From the IMG/VR virus record IMGVR_UViG_3300022227_000014, positions 1-35,179 of that record: a DNA stretch of 35,179 nucleotides. One strand, written 5' to 3'. Source of the DNA: a virus. This document shows positions 1 through 35,179 of the stretch, one piece after another; position 1 is the stretch's first letter; the number at the start of each line of letters is the position of its first letter. The position numbers and the translations under genes were made by a program. Below the pieces are notes generated by a model that saw nothing but the letters and a program-made list of their open reading frames with translations, searched no databases and was not told the origin of the DNA.

Positions 1-552
1 CGAGCATTCAGAACTCTGATAGAAAATATATTCTACACTTATCACTTTAACAAACTTCTTGGAAGTTTAGAAAATGTTGAACACGAGATGCTTGTTTATT
101 TGTATGAGAGAATATGTAAATTTGACCCTGATAAAGGGAAGAAATCATTTTCTTATTTTGGAACTGTTACTAAAAACTGGATGATTCAACAATCAAATGC
201 TGTTAAGAAAAAAGTACCAATAGATGAAAATGAAAACACTAAGCAGATATTGAACATCAGTATCAATGGGCATAAAGTAGAAGCCAAGAAGAAAGAAGAT
301 ATGGAATTCATATCCATATTATCATCAAATCTCATGGAAAGTCATAAGCTTAATTTGAATGACGATGACATAGCTATCGCAGAAATAGTTACAAATTTGC
401 TTAAAAACTACGACACGTTTAATATTTATAATAAGAAACAAGTTTATCTGTATATAAAAGAAGGAACAGGCTTACCTTCTAGAAAAGTTACTAAGACATT
501 GAAAAAATTAAAGTTAGTTTATGATGATATGAAAAAAGAATTCTATGAATAG
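1..552 (+). CDS. 55: T4 gp55-like late-transcription sigma factor (5' partial)
   Basis: The reading frame is open from base 1, so the N-terminus lies outside the window; the first internal ATG is at 88. The visible 183 residues contain FDPDKGKKSFSYFG followed by TKNWMIQQ, which matches sigma-70 region 2 (FDPxKGxxFxxYxxxxxxxxI) as it appears in the short late sigma factors of T4-like phages. Near the C-terminus GTGLPSRKVTKTLKKLKL looks like a helix-turn-helix, and the protein ends in an acidic/aromatic tail (EFYE) where T4 gp55 carries its sliding-clamp-binding tail; that last comparison is weak. In T4, gp55 directs host RNA polymerase to late promoters (TATAAATA). It overlaps the next gene by 8 nt, so it is co-transcribed with baseplate genes. 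The family call rests on motif recognition only. Confidence 0.68.
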   Translation, partial: RAFRTLIENIFYTYHFNKLLGSLENVEHEMLVYLYERICKFDPDKGKKSFSYFGTVTKNWMIQQSNAVKKKVPIDENENTKQILNISINGHKVEAKKKEDMEFISILSSNLMESHKLNLNDDDIAIAEIVTNLLKNYDTFNIYNKKQVYLYIKEGTGLPSRKVTKTLKKLKLVYDDMKKEFYE

Positions 553-736
553 CAATATTGAAACTAAAGAGTTAGCTGAAAGATATGTTGATAGGTTGCA
601 GGTAGCTAATGAATTGATGTTGATTCTGGAATCTACTAGTAAAGCATATTTTCAGGCTGATAGAGAAATAAGATCTCTTCAGGAACAATTGATAGAAAGA
701 GGAGTTGAAATAAAGAATATTGAACAATCTGAGTGA
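545..736 (+). CDS. small helical protein of unknown function (63 aa)
   Basis: Not recognised as a named family. It starts inside the end of the sigma-factor gene and its own end overlaps the start of the hub gene by 17 nt, so it is wedged between two overlaps, which supports real translation. The sequence is almost entirely predicted helix with heptad-like spacing of hydrophobics (VDRLQVANELMLILE, then IRSLQEQLIERGVEI), suggesting a short coiled coil. No cysteine, signal peptide or membrane segment. A small chaperone or accessory factor for the adjacent tail genes is possible but not shown. Confidence 0.7.
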   Translation: MNSNIETKELAERYVDRLQVANELMLILESTSKAYFQADREIRSLQEQLIERGVEIKNIEQSE

Positions 737-1952
737 AATATTTCATCCCGGACATAAATTTATTAGATCATCCTATGGAGCAGGTCAAGGGTGGGATGCA
801 AGTGAAAAGTTTCAATTTATTCTATATAGAGGGATAGTCATAAGAGTTGACACTGATATTAATAGAGGCTTAGGTTCATCGGCTTTACCTCCTGCTAGTA
901 TACAAGTGAAAATTATTGGAGAAGACAATAGTAGCAGAGATCCTAAAAATGAATTGAACACATGGGCACCTCCCTTTATGTCTCTTCACAATATCGTTAT
1001 TCCGGAAGTTGGAGAAGAAGTGTGGCTCATAAGAGAAGCTACAACAAAACGATCAAGTGTATATTGGTTAAGTAGAGTTGCAGAAACTGATAAAGTTAGT
1101 AAGAGTTTGGCAAGAGAAAATATAGCCACTCAAACTCCTCAAAATCGTTATCAAATGAATTTTAAAGTAGAAGACATACAAGATGATGCCACTCAAACAG
1201 ATATTAATATACTTTCAGTTCGATTTAAACAAGGTGATGTAATTCAACAAGGTAGATCGGCTACCTATATAAGACACACCAATGATGATAACAAGCTAGG
1301 AGTATTAGATCTAGGAATTAAAGATCCTCTTAACAATAATATAACTACCAAACCTATTGTACTGAGTGGTAATACTCAATCGATACATTTCCAATCAGCA
1401 ATTCCCAAAGACTTCACAAATTTAGAAAAAATAGACAATCAAGCTGTTGTAGAAACAGGAGAAATAGTTAGTTCTAATGAAGAAGAAATTGCTTCTTCAA
1501 AGATAATTAATATAGCGGATCAAATATACAACATAGCTGATAATGTTGATGATAACAAACTATACAGACCTATATTAGGCGAAAAGCAAAATCAATGGTC
1601 GAGCCTAATGGCTGATACTGTATCAGGTATTGTAGACAATCTTGAATTGATCAATGAAGGAATATTGAAAAGCTTGACGGGCATAATTCAATCTATAGAT
1701 TCAAGCATTGGATCTCTCAGAGGATTAAGAATAGAAACAGATACTAGGAAAATTTCTTTCAATCTTGGAGAAGAAGCTGGTCATATAGATTTTGATGTAA
1801 TAGATAATGTTAGATTAGTTAATGATGTTGCAGGTATTGAAGCTATAGAGTTAGCTAGTTTTGGAGAAAACTTGCAATCTACAAGAAATCAACTTGTCTT
1901 GTTGAAGGATCTTTTGAAAGACAATCTTAGCAAGAATCAATTTATAAATTAG
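720..1952 (+). CDS. baseplate hub / spike protein, gp5-like OB-fold (410 aa)
   Basis: The likely start is TTG at 720; AGAGGAG at 698-704 is the only ribosome-binding site nearby, a nearer in-frame TTG at 705 runs into a stop at once, and no ATG follows early. Residues about 35-125 read as an OB-fold of the gp5/VgrG type: VIRVDTDIN, then VKIIGED, then WAPPFMSLHNIVIPEVGEEVWLI, the usual pattern of a beta-barrel ending in a PxxGExVWL strand. No lysozyme catalytic segment and no triple-stranded beta-helix repeat are visible in the rest (residues 130-410), unlike T4 gp5 (575 aa). The C-terminal third is helical and polar. It lies directly upstream of gp25 and gp6, as expected for a tail hub gene. 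A PAAR-type tip is not seen. Confidence 0.65.
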   Translation: MNNLSEIFHPGHKFIRSSYGAGQGWDASEKFQFILYRGIVIRVDTDINRGLGSSALPPASIQVKIIGEDNSSRDPKNELNTWAPPFMSLHNIVIPEVGEEVWLIREATTKRSSVYWLSRVAETDKVSKSLARENIATQTPQNRYQMNFKVEDIQDDATQTDINILSVRFKQGDVIQQGRSATYIRHTNDDNKLGVLDLGIKDPLNNNITTKPIVLSGNTQSIHFQSAIPKDFTNLEKIDNQAVVETGEIVSSNEEEIASSKIINIADQIYNIADNVDDNKLYRPILGEKQNQWSSLMADTVSGIVDNLELINEGILKSLTGIIQSIDSSIGSLRGLRIETDTRKISFNLGEEAGHIDFDVIDNVRLVNDVAGIEAIELASFGENLQSTRNQLVLLKDLLKDNLSKNQFIN

Positions 1953-1961
1953 AGAATAATT

Positions 1962-2360
1962 GTGGCTATTAACTTACAGTTTCCTTTAAGAAAATACAAT
2001 AAAGGATTTTTTCAAGGAAATGATACTACGCTTGAAGCTGTTAGAGAGGATATTAAGATACTTCTACTAACGCGAAAAGGTCAGCGATTAATAAATACTG
2101 GAATAGGAACAAATATTGCCGTTTATGCAGGTGAACTATTTAGGCAGATAAATAAAACAGAAATGAAAGCTAGAATTGCATCAGAAATAAGGGCAGCTCT
2201 AGAGACATGGATGCCTCATATTAATTTGATAGGTCTACAAGTATTGACTATTGATGAAGATCCAAATTTAAGAGACAACGATATGGTTGTTAAGATGGAT
2301 TATAAATTGACAAGCGCAGAGGCAGCAAATGATAGTATTCAACTTAGAATGAGTGCATAA
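1962..2360 (+). CDS. 25: baseplate wedge protein gp25
   Basis: At 132 residues it has the same length as T4 gp25. It starts with GTG at 1962, nine bases after the hub stop. The GPW/gp25 family pattern is clear: an N-terminal FPLRKYNKGFFQGND, then AVREDIKILLLTRKGQRL, NTGIGTNI, an amphipathic RIASEIRAALETWMPHI helix, and a terminal beta strand VVKMDYKL. gp25 is the sheath-polymerisation initiator of the baseplate wedge, bound by gp6 in the core (gp6)2-gp7-(gp53/gp25) unit, and gp6 follows immediately here. This is one of the most secure calls in the window. Confidence 0.92.
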   Translation: MAINLQFPLRKYNKGFFQGNDTTLEAVREDIKILLLTRKGQRLINTGIGTNIAVYAGELFRQINKTEMKARIASEIRAALETWMPHINLIGLQVLTIDEDPNLRDNDMVVKMDYKLTSAEAANDSIQLRMSA

Positions 2361-2374
2361 AATTAAGAAATGTA

Positions 2375-2536
2375 TTGCTAGAAGAACAAGATATATCAAA
2401 ATTTGCTTTAAATCCAAAATCAATAAATAGAGACAAAGCTACTGGAATGAGAACAGCTAATAGAGTTACACAGCTCAATAGCAAGAGAAGACAAAAAAGA
2501 AAAGATAAAGCTGCTAAGAAATCAAAAAAGAGATAA
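2375..2536 (+). CDS. candidate small basic protein (53 aa)
   Basis: The 179-bp gap between gp25 and gp6 is open in one frame from 2348 to a TAA at 2534. The best start is TTG at 2375 (MLLEEQDISKFALNP...), with only a weak purine run upstream; an ATG at 2447 would give a much shorter product. The second half is strongly basic, with runs such as SKRRQKRKDKAAKKSKKR at the C-terminus, so it could bind nucleic acid or a negatively charged partner. It stops four bases before the gp6 start, as operon members here usually do. No family recognised; weak initiation makes this tentative. Confidence 0.45.
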   Translation: MLEEQDISKFALNPKSINRDKATGMRTANRVTQLNSKRRQKRKDKAAKKSKKR

Positions 2537-2539
2537 CGA

Positions 2540-4342
2540 ATGGCACAAACAGCACTGAAAGAAGTTCGTAATATAAATTATTTGTCCAAAGACTTCGATT
2601 CGATAAAAACAAGCTTAATAGAATTTATACAGCAAAACTTTCCAAATGATTGGCAAGATTTCAATGAAGCTTCAGGAGGAATGGCTCTATTAGAAATGAT
2701 TGCTTATGTTGGTGACTTAATGTCTTTCTATATTGATAGACAAGCCAATGAAACTTTGATTCATAGAGCTGTTGAAGAAAAGAATATCATTGGACTATCC
2801 AAAACATTGGGTAGAAAGCCAAAGTTTGCAGTTCCAGCTGTAGTAAATGTTTCGTTAAGTGCAGAATTAACAGCATCTAATTCAGCCGCTCAATTATTTA
2901 CAATCAAAAAAGGCACAAGAATTGCTACAACAAATGAACCTTCAGTCAGTTTTGAAATATTGAATGATGTTGATTTCAATCTATCAGCTAATAGATCATT
3001 GCTCAATGATGGTACAATAGTTACTGCAAGTGTTTCAAGTGTTTCGGCTATAGCGGGTCAATCAAGAACATTTGTATATACTGTTGGAGCTCCTTCTAAA
3101 TTCCTTAAGATTACTTTACCAAATGAAGATATTACAGAAATTACATCTATTTCAAGTTCAGATGGAAATGAATGGACTGAAACAGAATATCTAGCACAGG
3201 ATACGATCTTCTTTGGAGATGATAATGATACATCCAGTTCAGGTGACATCGCATCTGTCCTCAAATTTAAAAGAGTACCAAGACGATACACTACAGAGGT
3301 GGAACCAGAGGGCGTTCTATCGATACGCTTTGGATCAGGAAAAGAAACTCTTGAAGATTCGGAAATAATACCCAATCCAGAAGATTTTGTTTTACCTCCA
3401 ACTTTGAGAGGCTCGGCATCCGGGTTCATTCCTGCTACAATTAATTCAGCTCAATTCTTAGATACAAGATCCTTGGGAATTGCTCCTGGAAATCTTGCAT
3501 TGGATATTACATATAGATTTGGAGGTGGATTAGATACAAATGTAGGATTGAGAACACTCAATAAATTCACAAACTTAGATATTATTTATAAGACTGCTAA
3601 TTTCACAAGTGTTTCCGCTGATGTAGTATCTGACATAGAATCGAGATTGAGAGTATTCAATGATGAACAAGCATCTGGTGGAGCTGAAAGAGAATCATTA
3701 GATGAAATGAGAGAAAATGCTGCAGCATTCTTTGGTGCACAAAATAGAGCTGTTACTTTGCAAGATTATCAGGTTTTTTCAATGTCTATGCCCCCAGCAT
3801 TTGGTACTGTATTTAGATCCTATGCAAGGAAAGATCCTTCCAATAATTTAGGAGTTGAATTATTCTTGGTTGCTAGAGACACTGATAAATATTTGACTTC
3901 TCCTAATGGAGTGTTGAAAAACAATGTTGAAACATATATCAAGAGATTCAAGTCATTCTCTGATTCTATAAAAATAAGTGATGGTAAGATTATCAATTTG
4001 AGTGTAGACTTTTCAATAGTTCCTGAGCCTAATATAAATGTAAACGAAGCATTGCTTGAAGCATTCTTTGTACTTAAAGCTGAGTTTGATATATCAAATT
4101 CTTGTTTTAATGACTTCATAGTAATCCCAGATATGATAGCAAAACTACAGTCGATAGACAAAATAAGATCAGTGGCATCATTCAATCTTGGAAATATAGT
4201 CAACACTAAAGATGGTAGAACATATTCAAATGTAGAATTTGATGTTAAAGCTAATACGTTCAATGGAATTGTTAAGTTCCCTCAAACATCTATTTGGGAG
4301 CTTAAATTTTTAGATTTTGACATTATTGGTAGAGCAATATAG
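2540..4342 (+). CDS. 6: baseplate wedge protein gp6 (Baseplate_J-like)
   Basis: 600 residues (T4 gp6 is 660). The N-terminus has the family signature NINYLSKDFDSIKTSLIEFIQQNFP followed by DFNEASGGMALLEMIAYVGDLMSFYIDRQANE, typical of gp6 and of the Baseplate_J/gp47 group. A glycine-rich RFGGGLDTNVG near residue 335 and ENAAAFFGAQNRAVTLQDY near residue 395 are the conserved central elements. gp6 forms the dimeric ring that joins the wedges around the hub. It follows gp25 and precedes other tail genes, matching a wedge operon. Confidence 0.92.
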   Translation: MAQTALKEVRNINYLSKDFDSIKTSLIEFIQQNFPNDWQDFNEASGGMALLEMIAYVGDLMSFYIDRQANETLIHRAVEEKNIIGLSKTLGRKPKFAVPAVVNVSLSAELTASNSAAQLFTIKKGTRIATTNEPSVSFEILNDVDFNLSANRSLLNDGTIVTASVSSVSAIAGQSRTFVYTVGAPSKFLKITLPNEDITEITSISSSDGNEWTETEYLAQDTIFFGDDNDTSSSGDIASVLKFKRVPRRYTTEVEPEGVLSIRFGSGKETLEDSEIIPNPEDFVLPPTLRGSASGFIPATINSAQFLDTRSLGIAPGNLALDITYRFGGGLDTNVGLRTLNKFTNLDIIYKTANFTSVSADVVSDIESRLRVFNDEQASGGAERESLDEMRENAAAFFGAQNRAVTLQDYQVFSMSMPPAFGTVFRSYARKDPSNNLGVELFLVARDTDKYLTSPNGVLKNNVETYIKRFKSFSDSIKISDGKIINLSVDFSIVPEPNINVNEALLEAFFVLKAEFDISNSCFNDFIVIPDMIAKLQSIDKIRSVASFNLGNIVNTKDGRTYSNVEFDVKANTFNGIVKFPQTSIWELKFLDFDIIGRAI

Positions 4343-4375
4343 TTAATCAGTGCATCTCATATCCGAGAAAGTATA

Positions 4376-4807
4376 ATGTTACTTAAAGAAATAATGAACA
4401 AGCCATATGATTATAAATGGACTCATAGAGGACGAACACTTCATATAGCTGAATTTGAAACCGAATCGGGTACAAAATATTCAGTCGGGTATAATGATAT
4501 GAATGTTTCAGATGATCCTGATTGGAGATTTTGGGAAGTACAATTCCACAATCTAAATCAAAAAGATGCTGCAGCTATTTCAGGAACAGGAGATGAGTTC
4601 AGAGTATTTGCTACTGTTATGGCGGCTACACAAGATATTATCAAGAAGACACATCCTGTAGTACTCTATTTTACTGCTAAAGAGAAAAGCAGAGTTAGTC
4701 TATACAAAAAACTCATTTCAAGATATGCTAAACAATGGGGATTTTTCTTAAAAGATACAGGGAATAGTTCAGATGGTGTTACTTTTACATTAGAGAGAAA
4801 AAAATGA
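4376..4807 (+). CDS. conserved-looking phage protein of unknown function (143 aa)
   Basis: No named family assigned. It is a compact alpha/beta protein: two strands near the start (GRTLHIAEFET, GTKYSVGYND), a WRFWEVQFHN strand, GTGDEFRVFATVMAATQDIIKK around residues 81-102, then VVLYFTAKEKSRVSLYKKLISRYAKQWGFF. The FTAKEKSRVSLYKKL segment resembles a recurrent element of small proteins in large phages whose role I cannot name. The start MLLKEIMNKP loosely recalls the short N-terminal tags seen on other small proteins here. Its stop overlaps the next start by 4 nt (ATGA), indicating translational coupling with the structural gene downstream. Confidence 0.8.
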   Translation: MLLKEIMNKPYDYKWTHRGRTLHIAEFETESGTKYSVGYNDMNVSDDPDWRFWEVQFHNLNQKDAAAISGTGDEFRVFATVMAATQDIIKKTHPVVLYFTAKEKSRVSLYKKLISRYAKQWGFFLKDTGNSSDGVTFTLERKK

Positions 4808-6177
4808 GCGTTAGAAGAGCTTATGCCGATCAAGATACATTTATCAACGAAAAGAGTCTAACTTCAAACTTTGGAGCTTCTCCAATATTAGAGGTGTGGA
4901 ACTTATTCGATCTAGAAATAAATAGAAAAGAATTTGCAAGAACAATAATGAGATTCAATCTATCAGCATTAACAGCTGATATTGCAGCTAATAACCTAGT
5001 AGACCCTAGAACGGATACTACGGTCACGGCTTATATGTATGTGTTCAATGCAAAACATGGAGACGATCAAGCACAATCGTTTAATATAAATGTTCATCCT
5101 CTAACACAGGAATGGGACGAAGGGACAGGTTTAGATAATGATCAACTTACTGAAACGGGCTATGCGAATGCTGTATCTGCTCAATCCACAGTTGCTTGGA
5201 CAACTACTGGTGGGACTTACGTTGTTGACTCTTTCTCTGCTACCCAGTCTTTTGATCATGGTGAAGAAGATTTAAAAGTTGATGTAACTAGCATGTTTAA
5301 GGAATGGTTGGCTGGGAATACAGGAAACTTTGGTGTAGTATTAAAAATGACTGATAACCAGGAAATTAAAACTGGTGCATTATCAGCAACAAACATATTC
5401 ACAAAGAAATTCTATTCAAGAGAAACAAATACAAGAAGAGCTCCTTACATACAAATGGAATGGCCTGGTGCTATTAGAGATGATAGATCTGCTATCTCAT
5501 TCAATAGTACAGGAAGCTTGTGGTTCTATAATATAATCAACGGCCAGTTGCAAGACTTAGATGGAACTAATGATTTCCCTGGTAATATAACTTTATCAGG
5601 TGTTTCAGCTGATGATTCAGCTTCGGCTTTACATACCGCTTTAACAGCTGTTAGATTTGAAAAGGGAATTTATAAATGTAATGTAGGAACTATGCCATTG
5701 AGTGGAAATGATTATGCTTCATTCAAAGATAATTGGTTCTTATCCGCTTCACCTACTGCAAACTATACATTTGTATTTACGGCTATAAATCCTGCTTCTG
5801 GGTTTGCTGACTATTCAACATCGAAATATAGAACAGCTTTCAAGAATCTTAAAAGAAGGTATGAAAAGGGAAGCAAACCTAGAATAAGATTACATATCAA
5901 AGATGATTCAACAACATTCACAGCATTAACAGCTGCAACAACTGCAGTGACTAGCTTCACTTGTACCGATGGAACTTGGGAAATTAGAGAAACACAAACC
6001 GATCTGGTAGAAATACCAGCTAGTCAAATGTCTTATGACGCTAATGGTAATTTCTTTGAATTTGACACAACAAATCTTTATACAGGAGTTGATTATCATC
6101 CTGTATTAAAGCTAAAAATTAAGGGTGAGACAATATTTATAAATGAACCTGAACGATATACATTCAAAGTAGTATAG
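4804..6177 (+). CDS. DNRLRE-domain tail/baseplate structural protein (457 aa)
   Basis: The N-terminal ~220 residues fit a DNRLRE domain: AYADQDTFINEKSLTSNFG, ASPILEVWN, then RTIMRFNLSAL, a HPLTQEWDEGTG segment, and VDVTSMFKEWLAG with NFGVVLKM, the recurring strand order of this beta-sandwich module found in secreted and phage surface proteins. The C-terminal half is beta-rich and less recognisable, including EKGIYKCNVGTM and KPRIRLHIKD. It sits within the wedge operon, overlapping the gene before it by 4 nt. A role as a baseplate-periphery or adsorption structural protein is inferred from context; ligand unknown. Confidence 0.75.
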   Translation: MSVRRAYADQDTFINEKSLTSNFGASPILEVWNLFDLEINRKEFARTIMRFNLSALTADIAANNLVDPRTDTTVTAYMYVFNAKHGDDQAQSFNINVHPLTQEWDEGTGLDNDQLTETGYANAVSAQSTVAWTTTGGTYVVDSFSATQSFDHGEEDLKVDVTSMFKEWLAGNTGNFGVVLKMTDNQEIKTGALSATNIFTKKFYSRETNTRRAPYIQMEWPGAIRDDRSAISFNSTGSLWFYNIINGQLQDLDGTNDFPGNITLSGVSADDSASALHTALTAVRFEKGIYKCNVGTMPLSGNDYASFKDNWFLSASPTANYTFVFTAINPASGFADYSTSKYRTAFKNLKRRYEKGSKPRIRLHIKDDSTTFTALTAATTAVTSFTCTDGTWEIRETQTDLVEIPASQMSYDANGNFFEFDTTNLYTGVDYHPVLKLKIKGETIFINEPERYTFKVV

Positions 6178-6187
6178 GAGCTAAACA

Positions 6188-6403
6188 ATGAAATTGAAAG
6201 AAGCAAAGAGAAAGAGACAATTGAAAGAAGGAAGATATCCGCCAGATGAAATACTAAGCAATATGGTCATAGAGCTTGATGATCTTATAAATGGATCCAA
6301 AGGTAAAAAGGTGTTCGATAGCACTCAGCTTAGATCATTGCAGAAGTGTATGGATACTATGGAAGATATTTCTATGGAAATAGAAACTACCTTTGATGAT
6401 TAG
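6188..6403 (+). CDS. small MKLKEAK protein, tandem paralog 1 (71 aa)
   Basis: Starts MKLKEAKRKRQLKEG after a GGAG site. It aligns with the next gene over most of its length: VIELDDLI versus VTSLDEVI, STQLRSLQKCMDTMEDISMEIE versus SKQLKVLEKCMFALEDLSSELY, and an acidic tail in both, so the two are tandem duplicates. Basic N-terminus, helical body and acidic C-terminus. The N-terminal tag with a following LKEG resembles the capsid-targeting peptide plus gp21-type cleavage site of T4 internal proteins, which is an inference. Function unknown. Confidence 0.8.
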   Translation: MKLKEAKRKRQLKEGRYPPDEILSNMVIELDDLINGSKGKKVFDSTQLRSLQKCMDTMEDISMEIETTFDD

Positions 6404-6415
6404 GAGACTATTGAT

Positions 6416-6604
6416 ATGAAACTAAGAGAAGCTAAAAGAAGAGGTAGTACTGCAGATGTAGTTGGCGATATTGTTACATCTCTAGATGAAGTTATTAGCA
6501 GAAGATCTAAAGATTTAGATAGTAAACAACTCAAAGTACTTGAGAAATGTATGTTTGCACTAGAAGATTTATCGTCAGAATTATATAGCTCAGAGGAAGA
6601 ATAA
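6416..6604 (+). CDS. small MKLREAK protein, tandem paralog 2 (62 aa)
   Basis: Starts MKLREAKRRG 12 bases after its paralog. The shared core is QLKVLEKCMFALEDLSSEL with a conserved KCM and a terminal acidic run (SSEEE). It is nine residues shorter than paralog 1, mainly in the segment after the tag. Its stop shares one base with the next start (TAATG), so translation is coupled to the third small protein. No family recognised; see the finding on shared N-termini. Confidence 0.8.
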   Translation: MKLREAKRRGSTADVVGDIVTSLDEVISRRSKDLDSKQLKVLEKCMFALEDLSSELYSSEEE

Positions 6605-6879
6605 TGAAACTAAGAAATGTATTAAGTGAAGCCAAATTTAACATCAATAGAGCCGTAAAAGATTTAGCCGATTATGCTGTAAATGGTGCAGAGCATTGGA
6701 TGCCAATGGGCTATGATGAATATGATGGATTAGATAAGAGAGAGAAACAAGAAATAATTATGGATCATCTACCAGAATATTTAGATCAGTTCCAAGATGA
6801 ATATGACCGTCATGAATGGAGTCAGTTAGATAGCAAATTTAATAATATTGCTAAGATTGTACTTAAAGATTTGGGATAA
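6604..6879 (+). CDS. small MKLRNVLSEA protein (91 aa)
   Basis: Third member of the run of small proteins here, beginning MKLRNVLSEAKFNI. The first ten residues resemble the T4 internal-protein targeting peptide (MKTYQEFIAEA), including an LxE-A step like the T4 prohead-protease cleavage rule. The rest is acidic and aromatic (GYDEYDGLDKREKQEIIMDHL, then LDQFQDEYDRHEW). A 51-bp internal stretch (6726-6776) recurs exactly at 12344-12394, and 6591-6608 around its start recurs with one mismatch at 12391-12408, so this gene was once duplicated elsewhere in the genome. Function not known. Confidence 0.8.
   Translation: MKLRNVLSEAKFNINRAVKDLADYAVNGAEHWMPMGYDEYDGLDKREKQEIIMDHLPEYLDQFQDEYDRHEWSQLDSKFNNIAKIVLKDLG
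6726..6776 (+). repeat. 51-bp exact direct repeat, copy 1
   Basis: Identical base for base to 12344-12394. This copy lies inside the small MKLRNVLSEA gene, encoding GLDKREKQEIIMDHLP; it is the intact parent. The match breaks off at both ends (A versus T before it, A versus G after it). Confidence 0.95.
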
Positions 6880-6882
6880 AAA

Positions 6883-9849
6883 ATGCCAGACGCAGGATTC
6901 TCATTCAACAGCTTAATTGAATCCCTATCAGCTATAGGATCAGCCAGTAGTAATCTGGCTGATTTAGCATTAACAGGCGCACAAACAAAAGTTCGCCCTA
7001 GAATAGATTATGGGTTGTTCTCCAAGCATGTATTTTTTGGAAACGCTGTTAGAAAATTTAGAAACTCATTAAAGAGAATAGAAGATTCATACCCAGTTGG
7101 ATTATCAGCTGGAGACGTTGCTTCACTATGTGCTGAAAATGTATACAAAGTAGATCAATGGAAAAAGGAATCATCTGGTTTTGATCTATGGTTATTGGAT
7201 CAATTATCTCTTACAGGATCTATCACTTCTTCGGCTACAAATACCTTTGGCGAAACAGTTGCTTTAACAAATGTAGATAGAGATGCTACCAACAATATTA
7301 CAGGTACTCAAACTGTAACAGTAGATTCTATATCGGCTAGAGCAGAAGACTTTGAACAGCTTAATATTGAAATGGTGCCCAAATCATCTGGTTCTTCAAA
7401 TGATCACTTCGAATGGGGTGGAACAGCTGAGAAATCAATATCAAGAGGCTCTAAACTAAAGACCTTGGTGCCCGATATATTGTTTGATGGTGACGAACAA
7501 GAATATTTAGAAAGAACACTCCAAGCTTTTGGCGATCAATTAGATGATCTCAAAGGATTTACAGACCAATTATCTCACATTAAACATGTTAGCTATGATG
7601 AGATTGATAGAGTTCCTAACAAGTTTTTACCTGTTTTGGCTGCACACTTTGGTGTGACACTATACCAATCAGCGGTTAACACAGCGGTTGAATCATTCTT
7701 CATCGAATCAGTTTCAGGCTTAACAAACCAAGCGATTGCTTCTGAAGTCTGGAATAGAATTCTTAACAACTTAATCTATCTTCTTAAGAACAAAGGTACT
7801 AGAGAAACCATAGAAGCTATTGGCAGGATTCACGGAATAGATCATAACTTCTTGAAAGTAGATGAAAATGCTTTACTCTCTGGGCCTAGAAAAATGAAGG
7901 TAAGAAGTGAGGTCGATGTTCCCGTATTATTCAGCACAGGTGATGTTTATGTTCAAATGCCAACAGGAACCGTCTCTGCACTAGACTTTTCAAAATCCGC
8001 AAACTTCACAATTCAAGCTAGAATATCTGCAACAGGAGCATTTGAACATAAGATATTGGTTCATCCATTATACAGCATAAAAATGGATGCGTCAGGACAA
8101 ATTCACTTTACAACTACAGCAGGTACAACAGCTAGTACAACACAATCATCAATCTCATCTTATATTCAGAAGAAAGATAATTTTATAAACATAGTTGCTT
8201 CTAGAACTGGTGATAATCTTAAGCTTTGGGCATTAGGATTATCTGGTTCTGGATCTGGTGGAGATGATGTTGTAGTATTGGCTTCAGGTACAACAGGTGG
8301 AGTATTAGAGTATAACTTTGATTCAAGTGGAGGAGCTTCAGCTTTTGGAGCATATTTTCCTGGATCAGGATCATTCTCTGGATATATTCATGAAGTTAGA
8401 GCTTGGAATGTGGCTCTTGAAGAAGAAGATCTTAAAGAACATACTAGAAACTTTGAATCAACATCATTTATAAACTCAACGGCTAGTAACTCAGCAGGAT
8501 TTAGCAGTTTATCGGCTCACTGGAAATTGAAAGAAAGCAGAGTATTAGGAGGAGGAATTAACTTCATAGTTGATTCTACAACAGCCTCTAATACAGCTAC
8601 ACCAGTAAATTTTGCCAATCAATCAACAAAGAGATATAGAGTATTTCAGAATCAACAAAAATTTACACATTGGTACCCAGTTTCATTAACACCAGACAAT
8701 GATAAAGTAAGACAAGGAACTGATGATGAAAAATTCATGTCGGATCCTGGTACAATGTCAGTTCATTTGACTCCTATTGAAGCTATAAACAGAGATATTA
8801 GAAACACATATCAAAACTTCAACGTAATGGAATTGATGGGACAGCCTGATGAACTATATTTCCCAAGCTATTCAGGTAATTTACATGAAACATTAATTGA
8901 TGTTTATTCGAGATACCCAGCCAGTTCAATGGCTAATTTGAATACGTTTGTTGATGCTATTGACAGTTTCAATGATTCAATGGGAAGTATATTTCCTTTC
9001 GTAAAACAATTCTTCCCTGCTAAATCACACATTATTTCAGAAGGAATGTTAGTTGAACCTCACATACTTCATAGATCTAAGAACTTAAGAGAACCTTATG
9101 ATATTACAAAAGTTGCAGTAACATCTCATACTATAAACAATCACTATTTAGAATTAGATACAACTGCAGCAAGTGCGACTACAACAGCTTCATTTCAAGG
9201 CTATCAATATAGAAATGGACTTCAGTCATTTTTGAATAATAGTATTTCATCTAGACAAGCTATTTCTACACTATCGAACACAGAAGGTGATTCAATAAAT
9301 GCTCCTAGATTTGCTGATACAAGAGTTGGTAGATTTATTCCAGCAATTGTTGTTCCTTCTAGGCCTGATGATACAGAATTAGAAGTCACATTAAATAGAT
9401 TTGATCTTGTTCCAACAGCTGGAACATCTGCTTCAAACGCAAATATTGATGGAACAATTAGATTATTGAGAAATGGAAAGCCATTCAGGACAGCCGCACC
9501 CGCTATTAAGTTAGAATTTCCAACATCGGCAGACGGTACCAATCTATTCAAGGCAGTCGTTGGTGATATTGACAACGATAAAGGTAGAGTTATTGAAGGA
9601 AAAGATTTTGAATTCACTACAAAAATAGAAAGTAATGATATTCAAGTCAAGCTACAATTAGCAAGTGTAATCACATCAGGAACAGGAACACCCGATTCAG
9701 AAGGACTATCAGGTGAAGTTGGAATTGTTAGAATAAATGCAACAAACCTATTCAATAATAGCACTAGAGTAATTCATATTGCTATAGGTCATAGTCAAGG
9801 ATTAATTGATCAACTTAGTAAACAATCTGGTATAACAATTAACAGTTAG
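6883..9849 (+). CDS. large baseplate/tail protein with gpI/gp7-like core and LamG-like domain (988 aa)
   Basis: Residues about 200-326 match the phage tail protein I / gp7-type wedge pattern: LERTLQAFGDQLDDLKGFTDQL, then VPNKFLPVLAAHFGVTLYQS, then LNNLIYLLKNKGTRETIEAIGRIHGI; the K(G)TR-xxIEAI step is the typical part. Residues about 350-535 look like a concanavalin/LamG-type sandwich (FTIQARISATGAFEHKIL, NLKLWALGLSG, SGYIHEVRAWNVALEEEDLKEH). The C-terminal 400 residues are beta-rich and include a LEVTLNRFDL...TIRLLRNGKPF stretch that could be an Ig-like or carbohydrate-binding unit. T4 gp7 is 1032 aa, a similar size. It follows the wedge genes with a three-base gap. Wedge or tail-periphery placement is inferred; gp7 equivalence is tentative. 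Confidence 0.7.
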   Translation: MPDAGFSFNSLIESLSAIGSASSNLADLALTGAQTKVRPRIDYGLFSKHVFFGNAVRKFRNSLKRIEDSYPVGLSAGDVASLCAENVYKVDQWKKESSGFDLWLLDQLSLTGSITSSATNTFGETVALTNVDRDATNNITGTQTVTVDSISARAEDFEQLNIEMVPKSSGSSNDHFEWGGTAEKSISRGSKLKTLVPDILFDGDEQEYLERTLQAFGDQLDDLKGFTDQLSHIKHVSYDEIDRVPNKFLPVLAAHFGVTLYQSAVNTAVESFFIESVSGLTNQAIASEVWNRILNNLIYLLKNKGTRETIEAIGRIHGIDHNFLKVDENALLSGPRKMKVRSEVDVPVLFSTGDVYVQMPTGTVSALDFSKSANFTIQARISATGAFEHKILVHPLYSIKMDASGQIHFTTTAGTTASTTQSSISSYIQKKDNFINIVASRTGDNLKLWALGLSGSGSGGDDVVVLASGTTGGVLEYNFDSSGGASAFGAYFPGSGSFSGYIHEVRAWNVALEEEDLKEHTRNFESTSFINSTASNSAGFSSLSAHWKLKESRVLGGGINFIVDSTTASNTATPVNFANQSTKRYRVFQNQQKFTHWYPVSLTPDNDKVRQGTDDEKFMSDPGTMSVHLTPIEAINRDIRNTYQNFNVMELMGQPDELYFPSYSGNLHETLIDVYSRYPASSMANLNTFVDAIDSFNDSMGSIFPFVKQFFPAKSHIISEGMLVEPHILHRSKNLREPYDITKVAVTSHTINNHYLELDTTAASATTTASFQGYQYRNGLQSFLNNSISSRQAISTLSNTEGDSINAPRFADTRVGRFIPAIVVPSRPDDTELEVTLNRFDLVPTAGTSASNANIDGTIRLLRNGKPFRTAAPAIKLEFPTSADGTNLFKAVVGDIDNDKGRVIEGKDFEFTTKIESNDIQVKLQLASVITSGTGTPDSEGLSGEVGIVRINATNLFNNSTRVIHIAIGHSQGLIDQLSKQSGITINS

Positions 9850-9858
9850 AGGTAATGA

Positions 9859-10617
9859 ATGGAATTTACAGATTTAATCTACAGGAACTATAATTTAATC
9901 ACAACAATAGAAGCTGAATTATTGGCTGATATTGTTATAGATAGAAATCCTAAAAAAATAGTAGAAGTTGGAACCTATGGAGGATTCGCTACCTGCTATA
10001 TTGCTAAAGCTCTTGAAAAAATCAAAGGTGATGATTTTGTAACGATTGATTGTGATAGAGATATTCAGCCTACTGCCGAAGAAACTATTGCAGACAATAA
10101 GTTACAAGATTATGTTAGATTTACAAGATTAGCAGAAAATTATAATGCATTAAAAAAAGCAGTAATATTAGAAAGTGCTGATGCAGATTTTGTATTCATA
10201 GATTCATGTCATGAAGAAATTGCAGATCTATGGAAAGCAATCGTAAAGAAAAATGAATGCAACAAGATAGTAATATTGCATGATGTACAATGCGATAAAG
10301 TTCCTGGAATGAATATGCCAGGATTGTTCGAGAAGCTTCAAGAAGATTATAAAACAGAATTAATAGAGACATGTGATAACAACGGCAACCCTAACGGCTT
10401 TGGGCTAATTGACTTAAAGAAAATTGGAGGTGATCTAGCATCTAAAACGGTCGCAAGAAAAATAGATGAAAAATCTATCAAAGAGGTTGATGTTGAAAAA
10501 AATAATAAAAAAACAGTATGTGCAATCTGTGGCAAGGAATATAAGCGAATCCCAGCTTCACATGTTGAGAAGGCTCATGGAATGTCTTTAGTAGAATATA
10601 AGCAAAAATATGGATAA
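9859..10617 (+). CDS. SAM-dependent methyltransferase with C-terminal Ros/MucR-like zinc finger (252 aa)
   Basis: Residues 1-190 are a class I methyltransferase: motif I is KIVEVGTYGGFATCYIAKAL, the acidic strand is FVTIDCDRD, and ADFVFIDSCHEE with IVILHDVQ completes the core, the order seen in Methyltransf_24-type O-methyltransferases. After a lysine-rich linker comes CAICGKEYKRIPASHVEKAHG with MSLVEYKQKYG: C221, C224, H235 and H240 in the Cx2C-x10-Hx4H spacing of the Ros/MucR zinc finger, including the HGMSxxEY element. The acceptor substrate is unknown; a protein, sugar or nucleic-acid target is possible, and the finger could dock it. It follows the 988-aa tail gene with a GAGGT site and is the last gene before a regulatory gap. 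Confidence 0.75.
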   Translation: MEFTDLIYRNYNLITTIEAELLADIVIDRNPKKIVEVGTYGGFATCYIAKALEKIKGDDFVTIDCDRDIQPTAEETIADNKLQDYVRFTRLAENYNALKKAVILESADADFVFIDSCHEEIADLWKAIVKKNECNKIVILHDVQCDKVPGMNMPGLFEKLQEDYKTELIETCDNNGNPNGFGLIDLKKIGGDLASKTVARKIDEKSIKEVDVEKNNKKTVCAICGKEYKRIPASHVEKAHGMSLVEYKQKYG

Positions 10618-10618
10618 A

Positions 10619-10634
10619 TTGATATTTATTAAAA
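10619..10634 (+). promoter_or_regulatory. candidate phage promoter element (ATTTATTA-type)
   Basis: TTGATATTTATTA is found here, and the same 13 bases recur at 33346-33358; ATTTATTATAA also occurs at 18911-18921. All three lie in rare intergenic gaps just ahead of a gene or transcript start. In T4 the late promoter read by gp55 is TATAAATA, and this is a similar AT-only element, but function is not shown. Confidence 0.35.
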
Positions 10635-10636
10635 AT

Positions 10637-10694
10637 AGGAGGATGGGAATAGCTATCCCTTAATGAAATCACCTTATTTGATTTCACCTCCTTA
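10637..10694 (+). promoter_or_regulatory. three-way-junction RNA fold with an anti-Shine-Dalgarno segment
   Basis: Three helices can be drawn by hand. An outer stem pairs AGGAGG (10637-10642) with CCTCCT (10687-10692). Inside it, GGG (10645-10647) pairs CCC (10657-10659) around the palindrome ATAGCTAT, and TGAAATCA (10664-10671) pairs TGATTTCA (10679-10686) perfectly around a 7-nt loop. The second hairpin abuts the outer stem and could stack on it. The right flank TCACCTCCTTA (10684-10694) equals the last 11 nt of bacterial 16S rRNA. There is no U-tract, so a simple terminator is less likely. Two mini-ORFs lie within it (ATG 10643 and ATG 10663, the latter ending Pro-Pro-stop). Confidence 0.55.
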
Positions 10695-10753
10695 AACTCT
10701 AATAATGAGAGAATAATGGTTTAACTAAGTTTGATATAAAGGAGATAGATAAT

Positions 10754-10846
10754 ATGCATGAAAAATATGCAATAAATAATGGACACAACTTTAAAAGAAT
10801 CTGGGCATCAGACGTAAAGGGAGGTGTTGACTTATCGCTTTTCTAG
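10754..10846 (+). CDS. 30-aa upstream ORF overlapping the next gene's start
   Basis: ATG at 10754 is preceded by AAAGGAG at 10738-10744 with good spacing. The product is MHEKYAINNGHNFKRIWASD plus KGGVDLSLF, ending TAG at 10844-10846. Its last codons contain the ribosome-binding site (GGGAGGTG, 10819-10826) and the start of the next gene in another frame, so ribosomes finishing here would be positioned to re-initiate. No family recognised. It may be a coupling or leader peptide; whether the peptide itself matters is unknown. Confidence 0.5.
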   Translation: MHEKYAINNGHNFKRIWASDVKGGVDLSLF

Positions 10847-11394
10847 ATTCGTCCACAGCCGTTATCGACGCTATACTTACAAGAAAAGGCAGAGAATTAC
10901 TAGCAAAGAATGATGGTTCGTTTAAAATTACTAAATTTGCTTTTGGTGACGATGAAATCAACTATCAGCTTTACGATGCTTCGGCATCTGATCCAGATGC
11001 AGATATAAATAATCTTCCTGTTCTTGAGCCAGTCTCAAATGAGGCTGTAGCGTTGAATAATAGATTGATAACGTTAGCGAAAGGATCTCTTAAGATTGCT
11101 ACATTGAGTCTTAAGCCTACCAAAGCTACAGCAGATTTTAGTGCAACAACAACTTTTACTGCTGAAACAGATAATGGTGAAGATCCACAGGGTTATGTAG
11201 CAGTATCAAGAGATGTAGATATTGCTTTATTGACTAATACGAAAGAACTTCCAGACAATGGGATTGCTACATTCACGATTTCAACTGGAGTTAATGCAGG
11301 CTCAAAATCTGGTACTGTAAAAATTGATGTAACAGGAATAAATACAGGCGCGAGAGCAGAGTTTGAATTGACAGTTTCAGCATCGGCCACCTGA
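10834..11394 (+). CDS. MAFLD-type virion structural protein with Ig-like C-terminus, apparent AUC start (186 aa)
   Basis: The frame opens after a TGA at 10828-10830. From 10834 it reads ATC then AFLDSSTAVIDAILTRKGRE, LLAKNDGSFKITKFAFGDDE and INYQLYD, which is the conserved N-terminus of a structural protein common in large T4-related phages, where it begins Met-Ala-Phe-Leu-Asp. The Met position is occupied by ATC, and GGGAGGTG at 10819-10826 stands 7 nt ahead, ideal for starting at this codon. A later TTG (11053) would remove the whole conserved domain. The C-terminal ~100 residues (IATLSLKPTKATADFSATTT onward) look like an Ig-like beta domain. A sequencing error (G to C) or entry by frameshift from the overlapping upstream ORF are alternatives. 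Confidence 0.75.
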   Translation: MAFLDSSTAVIDAILTRKGRELLAKNDGSFKITKFAFGDDEINYQLYDASASDPDADINNLPVLEPVSNEAVALNNRLITLAKGSLKIATLSLKPTKATADFSATTTFTAETDNGEDPQGYVAVSRDVDIALLTNTKELPDNGIATFTISTGVNAGSKSGTVKIDVTGINTGARAEFELTVSASAT

Positions 11395-11406
11395 GGAGGA
11401 TAAAAT

Positions 11407-12273
11407 ATGAGTCTTGTACAATTTGATTTAGATAGAGATGTTGCTGAAGCTGAAGCACAAACACAAACAGCTTTTACTATTGACGCTTTAACTGCGGCCC
11501 AAGTAAGAAATATTAGTGCGTTTGTAGCTGAATCTACTTCAACAGGATTTCTCAATAACGCTCAGGGATCGGCTACAACCATACCTTTGAGCTCAACATT
11601 TAGACATATATCACATTATTTTTTCTCATCAACAGCTGTTACAACAATTCCTATAGCGCATGATAATACTTCTACAACTTCTATAGTTAGAGCTATTCAA
11701 GTTGGAAGAACTACAATGGATGATACACTGGTTTCAGGCTCATTAACTGCTACTTTATCATTCGGAACAACAGCGAATAATACATACATTGATGTTCCTG
11801 AAGATAGTATTACAAGCTCAGTGGGAAGAAAAGGATCCTTGGTATCTCAGGGAAATACATCGAATGTTGTTGGAACAGTATTCTATGATACGGGAACATT
11901 ATTATTCCACGGTGGAACTGGTTGGCCTCACTTCTTAGTTGAATCGGCTTCCAGTATGCAATTTGGTTCAACATCAGCTGGACAAATTGTTATAACATCA
12001 TTCTCTTTTAAAGCTCTCAATATCAAAAAGAAAGCAACATTTTTCTGTAGAGCATTCAACAAGGAAATGAACTATACAAATAACGTCACTTCGTTAGAAA
12101 ACCAGGTCACGGGAACCATTACAGGATCTTTAACAGCTAATCCAAGAACATATATCACAACAGTTGGATTGTATAATGAAGATTCAGAATTATTAGCTGT
12201 TGCTAAGAGTTCTCCTCCTATCAAAAAGACCTTTGGTGATGAGATAATAATAGGAGTGAATCTGCAATACTGA
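11407..12273 (+). CDS. tail structural protein with shared C-terminal module (288 aa)
   Basis: It starts at ATG after GAGGAGGATAAAAT, one of the strongest ribosome-binding sites here. The body is beta-rich, Ser/Thr-rich and Cys-poor, as virion fibres usually are (TTIPIAHDNTSTTSIVRAIQ, GTVFYDTGTLLFHGG). The last 40 residues (from 12151), YITTVGLYNEDSELLAVAKS then PPIKK, recur at the ends of two other tail genes (ends at 14867 and 16228). The SLVSQG...GTVFYDTG segment also resembles GRIVRRS...GLIYYDLG in the 726-aa protein, so the two share more than the tail module. Likely a tail or baseplate-periphery subunit; exact role unknown. Confidence 0.75.
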   Translation: MSLVQFDLDRDVAEAEAQTQTAFTIDALTAAQVRNISAFVAESTSTGFLNNAQGSATTIPLSSTFRHISHYFFSSTAVTTIPIAHDNTSTTSIVRAIQVGRTTMDDTLVSGSLTATLSFGTTANNTYIDVPEDSITSSVGRKGSLVSQGNTSNVVGTVFYDTGTLLFHGGTGWPHFLVESASSMQFGSTSAGQIVITSFSFKALNIKKKATFFCRAFNKEMNYTNNVTSLENQVTGTITGSLTANPRTYITTVGLYNEDSELLAVAKSSPPIKKTFGDEIIIGVNLQY

Positions 12274-12280
12274 TTTCTCT

Positions 12281-12311
12281 AATGAAAATATAGTTTTAGA
12301 GTATTTTCATT
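12281..12311 (+). terminator. perfect 10-bp stem-loop after the 288-aa gene
   Basis: AATGAAAATA (12281-12290) pairs exactly with TATTTTCATT (12302-12311) across an 11-nt loop, beginning 7 bases past the stop codon at 12273. The stem is AT-rich and is followed by CCCAATG rather than a U-run, so it fits an mRNA 3'-end or processing hairpin better than a textbook intrinsic terminator. Confidence 0.5.
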
Positions 12312-12343
12312 CCCAATGTTTTCTATAGTTTATACGTGATATT

Positions 12344-12394
12344 TGGATTAGATAAGAGAGAGAAACAAGAAATAATTATGGATCATCTACCAGA
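12344..12394 (+). repeat. 51-bp exact direct repeat, copy 2 (intergenic remnant)
   Basis: Identical to 6726-6776 in the small MKLRNVLSEA gene, but here it lies between genes and runs after 12394 into GAGGAACAATAA, so the reading frame closes at once. Bases 12391-12408 also match 6591-6608 with one mismatch, i.e. the sequence leading into that same gene. The junction at CAGA is therefore a recombination scar of a lost duplicate copy. Confidence 0.92.
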
Positions 12395-12403
12395 GGAACA
12401 ATA

Positions 12404-12673
12404 ATGAACTTAAAATTCAATTCGAGCAAAGATTATATTTTCAAGTACAAAGATGATAGAAAAGCAGCTGTAGCTGCAAAAAAAATCAATGATGTGCTCA
12501 AGAGTGCTAGGTTTGGCAATAAAGCCAGACTAGCACAAACATATGTTATTATTCCTGAAGGTAAAAAATCTTCATCTATAGATTATGATGTAGAAGGGAA
12601 AATTCTTGATATATCTACATCACTAGGTGGAGAAGAACTCTACAAAAAAACAATAACGATCAAACTAAGTTAA
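12404..12673 (+). CDS. hypothetical protein (89 aa)
   Basis: No family recognised. The start MNLKFNSSKDYIFKYKDDRK follows a GAGGAACAATA leader supplied by the scar of the 51-bp repeat, so this gene's translation signal is derived from that of another small gene. A short helix (RKAAVAAKKINDVLKSARF) is followed by beta-prone stretches (RLAQTYVIIPEGKK, KKTITIKLS). Lysine-rich overall. It stands alone between two tail structural genes. Confidence 0.75.
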   Translation: MNLKFNSSKDYIFKYKDDRKAAVAAKKINDVLKSARFGNKARLAQTYVIIPEGKKSSSIDYDVEGKILDISTSLGGEELYKKTITIKLS

Positions 12674-12686
12674 TTGGATATAATAC

Positions 12687-14867
12687 ATGTTCAAAGCATT
12701 TGAAAATGATAGCGAACTCGTTCCTTTCATGGTCAACAATCGCCATAATGTAACTGTATCTACTGGCAGTCCTTCTGCTGATAGTATTCATTTCTTTACA
12801 GGCATTAGATCAATTGGAAAAATTCAGCTCTTTGATATTACAATTCCAGGAGCTTTTGGTCTAACGCTTACCAAAGAACTGAAATATAGATTTTTGTTTG
12901 ACAAAACAGCCGTGCCAGGATCATCAATCACAGCGGAAAGAACTGCTGGCACATTTTTGTCAGACCCAGATCAAGATTATAATAGTTCTTCTAATGTAAA
13001 CTCCTCTGCTTCACACCAATCGTTGTTCAATTATACTCACGGCTATTTATATAGAAACGAAGCTAACTTTGATGCTACTGTTACTGCATTGTTGAGTACG
13101 GCTAGTGCGAGTCATGAAATTTCTACATTTAGAATGATTGCGGCTAGACAAGATCTTTATAGATCTTACATAGAGCCAGGATCGGTTAGATTAGAGATGA
13201 ATATTTCAAATACTTCATCTACAGGAATTGCAATTGATGCAGCAACTAGTATGGTGAATGCATTAGATTTACAGAATCCATATGAGGGAAAAGCTGGAGC
13301 TCCTGAAAAAGCATTCTTTGGAGTTCCCTGGACAAGAGCAATGAGTGCAAACTTTGATGCTTGTACAAGTGCTATCACAGTTGAAGCTATATTAAGGCCT
13401 TATGAACAGAATTCGGTAGTATTTTGGAGAAGATTATCAACCAATGGATGGGCAGGCGCAGTGGAGGAAACGCAAAATGCATTCATGAAATTGGAATTGG
13501 TAAAATCTCCTGATAATACAAAAGATGCATTTAGATTCTACATAAGATCTGTTTCGGCAAATGACACATTCACAGAAGACTTTGCTAAAAACAGTGTTCA
13601 AGCTTCAGGATTATTTGTACCGACTGATGTTGGTATAGATTTATTCGATGGAAAATTTCATCACATTATAGCTTCTTGGGGAGTGAGTGGAGTAGATGGA
13701 AGTACAACTACTGAATCAGGCGCAGGGGCTATATTTGGTTACATAGATGGGTATAAACTTCTCAATAGAGAACAGGTTGATCCGAGGTTAGGCGGAGCTG
13801 ACTCAGCAGGGGGCCCTGTAGTACAAGCTAATATGTACGAACAAAGATTTCCTATAAGACCTGATGCTATGAATATTGTAGACAATCAAGATGGAACTTC
13901 TGGTAATAATATGTATATAGGAATTTCTAATTTCAATAGAGAATCAACAGATCAAATCGGTGATAAAGGAGCTTTAGCTGCAGCAGGAGATAATAGACTA
14001 GCAGGAGGATATGATGGCCAGATTCAGCACATAAGATTTTGGAAAGCAAGATTCAACGATGGAAGCACTGGCGTCAAACAAAGTGTATCTCAAATAGTTT
14101 CAAATACATCTACTGCTGGAATAAGTTTTGCTAACTTTAAAGATTCTACTCTAACAGCCGGAGCAAATATTTCAGCCGATCTAGTTGGGTGGTTCAATTT
14201 CAATGAGAGAAATACTCTAACTGCAGTTGATGTTTCACAATGGGCCATAACAGGATCTCATGTTGGTAAAGCTAGTACAAATCTATACGATGCTACTGAT
14301 ATGACAATAACTGCTAATGAGTTTTCCGATGCTGGTATATCTGGATTCCATAGAACATTTCTATATACTGATGCTCCTGAAGTTGGTATTATAAAAAATG
14401 AACTCAGTCAAGGAAGAATAGTTAGAAGATCTGCAGATGGTGGAATAACTAGAGTAGGTTTAATCTATTACGATTTGGGAATTATAGTTCTAGACACAGA
14501 TGATCCTAATGCTAAGCTTAATTTTTTATATCCATCATCAGGAACAACAGGTGATTTTGGATTTAATGTTACAGGAAATCTGAATTCGGCTCTCAATGTT
14601 GAAAGATATGTATTCAAATCAATCGACACAAGAGGAAGATTGATGGTCAATGCTGTTGGTGAGGGAGATGAATTTAACTTTACAGAAAATCCAACAGGAG
14701 CAAGTCAAGAGAGTGGTGATTCAATATTAGATGAACCTGCGGGATATATAACATCAGTTGGACTATATAATGATGTGGGTGATCTATTAGCCATTAGCAA
14801 ATTATCAGTTCCAGTTAGAAAAGATGCGGCAAGAAAAGTAACTACACAAATAAAGTTGGATTTTTAA
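12687..14867 (+). CDS. large tail protein with LamG-like domain and shared C-terminal module (726 aa)
   Basis: The middle (about residues 205-515) carries LamG/concanavalin-like features: SAITVEAILRPYEQNSVVFW, LFDGKFHHIIASWGV, GAIFGYIDGYKLL, GYDGQIQHIRFWKARFNDG and ISADLVGWFNFNE, the sequence order of a laminin-G-type fold that often binds sugars. Residues about 560-685 resemble the 288-aa protein (IVRRSADGG, GLIYYDLGIIVLD). The final 40 residues from 14745 are the shared module YITSVGLYNDVGDLLAISK then LSVPVRK. A weak GGAT site precedes ATG at 12687. Likely a receptor-facing tail or baseplate fibre; ligand unknown. Confidence 0.75.
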   Translation: MFKAFENDSELVPFMVNNRHNVTVSTGSPSADSIHFFTGIRSIGKIQLFDITIPGAFGLTLTKELKYRFLFDKTAVPGSSITAERTAGTFLSDPDQDYNSSSNVNSSASHQSLFNYTHGYLYRNEANFDATVTALLSTASASHEISTFRMIAARQDLYRSYIEPGSVRLEMNISNTSSTGIAIDAATSMVNALDLQNPYEGKAGAPEKAFFGVPWTRAMSANFDACTSAITVEAILRPYEQNSVVFWRRLSTNGWAGAVEETQNAFMKLELVKSPDNTKDAFRFYIRSVSANDTFTEDFAKNSVQASGLFVPTDVGIDLFDGKFHHIIASWGVSGVDGSTTTESGAGAIFGYIDGYKLLNREQVDPRLGGADSAGGPVVQANMYEQRFPIRPDAMNIVDNQDGTSGNNMYIGISNFNRESTDQIGDKGALAAAGDNRLAGGYDGQIQHIRFWKARFNDGSTGVKQSVSQIVSNTSTAGISFANFKDSTLTAGANISADLVGWFNFNERNTLTAVDVSQWAITGSHVGKASTNLYDATDMTITANEFSDAGISGFHRTFLYTDAPEVGIIKNELSQGRIVRRSADGGITRVGLIYYDLGIIVLDTDDPNAKLNFLYPSSGTTGDFGFNVTGNLNSALNVERYVFKSIDTRGRLMVNAVGEGDEFNFTENPTGASQESGDSILDEPAGYITSVGLYNDVGDLLAISKLSVPVRKDAARKVTTQIKLDF

Positions 14868-14868
14868 T

Positions 14869-15420
14869 ATGCGTATTAAAACATTAATGGAAAAACATGG
14901 AGTAACATATTCACACAGTTCTACACAAGTGAATCTACCTCAAAGTTTTGCTCAAGAAGTTATGAGGTGGACTAAAGAAAATATTGATGAAATTCATATT
15001 TATAATAACGCGAGGGATGAATATGGATTAGAAGATGAGATTCATTGTACAGTTTTGTGGGGAATAAATGAAGAAAAACCTAAGGTCACAAAAAAAATAG
15101 TTGGCAAATTCAAACCATTTTCGGTTTCGCTACATAACATCACAAAGTTTGCTACTGAAGATATGTATGATGTTATTCGAATAGATGTTATTGGAAATGA
15201 GCTAATAGATTTACATCACACTATAGCTGATAGTGTAGATAATGAACAAGCATTCTCTCACTATATGCCACATATAACATTAGGTTATGTTGATCCTGGT
15301 AGTTGCGATTATCTATTAGGCAATACATATTTCAGAGGAAGAAAATTTAGAGTGAATGCTATAGTATTTTCTTCTAAAACAGGACATAAAATTCCGTTGA
15401 GATTCAGAAATGGCAATTAA
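14869..15420 (+). CDS. 2H phosphoesterase (2'-5' RNA ligase-like; possible anti-CBASS or RNA-repair enzyme) (183 aa)
   Basis: Two HxT/Vx motifs define the 2H fold: IHCTVLWG with H59 and T61, and YMPHITLGYV with H135 and T137, 75 residues apart, the normal spacing. Between them YDVIRIDVIGNELIDLHHTI is the usual strand-helix linker. Family members hydrolyse 2',3'-cyclic or 3'-5' phosphodiesters; the phage branch includes T4 gp57B (Acb1), which cleaves the cyclic nucleotides of CBASS immunity. Nothing visible fixes the substrate. It is placed between two tail structural genes, one base after the first and overlapping the second by 11 nt. The N-terminus MRIKTLMEKHG loosely resembles the capsid-targeting-like tags on the small proteins here. 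Confidence 0.8.
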   Translation: MRIKTLMEKHGVTYSHSSTQVNLPQSFAQEVMRWTKENIDEIHIYNNARDEYGLEDEIHCTVLWGINEEKPKVTKKIVGKFKPFSVSLHNITKFATEDMYDVIRIDVIGNELIDLHHTIADSVDNEQAFSHYMPHITLGYVDPGSCDYLLGNTYFRGRKFRVNAIVFSSKTGHKIPLRFRNGN

Positions 15421-16228
15421 TCCACTATTACCCATACGAGTAGATAACAGAGTTCAAGGTGCCTATGTAGCGCTGAATCTTGCAGATATTATCTATACGA
15501 ATTTTGAAACTTCAACTACTCTTACATCAACTACCGGTGATGCTAGAACATTGACTGAATCAATTTGCTCATTGACTGCTAATCTGACAGGAAGTAATTC
15601 GGCTCATTATCATGTTGTCAGAAAAAGAGTTGCAGATTTAGGATTTGAACCTTCGTTCACTGCATTCACAGATGGAATGGGCATATATTCTTTTCGTAAG
15701 AGATACTTTGATGCTCATATTAAGAAAGGAACCTTAACAGCTATAGTAGATGCTGGTGATACAGTAAACGCGGGTGATTATAGAGATTCAGGATCAGGGG
15801 CAATGCTAAATGAATCGGATGAAGCTGTTGGAGTAATGCTAAACGATGATGGAATGTTTGTTATAACATCTTCAGCTTCATCACTAGTAACATCAATAAC
15901 TTCTGTGAAATATCAAGCATATGTTGAAAATACTGAGTTAAGTGTTTTTTGTACTTGTCAACCTGGAGAGTTAAACTATACATTGAATCCTTCTGCTTTA
16001 AACGTAACAGCTGGAGGAAATTATTTAGATGGTGCTTTAACGGGTAGTACAAAAAATGCTGAATTTTATCCTGAATTAGTATCAAGTGGAATAGTTTGGC
16101 AACCTCATATAACTCATGTTGGGTTGTATGATGATGATAATAATTTATTAGTAGTTGGAAAACTAACTCGACCATTGAGGAAACCTACAGACATTCCTCT
16201 GACCATTCGCGTGCAAATTGATCTATAA
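15410..16228 (+). CDS. tail structural protein with shared C-terminal module (272 aa)
   Basis: Starts inside the end of the phosphoesterase gene (11-nt overlap), so it is translationally coupled. The N-terminus MAINPLLPIRVDNRVQGAYV is followed by a beta-rich body with a conserved-looking SAHYHVVRKRVADLGFEPSF. It ends with the 40-residue module from 16106, HITHVGLYDDDNNLLVVGKL then TRPLRK, shared with the 288-aa and 726-aa proteins. The body differs from those, so the module is a portable C-terminal unit. Structural tail role inferred. Confidence 0.75.
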   Translation: MAINPLLPIRVDNRVQGAYVALNLADIIYTNFETSTTLTSTTGDARTLTESICSLTANLTGSNSAHYHVVRKRVADLGFEPSFTAFTDGMGIYSFRKRYFDAHIKKGTLTAIVDAGDTVNAGDYRDSGSGAMLNESDEAVGVMLNDDGMFVITSSASSLVTSITSVKYQAYVENTELSVFCTCQPGELNYTLNPSALNVTAGGNYLDGALTGSTKNAEFYPELVSSGIVWQPHITHVGLYDDDNNLLVVGKLTRPLRKPTDIPLTIRVQIDL

Positions 16229-16254
16229 CTTAATGTACAAAAGGAGGTTGTGTA

Positions 16255-17739
16255 ATGGCTTTTAAGTTTGTCCAGTCTGGAGCAACAGGCGACTATCAAA
16301 CTATATTCAATAGAATTATTGAAGATCCTGAAACTATCAGTTTAACAAACGATACAGCCGGTCCATTGTCTTCACAATCTATTCCATTCGATGGAATAGA
16401 TGATTCAATATCTTTTGATAATATTATAATCACAGAAGGAATTGGAGTTTCGGGAGCTTCGGCTGTGAATGTTTCATTTGATGGATTCATAAAACACAAT
16501 TCAACAACAACAGTTGAACGAGCTACATTCTTTGATGCATCAGTTATGAGAAATCTATCAGCAACAACATCAGCTTTTGATGGATTCTATATTGGAAGTG
16601 TTATTCTGACTGGTGGAAATCATTACATAGAATTTAGAATGAATCATGATGAAGTGTTCTCTTATGTTCTAACTTCAGAAGCAACTATCACAACTACAGC
16701 TTGGCATAATGTATTCTGCGAATATGCTTCTGGTGCACAAACTATGAATATTTGGATTGATGGAGCTCTTGATAGTTCTAGCACTCTTGCAGAAGTTATA
16801 ACAGGATCCCCGCTTGGTGAAAGAGGAATTTCTTGGGGTGGAAGATTAGATGAATTGAGACTATGGTTAGCCACAGGATCGGCTTCCGCTATAGGACAAC
16901 TTGCATCAGCGACAGCTATTGGATCTGCACCTGAAGAATTACCAGCTAATGAATTTTCCCCTTCAGCTGAATATTTGGCCTCTTGGTGGAGATTTGACAC
17001 GGTTTCTGCTATTCAATTATTCTCTGCAATCGCTGATTCTATAACCGATAGCAGTGCTAATGGTGATCATACAGGAACTCCATCAGGATTCCAAGGATCT
17101 GATATTGTTTCGTCTGAACAAACTATTATACAAGGATTATCTGCATCAGGAGATTTAGTAGATCTATTGGGAGGCTCATTAGATCATGGAGGTTTGACAA
17201 TATTAGATACGTCTAATAATACTCTCAAATATGAACCAGGTCAGCAAAATATGATGAAAGATGATCTCAATGTTTGGACTGTCTCTGGAGCAGGAGTGTC
17301 TCAAGTTATTGATAACAACAATATTTTCTATGGTGCTTCTGGTATTAGAGTCAACACAACAAACAAGGACACAGGAGTATATCAAGATATATCTAACTCA
17401 GCACTATTATATACTGGGAATACTTATACAATGAGCTTGAGATATAGATCAATTTCAGGTGCTAATCATGCTAGAATAACTTTGTATCTAGGTGATACAG
17501 TTTCATCTGTCACAGGAGTCACAAATCTTAATACTTGGAAACCAATTTATTTATCTGCTATTCACACAGGATCAACCTTATCGGGTAGAGTAGAAGTGTT
17601 AGGAATAGATGATGGGCAAAGCAGTGCATTATTCCAGATAGATGGAATATCAGTTACTGAAGGAGGAGTACCCTTCTCATTTGTTGCACCAGATAGAATA
17701 AGAAAAGCAGGACAACTTTATTGGCCAATCGAGGACTAA
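16255..17739 (+). CDS. tail/fibre protein with LamG-like domain (494 aa)
   Basis: ATG at 16255 follows AAGGAGG at 16241-16247. Residues about 40-210 read as LamG/concanavalin-like (SIPFDGIDDSISFDNIIITE, VNVSFDGFIKHN, AWHNVFCEYASGAQTMNIWI, GGRLDELRLWLATGS). Residues about 355-480 look like a second carbohydrate-binding-type sandwich (TGVYQDISNSALLYTGNTYT, MSLRYRSISGANHARITLYL, then LFQIDGISVTEGG), close to CBM_4_9-type modules. It is the third LamG-like product in the block, so adsorption through glycan contacts is a reasonable inference. It abuts the next gene with no gap. Confidence 0.7.
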   Translation: MAFKFVQSGATGDYQTIFNRIIEDPETISLTNDTAGPLSSQSIPFDGIDDSISFDNIIITEGIGVSGASAVNVSFDGFIKHNSTTTVERATFFDASVMRNLSATTSAFDGFYIGSVILTGGNHYIEFRMNHDEVFSYVLTSEATITTTAWHNVFCEYASGAQTMNIWIDGALDSSSTLAEVITGSPLGERGISWGGRLDELRLWLATGSASAIGQLASATAIGSAPEELPANEFSPSAEYLASWWRFDTVSAIQLFSAIADSITDSSANGDHTGTPSGFQGSDIVSSEQTIIQGLSASGDLVDLLGGSLDHGGLTILDTSNNTLKYEPGQQNMMKDDLNVWTVSGAGVSQVIDNNNIFYGASGIRVNTTNKDTGVYQDISNSALLYTGNTYTMSLRYRSISGANHARITLYLGDTVSSVTGVTNLNTWKPIYLSAIHTGSTLSGRVEVLGIDDGQSSALFQIDGISVTEGGVPFSFVAPDRIRKAGQLYWPIED

Positions 17740-18906
17740 ATGAAAACAGTAGATTTTTTAGTAGAAAATGTTGTTAGGTTTGGAGGAAACTCTGGAGACT
17801 ATAATGAGCAGCCAATTTATGTTCTGACAAATAATAGAGCATTAACTGGAAATGATTTCATAGCGCTATATAGAATAAGATCATCTTTCAATGAAGCTGA
17901 ATCTGGTTCTTTAGGATTGACTATTGGAACAACAGGAACAATGACTTCAGTTACTGGAGCAAAAGGATTATATCCTGAATCAATAACTGCAGACACTAAT
18001 ACATCAACAGCAAATGGAAATCAATATACAATCAGTACAGTTATGAATAAAGGAAATAGATTAGATGTAATTGTAAATGATGCAGATCTTCCTGCAGGAG
18101 ATTTATCACTAACTGGTCTTCAGTCACTGAATGATTTAAATTATATAGGCACTGGAATTAGACCAGTTCCTGATACACTGGCAACTGATGGTTCAACAGG
18201 AAAAGCTCAAGTATTATTATACACTTATAATAGAGAAGAACTATCAAGCTCTTTAACTTCTGTTGTAGATAGAAGTGGAAATGAATTGTTAGGAGAAATA
18301 AAAGGTACTGCTTCAGGAGATGCTACTAGTGCAACTGTAACAGGTTGGACTTTTGGTGCCACGGATGGTGGATTTAGATTTGATGGTGCCAGTTGGATAG
18401 AGAGTGCTAGTAGTTCTCTATTTAATGCATCAGGACAATCTAATGGTTATTCATTAATGACACATGCAAAGTTTGCAGCAACTTCTAATTCTAGTTTGCT
18501 GACAATAGGTGGTAGTGCAACAGAGGTTCTTGCTATCAAAGAAAAAGATGGAGTCATTGAATTGACAATGGGTGCTCAAACTCTAACAGCTGGTCCTGTA
18601 GATCTTGGTAAGTGGTTTCATGTTGGAGTAGTTGTTGAATCTACATCTGCTTCTACTTCTGGTGCTACTATATATCTGAATGGATTTAGTGCTTCCTTTT
18701 CTGCTGCAATGAATTTCTTTCCTGTAGTCAATTCAGATACTAGACTGATAATTGGAAAAGATATAGGATTAGTTGCTTCTGGTTTAACAGGTAGTATTTC
18801 TAATACTAGAATATTCAATAGAACTTTATCAGCTCAAGAGGTTGCTTTAAATTATTTTGCCACAATCCCTTCTTATATAATAGCTGATAGTTTAAAGATA
18901 GGATAG
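17740..18906 (+). CDS. tail/fibre protein with C-terminal LamG-like domain (388 aa)
   Basis: Starts immediately after the preceding stop. The N-terminal ~150 residues (VRFGGNSGDYNEQPIYVLTN, NDFIALYRIRSS) are unrecognised but look like a virion-attachment part. Residues about 195-385 are LamG/Laminin_G_3-like: GFRFDGASWIESASSS, SLMTHAKFAATSNSSLLTIG, GKWFHVGVVVES, ATIYLNGFSASF, SDTRLIIGKDIG, GSISNTRIFNRTLSAQEVAL; the last segment is the usual end of the domain. It is the last gene of the tail block; a 52-bp gap with a promoter-like element follows. Confidence 0.75.
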   Translation: MKTVDFLVENVVRFGGNSGDYNEQPIYVLTNNRALTGNDFIALYRIRSSFNEAESGSLGLTIGTTGTMTSVTGAKGLYPESITADTNTSTANGNQYTISTVMNKGNRLDVIVNDADLPAGDLSLTGLQSLNDLNYIGTGIRPVPDTLATDGSTGKAQVLLYTYNREELSSSLTSVVDRSGNELLGEIKGTASGDATSATVTGWTFGATDGGFRFDGASWIESASSSLFNASGQSNGYSLMTHAKFAATSNSSLLTIGGSATEVLAIKEKDGVIELTMGAQTLTAGPVDLGKWFHVGVVVESTSASTSGATIYLNGFSASFSAAMNFFPVVNSDTRLIIGKDIGLVASGLTGSISNTRIFNRTLSAQEVALNYFATIPSYIIADSLKIG

Positions 18907-18910
18907 TCTA

Positions 18911-18921
18911 ATTTATTATAA
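18911..18921 (+). promoter_or_regulatory. candidate promoter element ATTTATTATAA
   Basis: The 11-mer is identical to 33351-33361 and one base different from 10624-10634. It sits in the only gap between the tail block and the polymerase-like gene, 37 bases before that gene's ATG, a sensible place for a transcript start. Confidence 0.35.
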
Positions 18922-18958
18922 CAATATACGGCAGGTAATATAAACTAAAGGTTACAAA

Positions 18959-20383
18959 ATGGTTACGACAACGGAACAAGAAATACTACACAGAGTTAAT
19001 GAAGCAATAGATGGCAAATTGGTCCTATCTGTCAAAGGTAACAATAACTTAGACAAGATTGAATCGATAGGTGTTGTATCAAATGACAAGTACTTCATAA
19101 CCGATACAATACTTGATCAACAAAATTTTATAAATAGTTTACTAAATGCGATTGAGCTTCAGAACTTGAAGCTCTATGTATATGATTTAAAAGAATTCTT
19201 CAAGCTCGCTTTGAATATTCTCGACGATCATGTCAATTTCAATGTAATTAATAACTTTATCGATCTAAAGCTATATTTATATGACAGGTTTGGCACAAAG
19301 GTTTCTCTATTTGATGAATCAATAATGAAGCTCACAGGTCGTGAAATTTCATTCGGACACCTAGAGCATTATAAGTCATTATATTCCTTTGATTCGTTTC
19401 CTTATCAAGTATTGGTTCCTAAAACCCTTACTGATCTAGTTCACTACGAGTTACAAGCATTAGATAAATTAAGAAAAGTATTCAATATAAAACCAAAGAA
19501 GTATTTAACAATGATGCATATGGCATCATATTGTTATGCTCATATAGAAAGAAATGAATTAAAGATATATCTAGATCCTTGCATTGATCATTTAGAATAT
19601 GATGATATAAAGAGATATTTTTCAGACTATAAAGAAGCAGAGGGATATGCTAGATTGAAGTATAATTTAGATCATACCTCTACAACGAGGTTATCATCAT
19701 CGTTCCACAGTATAACACCCGATAAATCTCAGATCATAGTTACAGGTAGAGATGATAGAGCATTTTTAAGAATAGATTGGACAGCATTTGAATTCAAAGT
19801 TTTGTGTAATCATTTCGGAATTAAATTTGGAAGTATAAAATATCCAAAAGAAATTCTAACAATGCCAAATGATCCTTACAAATATGTAGAAAAGGTTATG
19901 ACATTTAAGCATGTTACAGAAAAATTTACAAGAGATCAAATAAAGAATAATACCATAAAATGGATGTATGGTTCTAAAAACTACAACAGAAAAATTATAG
20001 AGTTATTGAAATCAGCTTTAATAGGTGTAGAAAAAATAGATCAATGGAAGGAAGAGACTATTAAAGCCCTTCAATTCACAAATCGTTTTGACAAAAAAAT
20101 TAAATATGAAAGCAAACAAGATTGTGAACGAAGATGTATTAATAATTTAATCCAGAGTGAGGCGGCATATATATCAACAAAACATACATGCCAACTCATG
20201 TTCCATTTGATACAAGCTAGAGTACCAGCTAAGATTGTTGCAACTAGATATGATGAAATAATTTTAGAGTTTAACATTGACCAAGAGGCTGAAATGAAAG
20301 AGCTTCTAACTAAAGTAATAGGGCAAGAATACAGTTGCAAAATGTCTATAGCTAAGAAATTCTCGGAGCTTAAAGATGATTAA
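18959..20383 (+). CDS. divergent family-A DNA polymerase-like protein (474 aa)
   Basis: Polymerase motifs appear in order. TTRLSS (R244) and ITPDKSQIIV precede motif A, LRIDWTAFEFKVL, with catalytic-type D273 in place of DYSQIELR. Motif B is RDQIKNNTIKWMYG: R325, K329 and Y337 hold the spacing of Klenow R754, K758 and Y766, with isoleucine where F762 lies. NNLIQSEAAYISTKHT matches the NxxIQGxAADI element. Motif C is TRYDEIILEF with D432 (HDE becomes YDE). Residues ~70-115 (YVYDLKEFF, FIDLKLYLYD) may be a relic of the 3'-5' exonuclease fold without its acidic residues. At 474 aa it is shorter than typical PolA-type enzymes. Its place after tail genes is unusual. AAAGG precedes the ATG. It may be an active polymerase, a repair enzyme or a structural derivative. 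Confidence 0.75.
   Translation: MVTTTEQEILHRVNEAIDGKLVLSVKGNNNLDKIESIGVVSNDKYFITDTILDQQNFINSLLNAIELQNLKLYVYDLKEFFKLALNILDDHVNFNVINNFIDLKLYLYDRFGTKVSLFDESIMKLTGREISFGHLEHYKSLYSFDSFPYQVLVPKTLTDLVHYELQALDKLRKVFNIKPKKYLTMMHMASYCYAHIERNELKIYLDPCIDHLEYDDIKRYFSDYKEAEGYARLKYNLDHTSTTRLSSSFHSITPDKSQIIVTGRDDRAFLRIDWTAFEFKVLCNHFGIKFGSIKYPKEILTMPNDPYKYVEKVMTFKHVTEKFTRDQIKNNTIKWMYGSKNYNRKIIELLKSALIGVEKIDQWKEETIKALQFTNRFDKKIKYESKQDCERRCINNLIQSEAAYISTKHTCQLMFHLIQARVPAKIVATRYDEIILEFNIDQEAEMKELLTKVIGQEYSCKMSIAKKFSELKDD
19307..19334 (+). repeat. 28-bp exact direct repeat, copy 1
   Basis: Identical to 33277-33304 and read in the same frame there (LFDESIMKL). This copy is embedded in the polymerase-like gene, in the segment just after the exonuclease-like part, and appears to be the parent. 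Confidence 0.93.
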
Positions 20384-20954
20384 TACAAATTTCAGACTTG
20401 ATAAGAATGATTTGATTACAAGGTTCAAGAAATACATAATGCAATATCAAGATTCTGATGAATTAGAATTTGAACCTGAACACGGTAAAGATGTTTCATA
20501 TTCGAAGTTGAATATATTGAAAAAGGTTCAGAAAATCTATGAGTGGATCTTGAAAGAAGTTCTTCTACAAATAAGACAAAATCATATACATGACGATAAT
20601 GTTTTTAATCAAGTAAAGGGCGGTATCTCAAATTATATCAGAAACAAAATCAGGTCTGCTTCAGATGGTAGTATATATTTGAAGGTTCCTGATTTAGTAA
20701 CATTCAATGGAGACATTGAACAATATCATGAATGGGTAGTAAAGAATAAGAAAAATCAGGAACGACTCTTAAGGAAAATTATAGACGAATTGAATAATTT
20801 CTTAGAAGGAGAAAAAGATGATGACAATAACAAACCAATTTTAAACGACGAAGATTATCAAGAAATAATTACCTTAGAAGATACGATGGAGTATCTTACG
20901 TCCAAGCTTGATGAAATTATCGATTTGGAGAATGAAAGTGACGAAGAAGAATAA
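20376..20954 (+). CDS. hypothetical acidic protein (192 aa)
   Basis: Not recognised. It overlaps the polymerase-like gene by 8 nt and the next gene by about 17 nt, so all three are coupled. It is mostly helical, with IKLxxLKKVQKIYEWILKEV-type helices near residues 45-70, a central beta-prone GSIYLKVPDLVTF, and a strongly acidic C-terminal third (GEKDDDNNKPILNDEDYQ, then LENESDEEE). Such a tail could mimic DNA or bind a basic partner. Its constant company with the polymerase-like protein makes it a candidate cofactor, which is inference. Confidence 0.75.
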   Translation: MINTNFRLDKNDLITRFKKYIMQYQDSDELEFEPEHGKDVSYSKLNILKKVQKIYEWILKEVLLQIRQNHIHDDNVFNQVKGGISNYIRNKIRSASDGSIYLKVPDLVTFNGDIEQYHEWVVKNKKNQERLLRKIIDELNNFLEGEKDDDNNKPILNDEDYQEIITLEDTMEYLTSKLDEIIDLENESDEEE

Positions 20955-22752
20955 TCTTAATCTTAAAGATATAGATTCACATGTAAATGAAAGATCATTC
21001 GCATACAAGAAAGCTGAAAGCCTGAAGTTAGAATATATCGGATTTGCATACTTTAAAGATCCTGAAACTAATATCATAAAGGCGGTTTCTATGAAAGAAG
21101 GTACAAGATTAAAGCTTTTTAAGGAAGAAGAGACTAAACAGTCTTTAATAAAAGCCCCACCAACTGAAGCCGGCACTGCCAGATTTTATTATATTGATGG
21201 CGGAAAGGAATTACATATGGTGACTAAAGGGTATGGTGCCAAACAGAATTGGAACGCCGCTTCAGACCGAGATGTTAGAACAAAAAAGGCTAAAGAAGAA
21301 AAAGGCAAAAAAACTGTAGATTTTACAGATAAAAATAAACAACTTAAGAAAATCGATACGGCTAACTCACAAGTATTCAAGGTAGATAATAATCTAGATG
21401 ATGCAACATTCGCAAAGAAAAATAAAGGAAATGAAAATCCTGAACCTCCTCCACATTTTAGGATGCCAAAATTGCCCAAGGGGAAATATCCTGTAAAATA
21501 TCAAAAGGTCTTAGAAAGAATGTTGAATACAAAATCTAATGATACTACTAAAGCTATATCTCATTTTGTAGAAGGAGACGCAGGTGCAGGACAAATTTCA
21601 GCACAAGCTGGAGAATTACTAACAATGATGTTTTCATCTATGGATGATAAAACGTTTAATGCAGTTAGTCAAAAAATATTAGATCATACAGAAGCTATTC
21701 GAAAAACGCATTGGGACACTAAAAAGCAAAGTCAAACGGTCAATACAGTTGTTGATTCATCATGGGTTAAGGCTGCTATAGGTAATAGAAACGCTATACA
21801 TTCTAGAATTTCAAAACAATTCCCAGGCGCTAAAATAATAGCAACATGCTGGGATACTAAAGAAGAAGTAGAAGCATTGGGATTAGATGATTATAAAGTC
21901 AATAAAGGATTTTCTACTGATATGTACTTGAAACTTCAAGATAAAGATGGTAAAGATATACTGGACGAAGTTTCATTGAAAAAATCTACAAAAGTTAATT
22001 TTATTAATAGTGGAATATCTAAATTTAAAGATTGGGATCCTCAACTTGAATCTGAATTGGATGGTAACGCTTTTAGAATAGAACAAAGAAAACGCCTAGA
22101 AGCTGGAGTTAAGAAATTCGCTTCAAGCCACAAGAGAATGATGAATAGTAATGCTAAGTATAAATCAGCTATTGAAAAAATGGAAAAATCAAAAAAAATA
22201 GATTTAGCAACAGCTGCATCTGGCAAAGGATCACATCGTAATGCAGCTAAAGTTATGATGAATGTTTTGGTCGAATTAAGTAAAGCAGGTAACAAGGAAA
22301 CAAAAAAATATTTAGATGAACACATGAAACATACAGATAATTTAGCTAATCTAGCCGTTAAAGCGATTACTAACAATGAGAAACTAAAAGATGGTTTATT
22401 GAAAGAAATAAGTTCAGAATTTCCATTAAAATCTGTTGCTAATGGAGAAGAGAATATGGCAATTGGTCAATATTCATTAGATAAATTTACTATGGAAAGT
22501 ATATTTGGAACATCTGATTATGATAAAATAAAAGAGCATTTAATAGCCGAAAAAGATTCTAAAGGCAAACCTTATGTGGGATATAGAGCTAAAATAGGCG
22601 ATAAAACAATTCCTATAGCAGAAATAGCAATAAGAGAAAAGGGTAAGGGATATTCAGGAACACCAGCACTTGAAATGAAATTACACAACGAGTTTGCTAA
22701 ATTTTTAGCAAAAGCACACGAACAAGTTTATTCTAGCGGAGAAACAAAGTGA
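20938..22752 (+). CDS. large protein with possible PD-(D/E)XK-like core (604 aa)
   Basis: GTG at 20938 is preferred over the upstream TTG/ATG (20908, 20911) and ATG 20932 because GGAG at 20927-20930 is 7 nt away. I do not recognise a named family. A central block GFSTDMYLKLQD...ILDEVSLKKSTKVNF has an acid (D328) and, after a turn, E344-V-S-L-K348, which recalls the strand-turn-strand of PD-(D/E)XK nucleases with a SxK variant; WVKAAIGNRNAIHSRI just before could be the leading helix. The N-terminal 150 residues are charged and repetitive (TKKAKEEKGKKTVDFTDKNK). A second conserved-looking stretch is near the C-terminus (VGYRAKIGDKTIPIAEIAIR, GTPALEMKLHNEFAKFLAK). Coupled to the polymerase-like gene through the 192-aa gene. 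Nuclease activity is a guess. Confidence 0.7.
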   Translation: MTKKNNLNLKDIDSHVNERSFAYKKAESLKLEYIGFAYFKDPETNIIKAVSMKEGTRLKLFKEEETKQSLIKAPPTEAGTARFYYIDGGKELHMVTKGYGAKQNWNAASDRDVRTKKAKEEKGKKTVDFTDKNKQLKKIDTANSQVFKVDNNLDDATFAKKNKGNENPEPPPHFRMPKLPKGKYPVKYQKVLERMLNTKSNDTTKAISHFVEGDAGAGQISAQAGELLTMMFSSMDDKTFNAVSQKILDHTEAIRKTHWDTKKQSQTVNTVVDSSWVKAAIGNRNAIHSRISKQFPGAKIIATCWDTKEEVEALGLDDYKVNKGFSTDMYLKLQDKDGKDILDEVSLKKSTKVNFINSGISKFKDWDPQLESELDGNAFRIEQRKRLEAGVKKFASSHKRMMNSNAKYKSAIEKMEKSKKIDLATAASGKGSHRNAAKVMMNVLVELSKAGNKETKKYLDEHMKHTDNLANLAVKAITNNEKLKDGLLKEISSEFPLKSVANGEENMAIGQYSLDKFTMESIFGTSDYDKIKEHLIAEKDSKGKPYVGYRAKIGDKTIPIAEIAIREKGKGYSGTPALEMKLHNEFAKFLAKAHEQVYSSGETK

Positions 22753-23030
22753 AAATCAAAAGATCTCAATTGAAGGAAATTATAAAAGAAGTAATACGAG
22801 AAGGAGCTACATCTCCAGCTGGATTGAAAGATAAACCTGCTAAAGATTATGAAACGTGGAGAGCAGAACTAGAATATATAGCCGATGATGTTCTCTATAT
22901 CCCTAGTATGAAACAAGTCGGAATATCAGAGAGAGAAATCAAACAAGCTTTTAAGAAAAGACATAAAACATGGACTGATGTATTAGTCGATCTTGGTTTA
23001 GACCCTGATGAAGATTCAGATAATTTCTAA
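22749..23030 (+). CDS. small MKIKRSQLKEIIKEVIREG protein (93 aa)
   Basis: Overlaps the preceding stop by 4 nt; the start is GTG at 22749. The N-terminus MKIKRSQLKEIIKEVIREG is an amphipathic helix followed by a Glu-Gly step, a form that recurs on many small proteins of large phages. After a short linker the body is a helical domain (DYETWRAELEYIADDVLYI, SEREIKQAFKKRHKTWTDVL, VDLGLDPDED). Function unknown. First of four consecutive small proteins with related N-termini. Confidence 0.8.
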   Translation: MKIKRSQLKEIIKEVIREGATSPAGLKDKPAKDYETWRAELEYIADDVLYIPSMKQVGISEREIKQAFKKRHKTWTDVLVDLGLDPDEDSDNF

Positions 23031-23050
23031 ACTAACAAGGAGAAAAAATA

Positions 23051-23464
23051 ATGAAGATCAAAAAATCCGACATAGTAGATATTATTAAAGAAGTAATCAG
23101 TGAAAAAGAAGATGATGGAACAGAATTACCTGGAGATCATTTCGATAGTGATAGTGCGAGAGTATTTTTCAATGCCGAAGATGCTCAATGGGCTGTAGAT
23201 TCTTATAAATCAGATGATGCATGGGAAATATCTGTAGTTCCTAGTGTTTTTGGATCTAAGAGGGGTTCACACAAAAGAGCTAATAGAGATGCTGTAGTAA
23301 AAGCAGCTGCTCCTTATATAAAAAAGCTTTTAAGCAAAATCAAAGCTAAGACGATTATATTAGTTGGTGCAAAAGGTAGTTGGATAGCAGGAAAATCAAA
23401 TGTCATACCAGGATATAAAGCTACAGGCAAGAATCGCAAAAACATTATAATGTCAAAGGGATAG
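23051..23464 (+). CDS. small MKIKKSDIVDIIKEVISEK protein (137 aa)
   Basis: ATG at 23051 follows AAGGAG. The N-terminus MKIKKSDIVDIIKEVISEKE matches the preceding protein in charge and hydrophobic spacing, although the body differs. The rest is alpha/beta: ARVFFNAEDAQWAVDSYKS, WEISVVPSVFGSKRG, KAAAPYIKKLLSKIKAKTII, LVGAKGSWIAGKS. No family recognised. The difference in body with a shared N-terminus argues for a targeting or processing signal rather than common function. Confidence 0.8.
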   Translation: MKIKKSDIVDIIKEVISEKEDDGTELPGDHFDSDSARVFFNAEDAQWAVDSYKSDDAWEISVVPSVFGSKRGSHKRANRDAVVKAAAPYIKKLLSKIKAKTIILVGAKGSWIAGKSNVIPGYKATGKNRKNIIMSKG

Positions 23465-23472
23465 ATAATATT

Positions 23473-23685
23473 ATGAAATTGAGAGAGACACTAACAGAAA
23501 GTAAAGTGGCCACAGATATAGTAAAAGCATTCAATAAGAAATATTTCAAAGTAAAATCATCTAAATCTGGTAAAGCAGAAGTCATTAGAATAGAATACAA
23601 TGATGCTGATGGTGATAAGAGTTGGATGAAATGGACTATAACAGATGAGGCTATTAAATTAGATGAAGATTTTGATAGTTTTTAA
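23473..23685 (+). CDS. small MKLRETLTES protein (70 aa)
   Basis: Begins MKLRETLTESKVATDIVKAF, nearly the same first nine residues as the next protein (MKLRDTLTEG) and similar to MKLRNVLSEA at 6604. The body is a lysine-rich strand-rich piece (KYFKVKSSKSGKAEVIRIEY, then DKSWMKWTI). No family recognised. The stop is 26 bases before the next ATG. Confidence 0.78.
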   Translation: MKLRETLTESKVATDIVKAFNKKYFKVKSSKSGKAEVIRIEYNDADGDKSWMKWTITDEAIKLDEDFDSF

Positions 23686-23710
23686 ACTACCAACTTTTGG
23701 AGAAAAAGTA

Positions 23711-24082
23711 ATGAAGCTACGCGATACATTAACTGAAGGCAAGATGTCAGGCCTAATGAATAAGGTAAAATCTATTTTCAAAGATAAGAAATATTATAGA
23801 ATAGAAAATAGAAAAACTCAAGATGGCATAGAGTTAATAATCACAATGAATATGGATGGCGGCGATTATCAATTCAGATTTGTCTTCAATGAAGATATAG
23901 ATGGAGTATATTACCAAGATGACGATGGCGCTTATGCTTCCGACCTCATTAATAAGACTGCACCTGAAGAGCATAATAGAGATGATTGGATGTGGGGAGG
24001 CATTTCTTCAGCCTGGTTTTCAAAGAACTTGAAATATTTTCAAGTTCCAGATGCAGAAGAAATGGGATTAGAACCTCTATAA
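23711..24082 (+). CDS. small MKLRDTLTEG protein (123 aa)
   Basis: The longer frame from 23663 overlaps the previous gene and lacks a binding site; ATG at 23711 has GGAGA at 23699-23703, 7 nt ahead, and starts MKLRDTLTEGK, so I take it. After the tag the body is KVKSIFKDKKYYRIENRKTQ followed by an aspartate-rich beta segment (GIELIITMNMDGGDYQFRFV, YYQDDDGAYASDL) and WMWGGISSAWFSKNLKYF. The middle resembles the preceding protein in composition (KKYF/KKYY, IRIEY/YRIEN), so the two may be diverged paralogs. Function unknown. Confidence 0.78.
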   Translation: MKLRDTLTEGKMSGLMNKVKSIFKDKKYYRIENRKTQDGIELIITMNMDGGDYQFRFVFNEDIDGVYYQDDDGAYASDLINKTAPEEHNRDDWMWGGISSAWFSKNLKYFQVPDAEEMGLEPL

Positions 24083-24143
24083 AGTTTAAAAATATATACA
24101 AGCTTAATTAGAATATATAAAGCACTAGCAAGGAGAGTTTCGT

Positions 24144-24584
24144 ATGATAAATACTGTACTATTAGCTACATTCATCAATAATAGACGGAATGTTAGCTCT
24201 GTTTTAAAATTAATATCAGACAACTTTGAAGTAAATAACGATAAAGTATTTCTTTTGAAGAACTCAGATGATGAAGATCAGTACGTTCTAACGTATAATA
24301 TTATAAGGAAAGATATTAAATTTTCTGACATTGTTAGAAACACTATTTCATTGCATAGAAAGAAAGATACAAATACTTTATACACACTTAATGCGCTGAA
24401 TGAAGTCGTGCTGCTACAAAACAATGGACAGCTGGATGAATCTTTTAGCGTTGATTGGAATGAATACAAGAATTGTATATTACTGACAAAGTATATGGAA
24501 GATGATATTTCAGATACTGAATCAGAAACTTTTGAACTACGGAGAATAAATACTGAGTTAGTAAAAGTGTTTACATTAAGATAG
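24144..24584 (+). CDS. hypothetical phage protein (146 aa)
   Basis: ATG follows AAGGAGAG. Two features suggest a conserved small phage family: an N-terminal alpha/beta segment (TVLLATFINNRRNVSSVLKL, NDKVFLLKN, YVLTYNI) and a central NTLYTLNALNEVV with FSVDWNEYKNCILLT. The family's role is not known to me. A 61-bp AT-rich gap before it contains no clear promoter. It stands at the border between the small-protein block and the glycan block, 9 bases before the 815-aa gene. Confidence 0.75.
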   Translation: MINTVLLATFINNRRNVSSVLKLISDNFEVNNDKVFLLKNSDDEDQYVLTYNIIRKDIKFSDIVRNTISLHRKKDTNTLYTLNALNEVVLLQNNGQLDESFSVDWNEYKNCILLTKYMEDDISDTESETFELRRINTELVKVFTLR

Positions 24585-24593
24585 AGGGCATAA

Positions 24594-27041
24594 ATGATAA
24601 AGTCGAATATTGAAGATGTGTTTGTTTCCATCATCTTGTTAGCCGAAGATACTGGTGTTGAACATACCAAGGCAGCTATAGATAATGTATTAGAGCAAAC
24701 ACATAAAAATCTGGAAATAGTTATATCAACACTATTTGATGATGAAGAACTAAGAGCAAAATACGATAATAACTGGAACATAAAATTCATTAAAGCTTCC
24801 AAGGGAATTGATTTTCTCAAAGAAGCTATTAATGAAACAAAAGGTGACATAATATTCTATAAGACTGTAACAAATGTCTTATGGTTTCCCCGACACATAC
24901 AGGCGCATTTAGAGGAATTCAAGCAGCAAAGAAAAGCTAAATGGGCCTTGAGTCATGTTGAGTATAGAGATTTGGCTAATCCAGATCATCCCCTCAATAC
25001 GATTGGATATAGAATAGAGAATCCTCCTGAGACGGTTAAGATTATACTTGATGAGATTGCTCATTACAAGGAAGTTGCAACTAATTGGGGAGAGTGTGTA
25101 GCACAACACGAAGGGGAAAATCTGTTTATGGCAGGTTTAATCCTTAAGCAATGGAATGAAGAAAGATTATCAGGAGTCATTCCATCTGAATTAACTGTTG
25201 TTCAATGGATTCCGGTTGATGGTGACAATCAAATGTCATATGAAGAAATGGCTAAGCAACTTGGAACCCCAGTCGAAACAGAAATTAAAGATGAAAATAA
25301 ATTTATTGATGGTAACATAGAAGTTGTAAGAACATTACCGACAGTTATGGGTAACTCTCATCTCGATGAGGCTTATAATAATCAGATGAGAGAAGCTATC
25401 AAAACAACTGTTGACATTAAAACGATTGGTATCAAGAGAACAATAGGACTGGGTGATGTAATATTAGTGGAGCCAATCATAAAGAAGCTTAAGGAAAAAC
25501 ATCCAGAAGCTATAATAACTTTATACACAGCTAAGCCTGATATAGTGAAATATTTCAAGAACAAGCCGCATGATGTTCAAACAATAGAAGAAAATCAATT
25601 GCTTCAAGACTTTCTTTCTACAACACAGAATCAATTGAAGTATGATCTTGATCTTTCTTATGAGAGTAGATTAGGAACACCATTCATTGAAGCGTATACT
25701 GCTGTTTGCGGAATAGAATGGAATGATTACAAAGATAAACATCCTCAGTTAGAAGGCGGAGATGGTGGAGGAGTTGCAAAAGATAGACCATATGTTGTAG
25801 TAGTTGGTGATGGATCTGGTTGGGCTGGTAAATCTTGGGGACAAGAAAACTATAAAGAGGTTGTACAAAACATAATCGATAGAGAATTCAGAGTAGTTGA
25901 GCCTGGATTTGAAATATTTAGTGGATTGACTGATGATCAACATGCAAAATGTGATTTAAATGAGTTGGTTACTATTATAAGAGATTGTTATTTCTATATC
26001 GGAACTGATAATGGCCCTATGCATATAGCTAGAGCATTCAATAAGCCTTGTATCATTATAGCTGGAGCTGCAATTCCATATTTCTCTACTCCAAATAGAG
26101 AAAAGATATTTTATGTCCAAGATAATTCATTAGATTGTTTGGGTTGCAAACATAAGCAATTCTTTAGTTCGCAAGGATCTAATAATCTAACATTCGTTCC
26201 AACATGTACTAATGAAACAGGCGTATTGTGCATGCAAACTATCAAGCCCGAACATGTCATAAGAGCTATAGATAAATTTTTAGATAGACCAAGATCAATA
26301 TTCAGACCTAAAACTCCTACTGATTTCTATTTCAATATCCCAGGGCATTCTTATTACTATGATGAAGGAATAGATCTTATTCAGCGAAGTGATATTGAAG
26401 AACATCCTGATCAAGTAGATGATTTACACGAACAATATTCTAGTAGATGGGAAGAGGTTTATGAAAAATATTCTAAGACTTTTGTAGAGGAAGTTTTGAA
26501 ACATAGACATGCTGAATCTCAGTTTAAAGAAGGAGATAAGAGAACATTTCTAGATGTTGGATGTAATATTGGATTAGTTGTTAAGGCCGCTGAAGAAGCT
26601 GGATTCAATGCGATTGGAATAGATTTGAATAGAAGTTCTATACTCAAAGGTAATGAATTATTTTCAAATTTGAAGCTTATTGAAGGTGATTTTATGGATA
26701 GATCTACTCAACCAAATGTCGATAATGACTGGAAAGAATTAGAGTATGATATTATAGCCTGCAATCAAACTCTAGAACACATTTCAGATCCTGTAAGATT
26801 CTTAAAAAGATGTAAAGAATATATGAGCGATACAGGCCTCATGTTCATTGGAATTCCATCGATGGATGAAGAAGGTGCTAGAGATAAAATGCATAGATTC
26901 CAAACATTAGGAACTGGTGAACATACATGGCTGCCAACTAATAAATCATTTGAATACCTGATGAAGAAAGTAAAACTAAACTATGAACACTTACAAGATA
27001 CAAGCAAAGGAATATTTGTCAAAGCATGGAAGAGAACATAG
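24594..27041 (+). CDS. three-domain protein: GT-A-like / GT9-like / methyltransferase (815 aa)
   Basis: Residues 1-110 look like a glycosyltransferase-2 type start (FVSIILLAEDTGVEHTKAAI, DNVLEQTHKNLEIVIST, KGDIIFYKTVTNVLWFPRHI) but without a clear DxD, so it may be degenerate. Residues about 280-580 are GT9/heptosyltransferase-like: RTIGLGDVILVEPIIKKLKE, YVVVVGDGSGWAGKSW, YIGTDNGPMHIARAFNKPCI, then a cysteine cluster DCLGCKHK...TCTNETGVLCM. Residues about 648-815 are a class I methyltransferase (FLDVGCNIGLVVKAAEEAGF, IGIDLN, IIACNQTLEHISDPVRFLKR, LMFIGIPS). A glycan transfer plus methyl-capping enzyme in one chain is the simplest reading. It abuts another methyltransferase gene. Acceptor unknown. 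Confidence 0.75.
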   Translation: MIKSNIEDVFVSIILLAEDTGVEHTKAAIDNVLEQTHKNLEIVISTLFDDEELRAKYDNNWNIKFIKASKGIDFLKEAINETKGDIIFYKTVTNVLWFPRHIQAHLEEFKQQRKAKWALSHVEYRDLANPDHPLNTIGYRIENPPETVKIILDEIAHYKEVATNWGECVAQHEGENLFMAGLILKQWNEERLSGVIPSELTVVQWIPVDGDNQMSYEEMAKQLGTPVETEIKDENKFIDGNIEVVRTLPTVMGNSHLDEAYNNQMREAIKTTVDIKTIGIKRTIGLGDVILVEPIIKKLKEKHPEAIITLYTAKPDIVKYFKNKPHDVQTIEENQLLQDFLSTTQNQLKYDLDLSYESRLGTPFIEAYTAVCGIEWNDYKDKHPQLEGGDGGGVAKDRPYVVVVGDGSGWAGKSWGQENYKEVVQNIIDREFRVVEPGFEIFSGLTDDQHAKCDLNELVTIIRDCYFYIGTDNGPMHIARAFNKPCIIIAGAAIPYFSTPNREKIFYVQDNSLDCLGCKHKQFFSSQGSNNLTFVPTCTNETGVLCMQTIKPEHVIRAIDKFLDRPRSIFRPKTPTDFYFNIPGHSYYYDEGIDLIQRSDIEEHPDQVDDLHEQYSSRWEEVYEKYSKTFVEEVLKHRHAESQFKEGDKRTFLDVGCNIGLVVKAAEEAGFNAIGIDLNRSSILKGNELFSNLKLIEGDFMDRSTQPNVDNDWKELEYDIIACNQTLEHISDPVRFLKRCKEYMSDTGLMFIGIPSMDEEGARDKMHRFQTLGTGEHTWLPTNKSFEYLMKKVKLNYEHLQDTSKGIFVKAWKRT

Positions 27042-27734
27042 ATGGTAAATAAAGATATGATTCCTGAAGAGGAAAGAACTTACCAAGAGTTTGTGAAAGT
27101 TATAAACACTGAAGATCATTATGTCGGTGGATGGGATTCAAGATCTGTCCAGGGCCCATTATCTCCTGGAAATGAAATAGTATCATTGAGAGAAATTGTA
27201 ATGGAAGTTATGCCAGCTGGAAACGTAATAGAGATAGGTTGTTGGATGGGATTATCTACTACAACAATAGCTCTATCACTAAAAGAAAGATGGACAGATA
27301 GATATAAGCTTTATGCAATTGATCCTCATGATTCAGAACATTCTATGAAAACTGATAGCACAAAAGAATACTTTGGCAATACGCCTGGTGGTTGGGACAT
27401 GCATGAAGTATTTTGGAGAAATTTACAGAAGTGGGGAATAGCTGATTTGGTGGATTTCACAAGAGCTAAATCTCATGATGTGAAGAATCTCAAACAGTTT
27501 AAAGATGTTGGATTCTTATGGATAGATGGTGATCATAGAGCTGAATCTGTAGAAATGGATTTATCTAGATTTGCTCCATTGGTTATTCCAAATGGTATTA
27601 TAGCTCTTCATGATAAGAATCTAGCTGGTGTTAGAGATTCTATTGAAAACTTTATGGAAGCAAATGAAGAATATGTTGTGCATGAAGACATGTTAGAGAG
27701 TGATTTAATCTACTTCTTGAAGAAAAAATTATGA
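27042..27734 (+). CDS. class I SAM-dependent methyltransferase (230 aa)
   Basis: Motif I VIEIGCWMGLSTTTIALSL lies at residues ~62-80, the acidic strand YKLYAIDPHDSEHS at ~88-101, and FLWIDGDHRAESVEMDLSRF with APLVIPNGIIALHDK at ~160-195, the pattern of Methyltransf_24-type sugar O-methyltransferases, similar in architecture to the zinc-finger methyltransferase at 9859. It begins directly after the 815-aa stop codon. A sugar O-methylation step in the glycan block is inferred from context. A nuclease-like gene fragment lies directly downstream. Confidence 0.8.
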   Translation: MVNKDMIPEEERTYQEFVKVINTEDHYVGGWDSRSVQGPLSPGNEIVSLREIVMEVMPAGNVIEIGCWMGLSTTTIALSLKERWTDRYKLYAIDPHDSEHSMKTDSTKEYFGNTPGGWDMHEVFWRNLQKWGIADLVDFTRAKSHDVKNLKQFKDVGFLWIDGDHRAESVEMDLSRFAPLVIPNGIIALHDKNLAGVRDSIENFMEANEEYVVHEDMLESDLIYFLKKKL

Positions 27735-27897
27735 AGAGATAACCTTTAAATTAAGTAATACAACCTATACACCAGATTTTTTCATTTACGATGAGAAGGG
27801 AGAGTTAATGAGAATAGAGGAATTTAAAAACAAATATAGAGAGCACAAACATAAATTTCATATATTATATAAAGATGATTTAGAAAGGGGTGATTAA
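27721..27897 (+). pseudogene. fragment of a PDF-type (Vsr/DUF559-like) nuclease gene
   Basis: After a TGA at 27718 this frame is open for 58 codons to a TAA at 27895. It reads EEITFKLSNTTYTPDFFIYD, then GELMRIEEFKNKYREHKHKF and HILYKDDLE. Y-x-PDF followed by an acid/basic strand and a late YKDDL is the core of small restriction/homing-type nucleases that fold like Vsr. The N-terminal part is missing and no plausible start reaches the PDF motif; only an ATG at 27808 (with GGGAGAG) could give a 29-residue stub. It looks like the 3' end of a decayed mobile endonuclease. Confidence 0.5.
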
Positions 27898-28357
27898 AAC
27901 GGAAACAGTAGGAGACTTATTTGATAAGCTTTGCATTTTAGAAAAAAGGCAACAAGTATTTAAAAATGAGAGTGAAAGACCAACAGATGTGCAAAAACAT
28001 CTTAAAGAGCAGAAGAGAGTGCTACTAAGATATCTCTCCGAGATTATGTTCGATGTATGCAATGGCGATAGATTAGCTGAATTCAAGAAATATAAAATAT
28101 ATGATAAGAAAGTAGCGACGGCTATGGAAGATAGTTTTGTTCATTCTATAGTGCAGTTAAATACAATAACACATGAGCTCTGGGATTTAGAAGATCAGAG
28201 AAGAGATAGATCATTATCTGATAATGAAAGACTAGGTGCAGCAGATAAAATCTCAATGTTCAATAAAAGAAGAAATGATGTTATAGATCATATCAATGAA
28301 ATATTTTCAATAGTCCAAGAGGAGGAGTCCGCCGATGGAAGAGGAGGAGTAGGATGA
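27890..28357 (+). CDS. DUF4254-like small helical protein (155 aa)
   Basis: The start is GTG at 27890, reading MIKTETVGDLFDKLCILEKR; the GAAAGGGG just ahead is the site. The ETVGDLFDKLCIL...HELWDLEDQRR layout resembles DUF4254-type proteins, which occur beside carbohydrate genes, but this is a weak resemblance. It is entirely helical and charged, with no cysteine pattern. It overlaps the end of the nuclease fragment by 8 nt and the next start by 4 nt (ATGA). Function unknown; association with sugar metabolism is by neighbourhood. Confidence 0.65.
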   Translation: MIKTETVGDLFDKLCILEKRQQVFKNESERPTDVQKHLKEQKRVLLRYLSEIMFDVCNGDRLAEFKKYKIYDKKVATAMEDSFVHSIVQLNTITHELWDLEDQRRDRSLSDNERLGAADKISMFNKRRNDVIDHINEIFSIVQEEESADGRGGVG

Positions 28358-29334
28358 AAAAAGTTTTAATATCAGGTGCTAATGGTCAATTGATGCTAGA
28401 TGTAAAAGATGCTCTAAACAAATATGAAGATATATTTTCAGTAAAGGGATACTCTGGTAGAGATATGTGGGATGTTACTGACTCTGAAGAATCGGAAAGA
28501 AGATTTCACGTTCATTCACCAGACATTTATATCCACGGAGCTTCTTATCACGTTGTAGATCAAATAGAAAAAGATCCTGTGAAAGCTCTAGATGTGAATG
28601 TAGCTTCTTTGCATAGAATAGCAAAGCTTTGTAATGACTACAATACTATGCTAATTAACTTCTCAACTGATTATGTATTTTCAGGGAACGATGTAGGCCC
28701 GAAAAATCCAGGAGAACTAAGTACATTGACATCATTATCAGTACCAACAATGATTGCTAGAATGGAATCTACTGGCCCGAAAGTTAATTTCGCTAAAGGT
28801 TACCCAGAAAACTGGACTCCTGATCCTGTGAATTTTTATGGATTGACAAAATATGCTGGTGAAAAGGCTGTGAGTAATAGTGCTGAGTTATATTTAAATA
28901 TAAGGGTATGTGGTTTGTTTGGTAATAGAGGTAGTAAATCGAAAGGCTGTGTTAATTTTCCTTTATTGGTGTTAGACAAGTTAGATGCTAATGAACAAAT
29001 GAAAGTGGTTAATGACCAGTATACGACCATTGGCTATACGAGAGATATAGCTGAAAACTTAGTTAATCAATTACGTACTATAGGTGAAAACGGAGATTAC
29101 TTTTATAAATCTACTATTCATTTAATGAACGAAGGAATATTAACTTGGTATGAACTTGCACTATTCATTGCTCAAATAAAAGGTAAAGAACATTTGATAA
29201 CACCTGTAAGCAGTGATGAAAATTACAGCGATGTTAAACGTGCAAAATATACAGCATTGAAAAACTCTTATACGAAACTGCCGCCCTGGCAATCAGCAAT
29301 AGTTCGATACTTACAGGAAATACGGAGATTATAA
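28354..29334 (+). CDS. RmlD-like dTDP-4-dehydrorhamnose reductase / NAD(P)-sugar dehydrogenase (326 aa)
   Basis: A Rossmann-type short-chain reductase. The dinucleotide loop is LISGANGQLM (residues 5-14), followed by a GRDMWDVTD segment, HSPDIYIHGASYHVVDQIEK, INFSTDYVFSG and the catalytic YGLTK with Y162 and K166. These are the signature elements of RmlD, which completes dTDP-L-rhamnose in four steps from glucose-1-phosphate. No RmlA or RmlB is seen in the window, so the pathway may start from a host intermediate. The GGAGGAG site precedes its ATG, which overlaps the previous stop by 4 nt. Other nucleotide-sugar reductases remain possible. Confidence 0.82.
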   Translation: MKKVLISGANGQLMLDVKDALNKYEDIFSVKGYSGRDMWDVTDSEESERRFHVHSPDIYIHGASYHVVDQIEKDPVKALDVNVASLHRIAKLCNDYNTMLINFSTDYVFSGNDVGPKNPGELSTLTSLSVPTMIARMESTGPKVNFAKGYPENWTPDPVNFYGLTKYAGEKAVSNSAELYLNIRVCGLFGNRGSKSKGCVNFPLLVLDKLDANEQMKVVNDQYTTIGYTRDIAENLVNQLRTIGENGDYFYKSTIHLMNEGILTWYELALFIAQIKGKEHLITPVSSDENYSDVKRAKYTALKNSYTKLPPWQSAIVRYLQEIRRL

Positions 29335-29556
29335 ATGACAGTTGAAGAAGCTAGCAAACTCAGGTTTGTGAGTGGAACGGAAAACTGTTTTTTAAGAGAA
29401 GGTGAAAAATATTTATCAGGTGAGAATTTGAAGTTTGAAAATCAAATGAAGAACATAAAAGAAACAGGAGATAACACATTTTATTTCTTTGAAGTTATAA
29501 GAAGTGATCCTCTTTTATTAAAATATAATAAGGACAAATTGGAAAAGATAAGATAA
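29335..29556 (+). CDS. hypothetical protein (73 aa)
   Basis: Starts at the base after the reductase stop. A single compact charged product (SKLRFVSGTENCFLREGEKY, NTFYFFEVIRSDPLLLKYNK) with one cysteine. No family recognised. Co-transcribed with reductase and cupin, so a role in the sugar block is possible only by position. Confidence 0.65.
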   Translation: MTVEEASKLRFVSGTENCFLREGEKYLSGENLKFENQMKNIKETGDNTFYFFEVIRSDPLLLKYNKDKLEKIR

Positions 29557-29591
29557 ACAATTCGAAATAATATTAGAAGAGAGGTTAAAAT

Positions 29592-30137
29592 ATGAGTTTT
29601 AGATTTCATCAGGATGATCGCGGGATTAGGTATTGTGATATTTTTCCTGAAATAGGCAAGGGCGATATAAATGTGACTGTGATTGAAAGTGGAGCTGTAG
29701 CACTCTGGCACCGACATGAACATCAAAGCGATTACCAATTGGTCGTTAAAGGATCATTGAAGATTGGTATGTGTAATATGCCATTATATAAAATGATGGA
29801 TGATGTAGATTATAAAAAATCCGATCTAGAAAAAGAGTGGAAAGAGAAGTATTTCAAGATATATTGTAACATAGTATATTCTGATGAACCTGAAAACTTT
29901 TTGTTTCCCAATGTTTTCTCCAAAAATGAATCTAAAGTATATTGGCATTACTTATCAGAAAAATCAGCCAACCGAGGACCATTATTCATTCCGGCTGGTT
30001 TATGGCACGGATGCTACAATTATACAGATGAACAAGCAATTCTAATTTACCACATCACAAATAAATGGGATGGTAAAGATGAAGACAGATGTGATCCTGA
30101 AATGATGGGTTGGGATTATACTCGTCAAATTAAATAG
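29592..30137 (+). CDS. RmlC-like cupin (dTDP-sugar 3,5-epimerase-like) (181 aa)
   Basis: The cupin metal/substrate motif is ALWHRHEHQSDYQLVVKGSL (H40, H42, H44) and the second is PLFIPAGLWHGCYNYTDEQA (H139), followed by ILIYHITNKWDGKDEDRCD. RmlC-type epimerases have the pattern of a His pair followed by a basic segment and a YxxxxDE-like end, and length here (181) fits RmlC (about 180). Paired with the RmlD-like gene two genes upstream, it would give two consecutive steps of a deoxysugar route. A simpler cupin isomerase of another sugar is possible. Confidence 0.72.
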   Translation: MSFRFHQDDRGIRYCDIFPEIGKGDINVTVIESGAVALWHRHEHQSDYQLVVKGSLKIGMCNMPLYKMMDDVDYKKSDLEKEWKEKYFKIYCNIVYSDEPENFLFPNVFSKNESKVYWHYLSEKSANRGPLFIPAGLWHGCYNYTDEQAILIYHITNKWDGKDEDRCDPEMMGWDYTRQIK

Positions 30138-30141
30138 TTAT

Positions 30142-30252
30142 ATGGTTTTATCAAAGATAGCAAAAGGAGATAATATTTTTCATTCTGGCAGAGGTATACC
30201 AAAAAAGTATAACAGGCTTGATGGCTATAAGATAATAAGAGAAGCTAAATGA
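30142..30252 (+). CDS. candidate small ORF (36 aa)
   Basis: The gap after the cupin holds one reading frame with an ATG at 30142: MVLSKIAKGDNIFHSGRGIP then KKYNRLDGYKIIREAK, ending at 30252. It overlaps the next start by 4 nt (ATGA). It is basic, has no recognised domain, and the ribosome-binding site is poor, so it is tentative. Confidence 0.4.
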   Translation: MVLSKIAKGDNIFHSGRGIPKKYNRLDGYKIIREAK

Positions 30253-30512
30253 ATCAATGGTACCCGAAGTGGGATTCGAACTGTTGTAATCCTCAACCTC
30301 CTGCAGGATATAGATGGGATTTTTGTACTCAAACAATGGAGCCAGATCCTGATTACATTATAGTTCCAAAGAATGAAGTAGAAATAAAAGATCCAGATAA
30401 ATGTACTTGTAACACTAGAAACCTAATGACTTATGGATGTGATTGCGGAGCATTCAAGAATGAACAAGTTCAAATAAGAAAGAAACGTAAAAGGTATAGG
30501 AAATACACATGA
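30249..30512 (+). CDS. small protein with C-terminal four-cysteine motif (87 aa)
   Basis: The N-terminus is aromatic and cysteine-rich (NQWYPKWDSNCCNPQPPAGY, RWDFCTQTME). At 30412-30462 is CTCNTRNLMTYGCDCGA, fitting CxC-x4-LM-x2-GCxCGA, a pattern found three times in this window and well suited to bind one zinc. The C-terminus after it is basic (KKRKRYRKYT). I recognise no named family. The tag may be a docking or metal-binding unit. The product is not secreted by any visible signal. Confidence 0.8.
   Translation: MNQWYPKWDSNCCNPQPPAGYRWDFCTQTMEPDPDYIIVPKNEVEIKDPDKCTCNTRNLMTYGCDCGAFKNEQVQIRKKRKRYRKYT
30258..30280 (-). other. tRNA 3'-end-like segment antisense to a gene start
   Basis: On the minus strand this reads TTCGAAT (T-loop), CCCAC (3' T-stem), TTCGGGT (3' acceptor), A (discriminator) and CCA, in exact tRNA spacing. 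The 5' T-stem that should precede it is not complementary and no other arm is visible, so it is not a tRNA gene. On the plus strand it encodes WYPKWDSN of the 87-aa protein. Confidence 0.3.
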
Positions 30513-30907
30513 GTTTTCATATGGCTATTCCAGATTTTATATCAAGGGTTGTTAAAGATAATCCAAGTGTAGAGGAAAAAACTCTATTCGATTTGATTAT
30601 AGATATAGCTAAAAGAATGAAGATAGATGGTTGTCAATTGAATTTTATGGTCGACCGGGATGGATACGTTGCAGCTTGGAATCACAACATTTTTCCTAAT
30701 GTTACCATATATTCATTTAACGTGTTTACAGAAAATTTTATGAAAGAGAATATCTATGATCATCTCAGTCAAGAAGACTTTGGTAGAATATCTATTTCAT
30801 TCAAACAACATGATAATAAAGATACACTTGTTCCGAGAACCAAGCCTAGTTGTACTTGCAGTACTAAACAATTGATGAGGGAAGGATGTATTTGTGGGGC
30901 AATCTAA
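30509..30907 (+). CDS. protein with C-terminal four-cysteine motif (132 aa)
   Basis: Overlaps the previous gene by 4 nt. The first ~100 residues are alpha/beta (MAIPDFISRVVKDNPSVEEK, TLFDLIIDIAKRMKIDGCQL, NFMVDRDGYVAAWNHN, YDHLSQEDFGRISISF). The C-terminus CTCSTKQLMREGCICGA at 30851-30901, one residue from the end, is the same tag as in the 87-aa protein. Its stop overlaps the start of the epimerase gene. Function unknown; the tag on unrelated bodies argues for a shared partner or localisation. Confidence 0.8.
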   Translation: MSFHMAIPDFISRVVKDNPSVEEKTLFDLIIDIAKRMKIDGCQLNFMVDRDGYVAAWNHNIFPNVTIYSFNVFTENFMKENIYDHLSQEDFGRISISFKQHDNKDTLVPRTKPSCTCSTKQLMREGCICGAI

Positions 30908-32033
30908 AAGTTTAAAAAATGATTCAGAAAAATTAATATTAAATGACTCATTCAAATTAGTTCCTAAAAATGAGAAGGAAACACATCTAATAACAGGTGG
31001 TTTGGGTCATATTGGTTCATACATAGTAGAGCATCTTGCAGAAACTAGAAAAAAATGCAGGATTGTAGTAGTTGATAATCTATACAATGGTAAGATAGAG
31101 AATATAAAAGAAGCTAAGAAGAAGGCATCAAAAAGATCGAATGAAATAACTCACATAAATGAAGATATAGCAGACTACGACTATATAGATGATATTTTTG
31201 AAGAATATAAACCTCAATTCGTATATCATCAAGCTTCAATGCTTACACAAGATACAAGAGAATTTAGACTAAAAGGATTTCAAGTTAATACTTCAGGCTT
31301 TACAAATGTTATAGAATTATGCAAGAGATATTCTGTTCACAAACTAGTATATGCTTCTTCTGCATCTGTTTATGGTAATCCAGAAATAGTTCCTACTAAG
31401 GAAGATCATCATTTCAATAATTGCAAATTGCTCTATGGAGCTACAAAAATTGCAAATGAATTTATAGCAAGATCATATGCAGATCAAGTCGGATTAAGAG
31501 TTATTGGCTTAAGATATTTCAATGTATATGGATCAAGACAATCAACAGCTAATGTTTATACTCAAATAGTTCCAAAGTGGATCAATGAAATGCTATCAGG
31601 TAATGTTCCTCCGATTATAGAAATTTATGGAGATGGTAGTCAAACAATGGATATGATCCACGGAAAAGATGTTGGTAGATTAAATGTTTTGGCAATGAGA
31701 AAAGATTTACAAGCGGGAACAATGTTTCAAGATAAGCATCCAGGTCTGCATACTACAACTTATGAAAGAGAATTTGATGGCTTTCTGAATATAGGATCTG
31801 GCATACAAACTAGTGTATTAGAATTGTATGCCGTTATTAAAGAAGAATTAGAGTTGCAAACAGATATGGAAATTAATGCATTACAATTATTTCAAAAACA
31901 TGACCCTGCACTAGTAAAAGAAAGACAAGCTGATACTCACTTAATGCACAAACTCCTTGGAAAACATTCGATTGATGTTAGAAAAGGAATATCAATGACA
32001 ATTAAAGATATACTGAAAACTCGGAGAAAGTAG
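30894..32033 (+). CDS. GalE-like NAD-dependent nucleotide-sugar epimerase/dehydratase (379 aa)
   Basis: Starts at GTG 30894 within the end of the previous gene, with AAGGAT ahead. The extended SDR pattern is complete: THLITGGLGHIGSYIVEHLA with the GxxGxxG loop at G35-G41, VVVDNLYNG, EDIADYDYID, the VYHQASM segment, KLVYASSASVYG, and the catalytic YGATK with Y181 and K185. A GLRYFNVYGSRQS segment and IEIYGDGSQTMDMIHGKDVG with later NIGSGIQTSV follow, as in UDP-glucose 4-epimerase and related enzymes. The first ~28 residues are an extra charged stretch. Sugar specificity cannot be told; a role in making an activated sugar for the adjacent transferases is inferred. Confidence 0.85.
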   Translation: MGQSKSLKNDSEKLILNDSFKLVPKNEKETHLITGGLGHIGSYIVEHLAETRKKCRIVVVDNLYNGKIENIKEAKKKASKRSNEITHINEDIADYDYIDDIFEEYKPQFVYHQASMLTQDTREFRLKGFQVNTSGFTNVIELCKRYSVHKLVYASSASVYGNPEIVPTKEDHHFNNCKLLYGATKIANEFIARSYADQVGLRVIGLRYFNVYGSRQSTANVYTQIVPKWINEMLSGNVPPIIEIYGDGSQTMDMIHGKDVGRLNVLAMRKDLQAGTMFQDKHPGLHTTTYEREFDGFLNIGSGIQTSVLELYAVIKEELELQTDMEINALQLFQKHDPALVKERQADTHLMHKLLGKHSIDVRKGISMTIKDILKTRRK

Positions 32034-32363
32034 ATGGAAGTATTATTTTCAACAACAAGGATTGAAAATCCTGCTAACAATTTAGACTATTTGCAAGTCG
32101 ATGCAGAAGTTACTGAATTCAATGAAAAAGCTCAAGTGAATATTCAGTGGAGTGAAATCCCAGTAAATTCTAAAATAGCTACTTCAAAATTCTTTAAAGA
32201 TCTTAAGGTAGCATTTGAAAACATTTTGGCAAATAGACTAGTCATAAAGAAGGACACAAAAATAAATTCATTACATCAAATAGTAAATAATGGAATAAAT
32301 ACTGATCTGCCAGGTACTATTGATCCTGTTAGAATTAATGCGTTTGAACAAAGAATAGTTTAG
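32034..32363 (+). CDS. hypothetical protein (109 aa)
   Basis: Begins at the base after the epimerase stop. No family recognised. It has a strand-rich N-terminal half (MEVLFSTTRIENPANNLDYL, AQVNIQWSEIPVNSKI) and a helical middle (KFFKDLKVAFENILANRL). No cysteine or membrane segment. Cotranscribed with sugar genes; nothing further can be said. Confidence 0.65.
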   Translation: MEVLFSTTRIENPANNLDYLQVDAEVTEFNEKAQVNIQWSEIPVNSKIATSKFFKDLKVAFENILANRLVIKKDTKINSLHQIVNNGINTDLPGTIDPVRINAFEQRIV

Positions 32364-32371
32364 GAGGTTTT

Positions 32372-32521
32372 ATGTTAAAAAAGATTTTTTTCTCATAGGA
32401 AAATGGATAATCTGATCTTCTCTTTGAAGATAGTAAATTTAATAAGGAGTTGAATTCTTGTGATTGTGAAATCAATCACCTAATGGCCAACGGCTGTACT
32501 TGTGGAGCAATGGAGGATTAA
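32372..32521 (+). pseudogene. broken small gene ending in the four-cysteine motif
   Basis: TAGGAGGTTTT places a strong binding site before ATG 32372, but the frame reads MLKKIFFS then TAG, ENG then TAA. The same frame then reopens as SDLLFEDSKFNKELNS and ends CDCEINHLMANGCTCGA with MED and a TAA at 32519. The tag (32459-32509) matches that in the 87-aa and 132-aa proteins. Two in-frame stops between a good start and a conserved end indicate decay, although a frameshift near the T7 run could also be involved. It stops one base before the Nudix ATG. Confidence 0.55.
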
Positions 32522-33037
32522 ATGTTAAAAACGTTATGTGAAAACGATTGGGTTTCACTATTAGATTTAAATGGTTATGTATACAGTCATGAAACAAGAT
32601 GCAACGGAGTTATTGTAGCCATTTTACCTTATAGAAGAAATGAAAAAGGTCGGCTACAATTTTTGTTAAGAAGAGAGATTACACCTTGTTGGTCTATGGA
32701 ATTTGAAGATTCAGCTATAACAGGTGGATTAGAAAAGAATGATTCTATATTTACAGTTCTTAAAGAGCTTCACGAAGAGGCTGGTTATAAAGCAGAACAA
32801 AATGAATTGAAGATTTTAGGAAAATGTAGAGCTTCAAAGTCATCGGATACTGAGTATCATCTATATGCAATCAATGTTCAGAATAAAGAGCAAGGGGCAT
32901 TAGAAGGTGATGAACTCGATGATGATGCAATCAATAAAGATGCTAGTGTAGTTTGGTCAGATGATGCAGATTCTGTTGACCCATTGGTATCTGTAATGTA
33001 TGTTAGATTAATGAGAATATTGGGAGAAGAACTATGA
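32522..33037 (+). CDS. Nudix hydrolase (171 aa)
   Basis: The Nudix box region is GGLEKNDSIFTVLKELHEEAGY (G68, then K81-E82-L83-H84-E85-E86 and G88). The metal-binding ExxEE block is intact, the usual arginine is lysine, and the first glutamate of the consensus is replaced, so it is a slightly divergent box. An N-terminal strand GVIVAILPYRRNEKGRLQFL precedes it as normal. Phage Nudix enzymes act on nucleoside diphosphate derivatives, ADP-ribose, NADH or mRNA caps; substrate cannot be judged. It could clear nucleotide sugars or modified nucleotides. Coupled by ATGA to the next gene. Confidence 0.82.
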   Translation: MLKTLCENDWVSLLDLNGYVYSHETRCNGVIVAILPYRRNEKGRLQFLLRREITPCWSMEFEDSAITGGLEKNDSIFTVLKELHEEAGYKAEQNELKILGKCRASKSSDTEYHLYAINVQNKEQGALEGDELDDDAINKDASVVWSDDADSVDPLVSVMYVRLMRILGEEL

Positions 33038-33321
33038 GCGATCTATATGAATTAGTTAGATTAGAAAATCAAAGGAAGCATGCAGTAAAAATAGAACTGA
33101 TGCAAAAACATGGGTATAAATATAATTTCAGCACCGATGTTTGGGAAAATGATAGCCCTGAAGCTGTTAGCAGAAGAGATAAGCGAGTAACAGGATCATT
33201 AATAGAAGCATGTTCTCTAGCTGACTTAAAAAAGATACTCCCAGCATTGAACGATCCATTGAAATATAGTCTTATGCTATTTGATGAATCAATAATGAAG
33301 CTCATACGAGTTTCAAAATAG
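33034..33321 (+). CDS. hypothetical protein with a C-terminus replaced by a repeat (95 aa)
   Basis: Overlaps the Nudix stop by 4 nt. The body (DLYELVRLENQRKHAVKIEL, MQKHGYKYNFSTDVWENDSP, TGSLIEACSLADLKKILPAL) has no recognised family. The last 15 residues fall in a 28-bp stretch identical to part of the polymerase-like gene (LFDESIMKL, same frame) plus a short new tail and stop. The original C-terminus was probably lost when the downstream homing endonuclease module arrived. Confidence 0.65.
   Translation: MSDLYELVRLENQRKHAVKIELMQKHGYKYNFSTDVWENDSPEAVSRRDKRVTGSLIEACSLADLKKILPALNDPLKYSLMLFDESIMKLIRVSK
33277..33304 (+). repeat. 28-bp exact direct repeat, copy 2
   Basis: Identical to 19307-19334. 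It lies at the 3' end of the 95-aa gene, 82 bases before the homing endonuclease ATG, in the same frame as in the polymerase-like gene. It reads as a co-transferred flank. Confidence 0.93.
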
Positions 33322-33345
33322 AGAATGAACACATTCTTTGCTTGC

Positions 33346-33363
33346 TTGATATTTATTATAAAT
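33346..33363 (+). promoter_or_regulatory. candidate promoter element (TTGATATTTATTATAAAT)
   Basis: TTGATATTTATTA recurs from 10619, ATTTATTATAA from 18911, and TATAAAT at 33357-33363 matches the first seven bases of the T4 late promoter TATAAATA. It sits 22 bases before the homing endonuclease start. Function unproven. Confidence 0.4.
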
Positions 33364-33385
33364 CCAAGTAGATGGAGCATATGAA

Positions 33386-34063
33386 ATGAATTGTGAAGAA
33401 TGCGGAAAATCAATAACAGGCAGAGGTAAATCTAATTATTGTCAAAGATGCTTCATGAGAATAGTCAAGCCTGGCAAAAAAGGAGGAGGTTGGAGCAAAG
33501 GATTAACAAAAGATACTGATGATAGAATTAAAAAAATGTCCATAAAAGTATCCGCTGCACTTAAAGGAAAGCCCAAGACAGAAAAGCATGCAACAAAATT
33601 ATCAAAAATTTTCAGGAAAAAATACGCAGGAAAAGGTAATCCTTTTTATGGTAAAAAACATTCAGATGATACTAAAAAAATATTATCTGAAAAGGCTATA
33701 CATAGATCAAAAAAAATTAATCCTATATTCAATATTTTAAACAATATTTCGAATTCAGATACTAGTATTGAAGTTGCTGTAGAAAATTTTTTACAATCGG
33801 AAAAAATCGAATACAAGAAACAATATAGAATATATTATAATAAAATAAATTTTAAGATATATGATTTCTATCTACTAAAAGAGAATATTCTGATAGAAGT
33901 TGATGGTGATTTTTGGCATTGTAAATTAGAGAAAAAACCCAAGAATTATAAAGATATAATTGTGAATGATAAATTAAAAAATGATTTAGCTACAGAGAAT
34001 GGATATAGATTAGTTAGAATATCTCAAAGCGAGTTAGATAGCGTTTGGAGGATTATAGTATGA
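33386..34063 (+). CDS. free-standing homing endonuclease, Vsr-like (EDxHD) with zinc ribbon and NUMOD3 (225 aa)
   Basis: Residues 3-22 form a zinc ribbon, C3-x2-C6 and C19-x2-C22. Residues about 30-110 carry NUMOD3-type DNA-binding modules: GGGWSKGLTKDTDDRIKKMS, ALKGKPKTEKHATKLSKIFR, then GNPFYGKKHSDDTKKILSE. The nuclease domain follows: EVAVENFLQSEKIEYKKQYR, a KIYDFYLL strand, then ILIEVDGDFWHC (E171, D173, H178) and NDLATENGYRLVRISQSELD, the order of the Vsr-like fold used by EDxHD homing enzymes. TGGAG lies 8 nt ahead of the ATG. It is a mobile gene without an intron here, inserted between the Nudix operon and a glycosyltransferase, and ends in a 4-nt overlap with the latter. Confidence 0.85.
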   Translation: MNCEECGKSITGRGKSNYCQRCFMRIVKPGKKGGGWSKGLTKDTDDRIKKMSIKVSAALKGKPKTEKHATKLSKIFRKKYAGKGNPFYGKKHSDDTKKILSEKAIHRSKKINPIFNILNNISNSDTSIEVAVENFLQSEKIEYKKQYRIYYNKINFKIYDFYLLKENILIEVDGDFWHCKLEKKPKNYKDIIVNDKLKNDLATENGYRLVRISQSELDSVWRIIV

Positions 34064-35179
34064 ATACTTTTCATATCCTCTGCTTAGCTGGAATCGGTGA
34101 TATTCTATCACACATCACTAGACTGTCAGCAGTAGTTGCAATGAACAACCATAAGATAAAATTTTGGTTGGGAGGTTTTGGGAAGAGCCCTGAGTTCATG
34201 AAAGAAATTTTAGAAGCTGAGGGTGTTGAAGTTTCTCTAATTAAAAATCTTACATACCACAGTCAACTACCTGAAATGAGAGAATTTATTAAGAGCAATG
34301 CTGTAAAAGAGGGAGATGTGTTTCAAGATTGGAGCTTTTGTGAGGAGATATTTCAAAACAAGGCTCCTATTTTTATGCAGTATCCGATGAGAGATCGATT
34401 CGATTATAAGTATGGACAAGATCTTCATAACTCAGAAAGACACAAGTATATTCAACACGGCCGATGTGTAGCTATACAGCCATTAACAAAAACAGGCAAT
34501 GCTGAAGGTTTTGAATCTGATCTAGAGAGAGGTAGATTTTGGAGTAGAGATTGTTGGACATATATAATAGATAATCTGATTGAAGATGGATTTACTCCTC
34601 TATTCACAGGATTAGAAGGTGAAGATTGGGGATTAGCTGATTATTGTAATGAAAAAAATTATCATTATGTCAATACATTAGGAACACCAATAGATGAAAC
34701 ATTTGAAATACTAAGGTCATGCCACGGAAATATAGCTTGCAACTCATGGACATGGGAAATTACCTCTCGATGTGGAATTCCTACAGTATGCTTCTATACA
34801 AAAAATCATTTCTTTATTCAGAATCATATTCCAGATGGCCCTTCAGATTTCTTTGACAATTGTATCATAGAAACTAATCAAGAAGCTGATCCAGAACAAT
34901 TATATCAAGCCTGGAAATATATGTATGATCATGATAAGAAACCAGATGTAAGTTACTCTGTATGCATGATCACCTATAACGATGAAGAGTGTATAGAGAA
35001 AACTATAGATAATGTTGTAGATACGGCTATTGATTCTTCAGAATTTATAGCTATAGATGGTGGTTCGACAGATAAAACTGTAGATATACTAGAAAACAAT
35101 GATTTGATAAGTGTGTTTACTAAAAAATGGGATGATGATTTTGAAGTACAGAAAAACTGTGCACTAAATAAAGCAACTA
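34060..35179 (+). CDS. bifunctional glycosyltransferase, GT9-like + GT2 (3' partial)
   Basis: ATG at 34060 overlaps the endonuclease stop; the frame has no stop before the window ends (373 codons visible). Residues 1-300 are GT9-like in layout: FHILCLAGIGDILSHITRLS, GRCVAIQPLTKTGNAEGF, and GNIACNSWTWEITSRCGIPT, as in heptosyltransferase-type proteins. From about residue 305 a GT2 start follows: SYSVCMITYNDEECIEKTID, FIAIDGGSTDKTVDIL and KKWDDDFEVQKNCALNKA, typical of GT2/WaaE-type transferases, with the expected acidic D-D-D segment. The donor and acceptor are unknown. Together with the 815-aa protein, this block has at least three glycosyltransferase-like domains. Confidence 0.8.
   Translation, partial: MNTFHILCLAGIGDILSHITRLSAVVAMNNHKIKFWLGGFGKSPEFMKEILEAEGVEVSLIKNLTYHSQLPEMREFIKSNAVKEGDVFQDWSFCEEIFQNKAPIFMQYPMRDRFDYKYGQDLHNSERHKYIQHGRCVAIQPLTKTGNAEGFESDLERGRFWSRDCWTYIIDNLIEDGFTPLFTGLEGEDWGLADYCNEKNYHYVNTLGTPIDETFEILRSCHGNIACNSWTWEITSRCGIPTVCFYTKNHFFIQNHIPDGPSDFFDNCIIETNQEADPEQLYQAWKYMYDHDKKPDVSYSVCMITYNDEECIEKTIDNVVDTAIDSSEFIAIDGGSTDKTVDILENNDLISVFTKKWDDDFEVQKNCALNKAT

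Follow-up and report, generated by a model that had tools for sequence, protein, structure and literature searches.

In the 35,179-nucleotide stretch of viral DNA analysed here (IMG/VR record IMGVR_UViG_3300022227_000014; hereafter the window), a conserved gene for a virion-type protein appears to begin with an AUC codon. The assignment of AUC as the start codon of this gene is well supported, being backed by independent relatives in which the same codon recurs. As to how the codon came to be there and how it works, we give a probability of roughly 0.6 to a reading in which a very strong Shine-Dalgarno (SD) sequence places the start, a short upstream open reading frame (uORF) is coupled to the gene, and the AUC is a by-product of the insertion of a homing endonuclease gene (HEG). 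Displacement of the ATG by a HEG, leaving AUC, can be read directly in the sequences of a second branch of the family, and we infer the same for the window. The features of the region are collected in Table 1.

Table 1. Features of the leader and start region of the virion gene in the window.
Feature	Positions	Strand	Details
Leader of the relatives' type (GATATTTATT...AGGAGG)	10621..10642	+	Read against the leaders of relatives
Folded leader element	10634..10696	+	z -2.87; 2 of 200 shuffles as good
TCACCTCCTTA, exact copy of the usual 16S rRNA 3' tail	10684..10694	+	1 in the window against 0.04 expected
SD of the uORF, AAAGGAG	10738..10744	+	-8.7 kcal/mol
uORF, MHEKYAINNGHNFKRIWASDVKGGVDLSLF then stop	10754..10846	+	Stop TAG begins 10 nt after the first base of ATC
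Extended SD of ATC, GGGAGGTG	10819..10826	+	-15.2 kcal/mol with the 16S tail; doubles as the K-G-G codons of the uORF
Conserved virion-type protein gene	10834..11394	+	186 codons counting ATC; motif MAFLDSS...

The start of the virion gene

At the position where relatives have the Met of Met-Ala-Phe-Leu-Asp, the sequence does read ATC (10834-10836), as the original prediction held, and the next codons are GCT TTT CTA GAT (AFLD). An in-frame TGA (10828-10830) is followed by CTT and then by the ATC, and the first in-frame ATG, GTG or TTG after this stop is TTG 11053, which lies inside the domain; the claims of a stop two codons upstream, and of no ATG, GTG or TTG between it and the domain, are thus both borne out. 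The internal TTG was considered as a start and rejected, since its use would cost 73 conserved residues. Read from the AUC, the predicted N-terminus of the protein would be (M)AFLDSSTAVIDAILTR. No canonical start in frame at the conserved N-terminus was found in the window or in the relatives L017 and L300. The AUC is presumably decoded by the initiator tRNA, and no special phage-encoded tRNA was found in the window or in the related loci. Neither a Pfam match nor a solved structure was found for the protein; in some relatives it has weak PHROG matches to tail or structural proteins.

The SD had been claimed to lie 7 nt before the ATC, and both its spacing and its strength agree with this claim. 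Its pairing energy is the best of 43 scored across the gene starts of the window, and an upstream SD of -13 or lower is found at only 0.2% of window positions. There is also an internal SD-like match, GGAGGTGATC (10425-10440; -19.6 kcal/mol), within a methyltransferase gene (9859-10617), with no obvious start in use. The product of that gene, which stands ahead of the leader, carries a methyltransferase domain and a ROS/MUCR-like C-terminus.

Relatives with Shine-Dalgarno sequences

Close relatives were taken from IMG/VR and the codon at the Met position was read in each, which is the comparison that the original prediction had proposed. Most relatives have ATG, and ATC is found again in L017 and in L115-L117. 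When start sites were collected irrespective of codon, 162 distinct sites were obtained, comprising 149 ATG, 7 TTG, 3 GTG and 3 ATC, the last being those of the window, L017 and L115. L017 (protein identity 65%) has ATC with a very strong SD and no uORF; the gap before its gene holds no ATG, and there is no NTG in frame. In L115-L117 the same ATC is present in three separate assemblies from different samples. The only in-frame ATG of L115 (at 2965, 11 codons upstream) was rejected as a start: it has no SD (-1.5 kcal/mol) and is missing from the window. A search of genome_contigs found no relative.

The SDs at the three ATC sites are -15.2, -15.8 and -13.0 (window, L017 and L115 types, respectively), against an average of -6.3 for the ATG sites of the same clade. 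More generally, the TTG, GTG and ATC starts have stronger SDs than the ATG starts (p 1e-4, uncorrected for relatedness). In a weakly supported tree, a small clade with ATG falls among the window, L115 and L017, so that ATC may have been gained once and then reverted.

The lack of a canonical start was also set against other genes. In the phage group, 254 conserved start regions were tested, 10 of which have no canonical codon close to the aligned start (L115 was scored as ATG-bearing in this survey, owing to the ATG 11 codons upstream). The best-supported two of the ten, with 52 relatives each, belong to the virion gene, one in the window and one in L017, and the remaining eight seem to come from alignments that are internal or shifted. 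Among the 254 regions, only the virion gene convincingly lacks a canonical start.

The uORF and the leader

The uORF mentioned in the original prediction is present, and the proposed tie between it and the AUC gains weight from L115-L117, which have a homologous uORF in the same frame relation. The L115 uORF (MNDKKHTLFAEKRGFTILRIWASEVEKGGIQSLF, then stop) matches that of the window when searched against the window (E 4.7e-4). The two have in common a RIWAS[DE]V..KGG core, with changes that are mostly synonymous (for example, Ser as TCA versus AGC); their length differences are multiples of three, and the N-terminal half is unconserved. When the motif was sought elsewhere, real matches were found in the L115 group only, and the uORF peptides gave no convincing match to named phages.

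The uORFs resemble the C-terminal end of a DUF559-type HEG in L115 (4497-5201) and of a protein in L215, the matches being short. The match of DUF559 itself to the uORF is short and weak (E 0.04), and a fainter, short C-terminal similarity is seen between the two uORFs and a Vsr/NUMOD3 HEG of the window (33386-34063). The uORF of the window is likely to be the C-terminal relic of a Vsr/DUF559-like HEG, and it would be translated and coupled to the virion gene. As for these two longer genes, the one in the window is homing-endonuclease-like, with a NUMOD3 motif and a Vsr-like domain, and the one in L115 is an intact DUF559-type endonuclease gene, flanked by two virion-type genes and placed second after the ATC-start gene.

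As to the RNA fold of the original prediction, one element of the leader is unusually structured (Table 1), but the leader as a whole is ordinary (z -1.3). An AGGAGG in the folded element (10637-10642) is able to pair with CCTCCT. Two pairing partners are open to the copy of the 16S tail, the SD of the uORF and that of the ATC; the duplex with the ATC SD is calculated at -15.1, and the ensemble favours the uORF SD. Neither the copy nor the folded element is seen in the leaders of L115 or L017. It may be speculated that the two could regulate the uORF. The leader of the relatives' type is followed by ATG 10643, which opens an ORF of 6 codons only, and this leader with its ATG is a possible site of the displaced start.

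A second branch with HEGs at the start codon

The family was also scanned with ATC, ATT or ATA allowed ahead of the family motif. Thirteen contigs were obtained, 13 of 13 with ATC and none with ATT or ATA, and as the set was selected by this very requirement, its counts are uninformative on how often HEGs yield ATC. Four were those already known (L115-L117 and L017). The nine new contigs belong to a GYLNN branch, with 78% identity to a protein of a Flavobacterium phage; that protein itself starts at ATG. In this branch no SDs are found at either ATG or ATC starts. Missing SDs are expected for phages of Bacteroidota.

In four of the nine (L301, L303, L304 and L305) a GIY-YIG HEG ends 12-21 nt ahead of the ATC. 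The HEG of L305 is cut by the end of the contig; in the other three its 5' end is present, with its ATG shortly past the end of the upstream gene, at the place that the leader and ATG of the virion gene occupy in the relative L035. PF01541 (GIY-YIG) scores above the cut-off in the HEGs of L301 and L304. In L301 and L303, the end of the upstream gene and the leader before the HEG match those before the virion ATG in the uninvaded L035. In four further contigs (L298, L299, L300 and L302) the HEG is gone and its 3' edge is kept, as TTAAAACCTAGAAATC-ATC-GGATATTTAAATAA, and L299 retains in addition some 45 nt from the end of the HEG. In L300 and L302, which are identical here, there are 45 nt from the upstream stop to the ATC, with no ATG, so that no start can come from an intron or a uORF. 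A single site offers a series of alleles: empty (L035), occupied (L301, L303) and scar (L298-L300, L302). In total, a HEG stands directly before the virion gene, or has left its 3' edge there, in 8 of the 9 ATC contigs of this branch, and in the ninth, L306, no HEG was seen.

A GIY-YIG-type endonuclease also stands directly upstream of the virion gene in L039, L048, L053 and L129, where the start is ATG or TTG. ATC is therefore not forced by insertion, and these four are other outcomes of insertion at the start of the virion gene.

Two further features of the branch are recorded here. The HEG and the virion gene of L301, L303 and L305 share a frame, with one TAA between them, so that readthrough would fuse them, and the same three contigs have a tandem pair of ATC codons at the start of the virion gene. 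The sequence TTAAAACCTAGAAATCATCGG is nearly or fully identical across L298-L303 and L305 despite diverged flanking genes, and could either belong to the target of the endonuclease or serve as a translation signal.

Origin of the AUC start

The reading that we prefer runs as follows. A HEG would insert at the start of the virion gene and take over its leader and the position of its ATG, and the virion gene would then initiate at an AUC on the 3' edge of the HEG. The HEG could later be lost, with the AUC persisting. In the window, the HEG would have decayed to a C-terminal stub, namely the uORF, which carries the SD of the AUC, and by coupling, ribosomes that reach the end of the uORF could reinitiate at the AUC. 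Several observations count against this proposal: the similarity of the uORF to HEGs is short and weak, L017 and L306 have no recognisable HEG remnant, the HEG-bearing L039, L048, L053 and L129 start with ATG or TTG, the second branch has no SDs that would place its AUC, and the tree would allow one origin with a reversion.

More tentatively, the data may point to start-codon capture, in which the ATG of one conserved virion gene is the insertion site for HEGs from at least two families (GIY-YIG and Vsr/DUF559-like), the HEGs take that gene's leader and ATG position for their own use, and the substitute AUC outlasts the HEG; we consider this wider idea possible, with the balance somewhat against it. 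The weak start may then make the gene dependent on the element itself or on translation of its remnant.

A genuine AUC need not have anything to do with HEGs: it could be a start that is weak and tuned, within a family already drifting to TTG and GTG, with the SD compensating. The stronger SDs at TTG, GTG and ATC sites than at ATG sites agree with this idea, as do L017 and L306 and the weak similarity of the uORF to HEGs. However, it does not account well for the HEG or HEG edge in 8 of 9 ATC contigs of the second branch, for the presence of ATC alone with neither ATT nor ATA, or for a second branch in which no SD compensates, and we regard it as rather unlikely.

A programmed -1 frameshift would make the ATC no start at all: ribosomes on the uORF would slip at CTT TTC before its TAG and produce a fusion of uORF and virion protein. 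The uORF has its own SD, its frame relation to the virion gene in L115 survives in-frame length differences, and an internal SD, the proposed stimulator, lies 10-13 nt ahead of CTT TTY TAG; stimulation of -1 shifts by SD-like sequences is known (PMC10885494). Against this, the slippage site (G CTT TTC for the window; L115 has G CTT TTT) is not an XXXYYYZ heptamer, ATC occurs with no such uORF in L017, L298, L300 and L302, none of the surveyed relatives has a comparable N-terminal extension, and a frameshift gives no reason for the Met position to be ATC. We consider it improbable for the window, and it cannot account for L017, L300 or L302.

The remaining two alternatives can be dismissed briefly. 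The window is a single contig, and so an error of sequence or assembly in an ATG start might be suspected, but the same codon in the three L115-L117 assemblies and in lineages with different surroundings leads us to reject a read error. Group I introns often carry HEGs, and the leader is long in the window and L115, which would suit splicing of an upstream ATG exon to the domain; but no Rfam match was found in the window region (E up to 1) and no intron match in L115 or L017 (E up to 0.5), and in L300 and L302 the ATC follows the previous stop after only 45 nt, so that splicing is scarcely credible.

Implications and comparison with known systems

Gene callers as a rule omit near-cognate starts, with the result that a conserved virion gene would be truncated or missed in such genomes. 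If the proposed origin is true, HEGs would not be confined to intergenic sites but could seize a start codon and lastingly alter the translation of a virion gene. The idea of HEG insertion can be tested on the empty, occupied and scar alleles, and AUC initiation can be studied in two natural settings, the SD-rich and the SD-poor branch. A partial search of the literature found no account of an AUC start left on a virion gene by a HEG.

The classic near-cognate start is that of infC. In S. aureus, conserved near-cognate starts with an extended SD have been demonstrated for cvfC1 (AUU) and ccpN (AUA) (PMC13009471). The gene described here resembles all three in having an AUH codon at a conserved start with an unusually strong SD adjoining. 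It differs from them in that they are cellular and mostly regulatory, whereas this is a phage virion gene, with AUC and an overlapping uORF.

Free-standing HEGs of T4-like phages overlap their neighbours, and hairpins hide their ribosome binding sites (PMC2988022). As in the present case, they are HEGs beside conserved phage genes (PMC2988022), but here the HEG occupies the leader and the ATG position of the downstream gene, leaving AUC. Finally, the arrangement in the window is similar to the translational coupling of overlapping cistrons (PMC2268962), in that the stop of the uORF overlaps the next start and the SD lies inside the uORF; the difference is that the putative reinitiation would here need to use AUC.
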